A DNA stretch of 64,000 nt from the NCBI GenBank assembly GCA_022447665.1, contig JAKVAQ010000029.1, forward strand, positions 1 to 64,000, in the 5' to 3' direction. This document shows positions 1 through 64,000 of the stretch, piece by piece. Within the stretch, counting starts at the first letter, position 1. Every line of letters starts with the position of its first letter. The position numbers and the translations under genes are program-made. Source of the DNA: Crocinitomicaceae bacterium (GTDB lineage Bacteria > Bacteroidota > Bacteroidia > Flavobacteriales_D > Crocinitomicaceae). The notes beneath the pieces were generated by a model. It was given only the letters and a program-made list of their open reading frames with translations, had not been told where the DNA came from and made no database searches.

Positions 1-2
1 GG

Positions 3-326
3 CTATAACATGGTGATATTTTCAATTACCGTAGAATCACAGCCATTCGCTCCTGTTAAAACTGTAGTTAACGATACATCTGCCGTAATCGCTGAAGTTG
101 AGCCGTTGGCAAAGGTGTAGTTATCTCCCTCACATACATCAACATCAATAGTATTGGTAATTGGCAATAACATGGTAATGTTTTCTATCACTGTTGAATC
201 ACAACCATTCGCTCCTGTTAGAACCGTGGTCAATGATACATCTGCTGTAATCGCTGAAGTTGAACCATCAGCAAAGGTATGAGTGTCTCCCTCACAAACA
301 TTTGTATCTATAGTATTTGTAACCGG
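3..326 (-). repeat. Two tandem 162-bp coding repeats
   Basis: Two adjacent 162-base units (3-164 and 165-326) encode 54-residue modules that differ at only a few residues (for example NVCEGDTHTF against DVCEGDNYTF). They are in-frame protein repeats inside the gene at 3-1472 and the array may continue to the left of the window. This kind of repeat is prone to copy-number change. Confidence 0.85.
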
Positions 327-1472
327 ATCGTTAACGATGATAGTTAAAGTAGTATCTGTAGCACATTCTCCAACAGCAGGTGTAAAAGAATATGATGTGG
401 TTGTTGTATTATCCAGTGCAGGCGACCATGCACCCGTTACTCCATTCGTTGATGTTAAAGGTAACGGCGAAAGAAAATCTCCTGAACAAATCGCTGAAAC
501 AGGATCAAAAGCAGGGGCTGTAGGAACTGGACCTTGAACTATCGTTGCCGTTAAAGTGGTATCGCAACTCGCGTCAGTAATATCAACCACAGTAATAGCA
601 TACGTACCATCTGGCTGACTACTCCAAGTATATGTTCCTGCCACAACATCATTAAATTCTAAAGTTCCTTCGATATCAACATCATAAAGGGAAGACCCAG
701 CAATTATGAATTCAATCTCTCCATCATCAATCCCATCACAAGTTTCATCCGTTACATTAACTTCCACTTCCAGATCACAACAAATCTCAATATTAAAGAA
801 CAAAGGACCTATAATATCGGCGCATAACAAATTAGCATTTGACTCCGCTGTTGCCCACGAACCAGTGCCGCCCATTTCAGTAATTACTGAAGCTTCATCA
901 GTATTCACAGCATATACATTGTAAATCCCTGTACTACCTATTCCATAATCGGTCTCATCAAATATTCCAGTTGTATTTGTTGCTACAATATTTCCTGTAG
1001 CCACATTGACCAATACGTATAGCTGCTCATATCCCGCTCCAGTATAAAAACTACTAGCACTCACTTCAATCGAGTCACCAGCGCAAATATCAGTTGGCGT
1101 GCAGTCAATAATGGTATATACTCTAGGACCTATAACATCAGCGCAAGAAGCTAGAGCATTAGCTAGTGCGGTTGCCCAAGATCCAGCGCCACTCATTTCA
1201 GCAATTATTGCTGGATCTTCGGTGTTTACGGCATAAACCTCATAATCTCCTAAACTGCCTGCACCGTAATCCGCATCGGTAAAGGTTCCGGAAGTATTGG
1301 TTGCGACAATGTTTCCAGTTCCAGCATCCACTAATATGTACAATTGCTGAGAAGATCCTCCTGTATAAAACCCAGAGGCTGATTCAGATATCACATCGCC
1401 ATCACAAATAGTCGTTTGTGCCGAAGCAATAGAAATACCAAAAAGAACTAGAAGAAATAGAATACTTTTCAT
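3..1472 (-). CDS. Large secreted repeat protein, C-terminus beyond the window
   Basis: The first 489 residues of a surface or secreted protein are visible; the reading frame is still open at the left edge. Residues 1-19 form a signal peptide ending at SAQ. Two copies of a roughly 105-residue module follow (about 22-125 and 128-230), each with a SxFYTG motif, a VNTE/VNTD segment and GSWATA. A SprB-like module (about 236-310, TCDGIDDG) comes next, then an Ig-like stretch and at least two 54-residue units ending in GCDSTVIENIT. Such modular proteins in Bacteroidota are normally exported by T9SS, but the expected C-terminal sorting domain lies outside the window. It begins 36 bases after the gene at 1509-2681 and is probably cotranscribed with it. 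Function unknown; adhesin-like is an inference. Confidence 0.8.
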   Translation of the reverse strand: MKSILFLLVLFGISIASAQTTICDGDVISESASGFYTGGSSQQLYILVDAGTGNIVATNTSGTFTDADYGAGSLGDYEVYAVNTEDPAIIAEMSGAGSWATALANALASCADVIGPRVYTIIDCTPTDICAGDSIEVSASSFYTGAGYEQLYVLVNVATGNIVATNTTGIFDETDYGIGSTGIYNVYAVNTDEASVITEMGGTGSWATAESNANLLCADIIGPLFFNIEICCDLEVEVNVTDETCDGIDDGEIEFIIAGSSLYDVDIEGTLEFNDVVAGTYTWSSQPDGTYAITVVDITDASCDTTLTATIVQGPVPTAPAFDPVSAICSGDFLSPLPLTSTNGVTGAWSPALDNTTTTSYSFTPAVGECATDTTLTIIVNDPVTNTIDTNVCEGDTHTFADGSTSAITADVSLTTVLTGANGCDSTVIENITMLLPITNTIDVDVCEGDNYTFANGSTSAITADVSLTTVLTGANGCDSTVIENITML

Positions 1473-1508
1473 AGATAATCAGTTTAATGAGGTGATTACA
1501 ATTAGGTA

Positions 1509-2681
1509 TTAATCCCAAGTTCCAGCGTCGGCATCACAACATGACGATACTATAATTTCTATTTCATCTGTGGTATTATCACAATCTCCTATGGCCTCTA
1601 CAACCACCGTAGTCGTAGCAGAAACTGAAGGAATTGTAACCGCATCTCCTAATAAAGGACCTGATGCACCACCATCCCATGTCCAAGAGTATGTATTTCC
1701 AGGAATATCCGGCACAGATAAAGAAATATCATCTCCAATACATGCCGTTATAGATGCCCCCTCAATGATCTCAACTACAGCAACTCCTGCATCTGCGCTA
1801 AACGTGTACGAACAAACATCTCCAGCATAACCGTCAATCATTAGGTAATATTCATCACCAGGAACCATTGGTGTGAAGCTTAAACTATAACTCCCTGGCG
1901 CCATTGGATTACTCGGTGCGCAGTCAACACTTGTTAATGAAGTACATGATGTTCCTGAAAAGATTTCAAATTGGACCCCGTCTCCATTGGCGCAGTCAGT
2001 AATATCAACGTCAATATCTACCGATGTACCACTTGCTGTGAAGCTCACAAAGGAGTTATTGTTTATCGAGTACCCACATGCCGTTGGAACTGGAGTAGCA
2101 CTATAAATTGGTAAGGTTGTACCACAATAACCAGAGAAATCACAAATTGTAGGGGCTGAAGCACAATCGTCACCAGCTAGTTCGCCGCATGAAACCGGAG
2201 GCGTTGGTCCAAATGTAAGTGACGCCGAATTAAAAGTTTCGGACCATGACCAACCATTTTCAACACATATTTGCCATGTACCATCGGCATTAATTGTTCC
2301 ATTATTTAGCACCCCAAAGTCCATATCCGGTGTATAACTTCCAGCATATGGATTCGGTTCTGTTCGAATAGAATTCGTCGCACTCATATCAAAACAAACC
2401 GAACCAAAATCGGAGCTAAAATCACCATTTTCATAAGATAAATACACTGTTGAACCATCTGGGGCAACTAGTGTAATTATTGCATTTGCCGGACCTCCAA
2501 ATGTCATGTCTAAACACACTTCTGTAAGTCCAGTTACGGCATCAATGACTCCTACACCGGAAACAGTAATATCAAAACATGTAGTCGTGCTTCCAGCTAT
2601 TGGAGCCGAAGTAGAATTTGTAAATGTTTGTCCGAAAACTGTTGTTGCCGTGCAACTAAGAATAATCAATAACTTTTTCAT
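1509..2681 (-). CDS. Secreted protein with P-domain-like and Ig-like modules
   Basis: 390 residues with a signal peptide (1-18, ending VFGQ). Residues about 20-160 resemble the proprotein convertase P-domain, a beta-sandwich common at the ends of exported Bacteroidota proteins (VCLDMTFGGPAN, VAPDGSTVYL). A second beta-rich module (about 195-290, ending in a YLMIDGYAG stretch) resembles a prepeptidase-like domain. An Ig/PKD-like module (about 305-380) follows. The protein stops abruptly after CCDADAGTWD, a phrase that usually opens another module in related proteins, and there is no T9SS sorting domain. It may be a shortened version of a longer ancestor. No enzymatic motif is visible; function unknown. 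Confidence 0.75.
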   Translation of the reverse strand: MKKLLIILSCTATTVFGQTFTNSTSAPIAGSTTTCFDITVSGVGVIDAVTGLTEVCLDMTFGGPANAIITLVAPDGSTVYLSYENGDFSSDFGSVCFDMSATNSIRTEPNPYAGSYTPDMDFGVLNNGTINADGTWQICVENGWSWSETFNSASLTFGPTPPVSCGELAGDDCASAPTICDFSGYCGTTLPIYSATPVPTACGYSINNNSFVSFTASGTSVDIDVDITDCANGDGVQFEIFSGTSCTSLTSVDCAPSNPMAPGSYSLSFTPMVPGDEYYLMIDGYAGDVCSYTFSADAGVAVVEIIEGASITACIGDDISLSVPDIPGNTYSWTWDGGASGPLLGDAVTIPSVSATTTVVVEAIGDCDNTTDEIEIIVSSCCDADAGTWD

Positions 2682-2684
2682 GCC

Positions 2685-3119
2685 TTACTTATTTCTTACT
2701 AGTTTTCTATAATTAACCACATCTATCTCGAGTCCATTAACAACGATCGTTTCAAAGCCCAGAGAATAATACAATCCTGCTACCCAGAGTTTATTTTCAG
2801 GAGGTATGTTACTAGTTATATTGAAAGTGTATAAATCTCGATTTTTCACAACAGAAACTTCAGTAATCGCTGTATTCTGCAGCAATACTTCTTTCATGCT
2901 CGAAACAAGATTGATATCGGCATCAGTTTGAAAGCTGAAATTAAAAGGCCCGTTTTTATCAGTACCGGAATAGTATGGAGTACTCACATATATAGAGGCG
3001 TTGTGCGTTAGTTCTTTTGTAGGAAAGTTTCTAGTAATATATACCATTCTTTCCTCATTCCCTTGTGAGAATGATACGCCAAAGGTTAATAAACCCAGGG
3101 CAATCAATAAAAGCTTCAT
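2685..3119 (-). CDS. Small exported protein of unknown function
   Basis: 144 residues with a clear Sec signal peptide (MKLLLIALGLLTFGVSFSQ) and no lipobox, so a soluble periplasmic or secreted protein is likely. The mature part is mixed alpha/beta in appearance and has no motif I recognise. It lies 3 bases upstream of the 1509-2681 gene on the same strand and probably heads that transcript. On the minus strand a TATTTTTG box (3327-3334) fits the -7 element, but no -33 TTG sits at the right distance, so the promoter is uncertain. Confidence 0.65.
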   Translation of the reverse strand: MKLLLIALGLLTFGVSFSQGNEERMVYITRNFPTKELTHNASIYVSTPYYSGTDKNGPFNFSFQTDADINLVSSMKEVLLQNTAITEVSVVKNRDLYTFNITSNIPPENKLWVAGLYYSLGFETIVVNGLEIDVVNYRKLVRNK

Positions 3120-3680
3120 AATGAAACGAGTTAATTGAGTAAAATGAAATAAAATATAAAAGGTGGGGGTAAGGGTATAGGCTATCCCTTAATATAGACT
3201 TTGAGTCTATTCACAAGATGAAAACCGAAGTGAACCTCCAGGACATCTTCTATGAAATTCAATAGACTGAAATTTTTCATTGGCGCTAATATATACATTT
3301 ATTTTTCGTGTTAAAATATATTCAGCCAAAAATATTACTGTTAAATTTTTAATAGATTGGATTCCTAGAGCTTGATTTCAAAGAATATGTTTTATTTCAA
3401 ATTCCTTTAAACTCAAACGTTTTAGACAATTTCACTTAGCTCAAAAATTGAAATATTAACGTGCAAAAAATGTGGAGCAGCCGAGATGTTGATAATAGAA
3501 AAGGGTCATTTTTATGCTGTTCTCCTTGTTGCCGATCCAAATCCAAACAGAAAACGACCTCAATATAAAGTTGTTGTTTAGAAACAAAAAATCCCGGACT
3601 AAAAAGCCCGGGATTCGATATATGTTGTCGTTCCACTCTATCCATGAACAAGCGCGGGAAGAGTAGATCGTCTGGGTTGA
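3120..3680. other. Intergenic region of about 560 bp without a supported gene
   Basis: Between the small exported protein and groEL. The only strong signal is the groEL terminator near 3586-3615. A 71-codon minus-strand frame (3436-3651) overlaps that terminator and has no coding character, so I do not call it. The remainder is AT-rich and presumably carries the promoter of the 3119-to-left transcript. Confidence 0.6.
3586..3615 (-). terminator. Rho-independent terminator of groES-groEL
   Basis: On the minus strand an 8-bp stem (AATCCCGG pairing with CCGGGATT, 3590-3597 and 3608-3615 on the plus strand) with a 10-base loop is followed at once by a run of T. It lies about 65 bases after the groEL stop. 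Confidence 0.9.
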
Positions 3681-5318
<1,638 letters not shown>

Positions 5319-5336
5319 TTATTTTTTTAAAATCAA

Positions 5337-5603
5337 TTAAACAATACCATAGATATCGGCCTCTTTCATGATTAAGTATGACTTTCCGTCAAGCTTAATT
5401 TCTGTACCAGAGTACTGGCCATAAAGAACTTTGTCTCCTTTTTTAACTGTCATTGGCTCATCTTTTTTACCAGGGCCTACAGCTACAACCTTACCTTGTA
5501 AAGGCTTTTCTTTTGCTGTATCAGGAATAATGATTCCTCCAGCTGTTTTTGCTTCTGCCGGTGCCGGTTCAATCAACACTCTATCAGCTAATGGTTTTAA
5601 CAT
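5337..5603 (-). CDS. groS: Co-chaperonin GroES
   Basis: 88 residues, slightly shorter than the usual 94-97. It forms the heptameric lid for GroEL. The start [13 protein letters not shown], the mobile-loop region with [13 protein letters not shown], and GxVVAVGPG are family hallmarks. It is first in the groES-groEL operon. I find no CIRCE element (the HrcA operator) upstream, which suggests another type of heat-shock control. Confidence 0.97.
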
Positions 5604-5659
5604 TGTAATTTAATTTTAGGTTTAACAATTCAAATACGGATATGGCTTTTCATAATTTG

Positions 5660-5691
5660 TGCCATTTGGCATTTGACATGATTCTCTGTCA
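5660..5691. promoter_or_regulatory. Two inverted repeats upstream of groES
   Basis: TGCCATTTGGCA (5660-5671, 5-bp arms) is followed by TGACA...TGTCA (5674-5678 and 5687-5691). They sit 57-88 bases upstream of the groES start and just after the secG terminator, a sensible place for an operator or promoter element. Assignment is by position and symmetry only. Confidence 0.3.
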
Positions 5692-5723
5692 TATTTTCAT
5701 TGAAGCCCGGAAAATTTGGGCAT

Positions 5724-5754
5724 AAAAAAATGCCAGTATGTGACATACTGGCAT
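5724..5754 (-). terminator. Rho-independent terminator after secG
   Basis: An 11-bp perfect stem (ATGCCAGTATG and CATACTGGCAT, 5730-5740 and 5744-5754) with a 3-base loop is followed on the minus strand by seven T. It closes the miaB-to-secG operon and separates it from groES-groEL. Confidence 0.92.
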
Positions 5755-5775
5755 TTCAAAATTCTTCGTTTTTAA

Positions 5776-6120
5776 CTATCCTTCTACTGGAGGCATTTGA
5801 ACCGGAGCAGTTCCTCCACCAGTTTCTTCACTTCCAGGAATAATTTCTTCTGCATTCGTATCGAATTCTTCTAATTGATCTCCAGGATTAGCTACTCCAG
5901 TATCCTGACCAATAGCCATGAATAAGCAAATAGCTGCAATAGCGATTGCCATTCCCCAAGTACCTTTTTCTAAGATATCTGTAGCACGCTTTGCGCCACC
6001 AAGTTGAACAGCTGAACCGAATTCAGTATTTAATCCTCCACCTTTTGGATTTTGTACAAGAATGAATAAGATAATTCCTACACATCCAATGATTATTAAA
6101 ATTGTAAAAAGTAATTCCAT
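5776..6120 (-). CDS. secG: Preprotein translocase subunit SecG
   Basis: 114 residues. SecG is the small membrane subunit of the SecYEG channel that assists SecA-driven export. Residues 1-19 and about 53-70 are the two transmembrane helices. Between them is the conserved cytoplasmic loop VQNPKGGGLNTEFG and LGGAKRATDIL. The acidic, Pro-rich tail (ending MPPVEG) is usual in Bacteroidota. It begins 2 bases after the preceding gene in the operon and is followed by a terminator. Confidence 0.95.
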   Translation of the reverse strand: MELLFTILIIIGCVGIILFILVQNPKGGGLNTEFGSAVQLGGAKRATDILEKGTWGMAIAIAAICLFMAIGQDTGVANPGDQLEEFDTNAEEIIPGSEETGGGTAPVQMPPVEG

Positions 6121-6122
6121 CT

Positions 6123-7082
6123 CTAGTCTTCTTTATCCGCTTTTAATGCACGGATTTTCTCAATTTGGGTTGCAAAGTAAGTCTTTTTTTCTGGATATAC
6201 CAAAATTAAACGACGGTAAGTTTCTATTGCTTTGTTGTAATTCTTTTGTAGTAAATGAATCTTGGCAAGTGTTTCTGTCACAAGACTCTCCTGCTCTTCC
6301 AGACTTTGCTTCGCAGTTTTCACTGGATTATAAAAGTCTTTATCTGGTTTGGCAATCTTTGGCTCGGCTTCAATAAACTTGTCTAAAAGGTCGTTAATAT
6401 CGGATTTACTGAGCTTTGAAGATTTCTTAGTTTCTTTTTTTAATTGAAGAATGACCTCTTCTTTCGCTTCTTTCTTTTCTTCGATTTGAGCCTCTTCTTT
6501 AGGTAAGCGTCCCTCCTTTTTTAACTTCAACCATTCAACGAAAGAAAGACTCTCTGGATCAATATCTTCAGTTAATTTTTCTTCAATGACTTCTTCCCTT
6601 TCAATACGCTCTTCTTCCAACCCACCTAACTCTTTCGAAATATCATACACAGGTATTTCATACTCCAGTTTAGGAAGCGCCTCTTCTTTCTCCTCCTCAG
6701 CTATATCATCAACTACTTCTTGATCTGCAGCAAGATCCTCTGATTCTGGAGTTTCTTCCTCAACAACCATCTCTTCTGATTCCTCTACTTCATTTTCCTT
6801 TGTTTGAAGCTCAATTTTTTCTTCTTTCTTCTCTTCAAGAATTTCTTCTGAATGTAAGAATTCATATAGGTATTCTCTGTCAGCAACAAAGTTCGCAGAG
6901 GATTCTAGCTCTTTTTCTAGATCAGTAGAATGAAAATTTGTTTTTGCTTTTAAAAGTAAAAATCTAAGGGATGAGGCGTAAGGATATTTCTCTACCGCTT
7001 CTTCTAAGCCTTGAATTTCCTCTTTCGCAACCAAATTAGGATTCGAAATTAACTCCCCTAAACGCTTTGCATCGATTACCAT
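6123..7082 (-). CDS. Glu-rich protein with C-terminal TPR-like region
   Basis: 319 residues without signal peptide or membrane segment, so probably cytoplasmic. The N-terminal ~85 residues are helical. The middle (about 95-200) is extremely rich in Glu and Lys and probably disordered. The C-terminal stretch with LAKIHLLQKNYNKAIETYRRLILVYP-type spacing looks like one or two tetratricopeptide repeats, usually protein-interaction surfaces. It overlaps the lptE-like gene by 7 bases and ends 2 bases before secG, so it is translationally coupled in this operon. Its position suggests an envelope-related role, but no function can be assigned. Confidence 0.8.
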   Translation of the reverse strand: MVIDAKRLGELISNPNLVAKEEIQGLEEAVEKYPYASSLRFLLLKAKTNFHSTDLEKELESSANFVADREYLYEFLHSEEILEEKKEEKIELQTKENEVEESEEMVVEEETPESEDLAADQEVVDDIAEEEKEEALPKLEYEIPVYDISKELGGLEEERIEREEVIEEKLTEDIDPESLSFVEWLKLKKEGRLPKEEAQIEEKKEAKEEVILQLKKETKKSSKLSKSDINDLLDKFIEAEPKIAKPDKDFYNPVKTAKQSLEEQESLVTETLAKIHLLQKNYNKAIETYRRLILVYPEKKTYFATQIEKIRALKADKED

Positions 7083-7570
7083 TCGCTAGAGAGTTTGTTG
7101 ACGATATCTTGTGAGAGACGTCCATTAATATCTTCCAAGAGTTGTTCTTCTACTGAACTCAATTGTAAAGAGGCATTATAATTGGAAAATTGACGGAAGT
7201 TTTGTCTAAAACTTTGTTTTTCGTTGACGTTATTAATTACAGTGACCGCAATAGTAACCTCTAATTGATTTAGAGCAGCGTTTTCATCGGATTGCACTGC
7301 TGCAGGACTGGTTTGATACCCTACTATTTTACCTGAAATCTCAATATCAGCTTCACTCTTTTTTAAGTTCAGCTTTGTTCTCGAAAGCATGTAATCTCTT
7401 AAAAACTCGGTGAATGAAATCCCATATCCAGCGGGAGCATTTGAAGCTTCCTCTTCAAATACTTCTACCGAAAAGGTTTCCCCTTCAATACTTCCATCGA
7501 GCATTCCATAACTCACATCACAACTCGGAAGAAGTAATACAAAAAGGCCGATTAACCAACAGAATTTCAT
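7076..7570 (-). CDS. lptE: LptE-like LPS-assembly lipoprotein
   Basis: 164 residues with a lipoprotein signal peptide (lipobox LLPSC, Cys17). LptE plugs the LptD barrel in the outer membrane and helps insert lipopolysaccharide. The length, the alternating beta/alpha pattern of the mature region (YGISFTEFLRDY, ISGKIVGYQTSPAAV) and the location between the sigma-54-type activator and secG fit the LptE-like proteins of Flavobacteria. The call relies on general similarity and gene order, since the family has little strict sequence conservation. Confidence 0.72.
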   Translation of the reverse strand: MKFCWLIGLFVLLLPSCDVSYGMLDGSIEGETFSVEVFEEEASNAPAGYGISFTEFLRDYMLSRTKLNLKKSEADIEISGKIVGYQTSPAAVQSDENAALNQLEVTIAVTVINNVNEKQSFRQNFRQFSNYNASLQLSSVEEQLLEDINGRLSQDIVNKLSSEW

Positions 7571-7596
7571 GATTTTAAAACGCTCAATAATTATTT

Positions 7597-8838
7597 TTAT
7601 TTCAGGTCGTATTCTTTAATTTTTCGGTACAACGTTCTTTCAGAAATACCCAATTCCTTGGCGGCATATTTACGTTTCCCCCTATGCTTATCTAAAGCTT
7701 TAATGATTAGTTCTTTTTCACGATCTTCTAATGAAAGTGACTCCTCAACTTCAATATGCTCTTCGTAATGTTCAGTAGCGTATGGGGTCGCTTCAAAACT
7801 TTGTGCTTCATCTGCCTTCGGTTGCAACAATCTACTATCACCTCCTTCACTATCAATATCGTGATAAAGTTTTTGAATAATCGCCGTTTTATCTTCGCCA
7901 CTTAATCCTCCTCCGTCACTTTGAACAACGCGCAACACCATTTTCTTCAACTCGATAATATCCTTTCTCATATCAAAGAGTACCTTATACAATAGGTCTC
8001 TTTCATTGATATTTTCTTTCTCCTGAGTTGATCGTAAAACCGGCAGGTTCGTTGCGGTATAATCGGGTAAATAACCATGTAAAATTGTTCCAGAAATTAG
8101 ACGTTCACTTTCAATTACTGAAACTTGTTCCGTCACATTTTTTAATTGACGAATGTTTCCTGGCCAGTTATAATTACTGAGCATTTGAATGGCATCTTCC
8201 GACAATTTAATTGGCGGCATACGATAAGTTTCACCGAAGTCAGAGGCGAATTTCCTAAACAATAAGTGTACATCTTCTTTTCGGTCTCTCAAGGCCGGTA
8301 GTTGGATTGGCACAGTAGATAAACGATAGAACAAATCTTCTCTAAACTTACCTACAGCAATAGCTTCTTGCATGTTCACGTTGGTTGCTGCTACCACCCT
8401 AACATCTGTTTTAATGGGTTTAGATGAACCTACACGAATAAACTCTCCCGTTTCCAAAACACGAAGCAGTCTAACTTGAGTTTGCAAAGGTAATTCTGCC
8501 ACCTCATCCAAGAAAATTGTTCCCTTATCTGCTTCCTCAAAATAACCTTTACGTTGACCTTGTGCCCCTGTAAATGAACCTTTTTCATGGCCGAATAATT
8601 CGGAATCAATGGTTCCTTCTGGAATTGCACCACAGTTAACAGCGATATAGGAGCCGTGTTTTCTACTACTGAGGTTGTGAATCACCTTAGGCATTACTTC
8701 TTTACCCGTTCCCGATTCTCCAGTGATTAATACTGAAATATCAGTAGGCGCCACTTGCATCGCAACATTCAACGCACGGTTTAATCCAGGTGCATTTCCT
8801 ATTATTCCAAATCGTTGTTTTACTGCTTGTAATTCCAT
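7597..8838 (-). CDS. Sigma-54-type AAA+ transcriptional activator without receiver domain
   Basis: 413 residues. The AAA+ domain starts almost at once: Walker A GESGTGKE at 40-47, the sigma-54 contact loop GSFTGA at 87-92 (a Ser in place of the common Ala), Walker B GTIFLDE at 106-112 and sensor/arginine-finger region FREDLFYRL. The C-terminus is a Fis-type helix-turn-helix (about 376-413, KRKYAAKELGISERTLYRKI). There is no N-terminal receiver or GAF domain, so activity must be controlled in another way, perhaps by level or a partner. It lies 3 bases after miaB and 26 bases before lptE. Target promoters are unknown; I found no convincing TGGCAC-N5-TTGC site here. Confidence 0.9.
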   Translation of the reverse strand: MELQAVKQRFGIIGNAPGLNRALNVAMQVAPTDISVLITGESGTGKEVMPKVIHNLSSRKHGSYIAVNCGAIPEGTIDSELFGHEKGSFTGAQGQRKGYFEEADKGTIFLDEVAELPLQTQVRLLRVLETGEFIRVGSSKPIKTDVRVVAATNVNMQEAIAVGKFREDLFYRLSTVPIQLPALRDRKEDVHLLFRKFASDFGETYRMPPIKLSEDAIQMLSNYNWPGNIRQLKNVTEQVSVIESERLISGTILHGYLPDYTATNLPVLRSTQEKENINERDLLYKVLFDMRKDIIELKKMVLRVVQSDGGGLSGEDKTAIIQKLYHDIDSEGGDSRLLQPKADEAQSFEATPYATEHYEEHIEVEESLSLEDREKELIIKALDKHRGKRKYAAKELGISERTLYRKIKEYDLK

Positions 8839-8841
8839 ATC

Positions 8842-10266
8842 CTAAGATTTTACAATTTTACCTAGGAGCGAGCCTGGTGTATAATCTGTAATTTCTACAT
8901 CAACATAATCACCTGGCTTGGCATCTTCTTTTGGGAAAATCACCGAAACATTTCCGGAATTTCTACCCACGTAATCATCTTCACTTTTTTTCGAAAATCC
9001 TTCAATTAAAACACGTTGTACTTTACCTACTTCATTTTTATTGAACTCATTTGATAATTTGTGCTGAAGGTCGATTACTTCTTGAAGTCTTCTCTTTTTA
9101 GTTTCTAGAGGAATATCATCTTCAAACTTCCTTTCTGCTAAAGTTTTTGGACGTTCAGAATAAAAGAACATGTATGAGAATTGGAATTTCACTTCTTCCA
9201 TTAAACTCAAGGTATCTTGATGTTCTTCTTCTGTTTCACCACAAAATCCGGTAATGATATCGGTGGAAATAGAGCAATCAGGAATTATTCTATTTATTGC
9301 CGCTATTCTATCCATATACCACTCCCTTGTATATCCACGATTCATTCGTTTCAAAACATCAGAATTCCCTGATTGTACTGGTAAATGAATGTAATTACAA
9401 ATATTCTCATACTTGGCAATAACCTCAAGCACATCGTCCGTCATATCTTTAGGGTGCGAGGTTGAAAAGCGTACTCTTAAATCAGGATTCACTTGAGCAA
9501 CCATTTCCATGAGCTGCGCGAAGTTCACAGTTGGCTTTTCCGGATCAATGATTTCACCTTTCTTGGAGACGTTCCATCTATAAGAGTCTACATTTTGTCC
9601 AAGTAGCGTTACCTCTCTATATCCTGCCTCAAAAATTTCTGTTGCTTCTTTTACAATAGACTCAGGGTCTCTACTCCTTTCTCGTCCTCTTGTAAAAGGA
9701 ACTACACAAAACGAGCACATATTATCACATCCACGCATGATTGATATGAATCCTGTAACACCTTTTTTATCCAAGCGCACAGGAGCAATATCTGCATATG
9801 TCTCTTCTCGAGAAAGAAGAACATTTACGGCTTTTTGACCTCCCTCTACCTCTTCGATAAGTCCTGGCAACGCCCTGTAGGCATCTGGCCCTGCAACGAT
9901 ATCCACTAATTTTTCCTCTTCAAGAAATTTTTGCTTTAATCGTTCAGCCATGCAGCCAAGCACCCCAATCATTAATGATGGGTTTTGTTTCTTTCTCTTA
10001 TTGTATTGCTTTAATCTATTTCTTACCCTTTGTTCTGCGTTCTCACGGATAGAACATGTATTGATTAGCACTAGGTCTGCCTCTTCTGAATTGTTAGTGG
10101 TATCAAACCCATTCTCCGCCAAAATGGAGGCAACAACCTCTGAATCAGAGAAATTCATTTGACAACCATAGCTTTCAAGGAATAGTTTTTTGGAATTCTC
10201 TTTCTTCCCTTCCACCATTGTAGCCTGACCTTGCAAGGCCTCGTCGATTACTTTACCTTCTTCCAT
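8842..10266 (-). CDS. miaB: tRNA-2-methylthio-N6-dimethylallyladenosine synthase MiaB
   Basis: 474 residues. MiaB is a radical-SAM methylthiotransferase that adds the 2-methylthio group to i6A37 of tRNAs reading UNN codons. The N-terminal UPF0004 domain carries three cluster cysteines (Cys35 in SYGCQMN, Cys71, Cys105 in LGCMAERL). The radical-SAM CxxxCxxC motif is at 180-187 (CDNMCSFC), followed by [14 protein letters not shown]-terminal TRAM domain ends the protein. It heads the five-gene operon ending at secG and is driven by the promoter at 10287-10316. Confidence 0.97.
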
Positions 10267-10286
10267 TTATCCTAAAAATTGGGAAG

Positions 10287-10316
10287 CAAAGTTACTGGAA
10301 TTTACCAATATGACAA
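10287..10316 (-). promoter_or_regulatory. Bacteroidota-type promoter of the miaB operon
   Basis: On the minus strand TTG (10314-10316), a 19-base spacer and TAACTTTG (10287-10294) match the TTG/TAnnTTTG consensus exactly. The -7 box ends 20 bases before the miaB ATG. Confidence 0.7.
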
Positions 10317-10352
10317 TATGTCAGCCGATACTTTTAAGAAAACTTAAGAATC

Positions 10353-11330
10353 CTAGTATTGATAAAGGATACGTTGATTTCCTATACGACCTGATTCTGA
10401 AGTCACTTGTATAATATAAACTCCTGACTCCAAAGCTAAATCAAGAAACGAAATAGAGGTCTCATTTTGAATACTTGTTATTAATGCACCTGTGATAGAA
10501 AACAATTGAATGGATTTTACATTTTCCGCATTCACAAAAACTTCATTATTGGTTGGATTAGGATACACTGAAAACGAGAGGGAATTATCTATAAAACCAG
10601 CATCTGCTCTATTTTCATGGATTACTGCAATTCCATCTAAATCAAAACCACCACTTTCAAAAGCTGTTGGATAAGGATCATTTATGATGTCCCCATCAGC
10701 ATCAACGGAACCATAAGCTGGATCTATCGAACCTACCACATCAATGATTCGAACAAAGTTGATACTATCTACATTGATATCTGTTGAATCAGTTAATTCT
10801 TCTAAGTCAAATGGGGTACCGTATCCTTGAATGTACTTTCCTGCAAGGTTATTGATCAAAGTAGGATCAGTACTTCCGAAACCTCCGGTTTGAACAGAGG
10901 CATCAACATTACTTGTGGAAGGAAAACGGACAAAATTAACTCCATTTGTACTCACCTCAACATGACCTAACTCTAAGAATGTGTGGCTAAATCCGTTTTC
11001 AAAAACAGCGAAATCTGGACCAGTACCGTTCATAATAGGGTGTTCAAAGCTTAATGTTATTTGCCCACCATCTCCTAATGAAACAATATCCGCGCTAGTG
11101 CCTTCTGCAGCAAAGAGTGCTTCATCGGCAGTTCCAAAAGATGCATCTATACTTGACACTACGGCCGTGTCCTGCTTACCTGGGTTAAAAGAGATTACTT
11201 GAGTCGCCCAATTCACAATTATTGATGAGTCCTTAAAAATAGCATCTGTTCCAGCGGTATTTGCAGCTCCAGGAAATTGAGCCATTAGCGTGATAGGGTA
11301 TAATAAAATTAAGGTAATTATATTTTTCAT
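10353..11330 (-). CDS. T9SS-sorted surface protein of the corrinoid operon
   Basis: 325 residues with a signal peptide ending LMAQ and a C-terminal type A sorting domain (SVYPNPTNNEVFVN to the end), so it should be exported by T9SS and attached to the cell surface. The body (about 20-245) is a single beta-rich domain with FAVFENGF, a GHVEVSTNGVNF stretch and a closing GFDLDGIAVIHE motif. This domain is common beside TonB receptors in Flavobacteria, but I know of no biochemical assignment. It overlaps the upstream beta-propeller gene by 4 bases and is the last gene of the riboswitch-controlled operon, suggesting corrinoid or cobalamin-protein binding. Confidence 0.82.
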   Translation of the reverse strand: MKNIITLILLYPITLMAQFPGAANTAGTDAIFKDSSIIVNWATQVISFNPGKQDTAVVSSIDASFGTADEALFAAEGTSADIVSLGDGGQITLSFEHPIMNGTGPDFAVFENGFSHTFLELGHVEVSTNGVNFVRFPSTSNVDASVQTGGFGSTDPTLINNLAGKYIQGYGTPFDLEELTDSTDINVDSINFVRIIDVVGSIDPAYGSVDADGDIINDPYPTAFESGGFDLDGIAVIHENRADAGFIDNSLSFSVYPNPTNNEVFVNAENVKSIQLFSITGALITSIQNETSISFLDLALESGVYIIQVTSESGRIGNQRILYQY

Positions 11331-12385
11331 GATTTTATAATTGTATTTGCGTTTAGTCCCACTTCAAAAACTCCGATTTGGGAACCTGTATAGTCCATAA
11401 TAAAGATCTCCGAGATAGAAGTATACCCGTTAAGATCAAATAGATAAGTTATTTCTGTTTGAGGATCATAGTGAAAACCTCCAAAAGTTTCGATGACATC
11501 TAAAGAAACAGAATAAGTTTCATCAACTGCATCTGTTATCATATTCAATCGTCGAACCTGATCAGCGTCCGAGTCATAGAAATATAGATTTTCATCAACA
11601 ATTTGAAAGCTAGAATAATTAACGTCCCATTTAAAGATTTCCTCACCTGTTAAGGCGTTGATCTTTAGAAAAGATGGATCTATATCCGAATAATTACCAT
11701 TAGATCTTAAGTAGATAAAATCAGCATCATTTACCACAAGAGAAACTGAATTTATTGGACATGGATAAGTGTCTACAACCTCTTCAGAAATGGCATCAAT
11801 AACCGATATAGTGGAATCATATATTGGAAAGTTTAGCCCTCCAGAATTCGGAACATAAATACGATCATTCAAGTATACAATCGCGTCCGGATTATCCCCT
11901 ACTTCAATAAATTTTAGCACTTCATAGGTGTTTAAATCTATGATTGCCACAGTACCATCGAAATTAGCTATGTAGGCTTTAGTTACATCATCGTTAACTG
12001 TAACTCTTCGAGGCTCACGCGCATTTGTTCCATCAAACATTGGTATTTGAGCTACTGATTTAAGTGTTGAAGCATTTAATATTTCAACCTGACTACTCAC
12101 ATCAACGCATATGATGATATACTTTTGACCGTCTTTTTCATACATGATCATGTCATTAGCGGTATCACCGAGACCTCGGCCATTTTCTGCTAGGAAGACA
12201 TTGTTAAATACTTCACCTGTCTCGAGATCATAATAAGCCAAGGACGAATTATTTGCATTGAATAATCCTTCACATAAAATAATGAGTCCGTTATCATACT
12301 GACCTGCGCTAATTGGAGGCTCAGGTTCCTTAATACAGCTCATGAAAGTAATGGCCAACGATATGTAAATCAATAGATTTCTCAC
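11327..12385 (-). CDS. BtuG-like beta-propeller surface lipoprotein
   Basis: 352 residues with lipobox FMSC (Cys17). The rest consists of YncE/DUF5074-type propeller blades: repeated patterns such as VAIIDLNTYEVLKFIEVGDNP, ISVIDAISEEVVD and LNMITDAVDETYSV. In Bacteroides, BtuG is a surface propeller lipoprotein that binds cobalamin tightly and hands it to BtuB. The fold, lipidation and position directly after a BtuB-like receptor under a cobalamin riboswitch support the same job here. Overlaps of 4 bases with both neighbours indicate coupled translation. The ligand is inferred from context. Confidence 0.82.
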   Translation of the reverse strand: MRNLLIYISLAITFMSCIKEPEPPISAGQYDNGLIILCEGLFNANNSSLAYYDLETGEVFNNVFLAENGRGLGDTANDMIMYEKDGQKYIIICVDVSSQVEILNASTLKSVAQIPMFDGTNAREPRRVTVNDDVTKAYIANFDGTVAIIDLNTYEVLKFIEVGDNPDAIVYLNDRIYVPNSGGLNFPIYDSTISVIDAISEEVVDTYPCPINSVSLVVNDADFIYLRSNGNYSDIDPSFLKINALTGEEIFKWDVNYSSFQIVDENLYFYDSDADQVRRLNMITDAVDETYSVSLDVIETFGGFHYDPQTEITYLFDLNGYTSISEIFIMDYTGSQIGVFEVGLNANTIIKS

Positions 12386-14382
12386 GAACCTAGATTATAT
12401 GTTAAGCGAAACTGAAAATGACGACCAAAGGTTGGGAAACTCTTTATTACTTCATAGTTTTTCCCTAAAATATTCATGATCTTGGCTTCAACTTCAATAT
12501 GATTAATTCCAAAATCCAATTTTTTTCTGATTCCAAAGTTCCAATCAATAAAGGAAGGTAAATAAGTATCAATTGATACATAGCTCAGTGTATATCTCAC
12601 TCCATTATATATCATGGTTGAATTTATACTTAACTTTTTGAACTCCAATTCTGCACTATAATTTGCAGCATAAAATGGGATATATGCCAATTGATCATTC
12701 TGGAAGCTAAATTTTTCCTCAGTTACATCTTTCGCCTGTAAAAGACTGTGAGAAGTATTTAAGTTCAATGTCATTCTTTTCAACGGGATACGCATAGACG
12801 AACCAATATCAATTCCAACCGCCACAGTTTCTCCTACATTTTGAATACTCCAATTGAATAAGTCTTTAGATGGTACAGCTAAGATTTTATTTTTAGTGTG
12901 GGTGTAGTGAACATCCATGGTTCCTTGCCATTGAACTTCAGGGAACCGAATACTTTTCTGAATTCCTAGATTAAATAAATTGGCATCTTCAGGTTGTAGA
13001 CCAGGATTCCCTACCTGATTGTAAAAGAGTTCATTAAAACTAGGTAAACGGTAAGTGTTTTTATAAAAAACTCGAGTTTTGAAACTCGCTTTTTTGTCCC
13101 ATAAATATGAAAGCCCCACATATGGGCTAAGTTTAAAAAAATCTTGTCGATCCCCTTCCTGATTATCTTGAAAAATAATTTGTGAAATTAAGTTACCTGA
13201 TACCTTTAATCTCTTAATACTTTTCCGAATCCCAGCTACAGCAGTATTTGTAAAACGTGTCGGATTTGAATCAAAACTAGCTCCCTCTAAATGAGCGAAA
13301 GTAAAGTCCGTACTGAGCGTAATATCATCAGCAAGTAAATTACTAAAGTCTCGCGTAAATGTGAGACCTGAAGCACCAACATTTTGACGATAGGTAGCTT
13401 CATAGAAACCCGCTTGGTTCAGAAAAAACTCATCTAAATAACGCGTGTAATGTTGGTTATAGTTTGCATAAGCGAACATATTCCATTTTTCAGAAAGTTC
13501 GTGCTTTAATCGTGCTGAAGCGCCATACCCGTCCTGATATAAATATTGATCGTTAAAAGGGTTGTATAAGGTCACTGCTCCAGGCAACTCTTGATCAATT
13601 CTACTTCCTCCTACATCAAATGCGAAAGAAGTTTTCGAGGTGATATATGAAAGATTAAATCTCCCGTTCATTCCTAATAATGCTGTGTTTTGTCTGGTTT
13701 CTGGTTGAACATCACCAGCCACAGACTCAAGCAAAAAAGGAAACTGACCATTCCCATGACGAAGGCTTCCTAATAGTCCCATTGACCAGTTGGAATTGAG
13801 CGGAAGGTTGAAACAAACACTTTCATTGTAACTATTCACGGTCGTTAAAATGAGATCTACCCCAGCCTTAGGGGATTGTGGATGACTTGTAAAAATTGAA
13901 TTAATTGCGAGGATAGTCGCTGGTAAATAGGCCGTTGCTGGAACAAGTCGATCAACAGGTTCTCCAATGGAAAAGATTAGGTTCTGAACTCCAAAAATTA
14001 ACTGATTTTTCAAGTCTACACTACCAACCTGAAAATTCTGAATCAGTCTTGAATCGGAAAGAATTGATGTATGACCACCTCCAAGCGTTCTATAATTAAT
14101 GGTTTGAATACCGCCATTACCACCGTAGTCTTTAAGCTGCACACTCGGTATTATTTTTACTGCATCTCCTACAGAAGTAGCTCCAAATAAATCGATTGTT
14201 CTTTTCTCGATACGGAAAGCGGGTTGAATGGGTCTTCCAAAGTTGATTAAAACCATGGAATCTTGATGATAAACATCTACGTCCTTGAGGACTTTTGTTG
14301 TGTCTTGAGAAAATGCCTTCTGGCCGATCCCTAATAGGATCAACCAGAAGACTGAAAATATAATTCTGTTCATGCGAAACAT
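12382..14382 (-). CDS. btuB: TonB-dependent receptor, BtuB-like
   Basis: 666 residues with a signal peptide (about 1-25, FSQ). A plug domain follows (about 55-160, with DAVKIIPSVQLKDYGG and QTINYRTLGGGHTSILSD), then a 22-strand-type outer-membrane barrel with alternating aromatic strands and a C-terminal strand ending RLTYNLGS. There is no carboxypeptidase-like N-terminal extension. Such receptors move substrates across the outer membrane using TonB energy. Cobalamin or a related corrinoid is the likely cargo because the operon is behind a cobalamin riboswitch and includes a BtuG-like protein. Its ATG shares one base with the stop of the upstream gene. A second ATG lies three codons in (MNRIIF). 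Confidence 0.85.
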   Translation of the reverse strand: MFRMNRIIFSVFWLILLGIGQKAFSQDTTKVLKDVDVYHQDSMVLINFGRPIQPAFRIEKRTIDLFGATSVGDAVKIIPSVQLKDYGGNGGIQTINYRTLGGGHTSILSDSRLIQNFQVGSVDLKNQLIFGVQNLIFSIGEPVDRLVPATAYLPATILAINSIFTSHPQSPKAGVDLILTTVNSYNESVCFNLPLNSNWSMGLLGSLRHGNGQFPFLLESVAGDVQPETRQNTALLGMNGRFNLSYITSKTSFAFDVGGSRIDQELPGAVTLYNPFNDQYLYQDGYGASARLKHELSEKWNMFAYANYNQHYTRYLDEFFLNQAGFYEATYRQNVGASGLTFTRDFSNLLADDITLSTDFTFAHLEGASFDSNPTRFTNTAVAGIRKSIKRLKVSGNLISQIIFQDNQEGDRQDFFKLSPYVGLSYLWDKKASFKTRVFYKNTYRLPSFNELFYNQVGNPGLQPEDANLFNLGIQKSIRFPEVQWQGTMDVHYTHTKNKILAVPSKDLFNWSIQNVGETVAVGIDIGSSMRIPLKRMTLNLNTSHSLLQAKDVTEEKFSFQNDQLAYIPFYAANYSAELEFKKLSINSTMIYNGVRYTLSYVSIDTYLPSFIDWNFGIRKKLDFGINHIEVEAKIMNILGKNYEVIKSFPTFGRHFQFRLTYNLGS

Positions 14383-15908
14383 TACTGTTTCACGAAACGG
14401 TTTTGTAGCGTCGCATTTTCTGTTTTTACAACTATGATGTAAGAACCTTTTGCTAGTGCTTCAACATTTAATATTGTTTGCGCTTTATTAGGCTGCGCAG
14501 AAAGAACAAGTTCTCCAGTTAGCCCAAAAACTTCAACTGTTTCTATAATAGACGCTGCGTTTAAATATAGATTATCAATCGTAGGGTTCGGGTAAATAGA
14601 GAATGAAATTTCCTCTTCATCAATACTAACAGTGCTAATAGCAGCTTCTGGAATACTAGGCGGTCTATTTGGTGAGAAGTCAGTATATGAACATCCAAAC
14701 CAATCGCCATTAGATAAAGTTGTTGTTATTCCCGTATTTTCGTACCATCCTCCAGCATTTGTTGCTGACCAAGTTCCCCAAAAATTAGGAGTCCCACCAA
14801 TTCCCTCTAAAGATAAATAGGTAATATCATTCAAGAAACCTCCTATATCGACAGTAAAAGAAGGTTCTTCAGCGGCAATTGTATTTAGAGCATCTTCTCC
14901 AGTTGCTGTACCGTCAAATAAATAGCCAAAAGCATACGATTCTCCCAATTGAGATTCATTAAAATCAATTACAATAACCGCTGAATCAGCTCCTGTACCA
15001 TACCATTCTGTAACATCTGACTTGATAAACTCAGCTGAGTCTAATGCCGCAACAGGGTAAAATGGTCTTCTTGGCTCCCATGCTTCGTATGAGCATCCAA
15101 ACCAATCTCCAGGATTTACAGTTGTTGAAAGTCCGGCGTTTAAAGTCCAATCCGAAAGATTTGTTCCAGACCATGTTCCCCAGTGATAAGGTGTAGCGGC
15201 TATTCCGGCAAGGGTATTAAAATAAATATCATTTAAGAAAGTTCCTGCATCAACAGATACGTTAACATCTGCAGTCGCAATATCTGTTAGCATTGTTGCT
15301 CCATCAGTAGTTCCATCAAATAGGTATCCCCAAGAATAAACTTGCTGAGGATCAAAAGCACCCCCCACAAAATCCACAACTAAAACAGCTGAGTCCGCTC
15401 CAGTTCCAATCCAATATTGAACATCATCCGCTGACCATTTTTTAGAATCATAAGCTGCATATTGTTCACCTGGTTCAATCGCTGGAGCAAAATCAGTATA
15501 AGAACAACCGTACCAATCTTGGTTAGCTAGTTCTTCATCAATTCCAGAATTCATAGCCCATGCCGTACTTGCTGTTCTTGACCATGTCCCCCAAAAATCT
15601 GGTGAGCTACCAATACCTGCATGCGAGTTGTAAGTGATGTCATTTAAAAATGCTCCCATGTCAATGTCAAAGCCAGGATCATCTGCTGCGATTGCTGACA
15701 ACATATCTCCTCCTGTTGTAGTTACCGAGGCATCAAATAAATATCCCCAAGCATAGGAAGAATCAGCAGATCCATCTTGAAAATCTATCACACAATAGGC
15801 GGTATCAGGACCGGAACCTATATAGTAAATAATATCATCAGGGGTTAATTGTGCGTTTGCAGAGAAAGCACCAAACGCTAGTGCTAATGAACATAAAATC
15901 CTTTTCAT
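14382..15908 (-). CDS. T9SS surface protein with three tandem repeats, first gene of the cobalamin riboswitch operon
   Basis: 508 residues. Signal peptide 1-20. Three modules of about 118 residues follow (about 23-141, 160-279, 297-412). Each contains in order an opening W/YxGxGxDSA...VIDF, a YxWGYLFDG-like segment, FLNDIxY, FWGTWS (HWGTWS in the second) and a closing DWFGCSY. A type A sorting domain begins near residue 437 (SIYPNPT), so the protein should be displayed through T9SS. I do not know a characterised function for the module. As first gene behind a cobalamin riboswitch and coupled to a BtuB-like receptor by a one-base TAATG overlap, a multivalent corrinoid-binding or corrinoid-protein-binding role is a reasonable inference. 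Confidence 0.85.
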   Translation of the reverse strand: MKRILCSLALAFGAFSANAQLTPDDIIYYIGSGPDTAYCVIDFQDGSADSSYAWGYLFDASVTTTGGDMLSAIAADDPGFDIDMGAFLNDITYNSHAGIGSSPDFWGTWSRTASTAWAMNSGIDEELANQDWYGCSYTDFAPAIEPGEQYAAYDSKKWSADDVQYWIGTGADSAVLVVDFVGGAFDPQQVYSWGYLFDGTTDGATMLTDIATADVNVSVDAGTFLNDIYFNTLAGIAATPYHWGTWSGTNLSDWTLNAGLSTTVNPGDWFGCSYEAWEPRRPFYPVAALDSAEFIKSDVTEWYGTGADSAVIVIDFNESQLGESYAFGYLFDGTATGEDALNTIAAEEPSFTVDIGGFLNDITYLSLEGIGGTPNFWGTWSATNAGGWYENTGITTTLSNGDWFGCSYTDFSPNRPPSIPEAAISTVSIDEEEISFSIYPNPTIDNLYLNAASIIETVEVFGLTGELVLSAQPNKAQTILNVEALAKGSYIIVVKTENATLQNRFVKQ

Positions 15909-15936
15909 TTTTTAAATTTTTAGTTTATGAAAAGGG

Positions 15937-15972
15937 AAAAAACAAAGAGTAGGAAGAACCATAAAGTTCCTC
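15937..15972 (-). terminator. Possible attenuator of the cobalamin riboswitch
   Basis: On the minus strand GAGGAAC and GTTCTTC (plus 15966-15972 and 15953-15959) form a 7-bp stem with one G-T pair and a 6-base loop. Six bases later comes TTTGTTTTTT. It lies between the riboswitch core and the first ATG, where an expression platform is expected. The gap before the T-run makes it a weak terminator, and translational control is an alternative. Confidence 0.4.
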
Positions 15973-16013
15973 ACTAAACTACGCCTTTATCCCGAAAGCT
16001 TGTTTGTGAAAAT

Positions 16014-16160
16014 TGGCAGGTCTTCTGACTCACACCTTACTTTAACACCTTCCCTTTCAATTGAAAAGTGGTTACTGTTAAAGCTGTTAGTGTTTACAGC
16101 TGCGGGAACAGTCTAGGATTCTCACCTAATTCCCTTTTAATTCCGTGAAACACGGAAACC
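16014..16160 (-). promoter_or_regulatory. Cobalamin (B12) riboswitch
   Basis: Read on the minus strand, the segment contains the conserved blocks in correct order: a 5' hairpin CCGTGTTTCACGG, AAAAGGGAATTAGGTGAGAAT followed by CCTAGAC, then TTCCCGCAGCTGT, AGTAACCACT and the 3' signature GAGTCAGAAGACCTGCC (plus 16015-16031). These are the hallmarks of the cobalamin riboswitch family. It lies about 105 bases upstream of the triple-repeat gene and should repress the four-gene operon when cobalamin is abundant. Confidence 0.96.
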
Positions 16161-16171
16161 AAAATTCGATG

Positions 16172-16201
16172 CAAAGATAGGGATTTGATTCTATCCTCAA
16201 A
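16172..16201 (-). promoter_or_regulatory. Promoter of the riboswitch operon
   Basis: On the minus strand TTTG (16198-16201), an 18-base spacer and TATCTTTG (16172-16179) fit the Bacteroidota consensus, with a spacer one base shorter than usual. Transcription would start a few bases before the riboswitch hairpin. Confidence 0.65.
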
Positions 16202-16316
16202 ATTTCAACAAAATAGGTAGTCGTTTTAAGAAAAATTAAGTTAAAGAATCCTTTCAGATTGTAGTAATAACAATACTTAACAAAAACCACCCTTTCCCAT
16301 TAATACATTGTAATAA

Positions 16317-17035
16317 AACAAAAAAAAGAAGCAAATTTCACTCATTTTAGTCTGTGGTCAATTGATTCTTAGCTGCCAAAAAAGCAAGTCAAAAAAGGAC
16401 GAAATTGTCAGGAATAGTCAAGAAGACGTGCTTGATAAGGAAACTTTAAACAGTATCCTGGATTCACTCAGAACTGTCAAACACACAGAACTTGACACGA
16501 TGTATTTGAATTATTCTCACCCCAATGATAAATTCAGATCAGAACTGAAGAATCGAGACTATTATAAAGTCAATGGATTGGAAATAAAAAGGAAGATTGT
16601 AGGTCACTTTACCATTGAGGATTTTTTAGCAAGGGATGAATATTATGCTGAATACTTAAAAAGTCCATACCCTGAATTTGAACAGTATTGGTTGATTGAT
16701 AGGGAAGTTTTGTATATGATGCTTTCGCTGATTGAGGAATTAGACCAAGGCGGGTATGATAGAACGGGATTTCACATACGAAATTCACATCGACATCCAA
16801 AATTAAACACCCAAGTACAAGGCGCAAAATACAGTCAACATATGTTTGGAAAAGCGATTGACATTGGAATTGAGGATATTGATAGGGATGGTGATTGGGA
16901 TCAAGATGATAAATCTGTCGTTTATGAAATGTTGCAGGATATCGTAGGTAACAAAGGAGGATCAGGACTCACCCGGACACCATGAGTTTACATTTTGATT
17001 GCAGAGGTTTCAAAGCGCGGTGGGATTGGCCGTGA
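16317..17035 (+). pseudogene. M15-type D-Ala-D-Ala carboxypeptidase-like lipoprotein, broken
   Basis: The frame encodes a lipoprotein signal peptide (KKKKQISLIL then LILSC, lipobox Cys) and a peptidase M15_3 domain with the zinc-ligand segments GFHIRNSHRHP and SQHMFGKAIDI. Counted from a TTG at 16362, the ligands are His160 and Asp167. Two defects are visible. No ATG or GTG exists between the upstream stop (16314-16316) and the signal peptide; the only candidate, TTG at 16362, removes most of that peptide. The frame also hits TGA at 16983 before the last zinc-ligand motif, while SLHFDCRGFKARW continues in another frame to 17035, consistent with loss of one base near 16968-16971. A sequencing error could explain the shift but not the missing start as well. 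Confidence 0.7.
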
Positions 17036-17101
17036 GTTAAGTAAATTGAGAATGAGAGGGAGAGCGGAGAACAGCGAGTAATGCATCTATTTCTTTAATA
17101 A

Positions 17102-17133
17102 AGTCGTTTCATTTTTGTGAGACGATTTTTTTT
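17102..17133 (+). terminator. Probable terminator of the M15 gene, overlapping the next start
   Basis: AGTCGTTTC (17102-17110) pairs with GAGACGATT (17119-17127) through nine pairs including two G-T, with an 8-base loop, followed by a run of T to 17133. The GTG proposed as start of the next gene (17117) lies at the loop edge. Confidence 0.55.
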
Positions 17134-17938
17134 GGTTTTAGCAGTAATGATTTCAGGGCTGGGATGTTCTCAATGCGATAGCTTAGAACTTGAATTAATT
17201 GGACTAAACCCAACTTGTTTTGGGTTTTGCGACGGAAACGTGGATGCTATCGTATCAGGGTCACATGGACCGTTTTCAATAGTGCAATTAAATGAAGACG
17301 GTCTGATTATGCCCTATACACCTCTCGCTTACGAACATTGTGCTGGTTGGTATTTTGTAACCGCCACAGATTCTTTGGGCTGCATCCAAGAGGATTCGAT
17401 TCTACTTGTCGAACCCGCCAAAATCACAATTGAAGCGATCATCACCGAACCTGGTTTACCTCCGACTTGCGATGGATCGATTTTAATTGATACTGTTTAT
17501 GGATATCAAGGTGATTACTCATCGATAGGATATTATTGGAGTTCAGGACTAAGTGGGATTGGAGAAAATGAGGCGACTGACCTATGCAATGATTTTTATA
17601 GCTTGACTATTAATGATGAATTTGGATGCAGCATTACCGCAGATTTTGCTCTTGGATATGCATCCATAGAGCAACACGATAATCTGAGTATCGATTTATT
17701 TCCTAACCCAACAATAAACTATTTAAACTTGAGTATTTCTGCTGGTAGCTCTGCTCGCGCCCAGATCCAACTGATTGATTTGAGTGGGAGAATTGTAAGT
17801 CTACTCTTTAATGGTGACATCAGCCCAGGAGAAAACAACTTTAGTTTTGACCTTAGTGATGTAGAGGCTGGAAACTATTTTCTTAGCATTGAGATCGAGG
17901 AACAAGAAAGAATTATAGAAAAAGTGGTTATTCAATAA
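17117..17938 (+). CDS. T9SS-sorted secreted protein with SprB-like repeat
   Basis: 273 residues. The start is the GTG at 17117, chosen because it keeps a full signal peptide (RRFFLVLAVMISGLGCSQ); the next ATG (17147) would cut into it. Residues about 28-110 resemble the SprB-type module (NPTCFGFCDGNVDAIVSG), found in large surface adhesins. A second similar module spans about 110-180. The C-terminus is a type A sorting domain (LFPNPTINYLNLSIS to FLSIEIEE), so T9SS export is expected. No enzymatic motif. The start lies inside a terminator-like hairpin, which may limit expression. Confidence 0.7.
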   Translation: MRRFFLVLAVMISGLGCSQCDSLELELIGLNPTCFGFCDGNVDAIVSGSHGPFSIVQLNEDGLIMPYTPLAYEHCAGWYFVTATDSLGCIQEDSILLVEPAKITIEAIITEPGLPPTCDGSILIDTVYGYQGDYSSIGYYWSSGLSGIGENEATDLCNDFYSLTINDEFGCSITADFALGYASIEQHDNLSIDLFPNPTINYLNLSISAGSSARAQIQLIDLSGRIVSLLFNGDISPGENNFSFDLSDVEAGNYFLSIEIEEQERIIEKVVIQ

Positions 17939-17975
17939 ATCAACTTTACGGCCTAATAGCTTATCTTCGCGGACT

Positions 17976-19367
17976 ATGAAATTCTTTGTATATTTATTAA
18001 TTTTTATTTGGTTTTCACTTTTTGGTTACATGATCTTTAGAAAAGTAAATGCTCCACAAAACACCAATGAAATAGAACTTATTTCTGAAGCCATAAACCA
18101 AACGGATTCCATCCCGCTAACTTCAGTTGATCTTTTTGAAAAAAATGTAGGCGGTAACTATACTGATGTTCCTATGTGCATCATTGAAACTAAAGATTAT
18201 GGATATGCGATTTGTGGATAAAGTACGTCTTTTACAAAAGGAAATTATGATGCCTTCTTAATGAAATTTGACTCTACAGGCATTTTTGAGTGGGGACAAA
18301 GATTTGGAGGAAAAAGTACTGAATCAGCTTATGAAGTAATTGAAAAGAAGAATGGAGGATATATTTTAACAGGAGTAAGTCGCTCCTATGATGAAAATAA
18401 CACGTATGACATTATGATTGTTAGCACCCGAAGCGATAGCTCAATAGAATGGGAAAAAGTAATGGGTGGATACAATGATGATTACGGCACTGATTTACTT
18501 GAGTTAGAAGATGGAAATATAATGGTAACCGGCTATAGTTACGGCTATGGTCAAGGAGCTGATGATGTATTTCTAATGAAATTGAAACCTACAGGTGATA
18601 CTTTATGGACCAAAATTTATGCTGGCGATGTAAATGAACATTCTTACAGTGTTAGCCAGGCGGATTCTTCGGGCTTTCTCATAACTGGCTTTACCAAAAG
18701 TTTCACTAACGGAAATTATGATGCTTATGTGTTAAAAACTGATTTATCAGGAAATCTGAACTGGTCATATGTTTATGACAATGATTATCATGACCGAGCA
18801 AGAACTCTTGAAAAAACTGATGATGGTTATCTAGTAGCAGGAAGTTACCAGACAGAGGAAAACGGAACAATGGACTTGATGCTTTTTAAAATTGACTATG
18901 ATGGTAATCTTCTATGGGTAAAAACTTACGGTACTCCATTAGACGAAATGGCCAATTATATGAGCTTAACAGAAGATGGCGGCACTTTAATTATTGGTTC
19001 CTCAAACACAGATGAAATGGAAAATGGATCAGACATGATTGTTATTAGAACAAATGAATTTGGAGACACACTTTGGACGGGATTGTGGGGAGATTCAGAT
19101 ATCAGAGAATTGGGCACTTCAGGGATAGAAACAAATAAAGAACAAATAGTATTCACTGGCGTTGATGGAAAAGACTTACAAATTCTATTAAAAAAAATAG
19201 AGCCAACAGGTTTTAGTCCTGAGGAAAGAAAAAATACTGCGATTGTCGTTTCTGAACCGAATTTTCATAGGGATTCAGCGTCTTCTATTGTAACATCAGG
19301 AATAGAAGAAAGAAACATATGGAGTAATTCACACTTTACACCAAAAGAAGACGAAAAGAGCAATTAG
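17976..19367 (+). pseudogene. Membrane-anchored beta-propeller-like repeat protein interrupted by one TAA
   Basis: The frame runs from ATG 17976 to TAG 19367 (463 codons) but has one in-frame TAA at 18219-18221. The N-terminus is a membrane anchor (FFVYLLIFIWFSLFGYMIF). The rest consists of six or seven repeats of the type GGYILTGVSRSYDENN / DIMIVSTRSDSS / IEWEKVMGGYNDD, likely a propeller. At the break the sequence reads GYAICG-stop-STSFTKGNYDAF, where sister repeats have GYS, so a Tyr codon (TAT or TAC) has probably become TAA. The two open parts are 17976-18221 and 18261-19367. Recent decay, a sequencing error or programmed readthrough are the options. Its stop overlaps the stop of the convergent comM gene. 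Confidence 0.72.
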
Positions 19368-20896
19368 GCCGCCCAACCTTCTTTATCCAAACTCCTGTAT
19401 TGAATTGCTTCAGCCAGATGCTGTGGAAGGATCTTTTCAGAATTCTCCATATCAGCGATAGTTCGTGAGACTTTTAAAATTCTTGCATAAGAACGGGCGC
19501 TAAGACCCAAGCGATCCATAGCGTTTTTTAATATTGCTTTCCCTGTCTCACAAATTTCACAATGTTCTTCAATGAGCTTAGCTGTTAGTTGTGCGTTATA
19601 ATGTACTCCATTCACATTCTTGAAACGCTCTTCCTGAACCGACCTCGTCTTCACCACACGAAGTCTGATTTCCTTACTTGCCTCGCCTTTCGTTTTATTC
19701 GTCAACTCGTCAAACTCCACAACTGGAACTTCGATGTGAAGATCTATTCTATCCATTAAGGGACCAGATATCTTGTTCAAATAGCGTTTAACCATGTATT
19801 CCGGGTCTGCATTTGGATCATTCGGGTCGTAAAAATTACCTGAAGGCGAAGGGTTCATGGAAGCCACTAACATAAAACCTGCAGGATATTGAACAGACAT
19901 TTTTGCCCTTGAAATAGACACGACTCTATCTTCTAAGGGTTGACGCATTACCTCGAGTACTTGTCTTTTATATTCAGGCAATTCATCTAAAAAGAGAATT
20001 CCATTATGCGCCAATGAAATTTCACCAGGTTTAGGGTTAGAGCCCCCGCCAACTAATGCAACATCAGAGACAGTATGGTGCGGAGATCTAAAAGGTCGAT
20101 TCATAACTAATCCAGAATTTGCACCAACCAATCCAGCAACAGAATGAATTTTAGTTGTTTCTAGAGCTTCATCAACTGTTAATGAAGGTAGAATCGAAGG
20201 CAATCGCTTCGCCAGCATGGTTTTACCGGAACCTGGAGGTCCTACAAGTAAAATATTGTGTCCGCCTGCAGCTGCAATTTCCAACGCCCGCTTTACATTC
20301 TCCTGTCCTTTAACATCAGAAAAGTCAATAGCATAACTCTCTGCATTCTCACAGTCAACATTGACATCATAAGAAGTAGGTGAAATTTCCTTTTCACCAT
20401 TAAGTAAATCAACGACCTCTGTGATATCTTCTACTCCGTATATAGATAAACCTTCTACAATACTAACTTCATTTGCATTTTGCTTTGGAAGAATAAAGCC
20501 TTTATAACCCATTTCTTTTGCTTTAATCGCAATAGGCAGCGCTCCCTTAATTGGTCTCAATCCTCCATCTAAGGACAATTCGCCCATGATTAAATAATCA
20601 CTAACATCTGTTTGAATTTGATTACTTGCCGCCAGGATCCCCACGGCTATAGTTAGATCATAAGCAGAACCTTCTTTTCGAATATCCGCTGGTGCCATAT
20701 TCACAGTAACTTCTTTCCTAGGAAACTTAAATCCCGAATTCGCAAAGGCGGCTTTAATTCTTTGATGACTTTCTTTTACCGCACTATCGGGCAATCCGAC
20801 CAAAAAAAAGTTTATTCCTTTTCCAATATTTATTTCAACAGTAATTGGAATTGCCTCAATTCCATACACCGCACAACCATAGGTTTTCACTAACAT
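19364..20896 (-). CDS. comM: ComM/YifB family Mg-chelatase-like ATPase
   Basis: 510 residues, full length. Residues 1-165 are the Lon-like (ChlI) domain, followed by the Mg-chelatase AAA+ domain with Walker A GPPGSGKT at 219-226 and Walker B ILFLDELPEY. A C-terminal helical domain (ARSYARILKVSRTIADM) completes the family layout. In transformable bacteria ComM is a hexameric helicase that promotes branch migration during integration of incoming DNA; in others its role is less clear. It stands alone and converges on the repeat pseudogene, sharing the four bases TTAG at both stops. Confidence 0.95.
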   Translation of the reverse strand: MLVKTYGCAVYGIEAIPITVEINIGKGINFFLVGLPDSAVKESHQRIKAAFANSGFKFPRKEVTVNMAPADIRKEGSAYDLTIAVGILAASNQIQTDVSDYLIMGELSLDGGLRPIKGALPIAIKAKEMGYKGFILPKQNANEVSIVEGLSIYGVEDITEVVDLLNGEKEISPTSYDVNVDCENAESYAIDFSDVKGQENVKRALEIAAAGGHNILLVGPPGSGKTMLAKRLPSILPSLTVDEALETTKIHSVAGLVGANSGLVMNRPFRSPHHTVSDVALVGGGSNPKPGEISLAHNGILFLDELPEYKRQVLEVMRQPLEDRVVSISRAKMSVQYPAGFMLVASMNPSPSGNFYDPNDPNADPEYMVKRYLNKISGPLMDRIDLHIEVPVVEFDELTNKTKGEASKEIRLRVVKTRSVQEERFKNVNGVHYNAQLTAKLIEEHCEICETGKAILKNAMDRLGLSARSYARILKVSRTIADMENSEKILPQHLAEAIQYRSLDKEGWAA

Positions 20897-21000
20897 ATTA
20901 CACTAAGTTTACTTAATCTACCGGGACGAATATAAGAAATTGATTATTTTTTCGTCTTTATTTTGATTACTTTTTAATCTATTTATTTCCTAGATACCTT

Positions 21001-21008
21001 TATATTTG
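21001..21008 (+). promoter_or_regulatory. Probable -7 promoter box of the LapA-domain gene
   Basis: TATATTTG matches TAnnTTTG and ends 13 bases before the ATG at 21022. No TTG is at the ideal -33 distance. Confidence 0.4.
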
Positions 21009-21021
21009 CGAAAAGACCATT

Positions 21022-21306
21022 ATGGAAACCCCAGAAAATCAAGACAATCAACCAAACGTTGTAAACCAGCAAGAGGTAAAGAAAATGTCCAATAAACAAA
21101 TGATCGGAATAGCACTTGGTGTGCTGGCCTTAGTTTGTTTAGTCGCCTTTATAGCACAAAACTGGAGAAGAGTTGGTGTTGAATTTCTTTTTTGGCGATT
21201 TCAAATTCGTTTGATTTTCTTGATCATTATTTCTGCCTTTTTAGGGGGAGCAATGACGCTTTCGTTTATGATTTATCGTAAGCGTAAGAAAAAGAAAAAG
21301 AAGTAG
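21022..21306 (+). CDS. LapA-domain (DUF1049) inner-membrane protein
   Basis: 94 residues. After a polar N-terminus (about 1-25) come two transmembrane helices (about 27-46 and 60-82). Between them is the loop QNWRRVGVEFLFWRFQIRLIF, whose NxxxVxxxFLFW pattern is typical of the LapA/DUF1049 domain. The tail is almost entirely Lys and Arg. In Proteobacteria LapA takes part in controlling LPS synthesis; in Bacteroidota the role is not established. Monocistronic. Confidence 0.8.
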   Translation: METPENQDNQPNVVNQQEVKKMSNKQMIGIALGVLALVCLVAFIAQNWRRVGVEFLFWRFQIRLIFLIIISAFLGGAMTLSFMIYRKRKKKKKK

Positions 21307-21487
21307 TTAAGTGCTAAAAGACACCTAGTTTTATGCATTAACAAATTCTTAACATCTTTTGGTATACCATTTGTTTCTTACCTGTTGGAAGAATGGAGAG
21401 CAATGAAAATACTACCCTTGTTTTCTAAGCACTTTATTAAACTTCCATTATATTTACGAATTGTTGAACAGTACAAAATTGTTGATT

Positions 21488-21904
21488 ATGAAAATCAAAC
21501 TACTACTCTTGTTTTTACTTACTGCCGGTGCATTGAATGCTCAAAACTGTTTGGAAGAATGGAGAAAAGCATTTGAAAAACAAGGTGCGTATTCAGTTTC
21601 TGATGACATGCACAGAAAAGTATATATTGCTTTTGAGGACGAAGGTGAAGTCTACTGCGTTGAAGGAAAAGTAAGAGTTGAAAACGGAAAAATTGTTTCT
21701 GTATTCTTAATGTTCGAAGATGGAACTTACGAATTAATGGACATGAAAATTACTAACCCTGCTGGTTCAGCTCCTGGAATTACAAATGGTATTTCAGAAG
21801 AGTGCATCAACGAAGAAGGGGAACATTTCCACGTAATCTTTGTAGAGAAACTTAAGCCGCCTAAAAAGAAGTACAAGACTGTAGGTGGTCCTGGAGGAGG
21901 TTAA
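21488..21904 (+). CDS. Small exported protein of unknown function
   Basis: 138 residues. I use the ATG at 21488 rather than the TTG at 21461 because it gives a standard signal peptide (MKIKLLLLFLLTAGALNAQ). The mature protein has a compact mixed domain with two cysteines near YCVEGK and EECINEE, ending in a basic PPKKKYKTVGG and Gly tail. It does not match a family I recognise. A TATATTTA box (21448-21455) may be its -7 element, and a strong terminator follows. Confidence 0.7.
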   Translation: MKIKLLLLFLLTAGALNAQNCLEEWRKAFEKQGAYSVSDDMHRKVYIAFEDEGEVYCVEGKVRVENGKIVSVFLMFEDGTYELMDMKITNPAGSAPGITNGISEECINEEGEHFHVIFVEKLKPPKKKYKTVGGPGGG

Positions 21905-21922
21905 TCCTCAACTATAAAATTA

Positions 21923-21955
21923 AAAAGCCCGCTTATCAGCGGGCTTTTTTTTATT
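21923..21955. terminator. Bidirectional terminator
   Basis: AAAAGCCCGC (21923-21932) pairs with GCGGGCTTTT (21939-21948) around a 6-base loop and is flanked by A and T runs, so it can stop transcription from both the exported-protein gene and the convergent response regulator. Confidence 0.92.
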
Positions 21956-21972
21956 TCGTGAAACTAAATCAA

Positions 21973-22659
21973 TTAGGGAGTGATGAGCTTAAAACCAATT
22001 CCATGAATATTCTCAATACTCACATTCTCATCTGCCTTTAAGTATTTTCTAAGCTTAGTAATAAAAACGTCTAGCGACCGGCCTACAAAATAGTCATCTT
22101 GACCCCAAACAGCATTTAGAACAATATCTCGAGGAAGCACTTTATTTGCATTTTGAACCAGTAGAAGTAAAATTTTAGATTCTTTTTTTGTCAATTTCTT
22201 AGTCTCGCCATCTCCATACAACAGGGTGAAGTTTTCACTATCATATGATATACTACCAATATTAAAGGTGGTCACTTCCTCCTCTTGAGCAAGATTCACT
22301 CGTTTCAATAATGCTTTTACGCGAAGTAAAAACTCTTCCGTGCTAAATGGCTTCGTGAGGTAGTCATCTCCTCCAGCTTTAAGTCCAGCAATTTTATCTT
22401 CAGTTTGATTTTTTGCGGTAAGAAAAAGAATTGGAATTTCCGTATTTACCTTTCGAATATCTTCAGCCAACGTTAAGCCATCCTTCTTTGGCATCATTAC
22501 ATCGAAAATACACATGTGAAATTTGTCCTCGTTAAATCTCTTTAATGCATCTACACCATTGGTGGCCAAGGTAACTTTATAACCTTGGTCAGTCAATTGG
22601 TCCTGTACTACAAAACCTAAGTTAAAGTCATCTTCTACCAATAATATCTTAATATCCAT
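21973..22659 (-). CDS. OmpR-family response regulator, RprY-like
   Basis: 228 residues: receiver domain (1-120) with acidic pocket VEDD, phosphoacceptor Asp53 in IFDVMMPKKDG and Lys in YLTKPF, then an OmpR-type winged-helix domain (about 130-228). It should be phosphorylated by the histidine kinase encoded 9 bases upstream on the same strand. The pair resembles RprX/RprY, a system widespread in Bacteroidota and linked to envelope and stress responses. No local target site is evident. Confidence 0.92.
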   Translation of the reverse strand: MDIKILLVEDDFNLGFVVQDQLTDQGYKVTLATNGVDALKRFNEDKFHMCIFDVMMPKKDGLTLAEDIRKVNTEIPILFLTAKNQTEDKIAGLKAGGDDYLTKPFSTEEFLLRVKALLKRVNLAQEEEVTTFNIGSISYDSENFTLLYGDGETKKLTKKESKILLLLVQNANKVLPRDIVLNAVWGQDDYFVGRSLDVFITKLRKYLKADENVSIENIHGIGFKLITP

Positions 22660-22668
22660 AGTGCTAAT

Positions 22669-24042
22669 TTATTCGTTATTCTCAGCTTTAGGGAGCGCAA
22701 TTGTAAAAACACTTCCCTTTCCTGTGCTACTTTTAACAGTGATTCCCCCACCAAGCTCCTCCAGGATTGTTTTCACGTAATAAAGTCCTAATCCAAAACC
22801 TTTAACATCGTGCAAATTCCCCGTTGGAACTCTGTAAAACTTATCAAATATGTGTCGCTGATTTTCTTTTGAAATGCCCTTACCATTATCCTTAAAGGCA
22901 ATCTGTATTTTGTTCTTGGTTTTATTCTCAAATATTCTGAGCTGGATTGAAGGTGCCTTCTCACAGTACTTCACTGCATTATCCAAAAGATTATAAATTA
23001 CATTAGTTACGTGAACGACATCACCTTTAATCAAATGATCTTCCGTATCCTTAATCAGCTCAATTGTTCCTCCTCGTTCTTCTAACTGATTGAATTCTAT
23101 ATTCGCCTTTGCTTCTTCTAAAATTTCATACACATCAATCACCTCTGTTTTTAGCTTAATCTCCTTTTTGTCAAGCTTAGCAACGTTCAATACACGCTCT
23201 ACTTGTTGTTCAAGACGCTTATTTTCCTTGTAAATGATACCGGCATAACGCAGTAGTTTATCGAAATCAGCCTCTTTATCTAGGTTTAACAATGTTTCAC
23301 TAGAAATTCTAATTGTAGCAATGGGAGTTTTGAGCTCGTGCGTCATGTTATTGATAAAATCATTTTTGATCTCACTTAACTTCTTTTGCCTAACAATCAC
23401 CGAAATTGAATATCCAAAGAAGAACAGCACAAGGAGTATAATCGTAAATAGATAATACCAAGGCGTTACTTCTCCAGGTTGTTGTTCTATAGTAACACTC
23501 TCCATTTCCGGAAAAACAACCGAAAAATAATGAACATCAGAACCCAATTTAAGTTGTAATTCTTCATTTGCGATTTCTGCATCTTCCGCGTCAGATCGAC
23601 TTATAAAAGAGGAGTCCTCTGTATAATCGATAAGGTTTCCGTAGACAATGCTGTCGGACCAGCAATCATAAATACCGTATTGAAAATCTTGCTTAATATC
23701 AAAGTTGTAAAACTCCCTTTTTAGCATCGACTCCAATAAATAAGGGTGCAGGGTATCTTGTAGTTCTACTGTAAAATAATTTGAGGAGATCTGTTTTACC
23801 GCCCCATAATTATCACCTGGCTGATTATTAATACGTTGAATTTCATCCCCAACATTTTTCAGTGCCAAGGTCACTTTGTCCGTAAATTGTCGAGAATTAA
23901 GACTGTCTTGCCTGTTCTGAATGGCAATATTCGTCTCTTGATAATCAATATTCTTTTTGATCCAATAAAGCTGAATGGCAAGAATTCCAATGATGGAAAA
24001 AATTCCAAGTATAACAACTGTGTTAATTCTTCTCTTGCTCAT
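22669..24042 (-). CDS. Membrane sensor histidine kinase, RprX-like
   Basis: 457 residues. Transmembrane helices at about 9-27 and 196-216 flank a periplasmic sensor region of about 165 residues. The cytoplasmic part carries the H-box with His235 (NNMTHELKTP), N-box NVIYNLLDNAVKYC, G1 DNGKGI and G2 GFGLGLYYVK. No HAMP domain is evident between the second helix and the H-box. It is first in a two-gene operon with the response regulator. The signal it senses is unknown. Confidence 0.93.
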   Translation of the reverse strand: MSKRRINTVVILGIFSIIGILAIQLYWIKKNIDYQETNIAIQNRQDSLNSRQFTDKVTLALKNVGDEIQRINNQPGDNYGAVKQISSNYFTVELQDTLHPYLLESMLKREFYNFDIKQDFQYGIYDCWSDSIVYGNLIDYTEDSSFISRSDAEDAEIANEELQLKLGSDVHYFSVVFPEMESVTIEQQPGEVTPWYYLFTIILLVLFFFGYSISVIVRQKKLSEIKNDFINNMTHELKTPIATIRISSETLLNLDKEADFDKLLRYAGIIYKENKRLEQQVERVLNVAKLDKKEIKLKTEVIDVYEILEEAKANIEFNQLEERGGTIELIKDTEDHLIKGDVVHVTNVIYNLLDNAVKYCEKAPSIQLRIFENKTKNKIQIAFKDNGKGISKENQRHIFDKFYRVPTGNLHDVKGFGLGLYYVKTILEELGGGITVKSSTGKGSVFTIALPKAENNE

Positions 24043-24104
24043 TCAGACTTAAATTTAGTGGATTCTTTGAATGAAAATTTGAGAATAACAAATAATTAAG
24101 AATT

Positions 24105-25859
24105 CTAATAGACGACCGTTGTGATATCTTCTGACTCATTACCGGTTCTATCTCTGGCCCAAACACGAATTTTATTTTTACCTTTTTTCAAGTGTATTTT
24201 GCTGCGTTCATCTAAAGGAATAACATACTTACGCTTCTTCTTCATGTACTTCATTAGCACCCAATTACCGTTAATATAGGCCTTATATCGGGTAACACCA
24301 GATAGGTTATCATTGATGTTTAGTTCAAGTGTACGGTATTTCGTGATTGTCTTGTTTTCTGCATAATCCAATTTCTTAATTAAAGGCGATACCGTATCCA
24401 TAACCATTACGAATTCACCGAAATTTCTAGACTTGGCTTCAACCCAACCATCAATATAATCTCCTCCCAAAAATGATAAATATCCCTTGTTCGTATATAA
24501 ACCGATACCTAGTTTATAATCGGCAATACCTTGAATTGAATCAGGCACTTTCATACGAACATCAAAATACTTCTGCACTGGAATTGAATATTCACTAAAA
24601 ACGTGCTTAGGGGTTAAATATCTTGAATTTGAATCTACTCGATATCTTTTCTGTAAAGGCTCATAAAAACTACCTTTCTCCATTAAGAGCTGAAAATTTG
24701 GATAAAGTACCACATTCACTGAATCCGGGAAATAATAATCATCCCCATTATCAAACGGATTTGGTTTTAACTCTCCTCTGGCATCGCCAATTTTAAACGT
24801 AATGGTGTTTTTATTCCCATGAACATCAACAGCAGTAAAACGATAATTACCCTTTACTCTATCCCAGGGCACCAGACCATTATGCACAGGGTACATTGGC
24901 ATTTCATTTACCGGAGTGATGTAGTTCTTGTGAATGTTGCGTCTGTTCTGCTTGAACTCAAAATAATCTTTATGCGAATTAATAAATCGATTAACACTAA
25001 AGATCATATACTCGGATATTTGCTCGTGAATTAGATTGTCTTCTTGATATAAATACGTGTGATGAACTCCGCAAACGTTCCTAGCACCATCTAATTTATC
25101 AGTGGTATGAAAACCAAATGCTAAGAAACCATTCTCGGTCATTAAATCACTTACATCAATTGGATTATTCTCATTTATAATCCAATTTCCATTGAGCAAT
25201 GCGCATTTATAATATTTACTTCTTCCCGGAATCATGTATCCATTCCTATCTACTGCATAAACTTTTACACCAGATAAAGTAGGCTTTGTTTTGTCTTGAA
25301 TCATGTCGCGGTAACACTTGAACTTAAGAGGATTTAGAACATGCTCCGTCTCTGTTTCTCTAATCTCAAAATGTAAATGAGGCGCTAAAGACCCACCAGT
25401 ATTTCCAGAATAGGCAATAAGCTCACCCCTTTTCACATAAACTGAGTCTGCAAGTACATTCTCGTCCAACACCCAAGACTCATTTTTCAATTGCTTGGCG
25501 TAAACCAAAGAATCAACCTTTTTAGGCCATTTAGAAATGTGTGCATACACGCTCGTTAATCCATTGGGGTGATCTACATAAATGGCCAAACCATAGCCCC
25601 AAGGCGACACCTTAATTCGAGAAATATAGCCTTCTTCTACGGATCTTAATTTATACCCTTCTCCCCCATTTGTTTTAATGTCCAGACCGGTGTGCCAATG
25701 ATTAGACCTCATTTCACAAAAATTTCCAGAAAGAATTAAAGGAATATCCATCGGACTTCCCAAATCTATCCCCTCGTAATCTATTTCCTTGGGAACATAA
25801 TCATGGGCCAAAGAAGAATTGGCGATAAGTAGAATAAAAAAAACGAACAAAATTCGCAT
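24105..25859 (-). CDS. M23-family metallopeptidase with long C-terminal region
   Basis: 584 residues with signal peptide ending SLAH. The LytM/M23 domain lies at about 45-180 with zinc ligands in HTGLDI and the HLHFE motif, so it may cleave peptidoglycan cross-links in the periplasm. The remaining 400 residues form beta-rich domains with an Ig-like end (KTITKYRTLELNINDNLSGVTRYKAYING, in two halves around residue 520). This long form is common in Bacteroidota. A TATTTTTG box lies just upstream (25885-25892, minus), without a clear -33 element. Confidence 0.88.
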   Translation of the reverse strand: MRILFVFFILLIANSSLAHDYVPKEIDYEGIDLGSPMDIPLILSGNFCEMRSNHWHTGLDIKTNGGEGYKLRSVEEGYISRIKVSPWGYGLAIYVDHPNGLTSVYAHISKWPKKVDSLVYAKQLKNESWVLDENVLADSVYVKRGELIAYSGNTGGSLAPHLHFEIRETETEHVLNPLKFKCYRDMIQDKTKPTLSGVKVYAVDRNGYMIPGRSKYYKCALLNGNWIINENNPIDVSDLMTENGFLAFGFHTTDKLDGARNVCGVHHTYLYQEDNLIHEQISEYMIFSVNRFINSHKDYFEFKQNRRNIHKNYITPVNEMPMYPVHNGLVPWDRVKGNYRFTAVDVHGNKNTITFKIGDARGELKPNPFDNGDDYYFPDSVNVVLYPNFQLLMEKGSFYEPLQKRYRVDSNSRYLTPKHVFSEYSIPVQKYFDVRMKVPDSIQGIADYKLGIGLYTNKGYLSFLGGDYIDGWVEAKSRNFGEFVMVMDTVSPLIKKLDYAENKTITKYRTLELNINDNLSGVTRYKAYINGNWVLMKYMKKKRKYVIPLDERSKIHLKKGKNKIRVWARDRTGNESEDITTVVY

Positions 25860-25969
25860 AAATAGGTCTTTAGGTTCAATAGTCCAAAAATAATGCCCTC
25901 TCCCCTCAGGTTAACAGCTAGTTTAGCATCTTATCCATGTTTGTCTTTTAATAATTCAAGATCAATTTC

Positions 25970-26000
25970 TTTGAATATATAACCATCCTTCTTACTTTTG
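25970..26000 (+). promoter_or_regulatory. Promoter of the zapB-like/zapA/rny operon
   Basis: TTTG (25970-25973), 19-base spacer, TACTTTTG (25993-26000): an exact match to the Bacteroidota promoter consensus, ending 25 bases before the ATG at 26026. Confidence 0.75.
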
Positions 26001-26025
26001 TTTTGGTTCTGAAACCGCTTACACT

Positions 26026-26331
26026 ATGTCTAATTCAGAGGAGTTGTTAGAAAAATTAGCAGGTAAAATTACCTCATTAACGGAGCGTTATAAATCGTTG
26101 AATGCTTCATTAAACTCATCGCAAGAAGAATTAGCTCAGGTAAAAGAGGAAAACTCTCGTTTACAGTCTAAAATTGAAGAACAATCTAATTCAATTAAAA
26201 ATTTGAATTCTGAACTGGAAGAAGCTAAAAACAATGTTGCTTCAAATTCAGACAATGAAAGACTTGAAGAAAGAGTGAACCAGCTGGTAAACGAAATTGA
26301 TGAATGTATTTCGTTATTGAAAGAAGGATAA
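26026..26331 (+). CDS. Short coiled-coil protein, possibly ZapB-like
   Basis: 101 residues, almost wholly helical with heptad spacing (about 20-95: LNSSQEELAQVKEEN, IKNLNSELEEAKNN). It has no signal peptide or membrane segment. It sits 1 base upstream of zapA in the same operon. In Gammaproteobacteria ZapB is a coiled coil that works with ZapA at the division ring, so a similar partner role is plausible, but coiled coils cannot be assigned by sequence alone. Confidence 0.72.
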   Translation: MSNSEELLEKLAGKITSLTERYKSLNASLNSSQEELAQVKEENSRLQSKIEEQSNSIKNLNSELEEAKNNVASNSDNERLEERVNQLVNEIDECISLLKEG

Positions 26332-26332
26332 G

Positions 26333-26620
26333 ATGGATAAGTTAGCACTGAAAATAATTATTGCAGGTAGAACTTACCCTCTCACGATAAAGAAGGAAGA
26401 GGAAAACGCTATTAAGGCTGCTGCTGATAAAATCAATAGCAACATTAAGAAATTACAAGGTAGTTATGCCGTTAAGGATATGCAAGATTTGCTGGCCATG
26501 ACGGCTTTACAGCTTGCTATTCAAAAAAATAGCAATAGCGATTCTCCTTCTGTTCCATCCAACGATTCGATCAACGAAACGATTCAACAACTTATCAGCG
26601 AAATTGACAAGACACTTTAA
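26333..26620 (+). CDS. zapA: Cell division protein ZapA
   Basis: 95 residues. The N-terminal globular part has the ZapA pattern KIIIAGRTYPLTI and EENAIKAAADKINSNI, followed by a helix with DMQDLLAMTALQLA. ZapA binds and bundles FtsZ filaments at midcell. The gene order ZapB-like, ZapA, RNase Y is typical for the phylum. Confidence 0.9.
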   Translation: MDKLALKIIIAGRTYPLTIKKEEENAIKAAADKINSNIKKLQGSYAVKDMQDLLAMTALQLAIQKNSNSDSPSVPSNDSINETIQQLISEIDKTL

Positions 26621-26674
26621 GTCTTGACACGTATGTTGAATTTATGCCCTCAAGAGGGTAAGAACTAAAAATTT

Positions 26675-28216
26675 ATGGATATTGTAAGTATAGTTATTGG
26701 TGCCGTAATAGGACTAGTAGTTGGCGCGATAATAATTTTCCTACTTCAAAAAACAGCCTTAAAATCAAAAGCAGATGCTATTCTAAAAGAAGCTGAAGTT
26801 GAGGGAGAGGCGATGAAGAAAGAGAAAATTATTCAAGCAAAAGAGAAGTTTCTCCAATTAAAAGAAGACCACGAAAAGGCAGTAAGAAGCCGTGAAAGAA
26901 GTTTGCAGAGTCAAGAGGACAAAGCAAAGAGTAAAGAGAAAAACCTAAATCAAAAAATTGAGCAAACGAACCGTAAGCAAAAAGACATTGATCGATTAAA
27001 GCAAAACGTTTCGGAACAATTGGATTTGGTTGAGGCGAAAAAGGCTGAATTAGATAAACACCACCAAAAGGCGGTAAATGAACTTTCAAAAATCTCTGGA
27101 CTTTCAGTTGACGAAGCAAAACAAAGTCTAATGAAGACTCTTGTTGATGAGGCCAGAACTGATGCCATGGCTCATATTAAGGAGGTTGTTGATGAAGCTA
27201 AGGTTAACGCTTCTAAAGAGGCGAAGAAAATCGTAATCCAATCAATTCAGCGTGTTGCTACTGAGCAAGCGATTGAAAACTCTGTTTCAATTTTCAATAT
27301 TGAATCGGACGAAATGAAAGGTAGAATTATTGGTAGAGAAGGGCGTAACATCCGAGCATTAGAAGCTGCTACTGGGGTTGAAATTATTGTAGATGATACT
27401 CCCGAAGCTATTATCCTTTCTTGTTTTGATCCGATTAGAAGAGAGATTGCAAGATTATCGCTTCATCAATTGGTTTCAGACGGTAGAATTCACCCGGCGA
27501 GAATTGAGGAGGTTGTTTCCAAGACCAAGAAAAAATTAAACGAAGAAATCATTGAAACAGGAAGAAGAACCTGTATTGATTTAGGTATTCATGGTCTAAA
27601 TTCAGAGTTAATGAGAATGGTGGGTAGAATGAAATACCGTTCTTCTTACGGACAGAACTTGTTGCAGCATAGCCGCGAGGTTGCCAACCTTTGTGCTATT
27701 ATGGCATCTGAATTAGGATTGAATGTTAAGGCGGCTAAAAGAGCTGGTCTTCTACATGATATTGGAAAAGTTCCAGATGAAGAGCCAGAATTGCCTCACG
27801 CAATTTTAGGGATGAAGTTGGCGGAGAAACATGGCGAAAAAGCGCATATCTGCAACGCTATTGGTGCTCACCACGACGAAATCGAAATGACATCGTTAAT
27901 CTCTCCAATTGTTCAAGTTTGTGATGCCATTTCAGGTGCACGCCCTGGTGCTCGTAGAGAAATTGCAGAATCATACATCAAGCGTATCAAAGAACTTGAG
28001 TCAGTTGCTTTAGGATTTGACGGCGTAGTTAAATCATATGCAATTCAGGCAGGTAGAGAATTACGTGTAATGGTTGAAAGTGAAAAAGTAAATGACCAAA
28101 GAGCTGACGAGCTTTCATTTATTATTTCGCAGAAGATTCAAAATGAAATGACCTACCCTGGACAAGTTAAAGTGACGGTAATACGCGAAAGCCGGGCCGT
28201 GCATTATGCCAAGTAA
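26675..28216 (+). CDS. rny: Ribonuclease Y
   Basis: 513 residues, standard length. An N-terminal membrane helix (about 4-25) anchors this endoribonuclease that initiates mRNA decay. A long charged coiled coil (about 30-190) follows, then a KH domain with [13 protein letters not shown] and an HD domain with [10 protein letters not shown] that holds the catalytic metal. It lies 54 bases after zapA and overlaps the following methyltransferase gene by 11 bases. Confidence 0.97.
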
Positions 28217-28892
28217 TCTTTCCAAAGAAGAACTAAGTACCATTATTCAATGGGACGTCAAGAATTGGAGTAAAGCACTCGATTTTTGGGAAAAGCATGC
28301 CGACATCAAACCTGACATGAAGGTTTTGGCGCTGGGAGAAAGAGAAGGAGGGCTCAGCCTTTATTTTGCTAAGAAAGGATGCGAAGTCGTTTGCTCTGAT
28401 TATAATCCAATGCCAGATTCCACCCAAAAAATGCATGAAGACAAGGGAGTATCGAATAAAATCTCTTATGCTAAGGTGGATATGAAAGCTATAGATTTCG
28501 AAGATAATTCCTTTGACTTAGTTGTATTTAAATCAGTTATTGGAGCCCTGGGCAATAAAGAAGACCAGTTAAAGGCTATCAAAGAAATTGCGCGTGTACT
28601 GAAGCCAGGTGGCAAGTTCTTGTTTGCTGAAAATGCAGAGGGCAGCAGACTTCATACATACTTGAGAAAAAGATTCATTAAGTGGGGAGAGGGCTGGCGC
28701 TATATCCCTTATAAGGAACTTGAAGAGTGGAAGAAAGAATTCTCGTCTGGCGAATACGCACATTATGGATTTCACGCTTTGTTCGGCAGATCTGAAAGAC
28801 AACGAAGAATCCTAAGTGTTTGGGATGCTACGTCAAACTGGATGACTCCAAAAAAATGGCGTTATATTCATTTTGGAGCTTTTGTGAAATAA
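28206..28892 (+). CDS. Class I SAM-dependent methyltransferase
   Basis: 228 residues, soluble. Motif I reads [16 protein letters not shown], followed by the acidic end of strand 2 (CSDYNPM), [16 protein letters not shown] and a strand with [12 protein letters not shown], which together define the Methyltransf_11 fold. The substrate is unknown; small-molecule, lipid or sugar targets are all possible given the polysaccharide genes downstream. It overlaps rny by 11 bases and its end overlaps the convergent outer-membrane gene by 25 bases. Confidence 0.85.
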
Positions 28893-29596
28893 TAATTCAA
28901 TCCTCCTGAAACAAACACCTCATGAGCGTTAAACGATCCTAAACCAACTGTTTCACCGTACGTTGGAATACTTGAATAACCATAGGTTAAGGTTGACTTA
29001 AAGCTTAAATTATAAGATAAGAACAAGTCAAAACCAACTCCTGCTCTAACCCTCCAATAATTACTGTTGGCATCCTTGAAGTCGATATCCGGATATCTAT
29101 TTACACCATAATCGGTAAAACTCCCTGTAATTAAAGCCACATAAACATTGGATTTGGAATAGGTTATTGAACGGTTCAAATAATAATCGAACCCTACAAT
29201 TGCAAATAAATTCACGCTCTTTGAGCGTACGAGTCTAAATTGATTGTTTACACCAATTTTGAAATGTTCAAATTTCGTTTCTCCTAAAGTTCTTACCGTA
29301 TCACCTACATTTTCAAGAGTTTGATAATTGCTAACCTCATCCACAAGAAAAGTAGAATAACCTCCATTTAACTCAGCTGTATATTTACTCATGATGTTAA
29401 AGCCCAAATTCAAGGTAAATTCATGCATATTCCTCGAATCAAAATACGTTGAGTCTACTAGGGTATTTCTTAGTGCATTCCTATTGATTATAGCTGCACG
29501 AGGAGAGTAGTTAACTCCTAAATTCACAATAAGATTGTCTTGCGCAAAAGTAGCACTGCTTATGAGAGCAAATATGAATAAAAGCCTAAGTTTCAT
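28868..29596 (-). CDS. Outer-membrane beta-barrel protein of the polysaccharide locus
   Basis: 242 residues with signal peptide ending TFAQ, then about ten amphipathic strands with aromatic girdle residues (YTAELNGGYSTFLV, VGFDYYLNRSITY) and a last strand ending [12 protein letters not shown]. It is predicted to be an 8-10-stranded barrel in the outer membrane. It is the third gene of an operon with a UDP-GlcNAc 2-epimerase and a flavin-type oxidoreductase (11-base overlaps), so a role in surface glycan export or anchoring is possible but unproven. Confidence 0.75.
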   Translation of the reverse strand: MKLRLLFIFALISSATFAQDNLIVNLGVNYSPRAAIINRNALRNTLVDSTYFDSRNMHEFTLNLGFNIMSKYTAELNGGYSTFLVDEVSNYQTLENVGDTVRTLGETKFEHFKIGVNNQFRLVRSKSVNLFAIVGFDYYLNRSITYSKSNVYVALITGSFTDYGVNRYPDIDFKDANSNYWRVRAGVGFDLFLSYNLSFKSTLTYGYSSIPTYGETVGLGSFNAHEVFVSGGLNYYFTKAPK

Positions 29597-30647
29597 ATTC
29601 CTTGATTAGGTAATAAACACCATACATAATATCCGTTGTATGAAGAATTTGAAGTTGATCTGGCGATACTTTATTAATCTGATCCCTGACATCCTCATCA
29701 ATATAATACGTTGGAAAAATATGGTGCTTTATGTCTTGCAGTTGAAATGTTTCGTCTATGAGTTTTAACCCTAGAAGATAATTCTTACAATACACCATCA
29801 ATTCTTCAGGCTTCATTTTATAATACTCCTCTTCTTTAATTCCTAAGAGCATTAAATTCTCCTCCTTATTGGTTTGATAAGATATATCAGATATGCGGTG
29901 AATAACCGGATCATTCATCAATCGCCAATAACTTGCAATTTTCTTAAAGGGTTTATCAGATCCTAATAATAAATGAATGTAATCACGGCGAAAAGGTGTG
30001 ATATCAATGTTATGATCGCTTGATTTAATCGATCTTACCTCAGAAACAGAAGTAAGTATTACTCGATCTGCTTCGAAATTAGTTTCATCACTTAGCAAAC
30101 GAACTTTAACACCAACCTCAAGCCTCGTAATTTTAGACGATAAATTAAACTCAACTCTGCCTGTAGCATCCAGAAGTTCTTTTAATCTATTGGTTAATTC
30201 TGGAGAACCCTTTTTGGGATACAAGTTGTTCTTTCCAAACACCTTCGTCGTTAAATAAGGACGCTCCTTAACCTCGCGAGCAAAACCACTTTTAAAAGTG
30301 GCCAAGGATTTTAAGATATACTTGTAAGAATCTACACTTTGTTTTGCAGAATAAGGGAGGTTAATCACCTTCCCGATAAAAGTGGGTTTAGTTTCAAATG
30401 GAGCAAGGACAACACCTAACTCCTCCTGAATAAAATCGTAAGCCTCCGGAGAATAGGACCAAATATGACAACCACACTCAATTTCATGCCCTTTTGGAGA
30501 ATAATCAGAGTACCAGGCCCCTCCTAGTCTATCATTTAAATCATAAAATTGAATGCGAATACTTGGATCTTTTATAAGCATCATATACGCCTTCATCATT
30601 GAAAGCGGACTAGTACCAATAAATGCTATTTCCTTATTATTTGCCAA
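29586..30647 (-). CDS. FAD/NAD(P)-binding amine-oxidase-like protein
   Basis: 353 residues. The N-terminal Rossmann segment IAFIGTSPLSMM is a loose form of the GxGxxG dinucleotide motif and is followed by FYDLNDRLGGAWYS, the second FAD-contact region of amine oxidase and UDP-galactopyranose mutase-type flavoproteins. A later ADRVILTS segment fits the same fold. The conserved body ends with HHIFPTYYI and an ILHTTDIMYG stretch. It overlaps both neighbours by 11 bases in the wecB operon. The reaction is unknown; a sugar-related redox or mutase step is an inference. Confidence 0.7.
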   Translation of the reverse strand: MANNKEIAFIGTSPLSMMKAYMMLIKDPSIRIQFYDLNDRLGGAWYSDYSPKGHEIECGCHIWSYSPEAYDFIQEELGVVLAPFETKPTFIGKVINLPYSAKQSVDSYKYILKSLATFKSGFAREVKERPYLTTKVFGKNNLYPKKGSPELTNRLKELLDATGRVEFNLSSKITRLEVGVKVRLLSDETNFEADRVILTSVSEVRSIKSSDHNIDITPFRRDYIHLLLGSDKPFKKIASYWRLMNDPVIHRISDISYQTNKEENLMLLGIKEEEYYKMKPEELMVYCKNYLLGLKLIDETFQLQDIKHHIFPTYYIDEDVRDQINKVSPDQLQILHTTDIMYGVYYLIKEYET

Positions 30648-31740
30648 GCTCTGTAACTATAAATTCAAAAATCCGATCTGTAGCCTTACCATCCCACAAT
30701 GGAGGAATTTCTCCTCTTTTTGCATTTCCAGCCTTCGCCTCTTCAACTTTTTCCAAGATTAACTCTGTATCAAATCCCATAAGTTGGTTTGTGCCTATCG
30801 TTATAGTGGATGGGCGCTCAGTATTTTCTCGAACGGTTAAACAAGGAACTTGATAAAAAGTGGTTTCCTCTTGAATTCCACCACTATCAGTAATCACCAT
30901 AAATGATTCTTTCGTTAGGCGCTGAAACGAACAATAATCCATTGGTTCAGATATGATTAAATTCCCCAGACTAATAAGCTCATCGTAAATGCCGTACTCT
31001 TTTGATTTCTTCACTGTTCTTGGATGAATAGGGAAAACAACTTTAAAGTCTCTTCCTAAACCTTTGATTAATGAAATCAACTTCTTTAATCCTTCGAGAT
31101 CATCCACATTCGAAGGACGATGCATGGTCATCAAAATAAACTTCTTGGGTTCTAACGCAAGGTCAGATAATATACTGCAGGCGTTGATTTTATCCTGAAA
31201 AGCCACAATGGTATCAATCATTGTGTTTCCAACATAAGCGATTCTATCATCACTTACCCCTTCATTTTTAAGGTTATCAAGTCCACTTTGTTCGGTTACC
31301 AATAAAATATCAGCTATTTCATCAGTTAAAATTCTATTTATTTCTTCCGGCATTTCTCGGTCAAACGAACGTAAACCACTTTCAATATGAGCAAACTTAA
31401 TATTCATTTTATTCGCCGCCAATGCGGTTGCGAAAGTTGAGTTCACATCACCAGGTACCATGATAAGATCTGGTGTATATTCTTTACAAATCTCTTCAAG
31501 CTTCATCATAATTTCACCCATTTGAGAAGCAGGAGATTTTGACTCCAAATCCAACATAAAATCTGGCGCCATATTAAATTGCTCGAAGAAAATCTTGGAC
31601 ATTTTATTGTCATAATGCTGACCAGTGTGAAGGATTTTCATTTCGATTTGATCGGCATACGCCTCATGCAACCGTCTAAATTGGGTAATCTTAATGAAGT
31701 TCGGACGCGTTCCTACGACAACAAGAATTTTCTTTTTCAT
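30637..31740 (-). CDS. wecB: UDP-N-acetylglucosamine 2-epimerase, first copy
   Basis: 367 residues. Non-hydrolysing epimerase interconverting UDP-GlcNAc and UDP-ManNAc for surface polysaccharides. Family motifs are VVGTRPNFIK, LHTGQHYD, PGDVNSTFA, HIESGLRSFDREMPEE, TMHRPSNVD and TDSGGIQEE. It starts an operon on the minus strand that also contains the flavoprotein and a beta-barrel gene. Its promoter is at 31763-31794. A second, diverged epimerase is encoded at 44468. Confidence 0.94.
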   Translation of the reverse strand: MKKKILVVVGTRPNFIKITQFRRLHEAYADQIEMKILHTGQHYDNKMSKIFFEQFNMAPDFMLDLESKSPASQMGEIMMKLEEICKEYTPDLIMVPGDVNSTFATALAANKMNIKFAHIESGLRSFDREMPEEINRILTDEIADILLVTEQSGLDNLKNEGVSDDRIAYVGNTMIDTIVAFQDKINACSILSDLALEPKKFILMTMHRPSNVDDLEGLKKLISLIKGLGRDFKVVFPIHPRTVKKSKEYGIYDELISLGNLIISEPMDYCSFQRLTKESFMVITDSGGIQEETTFYQVPCLTVRENTERPSTITIGTNQLMGFDTELILEKVEEAKAGNAKRGEIPPLWDGKATDRIFEFIVTELGK

Positions 31741-31762
31741 GATATCTATCCAAAGTTGTTTT

Positions 31763-31794
31763 CAAAGATAAATTTTTAAACCTCCCTTTTTCAA
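31763..31794 (-). promoter_or_regulatory. Promoter of the wecB operon
   Basis: On the minus strand TTG (31792-31794), 21-base spacer, TATCTTTG (31763-31770), a consensus -7 box 22 bases before the ATG. Confidence 0.65.
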
Positions 31795-31870
31795 TCATTC
31801 ACCTATTGATATTAAGAATGAAGTATTAGTTATTTGGGAATTTTTCACAAAGTAGGGCCTCTTTTTGGCC

Positions 31871-31878
31871 TAACTTTG
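31871..31878 (+). promoter_or_regulatory. Probable -7 box of the flippase-polymerase-asnB operon
   Basis: TAACTTTG matches the consensus and ends 13 bases before the ATG at 31892; the -33 element is not at the expected spacing. It is divergent from the wecB promoter. Confidence 0.45.
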
Positions 31879-31891
31879 CTATTTAATAGAG

Positions 31892-33163
31892 ATGCTCAAG
31901 AAACTGCTTAAATCTGACTACCTTAAAAATTCCCTAACCTTAGTTATCGGAATTGGCCTTGCTCAGACTATTCCAGTATTATTACAGCCAATTTTGCGGA
32001 GGATGTTCACGGCAGAAGAATTTGGTGTTTTCGCTGTATATTTTAGCATCGTCTCTACCCTTGCCATTGTTGCCAATTTTAAATATGTGCAAGTTGTAGT
32101 AATTCCAAAAGAAGATAAAACTTCGTTAAACTTATTATCGGGCACCCTAATCTTAATAGCACTGTTTTCCTTGCTAACCTTTTTCGTCTCTTTCTTTTGG
32201 GGTGAAGCAATAGTTGATTTAACAGGAATTACGTCTAGTGTAAAACCCTGGCTACTATTTGTCCCGTTAGGTGTATTCTTTGTTTCAAGTTCTCAAGTAC
32301 TTAATGCCTGGTTGACGAGGAAAAAATCGTTCAAAAAGATAGCAAGCAATAAACTCGCACGTCGAAGCAGTGAAGGTTTAGCTCATCTTAGTTTCGGTGG
32401 GTTGAAAATTCCAGGAGGAGTTATTCTTGGCTCTTTGGTAGGTGACTTCGTAAACTTTTTAGTTTCCGTTTTTCAATTCAAGAGAACAGAGGGATCGTTT
32501 AAAGAAGTGAGTAAAAAAGGGATGAAGTCCGCTTTGCTTCGGTATAAAGAATTCCCATTGTACAATCTAATTCCAACTTTATTGGATACGATTAGTTTGT
32601 TTTTACCAGTGCTAATTATTTCGAGTACTTATAGTGATGAAATCACCGGCCAATATGACCTTAGTCGTCAAATACTTGCCCTTCCTTTAGCGTTAATTTC
32701 AATGGCTCTCTCGCAGGTTCTTTTGCAACATTTATCTGAGAAATCTACCTCTAAACAACCCATACTTCCAACTATTAGAAGAAACTTTTTAGGATTGGCC
32801 CTGGCAGGAGTTTTCGGAATTTTGATTTTTTATCCCTTCAGCACTCCAATATTCTCTTTCGTGTTTGGAGAAGAATGGGCAAAAGCAGGAGAAATCACAT
32901 CAATCTTGGTGTTCTCTTATGCCTTAAAATTTGCCATCATGCCTTTGACAGTGACATTCGTTGCAATTGAAAAAATTAAAATCACAAGTATTTGGCAAAT
33001 CACCTATTTTGGCTTAATAAGTTGTCTTCTACTATTTGATTCAATTTCGCTAAACGATTTCTTGCTTTACTACGTATTAATAGATATTGGCGCCTACACC
33101 CTATATTTTGTTCTCATATATTTTGCGGCAAAGCGACATGATGATTTTTTGACAGTTGAATGA
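31892..33163 (+). CDS. Polysaccharide flippase, Wzx-like
   Basis: 423 residues, strongly hydrophobic with about 12 transmembrane helices. The N-terminal segment LTLVIGIGLAQTIPVLLQPILRR (in two parts, residues about 14-40) and the FTAEEFGVFAVYFS stretch are typical of the oligosaccharide flippase family of the MVF/MATE-like fold. It should move lipid-linked repeat units across the inner membrane. It is followed by a polymerase-like gene and asnB on the same strand. Confidence 0.85.
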   Translation: MLKKLLKSDYLKNSLTLVIGIGLAQTIPVLLQPILRRMFTAEEFGVFAVYFSIVSTLAIVANFKYVQVVVIPKEDKTSLNLLSGTLILIALFSLLTFFVSFFWGEAIVDLTGITSSVKPWLLFVPLGVFFVSSSQVLNAWLTRKKSFKKIASNKLARRSSEGLAHLSFGGLKIPGGVILGSLVGDFVNFLVSVFQFKRTEGSFKEVSKKGMKSALLRYKEFPLYNLIPTLLDTISLFLPVLIISSTYSDEITGQYDLSRQILALPLALISMALSQVLLQHLSEKSTSKQPILPTIRRNFLGLALAGVFGILIFYPFSTPIFSFVFGEEWAKAGEITSILVFSYALKFAIMPLTVTFVAIEKIKITSIWQITYFGLISCLLLFDSISLNDFLLYYVLIDIGAYTLYFVLIYFAAKRHDDFLTVE

Positions 33164-33242
33164 TTAAAACTTTTAAATAAACTAAAAAGACGGGTAAGAT
33201 TTAACTTTACCTTCACGTTTTTTTAGCCTAGACTACCTTTTC

Positions 33243-34487
33243 ATGAGAGATTTTTTAAAATCCCATACGCTATTTTCTACCTATTCGGTCATTTTCTTAG
33301 GCCTGATTTATGGTGTTCTGGTTACGTCAGGAACAACCTATTTAGGCTATCTACTCACATTTTACGGTACATTTTTAGTCTCTTATTTTGCTTTTAATAA
33401 GGTAATGCCGAAAAAAGAAATTAAACTAAAATTTCTGAGTAAGAGACCACAGGTGAGTATACACTGGATACTGATTCCATTTTTGGTATTCATGGTAATA
33501 CATTTAATCCTGGAAGGAGGCTCTCCTGCTATTTCAGCATATTTCAGCACCACTCCGGAAGAAGCTGCCCTTATTCGCGAAAACATATTACAGGATTTAC
33601 CTTCTATTTTTGGTTATATCTCTAGCATTGCTATAAAAGCGGCCATACCTTTTTTACTCCTTTACTTATTATTGAAAGAACAAAAACTTCTGTATTGGAT
33701 CTTATTTATTGTAGCTTCTTTCTATGCTTTTTCGCTCATGCAAAAGAGCTTTATAGTTGCAATATTACTACCTGCACTTATTTACGCTTTAGTAAAAAGG
33801 AAATTCTTTTATAGCATTAAATACATAGGAGTAATAGCTCTCACTATTATTAGTCTTACGAAAATCGCTAACCCGGGTAAGTTGGTGCCCGTAAAAGATG
33901 ACTCAATTGGACTTAATGATGTTGTGATAGAGGTTGAGGAGGAACCTGTGGTATCGGATGCACCTTCAGGTGGCAGTGTTGAACTCAAACCATCTGGGAC
34001 TCGAATAGGAAATATTCTTTATGGTATTCAGCGCAGAGTTTTTGTGGTCCCGGGTGAAGTGGTTTCAGGCTGGTTTGATAATGTTCCCGAAAAGAAACCC
34101 TTCCTTTATGGAGACGGGTATCGTCTTCTTGCTATGTTGAAGGGAAATCAAAGACGCGCTTATTCAATTGAATTATACCCGCTACTAAAACCGCAGAACG
34201 CACAAAAAGGGTTGAAAGGAACGGTAAACGCCGCAAGTTTTATGTATGACTATGTAAACTTTGGAGTATACGGACTTATTTTTTCTGGAATAATTTTGTC
34301 TTTATTGTTTGTTTTCGTCGAGCGACTTTTCCAATCAAATTTTGAACTCAAATTGAGTTTAAATTTATACCCTATTTTGATTCTAAGCTCTAGTGCGCTC
34401 ACTACTCTATTATTTTCAGGAGGATGGGCATTTTTATTGCTTTTCAACTTTCTATTTTTAAATGACGACCAAAAAACTGAATCTTAA
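33243..34487 (+). CDS. O-antigen polymerase-like membrane protein
   Basis: 414 residues with about ten predicted membrane helices and one large polar loop (about 215-330, EVEEEPVVSDAPSGGS to LKGTVNAASF) before two final helices. A large extracytoplasmic loop near the C-terminus is typical of Wzy-type polymerases, which join repeat units in the periplasm. There is no sharply conserved motif, so the call depends on topology and on lying directly after a flippase. Its stop shares one base with the asnB ATG. Confidence 0.7.
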   Translation: MRDFLKSHTLFSTYSVIFLGLIYGVLVTSGTTYLGYLLTFYGTFLVSYFAFNKVMPKKEIKLKFLSKRPQVSIHWILIPFLVFMVIHLILEGGSPAISAYFSTTPEEAALIRENILQDLPSIFGYISSIAIKAAIPFLLLYLLLKEQKLLYWILFIVASFYAFSLMQKSFIVAILLPALIYALVKRKFFYSIKYIGVIALTIISLTKIANPGKLVPVKDDSIGLNDVVIEVEEEPVVSDAPSGGSVELKPSGTRIGNILYGIQRRVFVVPGEVVSGWFDNVPEKKPFLYGDGYRLLAMLKGNQRRAYSIELYPLLKPQNAQKGLKGTVNAASFMYDYVNFGVYGLIFSGIILSLLFVFVERLFQSNFELKLSLNLYPILILSSSALTTLLFSGGWAFLLLFNFLFLNDDQKTES

Positions 34488-36301
34488 TGTGTGGCATTAG
34501 TGGAGTAGTCAATAAAAAAGACCAAGAAGTTGACCGAGATATTCTAAAAAATATGAATGATTCCATTGAACACCGTGGACCTGATGGTGAGGGAATGTTC
34601 TTTGGAAAAAACTTTGCTTTTGGTCATCGGAGACTATCCATTATCGATCTTTCAAACGCAGGTCATCAACCGATGCAATACCGTCATTTGACAATTACAT
34701 ATAACGGTGAAATCTATAACTATATTGAAATTAGATCCGAGCTAATTGAACTAGGATATAATTTTAAAAGCGAGTCAGACACCGAAGTAATTCTTGCCTC
34801 GTACCTTGAATGGGGGAGTACATGTGTAGAGCGATTTAATGGGATGTGGGCTTTTGTGATTTTCGATGAGAAAAAAAACGAATTATTCTGCTCAAGGGAT
34901 AGATTTGGAATTAAACCATTCTATTATTTAGAAACTGATGATCAATTCATTTTTGGCTCTGAAATTAAGCAAATTCTGCCCTTTCTTAAAAAAGTATCAA
35001 TAAATGAACGTGTCTTGTTAGATTATTTAATCACTGGACTTGAAGAATGTGATGATGAGTGTTTTTTTTCATCGATTAAAAAACTTCCAGGATCATATAA
35101 TTTAATTTACAACCTAATTGATCATTCTTTTAAGCAAGAGAGATACTATTCTATCACTACCAATAAGGAACTCGATAAACTCCCCGAAAAAGAAGCTTCT
35201 GAAACTTACCTGAAGGCTTTAATTAAGGCCACAAGACTTAGAATGAGGTCGGATGTGAAGGTCGGAACGTGTCTAAGTGGAGGATTAGACAGTTCTACAA
35301 TCGCAGCCATATCATCGGAAATTTACAACGAAGATTCGAACGAGAAGTTTAACGGAATTCATGCTAAATCATCAGAAAAGGCATCAGATGAAAGTATGTA
35401 CGCCAAACAAGTTTCAGAACACTGCAATCTTAATTTGAACACAATTCAACCGACCAAAGAAGAATTCAAAGACTTAATAGATGAGGTTGTATACACACAG
35501 GAAGAACCTTTCGGTTCTCCTTCGATTTTCATGCAATACCTTGTCATGAAAAAAGCGCGTGCAGAAAATTGTATAGTACTTTTAGATGGTCAAGGAGGAG
35601 ACGAAACTCTATTAGGTTATGAGAAATATTATCCCGCATATATCAAGTCTATAAATGGGTTAGCCAAGATCAAAGCCTGGCGTCAATCTGCTGAAAACTC
35701 AAAATTGAGTAAAGTAGATGTATTCAAATTCTATTTCTACTTTACCAGATATAATTTAAGGTTAAAACGACTAAAACGTAGGTTTCGATTTATTAAAGCA
35801 CATCATTTACAGAAGTTTCAATCGAGCGCTTTAAAAAACTTATCAGAGAATTATGCCAACTTACTTGACCTTCAAAAAACCGAAATTGAATCTACTCAAT
35901 TACCTCACCTTCTGAAATATGAAGACAAAAATTCAATGCGTAATTCAATAGAGACTAGGTTACCTTTTATTGATTACGAAGTTTTGGAAACTGCACTAAG
36001 CATTAACAATAAGCTCAAAATTAAAAATGGCTGGTCAAAACATATCCTGAGAAAAGCTATCGAAAAAAAACTACCGGAATCTGTAGTTTGGAGAAAAAAC
36101 AAATTAGGTTTTAATGCTCCGGAAAAAACTTGGCTCGATGAAATAGAATCGGATATGGAGGATACAATACAGCAATCAAAGCTATTGAATAATTATATCG
36201 ATTTCGACAATTTAACTTTCAAGAGTCTTAACCTTAGAACAAAATGGAGATTATTCAATATTGCCAAATGGGAGCAGATATACCATGTGAATCTTGATTA
36301 A
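34487..36301 (+). CDS. asnB: Asparagine synthetase B-type amidotransferase
   Basis: 604 residues. Class II glutaminase domain with nucleophile Cys2 (MCGISGVV), then the synthetase domain with ATP PP-loop SGGLDSS at 264-270. Copies in polysaccharide loci are often thought to amidate uronic acids rather than make free asparagine. It is the third gene after the flippase and polymerase, with a one-base overlap, and converges on the next gene with stop codons sharing TTAA. Confidence 0.93.
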   Translation: MCGISGVVNKKDQEVDRDILKNMNDSIEHRGPDGEGMFFGKNFAFGHRRLSIIDLSNAGHQPMQYRHLTITYNGEIYNYIEIRSELIELGYNFKSESDTEVILASYLEWGSTCVERFNGMWAFVIFDEKKNELFCSRDRFGIKPFYYLETDDQFIFGSEIKQILPFLKKVSINERVLLDYLITGLEECDDECFFSSIKKLPGSYNLIYNLIDHSFKQERYYSITTNKELDKLPEKEASETYLKALIKATRLRMRSDVKVGTCLSGGLDSSTIAAISSEIYNEDSNEKFNGIHAKSSEKASDESMYAKQVSEHCNLNLNTIQPTKEEFKDLIDEVVYTQEEPFGSPSIFMQYLVMKKARAENCIVLLDGQGGDETLLGYEKYYPAYIKSINGLAKIKAWRQSAENSKLSKVDVFKFYFYFTRYNLRLKRLKRRFRFIKAHHLQKFQSSALKNLSENYANLLDLQKTEIESTQLPHLLKYEDKNSMRNSIETRLPFIDYEVLETALSINNKLKIKNGWSKHILRKAIEKKLPESVVWRKNKLGFNAPEKTWLDEIESDMEDTIQQSKLLNNYIDFDNLTFKSLNLRTKWRLFNIAKWEQIYHVNLD

Positions 36302-37956
36302 TAGAGACCTCCAAAATATTTATTCTCATTTAGTTTAAAGTCCCCATATTTGCCCGATAGAATTTCCATTATCTTCCGTCGGTCATTCGTCCAAAAAATA
36401 TCGGAAATGTGAATCGCACATTGTTCTTCAACCTCTGAAAGAAAATAATAATTCACTGTAATTGCTTTAATACGTTTGGATTTGAATTCAGAATAATTTT
36501 GAAACGATGAAGGACTTAGTAAAACCAGGTTACGGGTTGAATCAGGCTGTCCAAAATGATTAAAAATTGATGCCTCATTATATGAATTAATAAGTTTTAT
36601 TTCAATACTTTCGATAATCTTTTCTGACTCAAAACTCCATCCAAAAAAGTAAGCTCCTGAAAAATCTACTGTTATTGGAAATTTATACGTCATTTGAATT
36701 CTATTCATCCCACTAACCGCATCAGTTTTCAACACACTATTTTCTTGCAATGAAACGGATTTCTCAGGCTCTATTACTGAATTTATATAACCGCTAATTC
36801 TCTCTTTTATTGGATCAACTTTTAACCATAAAAGAGGAAATTCTATCCCGTTATTTATCATTATCATTTGTACAGAATCAACCTCTATCTCATTATATTC
36901 CACAAAGTACTTCTGGTCATAAGGCGAATCATAGTTGGTAGGGTCAATAAACAATGTCTCGACTACTTTACTATTATAACTTGACTCCAATCTAAGAGAA
37001 TAAATATCATTATTGAAAAAAGTAGGACCACCAATTATATTCTGGTAAAGTACATCTCCATACTTGTGTATTGCAAATCTATCTTTCAAGATTTCCTGGC
37101 GATAATCAAAAATCTCTCTCAAACCCTCATTATTCTTATAAAAGAGAATACTCGTTAAAATCATTTGATTGTAAACAAAATAATGCAAGGGTTCTAAATT
37201 TTTTTTCTCTACCATATAATACGTCCATGAATAATCTCTTAGAAAAAATTCTTGACCAAGATTATTTATCGCATTAACTCCCCTTATGAAGTTCGAATGA
37301 TAGCTTTCATTAGGCAAAACAAGTTTAAAATACAGTAGGGCGTTTAAAGAGAGTAATTGATGATTATGGATAAAATTATTATCTGCCAATTTGCCCTGAC
37401 CATCATAGGTGTTAGTTAAAAACCAAGAGCAAGAATCATTAAACTCGAGGGATAAACCACCTTCATGATAAGGTTGTGTAACGGCATTCATAGCTCCAAT
37501 GGCCTCGTCGAGGTAATCTGATTGGTCAAAAATCTCATACCCAAGTAAGAAACCTACTGCAATTGTTGCATTACACTGAGCAGATTTCCATTTTACCCCA
37601 GAGTTTGCTGTATAATCCAATGGATAGTAATAAATCACTCCGAAATCTGATTTTTCACGCTCCTTAAAATCTAGAAGTAAATTCAACAACAATTCACCCT
37701 TCCTTAAGAGGTCTGGTCGATTCTGTGTTAATCCTAAATATAAATACGTTACAGCTCCTTTACCCATTTTAAAAGGATGTTCAAGAATACCATTTTCGAA
37801 TGTGGAAAATAATGCCTCGTCTTCAGGGTCTGTATCCCATATGAAAGGTATAAACAATCTTTCTTTTTCAGTCAATTCGATAGTCTTAGCCCTAGCTGAA
37901 ACAGATAACAAACACAGAGTTACAACAAAGACAGACTTAAATATTACTCCTCTCAA
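36298..37956 (-). CDS. Exported C5-epimerase-like protein
   Basis: About 552 residues if translated from the TTG at 37956, which gives a good signal peptide (RGVIFKSVFVVTLCLLSVSARA). A TTG at 38010 would add 18 residues, but it sits inside a TAGATTTG box (38008-38015) that looks like the promoter, so I prefer the shorter form. The middle (about 100-330) resembles the alpha-toroid of D-glucuronyl C5-epimerases: GVKWKSAQCNATIAVGFLLG, SLEFNDSCSWF, FIHNHQLLSLNALLYF. The C-terminal ~200 residues are beta-rich. It may act on the polymer outside the cytoplasm. Similarity is judged by eye. Confidence 0.62.
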   Translation of the reverse strand: MRGVIFKSVFVVTLCLLSVSARAKTIELTEKERLFIPFIWDTDPEDEALFSTFENGILEHPFKMGKGAVTYLYLGLTQNRPDLLRKGELLLNLLLDFKEREKSDFGVIYYYPLDYTANSGVKWKSAQCNATIAVGFLLGYEIFDQSDYLDEAIGAMNAVTQPYHEGGLSLEFNDSCSWFLTNTYDGQGKLADNNFIHNHQLLSLNALLYFKLVLPNESYHSNFIRGVNAINNLGQEFFLRDYSWTYYMVEKKNLEPLHYFVYNQMILTSILFYKNNEGLREIFDYRQEILKDRFAIHKYGDVLYQNIIGGPTFFNNDIYSLRLESSYNSKVVETLFIDPTNYDSPYDQKYFVEYNEIEVDSVQMIMINNGIEFPLLWLKVDPIKERISGYINSVIEPEKSVSLQENSVLKTDAVSGMNRIQMTYKFPITVDFSGAYFFGWSFESEKIIESIEIKLINSYNEASIFNHFGQPDSTRNLVLLSPSSFQNYSEFKSKRIKAITVNYYFLSEVEEQCAIHISDIFWTNDRRKIMEILSGKYGDFKLNENKYFGGLY

Positions 37957-38109
37957 ACCCAGCGATAATTGATATACTTCTCTTTTCTCGACCTTTTCCT
38001 TTTTATACAAATCTAGTTGTATGAAAGGATTTTCAATAAAGATTAGTTAGCAAATTACTAGAAAACTCTTCGTAATTTAACTTAGTTTTGCTTCTACAAA
38101 CCGACGGAC

Positions 38110-39207
38110 ATGAAAATTGCACATCTTACCAGTGTTCATGCTGCTGCTGATGTAAGGATATTTGTTAAAGAGTGTTCTAGCCTAGCAAGAGCAGGAAACG
38201 ATGTCTACTATGTTGTTCCTAACTCCGAATCTGGAGTAGTAAATGGGGTCCAAATTATTTCCTTTAAAACAGAAAGAAGAGGCAGAATTAAGAGGATGTG
38301 GAAGACTGTTAATGAAGTTTACGAAAAAGCTTTAGAATTGGATGCCGATGTTTACCATCTGCATGATCCAGAATTACTGAGAATTGGAACTAAACTCAAA
38401 AAGAAAGGTAAGCACGTAATTTACGATGCTCATGAAGACTTACCTAGGCAAATATTAGCGAAACAATACATTCCGAAAATCATTAGAAAAACTTTAAGTG
38501 TATTTGCTGAAAAAACCGAGAATAGAAAGGCTAAAAAACTGTCTGCAATTGTTGCCGCAACTCCTTTTATTAGAGAGCGTTTTAAAAAAGTAAATCCCAA
38601 TACAATTGATGTCAACAACTATCCTATTCTAGAAGAGTTAATACAAGAAATCGACTACCTTGATAAAACCGAAAACAACATTTGTTACGTAGGCGGGATT
38701 ACTGAGATTAGGGGGATTCTTGAACTGATAGAATCGACGAATGAAGCTCAATGTAAATTAATTCTTGCTGGAATTTTCTCACCTAAAGAGTTAGAAGAAA
38801 AAGCTAAATCCACCCCCGGTTGGAAGAATGTAGATTTTCTAGGAATGGTTGATAGAAAAGAGATATCCAACATTTACAAAAACTCAAAAGCCGGAATTGT
38901 TACACTCTACCCAACGATTAATTATCTAGATTCATTGCCAATTAAAATGTTCGAATATATGGTTGCCGGATTACCTGTGGTTGCTTCAAACTTTCCTTAC
39001 TGGATAGATATCGTTGAAAAAAACGAAGCGGGAATTTGTGTGGATCCAAAAAATCCTAATGAAATAGCTAAGGCTGTTAAACATATTTTTAATGACCCCT
39101 ACAAAGCAAAAGTCATGGGTGAAAAAGGGAAGAAATTGGTTCTTGAAAAATACAATTGGAAAAACGAGGAGTCAAAACTTCTTCAATTGTATGAATCATT
39201 AAAATAA
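38110..39207 (+). CDS. Glycosyltransferase family 4
   Basis: 365 residues with the GT-B fold. The N-terminal half has HLTSVHAAADVRIFVKE and YHLHDPELL. The C-terminal half carries the nucleotide-sugar site with GITEIRGILELIES, SLPIKMFEYMVAGLPVVAS and EAGICVDPKNP, typical of GT4 retaining enzymes. It should add one sugar to the lipid-linked repeat unit on the cytoplasmic face. TAGTTTTG at 38083-38090 is a likely -7 box. One base is shared with the next gene. Confidence 0.9.
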   Translation: MKIAHLTSVHAAADVRIFVKECSSLARAGNDVYYVVPNSESGVVNGVQIISFKTERRGRIKRMWKTVNEVYEKALELDADVYHLHDPELLRIGTKLKKKGKHVIYDAHEDLPRQILAKQYIPKIIRKTLSVFAEKTENRKAKKLSAIVAATPFIRERFKKVNPNTIDVNNYPILEELIQEIDYLDKTENNICYVGGITEIRGILELIESTNEAQCKLILAGIFSPKELEEKAKSTPGWKNVDFLGMVDRKEISNIYKNSKAGIVTLYPTINYLDSLPIKMFEYMVAGLPVVASNFPYWIDIVEKNEAGICVDPKNPNEIAKAVKHIFNDPYKAKVMGEKGKKLVLEKYNWKNEESKLLQLYESLK

Positions 39208-40439
39208 TGCCTGATACAAATAAAAATAAACAACAACTGCTTTCTAACCTTTCGGTTTTTGCTTTTGCCGCGCTATTTATTCAATTACCATTTTATCAAC
39301 GATTTATTCCGATCACGATAGGTGTTTGGATATTGTTATCCATTCTAAACGCTGTAGTCAATAAGATTAGACCCCGCTTCAATCTATCTTTAGTATTGAG
39401 CATATTCCTTTACGGGTTAATTGCTTTGAGTGGCTTTTGGAGTGAAAATAAAACCGTATATCAATTCGATCTTGAGGTTAAAATGAGCTTGGCCATAATC
39501 CCTCTCATATTTGTCTTTACCAACTATAGCACTAAGCAAATCCGAACTCTGGTTTTTGCAGTTATTTTTGGATTGATCAGTTGTTATTTTTTTTTGACAG
39601 GAAAAGCAATTTTAAACACCCTCAAAACAGGTCAGGTTAGTAACATGTTCTATGTTAATCTTAGCACAATTCTGCACCCATCTTATCTCTCATACTATGC
39701 GAATTTGGGTTTACTGATCTTAATTCTTGATTATATTAAACCAACTCTCTCTCTTTTTCAAAAAAAATGGCCATATCTTATTCTTATTGGTTTACTTTTT
39801 ATTTTCTCAACTCTTCTACTTTCAAAAAATGGATTATTCACCTCAGGAGTATTGATTCTTATATTGATCTCCTATTGGCTAGTTAAAAAGAAGTTTATTG
39901 TAGTTTTTCTAATACTTGGGTCTATGGCAGGCACCTTTGTTTTAGCCTTTACCAGTTCGGAAATGGTAAAAAATAGATTCACCGAATTAGTCGCAGGTAT
40001 AGATCAAACAGAACACGATAGTAAAGAGATCTACTCAACAGGAATTCGAATAAAAGTATGGGAAATAGCCTATGAAGCTTCAATTAAAAACCCTTTTTTA
40101 GGTTATGGGGCTGGAGACACGAAAGATGTTTTAGTTGAGGAATACGATAAAGTTGGGTTTTCTGAAGCCTTGATAAGAAGACTAAATGCTCATAATCAAT
40201 TTTTACAAATAACCCTTTCGAATGGAATCATTGGACTCACGATACTAGCATCCATTCTTCTGACACCAATGTTCTCCTGGAAAAGGCTCAATTGGTTTGC
40301 TATTTCCTTTGGAATAACGACAGCAATATTCTTTACGACCGAATCTGTTCTTGAAACGCAAGCCGGTGTTCTAGGGTTCACACTTTTTCTATGTTTATTG
40401 AACCACGACACCTTCCGAAAATCAGACTCTATTTCTTGA
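39207..40439 (+). CDS. O-antigen ligase/polymerase family membrane protein
   Basis: 410 residues with about 11 membrane helices and a large loop (about 245-320) holding TGIRIKVWEIAYEASIKNPF and LGYGAGDTKD. This RxxxWxxA...NPxxGxGxG pattern with a later LNAHNQFLQ is the signature of the Wzy_C/WaaL family. It is either the ligase that attaches glycan to lipid A-core or a second polymerase. It overlaps the convergent MBL gene by 11 bases. Confidence 0.85.
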   Translation: MPDTNKNKQQLLSNLSVFAFAALFIQLPFYQRFIPITIGVWILLSILNAVVNKIRPRFNLSLVLSIFLYGLIALSGFWSENKTVYQFDLEVKMSLAIIPLIFVFTNYSTKQIRTLVFAVIFGLISCYFFLTGKAILNTLKTGQVSNMFYVNLSTILHPSYLSYYANLGLLILILDYIKPTLSLFQKKWPYLILIGLLFIFSTLLLSKNGLFTSGVLILILISYWLVKKKFIVVFLILGSMAGTFVLAFTSSEMVKNRFTELVAGIDQTEHDSKEIYSTGIRIKVWEIAYEASIKNPFLGYGAGDTKDVLVEEYDKVGFSEALIRRLNAHNQFLQITLSNGIIGLTILASILLTPMFSWKRLNWFAISFGITTAIFFTTESVLETQAGVLGFTLFLCLLNHDTFRKSDSIS

Positions 40440-41694
40440 GGCCAATTTTGCGAAATAACTTTTTTACCATTCTTTTCCACGTTGAGTCTTCATGGTTAAA
40501 AGAATCTGTAACAGAAACATAATAATTGAACAGTTTTAGATCTTTAGGTCCAACTGTTTGGAAGCGTGCGTTTACATTCGTTGTACTAAACCCCCAATCA
40601 AATTTCAAACAATAATTTAGTACTTCAGAAGTCATGATTAAATTTACATTCTCTTTTTTATCCTGAATTTCCCTCAAACCTCGACCAACGGAGAACTTTA
40701 CTGTTTTATTCAAATCAGGTAAATAAATTTTCACAGGATAAAAAGAGATCGCTATTCGTACAATTAGATCCTTCTTTATCTTATCTACCAATTTAGAGGC
40801 GTTCTCCGACATTTCTTCAAATGAAGCAGAGACAGTTCGTCTAGTGTTTTCTATAGAGATATTTGAATAATCTATCATATACTTCTCAATACTGGACGAA
40901 TTATCATGTGATTCTCCAACAATATTGACTTCACCAGGATATAAAACCAATGGTTTTATGTTTTGCTCAGATATAAATCTATCGACTCTATCAATAGTAT
41001 TGATAGCATCATTCATATAAAAATTCTCTTCATGCGAAAACCAAACGAAACTTGCGATAGGCATAAAAATACTTGGTTTAAACGTATCAATTTGCAACTG
41101 CATTTGATTGTATTTTCTTTGCACAGCAGCCTCACGTTGGTCTTTTTCATCTATGTTACCATATTTGCACGCATATCCGAATTGAGTCATCAAAACATCG
41201 ATCTGACCAACAATTTTACTCACCCGTGAAATCTTTTCAGGTGTGTTTAAGACACAATCATTGGTATTGAGATATGTGAACTCCTCTGTTTTCACATATA
41301 ACCAAGAATCATGACCAAATGGAGTATTGATAATGGAAAAATCTTTAGCCAACTCATATTCTTTATTTGGTTCTAACTCTATCACCTCCTTAAATCCTTG
41401 TTTTTCGCAATATTCAACAACTTTTCTATCATTCGTTTTATGATAAAGCACTGTGATATTCTTTTTTATCTCGGCCGGAATCTTTTTAATATTTGGTGGA
41501 AAAAAATGGTCCGGATGCTCGTGCGAAAACCATATATGCGTGATTCTTGAGAAATCTTCGAAAGTAAACTTTGTTGTAGCCAGTAAAGACCATCCTTCTT
41601 GGAATACACTTCCCTCAATCCATGGATCAGTAATTAAATTCACTTCTCCCTTAGAGAAGATTACTGAAGCGTGATTAACCATTTCTATTTTCAT
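40429..41694 (-). CDS. MBL-fold metallohydrolase of the polysaccharide locus
   Basis: 421 residues from the ATG at 41694. An upstream TTG (41718) would add eight residues but lies just after a TATCTTTA promoter-like box. The metallo-beta-lactamase fold is shown by ITHIWFSHEHPDHFF, the LITDPW strand and a later NTPFGHDSW. The C-terminal ~120 residues (SVGRGLREI, LIMTSEVLNYCLKFDWGF) look like an SCP2-type domain. The family includes hydrolases and the metal domain of CMP-sialic acid hydroxylase. The substrate here is unknown. It is transcribed against its glycan-gene neighbours. Confidence 0.75.
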   Translation of the reverse strand: MKIEMVNHASVIFSKGEVNLITDPWIEGSVFQEGWSLLATTKFTFEDFSRITHIWFSHEHPDHFFPPNIKKIPAEIKKNITVLYHKTNDRKVVEYCEKQGFKEVIELEPNKEYELAKDFSIINTPFGHDSWLYVKTEEFTYLNTNDCVLNTPEKISRVSKIVGQIDVLMTQFGYACKYGNIDEKDQREAAVQRKYNQMQLQIDTFKPSIFMPIASFVWFSHEENFYMNDAINTIDRVDRFISEQNIKPLVLYPGEVNIVGESHDNSSSIEKYMIDYSNISIENTRRTVSASFEEMSENASKLVDKIKKDLIVRIAISFYPVKIYLPDLNKTVKFSVGRGLREIQDKKENVNLIMTSEVLNYCLKFDWGFSTTNVNARFQTVGPKDLKLFNYYVSVTDSFNHEDSTWKRMVKKLFRKIGLKK

Positions 41695-41764
41695 ACTGCA
41701 AAAAAAGTAAAGATACAATTAACAGAAGTACCAATGATTCTCTTAATTCTACAAAGTAAATTGC

Positions 41765-41848
41765 GAAACTAAGGTTTCACAAGGAATTCAAAATGTGAAT
41801 TCACTATTTCTTTTTGAACAATATACTCTTATTAAAAAAGTTCAAAAA
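41765..41848. promoter_or_regulatory. Three inverted repeats between divergent genes
   Basis: GAAAC/GTTTC (41765-41778), GAATTC/GAATTC (41784-41802) and TTTTTGAAC/GTTCAAAAA (41811-41819 and 41840-41848) lie within 84 bases of the 229-base gap between the MBL gene and the PIG-L gene. Position and symmetry suggest operators or UTR hairpins. Confidence 0.35.
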
Positions 41849-41923
41849 TCACTGATAAATAAGGGATTTGAACGAACTTAAACGCATATTAATTCTCATC
41901 TTTGTTAACTTAATATTATTTGA

Positions 41924-42547
41924 ATGAAAAAAGTTCTTGTGTTAGCACCACATACCGATGATGGAGAGTTTGGTTGCGGAGGCACTATCAATAAACTGGT
42001 TGAGGAAGGAAATGAAGTATATTATGTGGCTTTTTCGGCTTGTGAACAGTCGGTACTTCCACAATTTCCCTCTGATATTCTAATCACTGAAGTCAAAGCA
42101 GCTACAAAAGTATTGGGTATTAAACCTGAGCACTTAATCCTTAAAGATTACGAAGTAAGAACCTTCAACTATAGACGACAAGACATACTTGATGACATCA
42201 TAAAGCTAAGAACAGAGATTCAACCAGATCTCGTTTTTATACCGGCTTTGACAGACATCCATCAAGACCATAAAACAGTTGCTGAAGAGGCATTGAGAGC
42301 ATTCAAATTCACCTCAATACTTTCTTACGAAATGCCTTGGAATAATATTTCGTTCCAGACTTCATGTTTTTACAAATTAAGCGATGATAATATTGATGTT
42401 AAAATTCAGGCATTAAAGAAATACGAATCACAGGCTCATCGCCCATACTCGAGCGAGCATTTCATTAAATCATTGGCAACGGTAAGAGGTGTGCAAATCA
42501 GCACTAAATACGCTGAAACATTCGAAGTTATTCGCTGGATAAACTAA
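41924..42547 (+). CDS. PIG-L family deacetylase
   Basis: 207 residues. Zinc-dependent de-N-acetylases of the PIG-L/MshB family carry a (H)xDDxE motif, here PHTDDGE at 9-15, and a late HxxH, here HQDH near residue 110; both are present. The likely role is removing an N-acetyl group from a nucleotide sugar or lipid-linked sugar. It starts the second plus-strand block of the locus and lies 1 base before an LpxD-like acyltransferase gene, suggesting deacetylation followed by re-acylation with another group. Confidence 0.88.
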   Translation: MKKVLVLAPHTDDGEFGCGGTINKLVEEGNEVYYVAFSACEQSVLPQFPSDILITEVKAATKVLGIKPEHLILKDYEVRTFNYRRQDILDDIIKLRTEIQPDLVFIPALTDIHQDHKTVAEEALRAFKFTSILSYEMPWNNISFQTSCFYKLSDDNIDVKIQALKKYESQAHRPYSSEHFIKSLATVRGVQISTKYAETFEVIRWIN

Positions 42548-42548
42548 A

Positions 42549-43457
42549 ATGGAAATCAATATCCAAGACATATTGAGTAAAATTGACTACGAAGCTTATC
42601 ACGGCGATAAGAACCTAGTAGTCAACGAAATTAAAAGTCTTAACCAAGAAATAAGTAAGCACTCTATTTTTTGGTGTTCTGATAAATACATCGAGTCAGC
42701 CCTGAGTCATACAGAAGGCTTAGTCATCGTATCTAAAAGTTCGGCTGAAGTGTTTTTAAGTAAAGATCGGCATCCAAATTTACTTGTAGTTCAAAACCCG
42801 AGATTGACTTTCCAAAAAGTATTGGCAGAGTTTTTTGCCCCTAAAATTGCCTATGGAGTCATTGCTAAGTCAGCTCATATCCATGAATCCTGTGAATACA
42901 ATGAAACGAATATTTATCTCGGAGAAAATGTTGTAATTGAAGAAGGCGTTACACTAGGAGACAATGTAGCCATTGACCACAACACAGTCATAAAATCTGG
43001 TACAATTATCCATAACAACGTTTTCATAGGTGCCAATAACACTATTGGTGGGGGAGGTTTTGGTTATGAAAAAGACGAAAATGGAGACAATGTTCTAATC
43101 CCTCATATTGGTTACGTTGAAATAAAAAATGGTGTTGAAATAGGAAACAATGTATGTATCGACCGCGGTGTTTTGGGCCCCACATTAATTCATGAAAATG
43201 TTAAAGTAGATAACCTTGTGCATATTGCTCACGGCGTTGAAATTGGCAAGAACTCACTAATCATTGCGAATAGCATGATTGCTGGTAGCGCTAAGATTGG
43301 GGAAAACGTTTGGGTATCGCCATCTTCCTCTATCATACAAAAAGCAGAGGTGGGCAATGATGCATTAGTAGGTATGGGAAGTGTGGTGTTGAAAAATGTA
43401 GATGAGAGTACCATAGTTGCTGGAGTTCCTGCAAAAAACATCAAGAATAAAAAATGA
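42549..43457 (+). CDS. LpxD-like hexapeptide-repeat acyltransferase
   Basis: 302 residues. Residues about 100-295 form a left-handed beta-helix of hexapeptide repeats (IYLGENVVIEEGVTLG, VEIGNNVCIDRG, HIAHGVEIGKN) with the GGGFGY and IAHG motifs characteristic of LpxD. The N-terminal ~95 residues resemble the LpxD uridine-binding domain. The location inside a polysaccharide block and the PIG-L neighbour favour acylation of an amino sugar of the glycan over lipid A synthesis. It overlaps the following gene by 4 bases. Confidence 0.82.
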   Translation: MEINIQDILSKIDYEAYHGDKNLVVNEIKSLNQEISKHSIFWCSDKYIESALSHTEGLVIVSKSSAEVFLSKDRHPNLLVVQNPRLTFQKVLAEFFAPKIAYGVIAKSAHIHESCEYNETNIYLGENVVIEEGVTLGDNVAIDHNTVIKSGTIIHNNVFIGANNTIGGGGFGYEKDENGDNVLIPHIGYVEIKNGVEIGNNVCIDRGVLGPTLIHENVKVDNLVHIAHGVEIGKNSLIIANSMIAGSAKIGENVWVSPSSSIIQKAEVGNDALVGMGSVVLKNVDESTIVAGVPAKNIKNKK

Positions 43458-44467
43458 TTTCTGTTGTAATTCCTTGCCGAAACGAGGAAAAACATATCGC
43501 AAATTGTGTTGATGCCATTTATCAAAGTAAATTCGATTCGCAAACAGAACTAGAAGTTCTCGTTGTTGATGGCTTAAGTGATGATGGTACACTAGAAGTA
43601 CTTAAAACCCTCTGCAAAAAATACCCTACCCTTCGTGTAATCAAAAATGAAAAACAGGTCGCACCCGTAGCTTTTAACCTAGGTATTCAAGAATCGCAAG
43701 GTGAGTTTGTACAAATTGTTGGAGCCCGTCAAATTATCTCTGAAAACTACTTAGAGGGAGCCAAGAGAACCTTGGTCGAGATGGAAGATGTTTGGTGTGT
43801 AGGTGGCGCTGTTGAAAATATTTACGAGAACGATGCAAGTTTGTTCATTGGACTCGCCATGGCTTCTCCTTTTGGAGTTGGCGGTTCAAATTTCCGAGCA
43901 CTAAAAAAATCTACCTACACTGATACTATAGGCACTCCAATGTATCGGAAATCTACCTTTGATAAGATTGGATTATTCGATGATTCTCTAGTCCGAAATC
44001 AAGATGATGAGTTAAACTATCGTCTTACCAAGGCAGGAGGAAAAATATATTTGAATGCGGATATCCTAATCAAATACTATGTTAGAGCCAGCTTTGGAAA
44101 ACTATTCCGCCAATATTTTCAATACGGCTATTGGAAAGTTTTTGTAGGTAAAAAGCATAAAGCATTCACAAATATTCGTCAACTAATACCCCTCATATTT
44201 GTGCTAGGACTAATTTTTGGCGCTGTTTTATCGTTAATTATCCCGAACTTCTGGTACCTCTACACTCTAGGATTGGCACTCTATACAATGGGAGCATTGA
44301 TGTTTGGAATGAAAGCAGCGAAGCAGGATGCAGGAAAAGGTTTCAACGTCGCTATTGTATTCCCCGTATTACATATTAGTTATGGCTGGGGCTATCTGAG
44401 AGGAATTATCGATTTCTTTATTCTTCAGAAAAACCCAAATGAAAAAAGTAAAGCTCTTACACGATAA
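43454..44467 (+). CDS. Glycosyltransferase family 2, membrane-associated
   Basis: 337 residues. GT-A domain with SVVIPCRNEEKHI at the N-terminus, VVDGLSDDGT, and the catalytic NQDDELNYRL segment. Two hydrophobic segments follow (about 245-285, with a further hydrophobic stretch near 300-325), typical of ExoA-like succinoglycan transferases. It adds a sugar to the lipid-linked intermediate. Confidence 0.88.
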   Translation: MISVVIPCRNEEKHIANCVDAIYQSKFDSQTELEVLVVDGLSDDGTLEVLKTLCKKYPTLRVIKNEKQVAPVAFNLGIQESQGEFVQIVGARQIISENYLEGAKRTLVEMEDVWCVGGAVENIYENDASLFIGLAMASPFGVGGSNFRALKKSTYTDTIGTPMYRKSTFDKIGLFDDSLVRNQDDELNYRLTKAGGKIYLNADILIKYYVRASFGKLFRQYFQYGYWKVFVGKKHKAFTNIRQLIPLIFVLGLIFGAVLSLIIPNFWYLYTLGLALYTMGALMFGMKAAKQDAGKGFNVAIVFPVLHISYGWGYLRGIIDFFILQKNPNEKSKALTR

Positions 44468-45529
44468 ATGATGAAAGTACTGACCATACTCGGGGCTCGA
44501 CCTCAATTCATAAAAGCAGCAGCTGTGAGCCGAGCTTTCGCTCAATACGATGAAATTGAAGAGGTGATTGTACACACAGGGCAACACTTTGATGCGAATA
44601 TGAGCGATGTGTTCTTTGAAGAGCTCAAAATTCCTAGACCTTCATACAATTTAGACATCAATAGCCTCAATCATGGCGCCATGACAGGTAGAATGCTTGA
44701 AGGAATTGAAGAAATCATTCTGAAGGAAAAGCCTGACTGGGTAATGGTTTATGGAGACACTAACTCAACCATTGCAGGAGCCTTGGCCGCAAAAAAACTT
44801 CACGTTAAAGTGGCACATGTAGAAGCCGGATTAAGAAGCTTCAATATGGCAATGCCGGAAGAAATAAATCGAATATTAACAGACCGTATTTCTGATATCT
44901 TATTTTGTCCTACCGATCCAGCTATTCGTAATTTGAATAAAGAAGGTTATGAAAACCTTGAGAATAAAATTGTGAAAAATGGAGATGTAATGCAGGATGC
45001 CGCAATATTCTATAGCGATATGAGTAAAGCACCTGATTTTTCAATTGCAGACAAGTTCATCTTAATGACGTTACATAGAGCTGAAAACACGGATAATCTA
45101 GAGCGATTAAAGAATATTGTTGAGGCAGCAAATGAAATTCACGAAGAAATTCCGGTTGTTTTGCTTACCCATCCTAGAACAAAGAAAATTCTGGAACGTG
45201 AAGGTATTGAACTTAATGTGCAGGCTGAAGATCCGGTTGGATATCTTGAAATGATTCACCTTCTAAAGAACTGCATTTTGGTAATGACGGATAGCGGTGG
45301 TTTACAAAAAGAAGCTTTCTTTTTTGCTAAAAATTGCGTTACTATGCGTGACGAAACTGAGTGGGTTGAGTTAGTAGAAAACGGATTTAACAAGCTGGGC
45401 GGAGCAGATATGGCTAAAATAACTGCTGCCGTTCATGAACTTTTAATGCGTGAAAACGATTTTAATATCGATCTTTATGGTCAAGGAAAAGCAAGCAAAA
45501 TAATTGCAGAAACATTAATAGCAGGATAA
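44468..45529 (+). CDS. UDP-HexNAc 2-epimerase, second copy, WbpI-like
   Basis: 353 residues with the non-hydrolysing epimerase motifs ILGARPQFIKAAAVSR, VHTGQHFD, YGDTNSTIAGA, HVEAGLRSFN, TLHRAENTD and TDSGGLQKEA. The GARPQFIK form and the Gln in SGGLQKE bring it closer to WbpI (UDP-diNAc-hexuronate epimerase) than to the first copy at 30637, which has GTRPNFIK. The neighbouring aminotransferase and acyltransferase are consistent with a diamino-sugar pathway. The dehydrogenase steps are not in this window. Confidence 0.85.
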   Translation: MMKVLTILGARPQFIKAAAVSRAFAQYDEIEEVIVHTGQHFDANMSDVFFEELKIPRPSYNLDINSLNHGAMTGRMLEGIEEIILKEKPDWVMVYGDTNSTIAGALAAKKLHVKVAHVEAGLRSFNMAMPEEINRILTDRISDILFCPTDPAIRNLNKEGYENLENKIVKNGDVMQDAAIFYSDMSKAPDFSIADKFILMTLHRAENTDNLERLKNIVEAANEIHEEIPVVLLTHPRTKKILEREGIELNVQAEDPVGYLEMIHLLKNCILVMTDSGGLQKEAFFFAKNCVTMRDETEWVELVENGFNKLGGADMAKITAAVHELLMRENDFNIDLYGQGKASKIIAETLIAG

Positions 45530-45539
45530 ATACATTGAC

Positions 45540-46751
45540 ATGATACCTTTTTCACCACCTAGAACTGACGAAAAAACTGTAGAAGCAGTAACAGAAGTTT
45601 TACTTTCTGGCTGGATAACGACTGGTCCAAAAACAAAACTATTTGAGCAAAAAATTACGGATTACATTGGATGTAGAAAAACAATCTGTTTCAATTCGGC
45701 TACAGCTGGAATGGAGTTAATATTGCGCTGGTTTGGCATTCAAGAAGGTGATGAAGTAATTGTACCTGCCTATACCTACTGTTCTACCGGTAATATTGTA
45801 TTGCATTGTGGCGCAACCCCAGTAATGGTGGATATCGATAAAAAAGATTTCAATATATCGGTGGAGGAAATTAAGAAACATATTACCCCACGAACAAAGG
45901 CTATAATTCCTGTAGATATTTCTGGATTCCCTTGTGACTATGATGAAATAATGGCCTTAGCACAAGATCCTGAGGTTGTGAAAATGTTTGCACCAAGAAC
46001 ACCTGAACAAGAGGCGTTAGGTAGAATATTAGTGATGTCTGACGCAGCGCACAGTATCGGAGCGATGTATAAGGGCAAAATGCAGGGAGCCAATACCGAT
46101 GTATCTGTTTTCTCATTCCATGCAGTTAAAAACCTCACTACTGGCGAAGGCGGTGGCGTTTGTATGAATTTCCCAGAGCAAATTGATTGTGATGAACTTT
46201 ATGCAATTCTCAACAGAAAATCATTGCACGGTCAGTCTAAAGATGCACTTGCTAAAACCCAAAAAGGAAATTGGCGCTATGACATTGTTGAACCTGGATA
46301 CAAGTGTAATATGATGGACCTTCAGGCTGCAATTGGCTTAGTTGAATTAGACAGATATGAGGATACTTTAGAGCGTAGATCTGAAATTTTTGAATTCTAC
46401 ACCGAAACTTTAAAAGATAAGCCTTGGGCAATAATCCCTCCTTCAGTAACGAACGAAAAAATCACTTCATACCACCTCTATTTATTAAGAATTGATGGTG
46501 CAACCGAAGACCAGCGAGATCAAATCATTCAAAAAATATTTGACCAAGATGTTTCAGTGAATGTTCACTTTATTCCGCTCCCAATGCATACAGCATACAA
46601 AGAGCGTGGCTATAAAATAGACGATTATCCTGAATCTTACGCGAAGTACTCAAACGTGATTACACTGCCGGTTTATTACAATCTCACTGACGATAATTTA
46701 AGAACAATTACCTCTGCTGTAATCAAGGCAGTTGAAGAAGTAATGGGATAA
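45540..46751 (+). CDS. DegT/DnrJ/EryC1 aminotransferase for amino-sugar synthesis
   Basis: 403 residues. PLP-dependent enzyme that aminates a keto-nucleotide sugar. The start IPFSPPRTDEKTVEAV and LSGWITTGP are typical. The PLP lysine is Lys197 in FSFHAVKNLTTGEGG, and the cofactor-ring Asp is in SDAAHSIG. A polar insertion at about 142-163 makes it slightly longer than many family members. It is one gene before the initiating transferase. Confidence 0.92.
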   Translation: MIPFSPPRTDEKTVEAVTEVLLSGWITTGPKTKLFEQKITDYIGCRKTICFNSATAGMELILRWFGIQEGDEVIVPAYTYCSTGNIVLHCGATPVMVDIDKKDFNISVEEIKKHITPRTKAIIPVDISGFPCDYDEIMALAQDPEVVKMFAPRTPEQEALGRILVMSDAAHSIGAMYKGKMQGANTDVSVFSFHAVKNLTTGEGGGVCMNFPEQIDCDELYAILNRKSLHGQSKDALAKTQKGNWRYDIVEPGYKCNMMDLQAAIGLVELDRYEDTLERRSEIFEFYTETLKDKPWAIIPPSVTNEKITSYHLYLLRIDGATEDQRDQIIQKIFDQDVSVNVHFIPLPMHTAYKERGYKIDDYPESYAKYSNVITLPVYYNLTDDNLRTITSAVIKAVEEVMG

Positions 46752-47348
46752 ATGTATCTCTTCGCTAAACGCATATTTGACATCCTCTCTTCACTTGTTG
46801 TGATTGCCTTATTTAGTTGGCTATTTGGATTACTCATTCTTATCATCACCTTAACAAGTAAAGGAGGACCTTTTTACGAGCAAATTCGCGTAGGAAAGAA
46901 TGGAAAAGAATTCAAACTATTGAAGTTTCGCAGTATGCGTGTGAATTCTGACAAAGAAGGGCAAATTACCATTGGAGCAGATAAACGCATTACCCCAATT
47001 GGAAAATTTATTCGCCGTTCTAAACTTGACGAACTTCCTCAACTCTTCAACATTCTACTTGGCGAAATGAGCGTGGTAGGCCCACGTCCAGAAGTACCTA
47101 AATATGTTGAGCTATACTCTCCTGAACAGCTAAAGGTGTTGGATGTAAAACCCGGTCTAACTGATCTTGCTTCACTCAAATACATAAAAGAACAAGAATT
47201 GCTAGGAAAAGCAGAAGACCCTCATAAAACTTACGTTGAAGAAATCATGCCGGCCAAACTCGCCTTGAATCTTGAATACATTTCTAAGCGTGGTTTTTGG
47301 TTCGACATTAAGCTGATTTTCCAGACTATTTTTGGAATATTCAAATAA
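46752..47348 (+). CDS. Initiating phosphoglycosyl transferase (monotopic, PglC-like)
   Basis: 198 residues. One reentrant N-terminal membrane segment (about 9-34), then the bacterial sugar transferase domain with GPFYEQIRVGKNGK, FKLLKFRSMR, SKLDELPQLFNILLGEMSVVGPRPEVP, given here only in parts by position 48-118. The small size without extra helices matches monotopic PglC-type enzymes, which load the first sugar phosphate onto undecaprenyl phosphate. It is the last gene of the polysaccharide block. Confidence 0.92.
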   Translation: MYLFAKRIFDILSSLVVIALFSWLFGLLILIITLTSKGGPFYEQIRVGKNGKEFKLLKFRSMRVNSDKEGQITIGADKRITPIGKFIRRSKLDELPQLFNILLGEMSVVGPRPEVPKYVELYSPEQLKVLDVKPGLTDLASLKYIKEQELLGKAEDPHKTYVEEIMPAKLALNLEYISKRGFWFDIKLIFQTIFGIFK

Positions 47349-47382
47349 ATTAGGGCATTGAACCTGCAACCTGCGGTGTATT

Positions 47383-47460
47383 GAGCCTGTCGAAATATCG
47401 AAATGCCGACTAATTAATTCAGAGATTTAATTGATATCTTCTCGACTCCGCTCGAAGTCC
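47383..47460. repeat. Dispersed palindromic repeat fragments
   Basis: GAGCCTGTCGAAA (from 47383) and TTCTCGACTCCGCTCGAAGTC (from 47439; 21 bases, imperfect palindrome around GACT/AGTC) resemble the GAGCGAAGTCGAAGGG-type motifs at 52605-52930. The 212-base gap before mutS holds nothing else that I can support. Confidence 0.4.
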
Positions 47461-47560
47461 AAATCTTTTTATTGAACTGTTAACAAAATGTGAGAAGAAG
47501 AATTGCTTCAAATTATGAAGCTCAGTGCTTTGCTCGTATTTTCGTGTAAAATATAAACCT

Positions 47561-50212
47561 GTGGCAAAATCCAAAGCAAAGGAGACCCCTTTAATGAAGC
47601 AATACAACCAAATCAAGGGCAAATACCCTGATGCTTTGTTATTGTTTCGTGTAGGAGATTTTTATGAAACTTTTGGAGATGACGCTGTAAAAGCTTCTAA
47701 GATCCTAAATATAATTCTTACCAAACGTGCGAATGGTTCAGCTTCAGAAATTGCCTTAGCAGGTTTTCCGCACCATTCACTTGATACCTATTTACCAAAA
47801 CTGGTAAGAGCGGGTGAACGGGTGGCTATTTGTGATCAATTAGAAGATCCAAAAACCACCAAAAAAATCGTAAAAAGAGGAGTAACTGAACTAGTAACTC
47901 CAGGTGTTACCTATAACGATAAGGTGCTCGAAGGAAAAGAGAATAATTTCCTTTGCGGACTTCATTTTGAAACGATTAAAGGCAAACTAAGAGTTGGTGC
48001 TTCGTTCTTAGACATCAGTACAGGAGAGTTTTTAGTTGCTGAAGGAACGACCGAATACATCAACAAACTTATTCAAGGATTTCAGCCGAAAGAAATTCTA
48101 TATCAAAAAGGTAAAAACAAAATCTACGACGAGCATTTTGCCCATAAGATTTATACTTATCGTTTAGACGATTGGGTATTTACCATTGATTTTGCCAAAG
48201 AGAATTTAGAAAAGCATTTTGCGGTTAAATCACTTAAAGGTTTTGGAATTGACAAACTAGAATTAGCTGCCATTGCGGGCTCTGTTGTTTTGCATTATTT
48301 GAATGAAACACAACACGACAAAACGGCGCACATCAAAAATATTTCTCGAATTGAAGAGGAGAAATATATGTGGCTAGATCGCTTTACCATCAGGAATCTA
48401 GAGTTACTTTATTCTGCCAATGACAATGCCACTACTCTAGTGGATATTCTTGATCAAACGATCACTCCTCCGGGAAGTAGAATGATGCGCCGATGGATGG
48501 TATTACCCTTGAAAGATCTTGCTCCGATTCAAGAGCGCCACGCAATTGTTAGTCATTTCTTAGATCATCGGGATCAAAGTGATGAAATCCAAATGCAACT
48601 GAAGGAGATTGGTGATCTTGAACGTATCATTTCAAAAGTTGCTACTACACGTATCAACCCAAAAGAAATAGTTCAGTTAAAAAGAGCATTAAACGCGGTT
48701 ATTCCGATTAAAGCCCTTTGCGAGAAATCAAAGCATAAGCAATTAACCCTGCTAACCGACGCCTTGAATCCTTGCGAAAAACTTATTGCCCGAATTGAAG
48801 AGGAATTACTTCCAGACCCAGCCATTGCAGTAGCGAAAGGATTTGTAATTAACGATGGGGTAAATGCCGAATTGGATGAACTACGTGAGATTCTCACCAA
48901 TGGGAAGCAATATCTTGAAAACCTTAAAGATCGCGAATCAGAAGCAACAGGAATTCCAAGTTTGAAAATTGGCTTTAATAACGTTTTCGGTTATTACATT
49001 GAGGTTAGAAACTCACATAAAGACAAAGTTCCAGAAAAATGGATTCGAAAACAAACTTTGGTTAATGCCGAGCGCTACATCACCGAAGAACTTAAAACTT
49101 ACGAAGCAAAAATCTTAGGTGCTGAAGAGAAAATTCATGCACTTGAAACCCAACTCCTGAATGATTTGATATTCGGGATGGCCGATTTCATTGCACCAAT
49201 TCAGCATAACGCACATTTGTTGGCAAAACTAGACTGCCTAATTGCCTTTGCTGAAGTTGCCTACAATAACCATTATGTTGCCCCAGAAATGGACGATAGC
49301 TTGGTCATTGATATTAAAGAAGGGCGTCACCCAGTAATTGAAAAGCAGCTACCAATGGGTGAAGAGTATATTTCAAACGATGTTTTCCTAGACAATAGCT
49401 CTCAACAAATCATCATGATTACCGGTCCTAACATGTCTGGTAAATCAGCTATCCTTCGTCAAACAGCGCTTATATCGTTAATGGCACAAATTGGTTCTTT
49501 TGTACCGGCGAAAACAGCACGCTTAGGTTTGATAGATAAAATATTTACCCGTGTTGGTGCTTCAGATAATATTTCCTCTGGTGAATCTACTTTCATGGTT
49601 GAAATGAATGAAACAGCGAGTATTCTGAATAACCTCTCTGAGCGCAGTCTAATTATTTTAGACGAAATTGGTAGAGGAACCTCAACATATGATGGGATTT
49701 CAATTGCTTGGGCGATCACAGAATACCTCCACGAAAATAATAAGGCGCAACCAAAAACATTATTCGCAACACACTATCATGAATTGAATGAAATGACCAA
49801 TTCATTCAACCGCATTAAGAACTATAATGTAGCCATCAAAGAAATCGGTAATAAGGTCATCTTTATTCGAAAATTAGTTCCAGGCGGTTCAGCCCATAGC
49901 TTTGGTATTCATGTAGCAAAAATGGCGGGGATGCCGAACCAGGTTCTAGACAAAGCTGAACAAATTCTTACACAACTAGAAAAATCTCATAGTTCAGAGC
50001 TACAACCAAAAAATGGTAAGAAAAAGAAGAAAGTAGTTGCGGCTGTAAATGGAGATGACTCCGGAGAAATGCAATTAAGCTTTTTTCAACTTGACGATCC
50101 TGTTTTGCTTCAGATACGTGATGAAATCGAAAATATTGATATCAATACACTTACGCCCGTAGAAGCACTTATGAAATTGAACGATATTAAGAAGTATATG
50201 GGGGTTAAATAA
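47561..50212 (+). CDS. mutS: DNA mismatch repair protein MutS
   Basis: 883 residues from the GTG at 47561, which gives the usual start [15 protein letters not shown]; a GTG at 47525 would add 12 residues unlike the family. MutS recognises mismatches and small loops. The mismatch-binding wedge [10 protein letters not shown], Walker A GPNMSGKS, Walker [17 protein letters not shown] and the ATHYHEL segment are present. The sequence follows the MutS1 pattern throughout. It stands alone. Confidence 0.97.
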
Positions 50213-50358
50213 CACTTTATACCCCTTCAATCTCAGTATCTAGAGCACTGCAAATCAAAATGTGTGAAATTCACCATTCGACCAGCCAAATAAGGCGTTC
50301 ATCTAAAAACACCTCCTACTACACACCTTTTATGGCCGTTTCTTGTATATTAAGAGCG

Positions 50359-52578
50359 ATGAATGTCCAAAATCATTCTAAATATTTTATAACATTCTGT
50401 GTTTTAATCTTGTCTTTTTCTTGGCATTCTGAAGCATTGTCTCAGAAAAAAACCGACACTCTAATTATAGATCTTGAGTGGGTAGAAAAAGTTATAACCG
50501 ATGAGACCAAAACAGCCCAAGAGGTTGATGAAACACTTGGTGGTTCTGAAGGATGGAATTGGTATGCGATAAGCGAGTATCAGTACCAGTTTATACAAAA
50601 TCTATTCATAGAAAGAGCGGAATCTTCGCTAACGATGGAAGAAAAATACAACTGGTACTCATACATCAGAATGCATTCTCAATACTTTTCAAGAATCGGT
50701 GAGACCGTTATCTACTACGAAAAAATGATTGCCATTGCTAATGTATTGGAAGACACACTTAAAATAAATAGAACCTATTTCGACCTTGCGTATTTCTACA
50801 ATAAGAATAATATGCTGGATGAAAGCCTCGAATGGATGAAGGCTTCAATGCAATTAACCAAACCTTTAGAAGATCAAGGACACTTTCGGGTTGCAGCTTT
50901 TTGGTATGGATTTTACTTAACCAATTATGCCTGGCTTACCAAAGATCATTCGCTTCAAGACTCTGCGGTATATTACATTTCTAACGCGTACAACAATCTG
51001 AAAAGAACGAATACCTACGACGGAGAAACCATAATTATTTATACCATGGCCTTGGCAAGAGCCGATAGACGAGAAGAAGCCATTAAAATTTCCAAATATG
51101 GATACAGAACAGCAACGGTTAGAAATGACCTTCTCTACATGGAACGGTTTGCTCGTCAAACGGCAGATTATTATCTAGGCTTAGGGGAAAAAGATAGTTC
51201 TATTCGATACTATCAATTGGCCGCTATTGAAGATCAAAAAATCAATGGAGACAATCCCCAAATGGTTTCGCTTCGAAATCCCAAGTATAAAATTCACCTT
51301 CACAAGATTTACGGTGTCCTTCAATACTACGACAAGTTTGACATGTTTGAAGATCTTGTTCATGTAATGGATCAGGCTTTGACAATTGCCAAAACTGATA
51401 GTCCAGAACTTCAAATGGAATATAATCACATGGCCATAGAATACTATGCTAGAGCTGGTGAAACTGATAAAGCGCTTCAAGCAAGTAGGGTCTACGCGAA
51501 CCTCTCCGATAGCCTCCACAGAGTAGAGGTAAACAAATATACCGAAGCACACAGTGCCCATGCACATGCCCAAATTTCAATGACCAAGGAACAAGCCGCC
51601 AAAGAAAAGGAAGCTTTAGATCTAATTAACGAAAAAGAAAACGAACGTCAAAGCACAGTGTTTATAGCACTATCCTCAGGTATAGCTGGTCTAGGATTGT
51701 TTTTAGGCATTGTATTTAATCGGTTCAGAAAAACCCAAAAACAAAAGAAAGTCATAGAAGAGCAGAAGCTAATGGTAGACAAATCTTTTAAAGAACTTGA
51801 GACCAAAAACAAAGAAATTCTCTCCTCTATTGCATACGCGAAAAGAATTCAATCGGCTATTTTACCTCCAGATGAAATATTAGCGAAGCACCTTTCGGAT
51901 GCCTTTGTTCTTTATAAACCAAAGGATATTGTTGCAGGGGATTTTTATTGGTTAGAGCAAAAAGACGACGTTACCCTATTTGCTGCGGCCGATTGCACGG
52001 GACACGGCGTTCCTGGAGCTATGGTTTCTGTCGTTTGTAATAATGGTCTTAACCGTTCTGTACGAGAGCATAATATCACAGACCCTGGGGCAGTGCTCAA
52101 TAAAACAAGAGACATCGTAATTGCAGAGTTCGAAAAATCCAATGACGATGTTTATGATGGAATGGATATTGCCGTTTGTGCGTTAGAAGAAAAAACGCAA
52201 GATGGGTCGCGAAAATTAAAATTTGCTGGAGCCTTTAACCCGCTATGGATCGTTCGAAACGGAAGTGGAAAAGTAGAAGAAATTAAGGCGGACAAACAAC
52301 CTATAGGTCAATATGACTTCGAACATAAGCCGTTCACTACACATGAAACAGTGCTTAATGAGGGTGATACACTTTATGTTTTTAGCGATGGATATGCTGA
52401 TCAATTTGGGGGACCAAGAGCAAAAAAACTACGTGCTCAAGGACTTCAAAAGCTTTTTCTGGAAATTGTCTCTCTGCCCATGGAAGAGCAGCGTAAAAGA
52501 CTCAACTCTTTCTTTGAAGAATGGAAAGGTAATCTAGAGCAGATCGATGATATTTGCGTGATGGGCGTGAGAATATAA
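50359..52578 (+). CDS. TPR sensor protein with SpoIIE/PP2C phosphatase domain
   Basis: 739 residues from the ATG at 50359, chosen because it begins a signal peptide (NVQNHSKYFITFCVLILSFSW); an ATG at 50260 would add 33 residues. The periplasmic part (about 30-400) is helical with TPR-like spacing. A transmembrane helix (about 432-452, FIALSSGIAGLGLFLGIVF) leads to a coiled coil and then a SpoIIE-type PP2C domain (about 495-739) with VAGDFYWLE, AAADCTGHGVPGA and FSDGYADQFGG. Such proteins dephosphorylate anti-sigma antagonist proteins in partner-switching systems; no partner is encoded nearby. Confidence 0.88.
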   Translation: MNVQNHSKYFITFCVLILSFSWHSEALSQKKTDTLIIDLEWVEKVITDETKTAQEVDETLGGSEGWNWYAISEYQYQFIQNLFIERAESSLTMEEKYNWYSYIRMHSQYFSRIGETVIYYEKMIAIANVLEDTLKINRTYFDLAYFYNKNNMLDESLEWMKASMQLTKPLEDQGHFRVAAFWYGFYLTNYAWLTKDHSLQDSAVYYISNAYNNLKRTNTYDGETIIIYTMALARADRREEAIKISKYGYRTATVRNDLLYMERFARQTADYYLGLGEKDSSIRYYQLAAIEDQKINGDNPQMVSLRNPKYKIHLHKIYGVLQYYDKFDMFEDLVHVMDQALTIAKTDSPELQMEYNHMAIEYYARAGETDKALQASRVYANLSDSLHRVEVNKYTEAHSAHAHAQISMTKEQAAKEKEALDLINEKENERQSTVFIALSSGIAGLGLFLGIVFNRFRKTQKQKKVIEEQKLMVDKSFKELETKNKEILSSIAYAKRIQSAILPPDEILAKHLSDAFVLYKPKDIVAGDFYWLEQKDDVTLFAAADCTGHGVPGAMVSVVCNNGLNRSVREHNITDPGAVLNKTRDIVIAEFEKSNDDVYDGMDIAVCALEEKTQDGSRKLKFAGAFNPLWIVRNGSGKVEEIKADKQPIGQYDFEHKPFTTHETVLNEGDTLYVFSDGYADQFGGPRAKKLRAQGLQKLFLEIVSLPMEEQRKRLNSFFEEWKGNLEQIDDICVMGVRI

Positions 52579-53034
52579 ATTCGAACAAACATCTAAGCAG
52601 TTTACCCTGCCTTGCCTTCAGTCCAGCTTTCGGCGGCCGAAGGAGCGGAGTCGAAGGGTGAAAGGAGAGCGAGCACTGCTCGCGAAGGACCGAGCGCCGT
52701 CTGATTAAGACGGGAATAAGCAAGGCTGTAGAATATAACAGACTGGTGCCTCAGGCGATGTGCTGAGGCTCTCGAAGTAGATTCGAGGAACGAGAATTGT
52801 CTCGAAGGCATTATCCTTAAAAAGTTTATACTTAAGATCCGGTACTTCGACGGGCTCAGCATCCTGTATTTTTTTATGTTGATCCTCAACTCCGGTCCCT
52901 TCTGAGCGAAGTCGAAGGGCTCGGACACCAAAATCATTTAAATCTCACTTGGTTTTTGGACAACTTAACTTAAAATTTCCCGTACTCACTAAGAAGGTGT
53001 TGCATAGCAACATCGCCTACCCTACCTTAGTTTT
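52579..53034. other. Hairpin-rich intergenic region of 456 bp
   Basis: No gene is supported. It is visibly more GC-rich than its surroundings. It contains several perfect inverted repeats (see the repeat entry) plus TGTTGC-ATA-GCAACA at 52998-53012, 22 bases before the next ATG. Minus-strand frames here are translations of the repeats. Confidence 0.6.
52605..52930. repeat. Cluster of palindromic repeats
   Basis: Perfect hairpins include GCGAGCA/TGCTCGC (52669-52683), CCGTCT/AGACGG (52697-52713), GCCTCAG/CTGAGGC (52748-52769) and CTCGAA/TTCGAG (52771-52787). Copies of a GAGCGGAGTCGAAGGG-like unit occur at about 52643-52658 and 52903-52919, the latter within CCCTTC...GAAGGG (52897-52919), and in opposite orientation at 52843-52860 (CTTCGACGGGCTCAG). 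Such units are dispersed in many Flavobacteriia genomes. Confidence 0.6.
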
Positions 53035-54261
53035 ATGCAGAAATGGAGCCCTAGCCTAATCATTCTTCTTGGAATTGTATTTATAGTACTTAGTGCCGTA
53101 TTGCCCGACGAAAAAGAAATTTCAGATTCGAAAAGTCTTCCTACAGGAATTATTTTGGACTCCATGGAGAATCAAGTAATGCTCAATTACGAAAACAATG
53201 AACCAGTAGAATTCTTCTCCGACATCTTCACACCTGTATGCAATACAGGAGAATGTTTACCTGTAAAAATCAAACTCTATTGGGATTTAAAGGGAGAATA
53301 CAAGCGTTTCGAAATGCCAGAAGGGGAGATTCTCACAAAGCTAGACCATGTTCCATTTGATAGGTATGATTATGATTTATTGGATGAAATTTTAAATCGT
53401 GAAGATGACCCTAGAACGGCAGAGTTCAAAGAATATATTGATGACCCAGTGAAACAGAATAAGGACAACGATGGGGATGGCGATGTCAGTTATTCGGAAC
53501 CTTCACCGAGTATGTCAAGCAGCAAGTTTATTTACATGGACAAACATGATATGGTAGATGGAATTACAGGCTTTACTCTACCCGAACAAGAAGATAAATT
53601 TGTGCCTGGAGCATTATACACTTCTTATACGCTGTGGGGGCTAGCCAATGATCCTAAAAAGCTAATGCTTGAGTTTGGACAAGAACACTTATTCGTCAAG
53701 TATGCAAATACAATACTTTCAAAAGGCGACCGAGATCTTCGTAAAGATGTAACAGATTATTTGACCACCTTACATGAAGAACCAAACGGTCATGCCAATA
53801 TGATCGCAACTTATATCGACACCTGTGATTATGAACGTTTCCCAAAACTGATTCCCAAACTCCTTAAACAAATTTATTTTAAAGAAACAGATTTAGACAC
53901 CATTTGCTACGCTCAACATAAAGCGTATTTCAGAACGCGTGATTTTGACACGAAAACTAGCTTACTCTCAAAATGGACGTCATCATATACTTGCGATTAT
54001 ATCCTAAGTGATATTGCTGCATACTTAATCTTTGATAGAACTTACGTGTCTCCCGCTGCAGATATGTTTGATAACAAAAGCTCTTGGCCCTCAGATGTTG
54101 CGCCACGTTTAATAATTCTAGCTGAAAACCTAGAGAGTTCCCGACCAAATTCCGATAAAGATTACCTCTTAAAAATGATGATGAATCATGAGGATAAAAT
54201 GACCCCCGAGCAGTACATTAGAGTTCAAGAACTATCAGCTGAAATAGGTCCTGACGAATAA
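53035..54261 (+). CDS. Membrane-anchored protein of unknown function
   Basis: 408 residues. One N-terminal hydrophobic segment (about 7-24), then a polar body, probably periplasmic. Residues about 55-115 form a distinct block with FTPVCNTGECLPVKIKLYWD (two close cysteines, in a CxTGEC motif) and LTKLDHVPF. A DNDGDGDV stretch near residue 147 could bind calcium. The C-terminal ~200 residues are helical and may form repeats. I do not recognise a family with known function. It stands alone between the repeat region and the photolyase gene. Confidence 0.75.
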   Translation: MQKWSPSLIILLGIVFIVLSAVLPDEKEISDSKSLPTGIILDSMENQVMLNYENNEPVEFFSDIFTPVCNTGECLPVKIKLYWDLKGEYKRFEMPEGEILTKLDHVPFDRYDYDLLDEILNREDDPRTAEFKEYIDDPVKQNKDNDGDGDVSYSEPSPSMSSSKFIYMDKHDMVDGITGFTLPEQEDKFVPGALYTSYTLWGLANDPKKLMLEFGQEHLFVKYANTILSKGDRDLRKDVTDYLTTLHEEPNGHANMIATYIDTCDYERFPKLIPKLLKQIYFKETDLDTICYAQHKAYFRTRDFDTKTSLLSKWTSSYTCDYILSDIAAYLIFDRTYVSPAADMFDNKSSWPSDVAPRLIILAENLESSRPNSDKDYLLKMMMNHEDKMTPEQYIRVQELSAEIGPDE

Positions 54262-54294
54262 ACTTTTCTACCTTAGATCTGTTAATTGAAGTGT

Positions 54295-55596
54295 ATGCTA
54301 TATTTCTGGTTCCGAAGAGATTTAAGACTCAATGATAATACGGGTTTAAATGCCGCTTTAAAGATTGGTAAAAAGGTACAACCCATCTTTATTTTTGATA
54401 AAAAAATATTGAATGAATTGCCTAAAGAAGATGCGCGTGTTTCATTCATTCACAAACACCTTGAAAAGATTAATTCAGAACTTGAGCCCTATCAATCTTC
54501 AGTTAGAATTGAAATCGGAAATCCGGCAGACGTTTGGAAAAAAATACTGGCTGAAGGAGAAGTTGAAGGGCTTTACTTTAACCATGATTATGAACCTTAC
54601 GCCATGGAGCGTGACGAGGTAATCACCAATTTGTTTGAAGGGAAAAAGCTTACCGTTAAATCATTTAAAGACCATGTGTTTTTTGAAAAGGATGAAGTGG
54701 TAAAAGATGATGGAAAACCTTACACAGTATTTACCCCATACAAAAGAAAGTGGTTAAAGAAATATGCAGAGATTGATAATAGTCCTGAACCAAATGAAGA
54801 GGCGCTACGGGAAAACTTTGCTAAATCAAATTATAAGGCGCCATCGCATGAAGAAATTGGCTTTGTCCCAGCAAAATTGATTGCCCCTGATTTTGAATTG
54901 AAGTTTGTAAAGGATTATGACAAGCATAGAGATTTTCCTGGAAAGAATCATACGACGCACATTGGTCATCATTTACGTTTTGGTACCGTCAGTGTGCGAG
55001 CAGTTGTGGAATATGGAAATAAAAAAAACGAGACCTTTTTAAGTGAAATCGTTTGGCGCGACTTCTTCTCTCAGATCTTATGGCATTTTCCGCATGTGGT
55101 AACTGAGAACTTCAGAGCGAAGTATAATGGTATCGCCTGGAGAAAAAATCACGAAGATTTTAAAAAGTGGTGCGAAGGTAAAACGGGCTACCCGATTGTA
55201 GACGCTGGCATGCGTGAGCTGAATGAAACGGGATTTATGCACAATAGGGTGCGAATGATTACCGCCAGCTTTTTGGTAAAGCACTTACTAATTGACTGGC
55301 GTTGGGGAGAAGCTTACTTCGCAGAAAAGCTTTTAGATTTTGATTTGGCTTCAAATAACGGGAACTGGCAGTGGGTAGCCGGAACGGGCTGTGACGCATC
55401 ACCTTATTTTAGAGTGTTCAATCCAGAATCACAACAACAAAAGTTTGATAAGCAAGGCGAATACATTCGTAAATGGGTGCCTGAATTTGATTCCTTGGAT
55501 TACCCAGCGCCTATGGTGGAGCATAAATTTGCCAGAGAGCGTGCCATTAGCACATATAAAGAAGGTATTGCACTCGTTAATGAGGCGTTAAATTAA
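54295..55596 (+). CDS. phrB: Deoxyribodipyrimidine photolyase
   Basis: 433 residues from ATG 54295, giving the family start MLYFWFRRDLRLNDNTG; the TTG three codons upstream is less likely. The N-terminal alpha/beta domain binds the antenna chromophore. The C-terminal helical domain binds FAD and the pyrimidine dimer, with TGYPIVDAGMREL, MHNRVRMITASFL and NNGNWQWVAGTG. It repairs UV-induced cyclobutane dimers with light. It is followed by a TIGR01777 epimerase gene, a frequent neighbour in Bacteroidota. Confidence 0.95.
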   Translation: MLYFWFRRDLRLNDNTGLNAALKIGKKVQPIFIFDKKILNELPKEDARVSFIHKHLEKINSELEPYQSSVRIEIGNPADVWKKILAEGEVEGLYFNHDYEPYAMERDEVITNLFEGKKLTVKSFKDHVFFEKDEVVKDDGKPYTVFTPYKRKWLKKYAEIDNSPEPNEEALRENFAKSNYKAPSHEEIGFVPAKLIAPDFELKFVKDYDKHRDFPGKNHTTHIGHHLRFGTVSVRAVVEYGNKKNETFLSEIVWRDFFSQILWHFPHVVTENFRAKYNGIAWRKNHEDFKKWCEGKTGYPIVDAGMRELNETGFMHNRVRMITASFLVKHLLIDWRWGEAYFAEKLLDFDLASNNGNWQWVAGTGCDASPYFRVFNPESQQQKFDKQGEYIRKWVPEFDSLDYPAPMVEHKFARERAISTYKEGIALVNEALN

Positions 55597-55630
55597 TTGC
55601 TTGATTCACATTTAAAACTAAATTTATCTC

Positions 55631-56524
55631 ATGTCACGAATTTTAATCACCGGTGGATCAGGACTTATTGGTAAAGCACTCACAAAAGCTTTATTGGATA
55701 AAGGATATTCAGTGCGAATCTTATCGCGATCAAAAAAAACCGATACTGACCGTATTGATTATAAGACATGGAATATTGAGCAGGGAATTCTTGAAGAAGG
55801 CACTTTGGATGGTGTTGAGCATATTATTCATTTAGCCGGGGCCAATGTGGCCGATAAACGCTGGTCTGATGCTTATAAAAAAGTAATGCACGATAGCCGA
55901 GTAAAGTCTGCTGAACTATTATTGAATAATCTTCCAGAAAATCATGGTATAAAGTCCTTTATTACCGCAAGTGGAATTAATTATTACGGAACGCCAACTT
56001 CTGAAAATATATATTCAGAAACTGATCCTGCTGGGAGTGATTATTTAGCACAGTTAACTGTTGCCTGGGAGGCAGTGGCCGATAAGTTTAACGGCCGTGT
56101 TGTGAAATTGAGAACACCTGTTGTATTGAGCACAAAGGGGGGGGCACTCCCAAAAATTGCTAAACCTGTAAAAATGGGAATTGGATCTCCACTCGGTTCT
56201 GGAAAACAATATGTGCCTTGGGTACATATGAATGACTTGGTTAAGGCTTATCTATTTGCGCTAGAAAATGATATCACCGGTCCGTTTAATGTAGTTGCCG
56301 ATGAGCATTTAAGCAATGCTGATTTTACAAAAAAAATAGCGACTCATTTAGGCAAGAAACTTTGGGCGCCGAAAGTCCCAGCATTTGTTTTGAATTTAAT
56401 CTTGGGTAGTGAACGTGCTCAGATAGTGCTTGAAGGATCTCGTGCCAATGGTGAGCTGATTAAAAGCAAAGGATTCGTTTATGATCATCCGATCCTCGAT
56501 TTGAAGGATTTTGAATGGGGGTAG
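55631..56524 (+). CDS. TIGR01777-family SDR epimerase
   Basis: 297 residues. Rossmann fold with ILITGGSGLIG at the N-terminus and the NADP-type SRSKK after strand 2. The mid-section HLAGANVADKRWSDAYK, the TASGINYYG motif and the C-terminal DUF1731-like end (LGSERAQIVLEGSRA) define the family. The reaction is unknown; homologues occur beside photolyase genes. It lies 34 bases after the photolyase gene and may be cotranscribed with it. Confidence 0.88.
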   Translation: MSRILITGGSGLIGKALTKALLDKGYSVRILSRSKKTDTDRIDYKTWNIEQGILEEGTLDGVEHIIHLAGANVADKRWSDAYKKVMHDSRVKSAELLLNNLPENHGIKSFITASGINYYGTPTSENIYSETDPAGSDYLAQLTVAWEAVADKFNGRVVKLRTPVVLSTKGGALPKIAKPVKMGIGSPLGSGKQYVPWVHMNDLVKAYLFALENDITGPFNVVADEHLSNADFTKKIATHLGKKLWAPKVPAFVLNLILGSERAQIVLEGSRANGELIKSKGFVYDHPILDLKDFEWG

Positions 56525-56536
56525 GGCTAAAAATTC

Positions 56537-56785
56537 CTAGTCCTTTTGAGAACTGAAGAGTTTGTACGATATACCTGCATTAACAAATATTCCAGGCTGA
56601 ACGTTGTAATCAAAGCCAGTGCTTGCTTTATTCCATAACTCAATCAATCCTCCTATAGAGCCAAACACAGCAAACTTCTTAGAGAGATCATAGGTTAATT
56701 TGGGTCCAGCGAATATATTTACATGAGGCGCGTTATTTTGGAACCCCTTTTCAAACAGTATAGAGTCATGTCTATCTACAAATCT
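56537..56785 (-). pseudogene. C-terminal remnant of an outer-membrane protein
   Basis: About 80 codons encode the end of a small beta-barrel protein (HVNIFAGPKLTYDLS, FAVFGSIGGLIELW, PGIFVNAGISYKLFSSQ), but the N-terminal part and signal peptide are missing. Upstream in the same frame the translation passes into the REP-like hairpins and the RAYT gene, so an ATG-started frame reaching 56905 is not a natural protein. The simplest reading is an ancestral gene truncated by the RAYT-containing segment. I see no 5' half on the other side of that segment. Confidence 0.6.
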
Positions 56786-56799
56786 ATACCATTGCCATA

Positions 56800-56872
56800 G
56801 GAGTTGGGACTCCGCTCCGCTGGATTTGCAATCCTGCGTAACAAACCAAGTTATCGTGGATTTCCAATCCAC
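56800..56872. repeat. Three REP-like hairpins beside the RAYT gene
   Basis: GGAGT-TGGG-ACTCC (56800-56813), GGATT-TGC-AATCC (56822-56834, extended by flanking GC pairs past a T-T mismatch) and GTGGATT-TCC-AATCCAC (56856-56872) follow one another immediately after the RAYT stop. REP-associated tyrosine transposases are typically flanked by such elements. Confidence 0.7.
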
Positions 56873-56874
56873 AA

Positions 56875-57393
56875 TTAAACCGTTTTCAATTGAGGAGTCA
56901 AACACACCACTTGCTCTAAAACACTTTCTTCACCCAAATAATTACTCGCTGAAGAATACTTCCAGTCTTCAATTTTGGTAACATAACCCTCCTCTAATGG
57001 GTTGTTATGAATATATTGAATATTTTCCCAAACGAATTTTTCGGAGTATAATTCAATAGCATGATTTCCCGCCTGCCAAACCTTAAAGTTTTTGTGCTTT
57101 TTAGTCTTATTCGCCTCTGAATTGAACAGCGTAAGAAAATATTCGCGTCTCGATTCTGGATAATTCTCAATATTAAAAATCAATTGTTTTGAGGTGTGCT
57201 TTTTAAAATCCCTGATCACATCTTTTAATTCGAAACCTTCATTTGTATTCACAATTAAATGCAAATGATTTGTCATTAGACAAAAGGCATAAACGTTAAG
57301 TCCTTTGTTTTCAATGCAGTATTTTAAAGAATCAATTATTAAATCCTTATTCCGTTTTCTTGTGAAAACATCTGCCCAACCAACAATCGTCAT
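56875..57393 (-). CDS. REP-associated tyrosine transposase (RAYT, Y1/IS200-like)
   Basis: 172 residues from the ATG at 57393. The HuH motif is TNHLHLIVN (His43, His45) and the likely catalytic tyrosine is Tyr127 in IQYIHNNPLEEGYV, with the conserved KYSSASNY after it. RAYTs are single-copy relatives of IS200 transposases that process REP hairpins. The frame continues upstream without stop for 21 codons to an ATT at 57454-57456 preceded by TAA. This stretch encodes plausible family sequence (KTDGSYYLTMTIVGW), so the native start may be a rare ATT, or the original ATG may have been lost. Confidence 0.85.
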   Translation of the reverse strand: MTIVGWADVFTRKRNKDLIIDSLKYCIENKGLNVYAFCLMTNHLHLIVNTNEGFELKDVIRDFKKHTSKQLIFNIENYPESRREYFLTLFNSEANKTKKHKNFKVWQAGNHAIELYSEKFVWENIQYIHNNPLEEGYVTKIEDWKYSSASNYLGEESVLEQVVCLTPQLKTV

Positions 57394-57476
57394 GGTTAGG
57401 TAATAGGACCCATCTGTCTTAATATTTTGCTTTTCACCTTGTTTGATGATTCTAATTTATTAAAAGCGCGATATAC

Positions 57477-57528
57477 GGAATTACAAATCCCTGAAATTTT
57501 GGACCTTTTTCCGAAGGCTTACAAATCC
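57477..57528. repeat. REP-like palindromes on the 5' side of the RAYT gene
   Basis: GGAATTACAAATCC (57477-57490) and GGCTTACAAATCC (57516-57528) are, on the minus strand, imperfect versions of the GGATTTGnAATCC unit seen on the other side of the RAYT gene, so the gene is bracketed by related hairpins. Confidence 0.5.
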
Positions 57529-57538
57529 AGCGCAGCAT

Positions 57539-58258
57539 TTACTCAAACTCCAATTCCGAAAACGGATCGAAAGAATTCATTGGATTAATTTCCGTTACGG
57601 TTCTATTTTCAACCCGCATTGTTCTGCTCGGAAATTGTTCCATAATAGACATATCATGCGTTGCCATTAAAACAGAAGTTCCCTCTTTTGAAATGGCCAT
57701 TAATACCGCCATAACTTCACGAGAAGTTTCAGGATCAAGATTTCCTGTTGGCTCATCGGCCAAAATAAATTCTGGCTTATTGATTAACGCACGTGCTATA
57801 GATACACGTTGCTGCTCACCCCCCGAGAGTTGGAAAGGCATTTTATCACCCTTATGGTCTAATCCAACTAGACTTAATACTTCCTCACCGCGTTTCTTAA
57901 TCTCCGCTTTCTTTTTCCAGCCAGTAGAACGCATTACGAATTCTAGATTCTCTGCAACTGTTCTGTCCGTTAATAATTGAAAGTCTTGGAATACAATACC
58001 CAACTTACGACGTAAGTCAGGAATTTGCTTTCGCGTGAGTGTATGAATATCAAACCCTGCCACCTGACCCTCTCCCTTAGCCAAAGGAATATCGCCGTAA
58101 AGCATTTTTAGCAAACTTGATTTTCCTGTACCGGTTTTTCCAATTAAATAAACGAACTCCCCTTTCTCCAAGTGGATATTGATATTGTCTAAAACAATAC
58201 CCTCGTTTTGTTCAACGGCTCCGTCGGTAATCCAGAATATATTCTTCTCGTCTGACAT
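57539..58258 (-). CDS. ftsE: FtsE-like ABC transporter ATPase
   Basis: 239 residues. ABC ATPase with Walker [10 protein letters not shown] at 40-48, Q-loop VFQDFQLL, signature LSGGEQQR and Walker [12 protein letters not shown]. The opening pattern, a one-domain ATPase with [19 protein letters not shown] (residues 32-50), is that of FtsE. FtsE pairs with membrane protein FtsX to activate peptidoglycan hydrolases at division; ftsX is not adjacent here. A TIG-like tail [15 protein letters not shown] is specific to the phylum. Confidence 0.88.
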
Positions 58259-58263
58259 TGGAG

Positions 58264-58296
58264 TAAAAGTAGATGATTTTTAAAAACGAGTTCAAA
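58264..58296 (-). promoter_or_regulatory. Probable ftsE promoter
   Basis: On the minus strand TTG (58293-58295), a 21-base spacer and TACTTTTA (58264-58271), one mismatch from TAnnTTTG. It ends 5 bases before the ATG, implying a very short leader. Confidence 0.4.
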
Positions 58297-58407
58297 AACA
58301 AGTCAAGTAAATACCAACAAAGACACGTTTATTTAATTTTTTTTTGAAAAACACCAACCCTTCATTTTTAGGATTTGTAATTGGGGAAATGATTAAAACT
58401 ATTTATT

Positions 58408-58734
58408 ATGAAAATTAAAAGATTATTTTTCCTTGTAGCCCTAGTCGGAGGGTTATCTATGGTAGTCGAATCTTGTGTTAAAGATCCTATTGAGGTAGTA
58501 GTAACACCAGAAGATTCAACAGATGTTGGAAGTGGAGGAATTGATGATTCAACTGGAACAGGTGGATCAGGCGGTTCTGGTGTTGGAACAGATTCTACAG
58601 GTACTGGCGGAACAGGTGGTTCTGGTGGATCCGGTGGAGGAACTGACTCAACTGGTACTGGCGGAACAGGAGGAACTGGTGGTTCTGGTGGTGGAACTGA
58701 TTCAACTGGATTCCCAACTGATTCATTAGGATAG
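58408..58734 (+). CDS. Gly/Ser/Thr repeat lipoprotein
   Basis: 108 residues. Lipoprotein signal peptide with Cys23 (MVVESCVKD). Residues about 45-100 are low-complexity repeats built from GTDSTGTGGTGG and GGSGGG units, encoded by near-identical DNA repeats. No globular domain is evident. It may be a flexible surface or periplasmic lipoprotein. A TAGGATTTG sequence upstream (58367-58375) resembles a -7 box with one extra base. The gene is 138 bases before the ECF sigma gene, and a link between them is possible but unproven. Confidence 0.7.
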   Translation: MKIKRLFFLVALVGGLSMVVESCVKDPIEVVVTPEDSTDVGSGGIDDSTGTGGSGGSGVGTDSTGTGGTGGSGGSGGGTDSTGTGGTGGTGGSGGGTDSTGFPTDSLG

Positions 58735-58750
58735 AGAAAAAAATCTCTAT
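58731..58750 (+). terminator. Weak terminator after the repeat lipoprotein
   Basis: ATAGAGA (58731-58737) pairs with TCTCTAT (58744-58750) around six A, followed by only two T. It begins within the stop-codon region of the gene. Confidence 0.4.
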
Positions 58751-58872
58751 TTCACCAACCTTTTAAATTCGACACATGTAATTTAAAGTGTCGGTCCGTG
58801 CAAAAGAAGTTAAAACCAGAAGCCTATTTGAGAATAACAACTTAATTTTCAACGGTAACTGGATTTAATTCT

Positions 58873-59427
58873 GTGGGCAAACTTGAAGACAAATTTAGAA
58901 AAGGCGATAAGCGCGCTTTTGACGAACTATACGGTATGTATAGCCAAGCTATGTATGCCGTATGTCTTCGGTACGCCAAAACGCAGGATACTGCAGCGGA
59001 CATAATGCAAGATGCATTTATTAAGATTTATAAGAATAGAAAAAAGTACGATCCGAAATACCCTATAGCCGCCTGGATTAAGCGCATCGTCATTAACGAA
59101 GCCATTAACCATTACAAGGCAGAACTCAAATTTGTCCCCGCAAAAGATGAGTATTTCGAGGAGCCTGAGTCTATTCAAACCAATGTAGACGGAGAAGAGT
59201 TGAGAAGGATGTTAAAATTAGCGTTGAATGAGATTTCTTTAGGTTGCAGAACGATTTTTAATCTGTACACCTTCGATAATCTTACACATAAAGAAATTGC
59301 TCAGCATTTGGGTATTACGGAGAGTACCTCCAAAACACAATACATGAAAGCAAAGAAGTTAATTCAAGCTTTCTTAAACGAAAAGGGAATTACAAGATCT
59401 CAATTTGTACATGGGGAAAGAGTTTAA
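58873..59427 (+). CDS. ECF-type RNA polymerase sigma factor
   Basis: 184 residues from a GTG. Region 2 with ELYGMYSQAMYAVCLRY and DIMQDAFIKIYKN (the -10 contact helix), region 4 with LTHKEIAQHLGITESTSKTQY (the -35 helix-turn-helix). The first TTG/ATG of the next gene lies inside its 3' end (17-base overlap), so the two are translationally coupled. This is the normal arrangement for a sigma factor and its regulator, and the next gene encodes an anti-sigma-like protein fused to a beta-barrel. Confidence 0.95.
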   Translation: MGKLEDKFRKGDKRAFDELYGMYSQAMYAVCLRYAKTQDTAADIMQDAFIKIYKNRKKYDPKYPIAAWIKRIVINEAINHYKAELKFVPAKDEYFEEPESIQTNVDGEELRRMLKLALNEISLGCRTIFNLYTFDNLTHKEIAQHLGITESTSKTQYMKAKKLIQAFLNEKGITRSQFVHGERV

Positions 59428-60958
59428 AAATATCGAAGACCTATACACGAGCACCCTTGCCGATGAGCAAGTAGCTGTTCCTGCTTCAATAAAAGCTGGA
59501 ATTGACAAGGGGATTGCCAGCGGTAAATGGTGGAGATTAGGTGCTTTATTCTTCCTATTAATAGGATTGAGTGTTGGCGCCTTCTATATTTTTGGACCGG
59601 ACAAAACAGGAAATGAAATCGCTAAGAACACTAATTCGCTTCACGTACAAGAAAATATTAGCAAGAACCAAAACTCAATTACTGGTTCACCTGAAACAGA
59701 AACGAATTCAACATCAGTTTCATATACTGAAGAGGATGACAACAATATGATGAGCGCAACTTCAATTGATGAAGGTTCAGCATTAACGAATAGAACGGAA
59801 AATATTTCTACTACGAACTCAACGAGTTCATCTACCTCAAGTACTATTAGCACTGCAAGTTCAAGAACTCAAAATACATCAACTGAGAATTCAGAAACTT
59901 CATCAAGTAATCTATCTTCGGAGCCTCCTAATACTATGAATTCGACCCCTCCGGTAAATAATGAGGAATTGATCAAAGAAGCTATGAGCATGAATACAGA
60001 CAATATTAATAGCACTGAAAACCCAAGTACCTCAGAAAATACTGGAACTCGAAATAACGAGACAAATAATACTTTAAACCTTTCTACCAACGAAGGCTCA
60101 AACACATTCATTACAAAAGAAAAAGACATGAGTAAAATGGGAATTCTTCCTATTCAAAATTTACCTGCTCGATATGATAAAATCAATATTAGCTATACGC
60201 CTCCTTCAATTGATCCTAAGCCTGCAAAAAGAGAAATAAATGGTTTCTGGATGGTGCATGGAGGACTAGGGTACATGGTAAATAAAGCAGTTCTTTCCAA
60301 TGAATTTCAAGCAACTGGTTCAGATGCTGTAGGTACATATGACGAAAGAAATACCTTAGGCATTAACCTTTCAGGGGGATATTATTTTGGTAAAAAAGTC
60401 GGAGTAAAAACTGGATTTAGCACCTACCAATTAAAAGAAGACTTCTCTTATTCTGAGTCTGAATGGCAACATACTACTGACTCCACTTACGTAGCTGATT
60501 GGGATTATATTTTAGATTCAACAGGTACTGCTATAGATAGCACCGATGTTGGTTATTATGTTTCTTCGCTAGACTCCAACTACGTTAACATCGCCAACTT
60601 TAATGGAACAAATTCACTACGTGTAATTTCAATTCCATTCTACCTTTCATACATGTTTAAAGTAAAAGACTTTATGATTGAACCTGAAATCTATGGTTCA
60701 TACAATTTGATTAGAAATCAAACAGGAACTATTGCACCAAACGGTGTTTCTATCAACTATGATCAGAATTCACCGGTGTATAAACGAAGCTTCTTTTCTT
60801 TAGGGGTAGGGTTAAACCTTCACTACTCACTTGGGAATCATGTATTGCTAAGTGGGTATGGAAGGCTTCAAAGACCAATGGGTAATCTTTTCATGGGTTC
60901 TTTCTCTAAAACCTTAACCACTTATTCATTCGGTGGAGGAATCTCATTTATATTTTAA
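59411..60958 (+). CDS. Envelope-spanning anti-sigma-like/beta-barrel fusion protein
   Basis: 515 residues from ATG 59411; a TTG at 59405 is less likely. Four parts are visible. Residues 1-40 are a short soluble region (NIEDLYTSTLADEQVAVPAS) of the type found at the N-terminus of Bacteroidota anti-sigma proteins. Residues 42-61 form one transmembrane helix. Residues 64-240 are a Ser/Thr/Asn-rich, probably unstructured linker. Residues about 276-515 form an outer-membrane barrel of the PorT/OmpW-like kind, ending in TYSFGGGISFIF. There is no cleavable signal peptide. The layout implies one chain from cytoplasm to outer membrane that could signal to the sigma factor encoded just upstream; this is inference. 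Confidence 0.82.
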   Translation: MGKEFKNIEDLYTSTLADEQVAVPASIKAGIDKGIASGKWWRLGALFFLLIGLSVGAFYIFGPDKTGNEIAKNTNSLHVQENISKNQNSITGSPETETNSTSVSYTEEDDNNMMSATSIDEGSALTNRTENISTTNSTSSSTSSTISTASSRTQNTSTENSETSSSNLSSEPPNTMNSTPPVNNEELIKEAMSMNTDNINSTENPSTSENTGTRNNETNNTLNLSTNEGSNTFITKEKDMSKMGILPIQNLPARYDKINISYTPPSIDPKPAKREINGFWMVHGGLGYMVNKAVLSNEFQATGSDAVGTYDERNTLGINLSGGYYFGKKVGVKTGFSTYQLKEDFSYSESEWQHTTDSTYVADWDYILDSTGTAIDSTDVGYYVSSLDSNYVNIANFNGTNSLRVISIPFYLSYMFKVKDFMIEPEIYGSYNLIRNQTGTIAPNGVSINYDQNSPVYKRSFFSLGVGLNLHYSLGNHVLLSGYGRLQRPMGNLFMGSFSKTLTTYSFGGGISFIF

Positions 60959-61005
60959 GAATTCCAGGCCTAAATGATCGTTATTTAACAAGGCCAATAA
61001 AATAA

Positions 61006-61036
61006 TTGACTCAGGCTATTTCCTTTCCTACTTTTG
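61006..61036 (+). promoter_or_regulatory. Promoter of the glycine-rich T9SS gene
   Basis: TTG (61006-61008), 20-base spacer, TACTTTTG (61029-61036), an exact consensus match 21 bases before the ATG. Confidence 0.75.
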
Positions 61037-61057
61037 CCGAAACCTATTTAACAAATT

Positions 61058-62692
61058 ATGAGAAAAATTTACACTATTGCGTCTGCAATATTATTTACAA
61101 TAACAAGTTCAATTGGACTTAGCCAAACAACGTATTCATACACAGGAGCGACGGATAATTATATTGTTCCAGCTGGGATTACGACAATTAGCATTGAAGC
61201 TAAAGGAAGTGTCGGTTCAAATGGATCGTCAGGTGGAGTTGGTGGTTCAGGAGCTACCATGTATGGTGAATTTACAGTTGCTCCGGGAGATGTTTTAGAA
61301 GTTTATGCCGGTGGAAATACTGGTGCCGCTCAACACGGTGGAGATGGTTCTTACGTATACAATACAACAACTGCTACACTACTAATTGTTGCTGGAGGTG
61401 GTGGCGGAAGCGGATGGACACATGCTGGACCAGGAGCTCCTATTACAGAGGGTGGTACTAATGTAAGTCCTTCTTCATCATTCGGAGACGGAACACCCGG
61501 TGTTGGTGGAAACGGTGGAATTGCAGGAACAGGTTCTTGGGGAACTGGCGGTGGCGGAGGCTGGCTTACAGCAGGAACTGATGGAGGTGAAACTGTAGGT
61601 GGTGCAGCGCCTTGCAGAGGTAGTGCAGGAAGTACATATGCTGGTGGTGCTGGTGGAGGCTATTCTGGCGGTGCCGGAGTTGCCATGGCCAGTGGCTGGG
61701 GAACTAGATCTGGCGGTGCTGGAGGTTCGTACAATGCAGGTACAGCTCAAGTTAATGTTGCCGCTTCTAACACTGGTTTAGGTGAAGTTACCATTGACGA
61801 ACTTTGCTCGGGCTTAATTACAACGGTTTCTTCGGATTCAGTTTGTGATGGTGAAGAAGTAATTTTATATGCTGAATCACCTGGAACAGGAACAATTACT
61901 TGGTCTGGTAGTATTGCAGATAGTGTTGCTTTTGTTCCTTCTTTAGGAATGACAACATATACTGCTACTAGTGATGATGTTAATGATTGCCCTTTCTCAA
62001 TTGATATTTATTCATTCGCTATACCTACTGTAGAAGCAGGTACGGATGAAAATTTATGCGGGGGAGATTCAGTTGCACTAAGTGGAACAGGAACGGCAAA
62101 TGTTTTTGATTGGTCAGGTGGTATTACTGACGGTGATTACTTCACACCTTCTGCTGGAACTACGAAATATTATTTAACTGGCGCTATTGATTCAACTGGG
62201 TGTTCTGCTATAGACAGTGTAAATGTTACAATGACTGTAGTTAATACAACTGTGACTAGTTCGCCTAGTGACTTGACATCCAATCAAGCTGGAGCGACTT
62301 ATCAGTGGGTGAGCTGTCCTAGCTATAGTGATATATCAGGTGAAACTAGCCAATCGTTTGCTCCATCCAGCAACGGTGCTTATGCAGTAATTGTATCAAT
62401 TAATGGTTGTACAGATACTTCAGATTGTACTTCATTCATGAACAATGTTGGAATTGAAGATAACCCTGATGCTATTATAGCTATATACCCTAACCCAAGT
62501 ACAGGTCAATTCTCAATTGCCTTAACAGGTGCATTTGAATATGTAGTGTACAATACTGCTGGTGAAGAAATCTTTAGAGGTGTTGGAAATGACGTTGAGA
62601 ACGTTGACATGAGCAAATATGCCGACGGACAATATGTACTTCAAATAACACAAGAAGACAAGGTCTACAACGAAATAATAATTAAACAATAA
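61058..62692 (+). CDS. Glycine-rich T9SS-sorted surface protein
   Basis: 544 residues. Signal peptide 1-22 (LSQ). Residues about 25-250 are a glycine-rich beta domain (SYSYTGATDNYIVP, LIVAGGGGGSGW, GGAGGGYSGG), seen in many exported Bacteroidota proteins. Two Ig-like modules follow (about 250-400), then a cysteine-containing repeat and the type A sorting domain (IYPNPSTGQFSIALTG to the end). Export through T9SS and surface attachment are expected. Function unknown; adhesive or structural is an inference. A strong terminator follows directly. Confidence 0.85.
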   Translation: MRKIYTIASAILFTITSSIGLSQTTYSYTGATDNYIVPAGITTISIEAKGSVGSNGSSGGVGGSGATMYGEFTVAPGDVLEVYAGGNTGAAQHGGDGSYVYNTTTATLLIVAGGGGGSGWTHAGPGAPITEGGTNVSPSSSFGDGTPGVGGNGGIAGTGSWGTGGGGGWLTAGTDGGETVGGAAPCRGSAGSTYAGGAGGGYSGGAGVAMASGWGTRSGGAGGSYNAGTAQVNVAASNTGLGEVTIDELCSGLITTVSSDSVCDGEEVILYAESPGTGTITWSGSIADSVAFVPSLGMTTYTATSDDVNDCPFSIDIYSFAIPTVEAGTDENLCGGDSVALSGTGTANVFDWSGGITDGDYFTPSAGTTKYYLTGAIDSTGCSAIDSVNVTMTVVNTTVTSSPSDLTSNQAGATYQWVSCPSYSDISGETSQSFAPSSNGAYAVIVSINGCTDTSDCTSFMNNVGIEDNPDAIIAIYPNPSTGQFSIALTGAFEYVVYNTAGEEIFRGVGNDVENVDMSKYADGQYVLQITQEDKVYNEIIIKQ

Positions 62693-62696
62693 ATGG

Positions 62697-62728
62697 AAAA
62701 GCCGACTCAATTGAGTCGGCTTTTTTCT
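62697..62728. terminator. Bidirectional terminator
   Basis: A perfect palindrome (AAAAGCCGACTCAA and its complement, 62697-62710 and 62711-62724) with a T run after it and A run before it. It serves the glycine-rich gene and the convergent VOC gene. Confidence 0.93.
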
Positions 62729-62745
62729 TTAAAGGTTGTTGCCAT

Positions 62746-63132
62746 TTAGAATGGATTTTCTGTAGGTTCCCAAAGTTCTATTTTGTTGCCCTCAGGATCC
62801 ATTATATGTAAGAACTTACCGTATTCAAATGTTTCTATTTCATCGCAAATGGTAAAGCCTGCCGCACGCAATTCCTTTTCTAGTGACACCAAATCGTGCA
62901 CCCGATAATTTACCATAAACTGGGCCTTGGAAGGATCAAAATATTTTGATTTTTTGTCGAAAGTACTCCACTGTAAATAGTCTTTTAAATCCGTGTTTTC
63001 ACTATTACGCGATTCGAACATAGCACCATATTCATTGGTATCAAAACCTAGGTTATCACGGTACCAATCTTTCATTTTATCGGGATCATCACATTTAATA
63101 AAAATGCCGCCAACGCCTGTTACTTTTTTCAT
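62746..63132 (-). CDS. VOC (glyoxalase/bleomycin resistance) superfamily protein
   Basis: 128 residues, single VOC fold with paired beta-alpha-beta units. GVGGIFIKCDDPDKMKDWYRDNLG is the opening, and the end HIMDPEGNKIELWEP is the usual final metal-binding segment (Glu in IELWEP). These proteins bind metals and small molecules and include isomerases and dioxygenases; the substrate here is unknown. It stands alone. Confidence 0.85.
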   Translation of the reverse strand: MKKVTGVGGIFIKCDDPDKMKDWYRDNLGFDTNEYGAMFESRNSENTDLKDYLQWSTFDKKSKYFDPSKAQFMVNYRVHDLVSLEKELRAAGFTICDEIETFEYGKFLHIMDPEGNKIELWEPTENPF

Positions 63133-63188
63133 GAGAATTTATCTTATCCTTTGAACCTAAATTAGGTATAAATTTTATCTTTAGAAAT

Positions 63189-63575
63189 ATGGAAGACATT
63201 CGAAAAAGAGCTATTGCGCTCGTTGTGGGCATTATTGTAGGCGCCATTGTAATGGCCATTCTTCAAGGCCTCGCCTATAGATTTTTATTGGATTTTGATA
63301 TCAGAAATATTTCTTCGTTAGATGCTTCAGAAGCGCCAGTCTTAGCCTTAATAGCGCTAGCAGTTTCTTATACCTTTGGTGCTTGGTCTGCCATTGCAAC
63401 AGGGTTAAAAATCTCTGGTGGTTGGCGTTTTATCGCTGTATTGATCGGTGGATTATTTTTAATCGGCGCTTTATTAAATTACCTCAGCATTCCATATCCA
63501 TTCTGGTTCTTATTGGTATTGATTCCAGCCGTAGTTGTTGGTATCGCTATTCCTATTAGAAGGATGAAGGATTAA
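63189..63575 (+). CDS. Small four-helix membrane protein of unknown function
   Basis: 128 residues with four predicted transmembrane helices (about 8-30, 48-68, 79-100, 103-122) and a basic end RRMKD. I recognise no family. A TATCTTTA box at 63176-63183 with TTG at 63151-63153 (22-base spacer) may be its promoter. Its stop overlaps the convergent aldehyde dehydrogenase stop in TTAA. Confidence 0.7.
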   Translation: MEDIRKRAIALVVGIIVGAIVMAILQGLAYRFLLDFDIRNISSLDASEAPVLALIALAVSYTFGAWSAIATGLKISGGWRFIAVLIGGLFLIGALLNYLSIPYPFWFLLVLIPAVVVGIAIPIRRMKD

Positions 63576-64000
63576 TCTTTTAAATAAATCGTTTTTTGAT
63601 TCACGAAGGCCATTAATCCGTTTTTGGCTAACTCTCTTCCGTAGCCCGAGTTTTTAACTCCTCCAAAAGGAATTCTAGGGTCTGATTTTACAATGGAATT
63701 AATAAATACAGCTCCTTCATTAAACTCGCTAGCACGGGCTCGAACCGCATCGGTTGAAGAAGTATAGATTGATACACCTAAACCAAACTTAGAGTTATTG
63801 GTGAGCGCTATGGCCTCATCCAAATCTTTCACTTTAATCGCAGCAGTAACTGGCCCAAAAAGTTCTTCATCAAAAGCTGGCATTCCCGGGGCAACATCAT
63901 TTAAAATGGTGTATTTATACATTGCCCCACTTCGTTCATTTCCGTAATAAAGCTTCGCTCCTTTTTTAATCGATTCCTTTACCTGAGCTTCTAATTCTTC
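63572..64000 (-). CDS. Aldehyde dehydrogenase, C-terminal part (gene continues beyond the window)
   Basis: 143 codons of the C-terminal end are visible and the frame stays open to the right edge. The motifs EELFGPV, SKFGLGVSIYTSS and PFGGVKNSGYGRE are those of the NAD(P)-dependent aldehyde dehydrogenase family, closest to succinate-semialdehyde dehydrogenases by eye. The catalytic Cys and Glu lie outside the window, so I cannot check activity or substrate. Confidence 0.9.
   Translation of the reverse strand, partial: EELEAQVKESIKKGAKLYYGNERSGAMYKYTILNDVAPGMPAFDEELFGPVTAAIKVKDLDEAIALTNNSKFGLGVSIYTSSTDAVRARASEFNEGAVFINSIVKSDPRIPFGGVKNSGYGRELAKNGLMAFVNQKTIYLKD

Follow-up and report, generated by a model that had tools for sequence, protein, structure and literature searches.

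A Dma/Reo-class ECF sigma/anti-sigma pair predicted in Crocinitomicaceae, with a candidate promoter and an upstream lipoprotein gene

The window analysed here is a stretch of 64,000 nucleotides from a Crocinitomicaceae bacterium (GenBank assembly GCA_022447665.1, contig JAKVAQ010000029.1, positions 1 to 64,000 of the forward strand). It contains a cluster in which a small lipoprotein gene precedes an ECF sigma factor gene and a gene for a 515-aa protein that is predicted to reach from the cytoplasm to the outer membrane. The features of this cluster are the following:

58355-58381, plus strand: predicted ECF promoter P1, CAACCCTTCATTTTTAGGATTTGTAAT, 26 nt upstream of the ATG of the lipoprotein gene and conserved in 12 of 12 loci
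58408-58734, plus strand: small lipoprotein gene at the head of the operon; 108 aa, with a lipobox-like VESC and a Gly/Asp/Ser/Thr-rich tail with DST repeats
58756-58782, plus strand: predicted ECF promoter P2, CAACCTTTTAAATTCGACACATGTAAT, upstream of the sigma gene; the second exact motif match in the window
58873-59427, plus strand: ECF sigma factor gene with a GTG start; 184 aa, placed in a putative ECF21-like, "Das"-type lineage from Pfam and NCBIfam matches and a sigma tree
59411-59427, plus strand: overlap of the sigma and anti-sigma genes, 17 nt
59411-60958, plus strand: gene for the predicted Dma/Reo-type trans-envelope anti-sigma factor, with an ATG start; 515 aa
59411-59530, plus strand: cytoplasmic head, residues 1-40, a predicted sigma-binding module (conservation; profile match to the sister group)
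59525-59593, plus strand: predicted inner-membrane helix, about residues 39-61, N-in
59594-60238, plus strand: disordered Ser/Thr/Asn-rich tether, about residues 62-276, predicted to be periplasmic (pLDDT below 50 over residues 63-246; composition)
60239-60955, plus strand: predicted 8-strand outer-membrane beta-barrel, residues 277-515 (AlphaFold, Foldseek, VIA-align; C-terminal Phe)

The product of the gene at 58873-59427 is a plain ECF sigma factor, with matches to Sigma70_r2 (4e-14) and Sigma70_r4_2 (2e-11) in Pfam and to TIGR02937 (9e-28) in NCBIfam. Since the ATG at 59411 lies within the sigma gene, which ends at 59427, the overlap with the next gene is exactly 17 nt, as the original prediction had it. 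Overlaps of 4-26 nt between the two genes are found in most relatives, including one of 17 nt in locus L099, and translational coupling of the sigma and anti-sigma genes through the overlap is likely.

The lipoprotein gene ends 138 nt before the sigma gene. DST/Gly-repeat lipoproteins with a lipobox are encoded just before the sigma gene at 13 loci (the window and 12 relatives), and other lipoproteins are found in the same place, namely FKBP isomerases in Crocinitomix and in a paralogous locus of the window genome (C10), and lipocalin-like proteins in Fluviicola. The 108-aa lipoprotein has no second copy in the window genome, and a Pfam search showed that it is not NigD-like. As for the neighbours of the cluster, the stretch directly downstream of the pair (61058-62692) encodes a protein rich in Gly that carries a type IX type A sorting domain and shows no sign of operon membership, and a minus-strand reading frame at 56875-57393, which by eye resembles a REP-associated tyrosine transposase (NHLHLIV), overlaps a short barrel-like ORF remnant.

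Pfam and NCBIfam searches returned nothing useful for the 515-aa protein, with no Pfam domain match, and an AlphaFold model was built with 39 homologues. The head is modelled as two short helices (residues 5-16 and 25-36) and has the family motif KEFKNI(D/E)DL(F/Y)...P..(V/I)K..ID, with P24, K28, I8, and L11 nearly invariant among the aligned homologues. After the head comes the single inner-membrane helix that had been proposed from the sequence, which AlphaFold places at residues 39-60 and which is most hydrophobic over residues 43-61; 28 of the 39 homologues have more K and R on its N side. From this helix to the barrel there are 215 residues, and disorder is modelled over about residues 63-246. 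The original description of a linker of about 175 Ser/Thr/Asn-rich residues holds for the core of this span (residues 71-245 are 55% Ser/Thr/Asn and 1% aromatic) but not for the whole tether, which takes up about 215 residues. Its contour length of about 77 nm, around three times the periplasm, agrees with the proposal that it is long enough to cross that space, and the tether is long and polar in all 39 aligned homologues (116-274 aa, median 213). The beta strands modelled at residues 278-514, with a pLDDT of mostly 80-97, resemble the OmpA, NspA, and OmpW barrels (best PDB matches with Z 17-18 in Foldseek and VIA-align, the top matches all being outer-membrane barrels), and together with the terminal Phe they bear out the prediction of a complete outer-membrane barrel. 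The AlphaFold model, the positive-inside topology, the conservation, and the restriction of the head to sister proteins within its own sigma lineage all give good computational support to the predicted architecture of one chain reaching from the cytoplasm to the outer membrane.

When 150 genomes of the same family were searched with the protein as query, full-length homologues were found at 24-27% identity, each preceded by a sigma gene. A search of named genomes with the sigma factor as query gave 80 loci, mostly from Crocinitomix, Fluviicola, and other Flavobacteriales. We considered a locus readable if its sigma identity was at least 43% and its contig continued past the sigma gene, which selected 45 loci, one of which was left out owing to Ns in the sigma gene. 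The same head is encoded directly after the sigma gene, or overlapping it, in all of the 44 remaining loci, three of which are broken or cut short further along. The domain order recurs in other Bacteroidota with a constant sigma neighbour, to an extent that goes beyond chance. All of the relatives found belong to the Bacteroidota, with the exception of one record titled Glaciecola, whose loci are nested inside Fluviicola. This record (L129, CP034120.1), titled Glaciecola amylolytica, a gammaproteobacterium, holds several Fluviicola-like sigma/Dma loci, and its label is probably wrong.

According to the original prediction, the outer-membrane receptor and the anti-sigma are separate proteins in the ECF systems known from the phylum. 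This was wrong, as EcfO/Reo in B. fragilis and P. vulgatus, M0N98_03760-61 in P. vulgatus, and Dma1-3 share the trans-envelope, one-chain architecture (PMC13088901, PMC9308784, PMC13114119). According to later papers, the Dma class was first reported in B. thetaiotaomicron (PNAS 2024, 10.1073/pnas.2321910121). Dma2 has been described as having an anti-sigma domain, a transmembrane helix, a long disordered tether, and a C-terminal barrel, and its deletion phenotype depends on its sigma factor (J Bacteriol 2026, PMC13088901). A 2022 study of P. vulgatus found that the toxin BcpT induces the sigma factor 33-fold, in an envelope-stress response that is common to the BamA-binding bacteroidetocin A (PMC9308784). 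The output reported for Dma1 and EcfO is a NigD-like lipoprotein.

For the lineage of the window sigma, we built a tree of 111 sigma factors, in which paralogues from the same genome were gathered through Sigma70_r2 matches. The window sigma lies inside a cluster of 86 sigmas (support 100/98), nearly all of whose partners have a head, a transmembrane segment, and a tether; conversely, almost all sigmas with a partner of this kind fall inside it. Three sigmas from Parabacteroides gordonii and six paralogues from the window genome are part of this cluster, while some 24 other ECF sigmas of the window genome fall outside it; the suggested ECF21-like assignment rests on the clustering with the sigmas of Dma-like pairs from P. 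gordonii (100/98). The P. gordonii genome has three sigma-plus-barrel pairs, and downstream of one of them a NigD-like lipoprotein is encoded (PF22221 1e-10). A profile of residues 1-40 matched the head of the sister group, which includes P. gordonii, over its whole length (Prob 96.9, E 1.5e-10), whereas there was no match (Prob 2.5) to 14 other anti-sigmas of the same genome, of the FecR type or other types. The barrel profile of the window family also matched the Bacteroidales barrels that include those of P. gordonii (99.6%), but such barrels are widely related, and the head match is more telling for class membership. The 515-aa protein and its sigma factor thus seem to form a Dma/Reo-class pair in Crocinitomicaceae, the class itself being already published and the kinship with Dma1, Dma2, and Reo being judged through a P. 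gordonii bridge and other Bacteroidota.

The window pair resembles Dma1/Das1, Dma2/Das2, and Dma3 in its predicted N-terminal sigma-binding part, single membrane helix, long disordered tether, and C-terminal barrel, as well as in the adjoining ECF sigma gene and the Bacteroidota host. It differs in that its host belongs to the Flavobacteriales, another order than that of B. thetaiotaomicron, and in the Gly/Asp/Ser/Thr-rich lipoprotein gene upstream, whereas NigD or BT_1557-type neighbours are found in Dma loci. In addition, the sigma factor is fused in Dma3 but encoded by a separate gene in the window. In EcfO/Reo (B. fragilis, Phocaeicola vulgatus; PMC9308784, PMC13114119), a sigma factor is likewise followed by a trans-envelope anti-sigma with an outer-membrane barrel, and the active system upregulates its own sigma gene and has surface lipoproteins as output. 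The predicted outputs of the window pair are similar, although the lipoprotein gene is nigD in EcfO/Reo and would encode a low-complexity lipoprotein in the window. An outer-membrane event also controls an ECF sigma in FecI/FecR/FecA-type signalling, as we propose for the window, but three proteins and a TonB-dependent receptor are involved there, in contrast to a single chain here, without a FecR domain or a TonB-dependent receptor. A FecR-type cell-surface signalling anti-sigma was accordingly rejected for the 515-aa protein, which has no Pfam domain and carries the barrel in the same chain.

A first k-mer search upstream of the sigma genes yielded coding repeats of the lipoprotein and no promoter, but these repeats led to the lipoprotein and, upstream of its gene, to the real motif. 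CAACC(Y)TT-N12/13-TGTA(A/T) is present upstream of the DST-type lipoprotein genes in all 12 loci examined, and CAACC-N16-TGTA is present in eight of them, where shuffles reach 3. The strict form of the predicted ECF promoter motif, CAACC(Y)TT-N13-TGTAAT by sequence match, has an exact-match expectation of 0.01 for the whole window. It occurs four times in the 4.06-Mb genome, against 0 in a reversed control, and three of these sites are at sigma-Dma loci. The site at 58355 (lipoprotein gene) was used in building the motif, while those at 58756 (sigma gene) and C10 42886 (paralogous sigma gene) are independent of its making. The fourth site, C32:2215, was dropped, as it is antisense inside a 472-aa reading frame.

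An independent test was carried out with a slightly looser form of the motif on 39 related loci outside the motif discovery. This form was found 16 times at up to 1.4 kb upstream of the sigma gene on the sense strand and 0 times in the other 549 kb of strand, which corresponds to a binomial p of about 1e-17 if the related loci are treated as independent. It heads 16 of the 39 operons, the usual site being 25-45 nt before the first operon gene. Together, the sites and the enrichment provide good evidence for the predicted positive autoregulation of the operon and cross-regulation of the C10 paralogue. A search of the genome for further regulon members with one mismatch gave 24 sites versus 10 in the reversed control, so its results are mostly noise. 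Two of its minus-strand sites precede lipoprotein genes: one (L223, G000:C17:66082-66108), at a distance of 25 nt from a gene for a 337-aa lipoprotein, likely marks a regulon member, and the other (L229, G000:C34:152188-152214), at a distance of 49 nt from a gene for a 206-aa lipoprotein, possibly does.

The paralogous locus (L064, G000:C10:41011-43803) is a sigma/Dma pair with FKBP-type isomerase lipoproteins at its head, and the exact motif copy before its sigma gene suggests cross-regulation by two sigmas. Further pairs of a same-lineage sigma with an anti-sigma/barrel-like protein are found in the window genome at L057:4536-6645 (C41), L066:3128-4862 (C1), and L071:2267-4665 (C16). We also observed an LVIVD-repeat lipoprotein near the sigma/Dma pair at L066:5575-6846 and, in P. 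gordonii, at L192:3779-5053, a linkage that is kept across orders (Crocinitomicaceae, Parabacteroides).

In other anti-sigmas with the same head, the membrane helix is present but the barrel is replaced, and the protein ends in PKD domains together with a type IX sorting domain of the CHU_C/TIGR04131 kind (PF13585 1e-14). Two are encoded in the window genome, at L054:4893-6026 (G000:C44) and L055:4933-6255 (G000:C52), and others are found at L158, L159, L160, L162, L163, L168, and L147, elsewhere among the Flavobacteriales as well as in a single Bacteroidales genome; their sigmas fall inside the same 86-sigma cluster. Multiple origins of these variants are unsupported, as a single origin was not rejected (p-AU 0.29). 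A literature search found no account of an anti-sigma with PKD and type IX sorting domains, and the architecture is possibly unreported. In such an anti-sigma, the type IX secretion system may serve as the anchor or as the route of tethering.

We consider it very probable that the window encodes a Dma/Reo-class pair in which the head holds the sigma factor, an outer-membrane disturbance frees it, and the sigma factor drives its own operon. For the binding, the topology in vivo, the signal, the release step, and the role of the lipoprotein, we infer the following course. The first 40 or so residues of the 515-aa protein would hold the ECF sigma in the cytoplasm, while the rest of the chain would cross the inner membrane once, pass through the periplasm as a disordered tether of about 215 residues, and end in the outer membrane as an OmpA-like barrel. 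A disturbance at the outer membrane would act as the trigger; barrels that assemble slowly or not at all, or some other envelope stress, are the most likely cause, and a ligand is a possible one. The signal would pass along the chain and free the sigma factor, with regulated proteolysis as the most likely means once the chain is strained or has failed to assemble. It could then transcribe the lipoprotein gene at the head of the operon, its own gene, and the sigma gene of the paralogous pair from CAACC(Y)TT-N13-TGTAAT, resulting in positive autoregulation and more surface lipoprotein. Proteolytic release is favoured because the responses of P. vulgatus to envelope damage and to the BamA-binding bacteroidetocin A overlap (PMC9308784), and because the paralogous operon starts with a folding-factor lipoprotein; the presence of an FKBP isomerase there would fit envelope-folding stress.

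It is conceivable, but in our view improbable, that the chain stays intact and that tension in the tether, as the outer membrane recedes or the barrel is bound or trapped in a vesicle, deforms the head and frees the sigma factor. Such gating by force or distance would agree with a tether that is disordered, always long in the 39 homologues (116-274 aa), and kept although its sequence changes freely, and a worm-like-chain estimate puts the force on a 215-residue chain spanning 20-30 nm at about 4-7 pN. Nevertheless, as the contour is about three times the periplasm, the chain would be slack unless shortened, and the more than twofold variation in length among homologues argues against a finely set ruler; for these reasons, we rate release by mechanical pulling alone as less likely than release by proteolysis. 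Moreover, membrane-bound anti-sigmas elsewhere usually act by proteolysis. We are similarly doubtful of the broader idea that joins release of an intact tether by tension or distance to a head, helix, and tether acting as a general chassis with interchangeable outer anchors, either a barrel, as in the 515-aa protein, or PKD with a type IX sorting domain, as in paralogues from the same genome.

Cleavage could also be a normal step that makes two proteins of the barrel and the membrane-anchored head, with the signal working through the fragments. Proteases readily attack long, unstructured linkers rich in Ser, Thr, and Asn, and a VGA motif within the membrane helix would suit signal peptidase, but we think this unlikely, given that the head, helix, tether, and barrel are in one frame in all readable homologues, that no split-gene locus was seen except for the broken or cut ones, and that the published Dma/Reo models retain one chain (PMC13088901). 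Far less plausible is the view that the protein is an ordinary outer-membrane barrel whose cleaved signal sequence is merely odd, and that its gene lies beside a sigma gene by chance. OmpA-like barrels are common, and there is one hydrophobic segment near the N terminus; however, the head has a conserved motif of its own, which is absent from FecR-type anti-sigmas and matches the heads of the sister pairs, the sigma neighbour is invariable, and the gene overlap recurs.

As a Dma/Reo-class pair, the window locus extends to free-living Flavobacteriales a class that has so far been studied in gut Bacteroides and Phocaeicola. In the accessible Dma/Reo literature, we found no earlier account of a promoter sequence for this sigma lineage or of the recurrent operon layout that places a small lipoprotein gene under joint control with the sensor pair, and the predicted promoter and operon layout make the regulon and the signal testable. 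The type IX-tailed sister architecture, in turn, would link a sigma factor to the cell surface in a new way, and if the type IX system exports the tails while the head stays in the cytoplasm, it would represent a second build of a surface-tethered anti-sigma.
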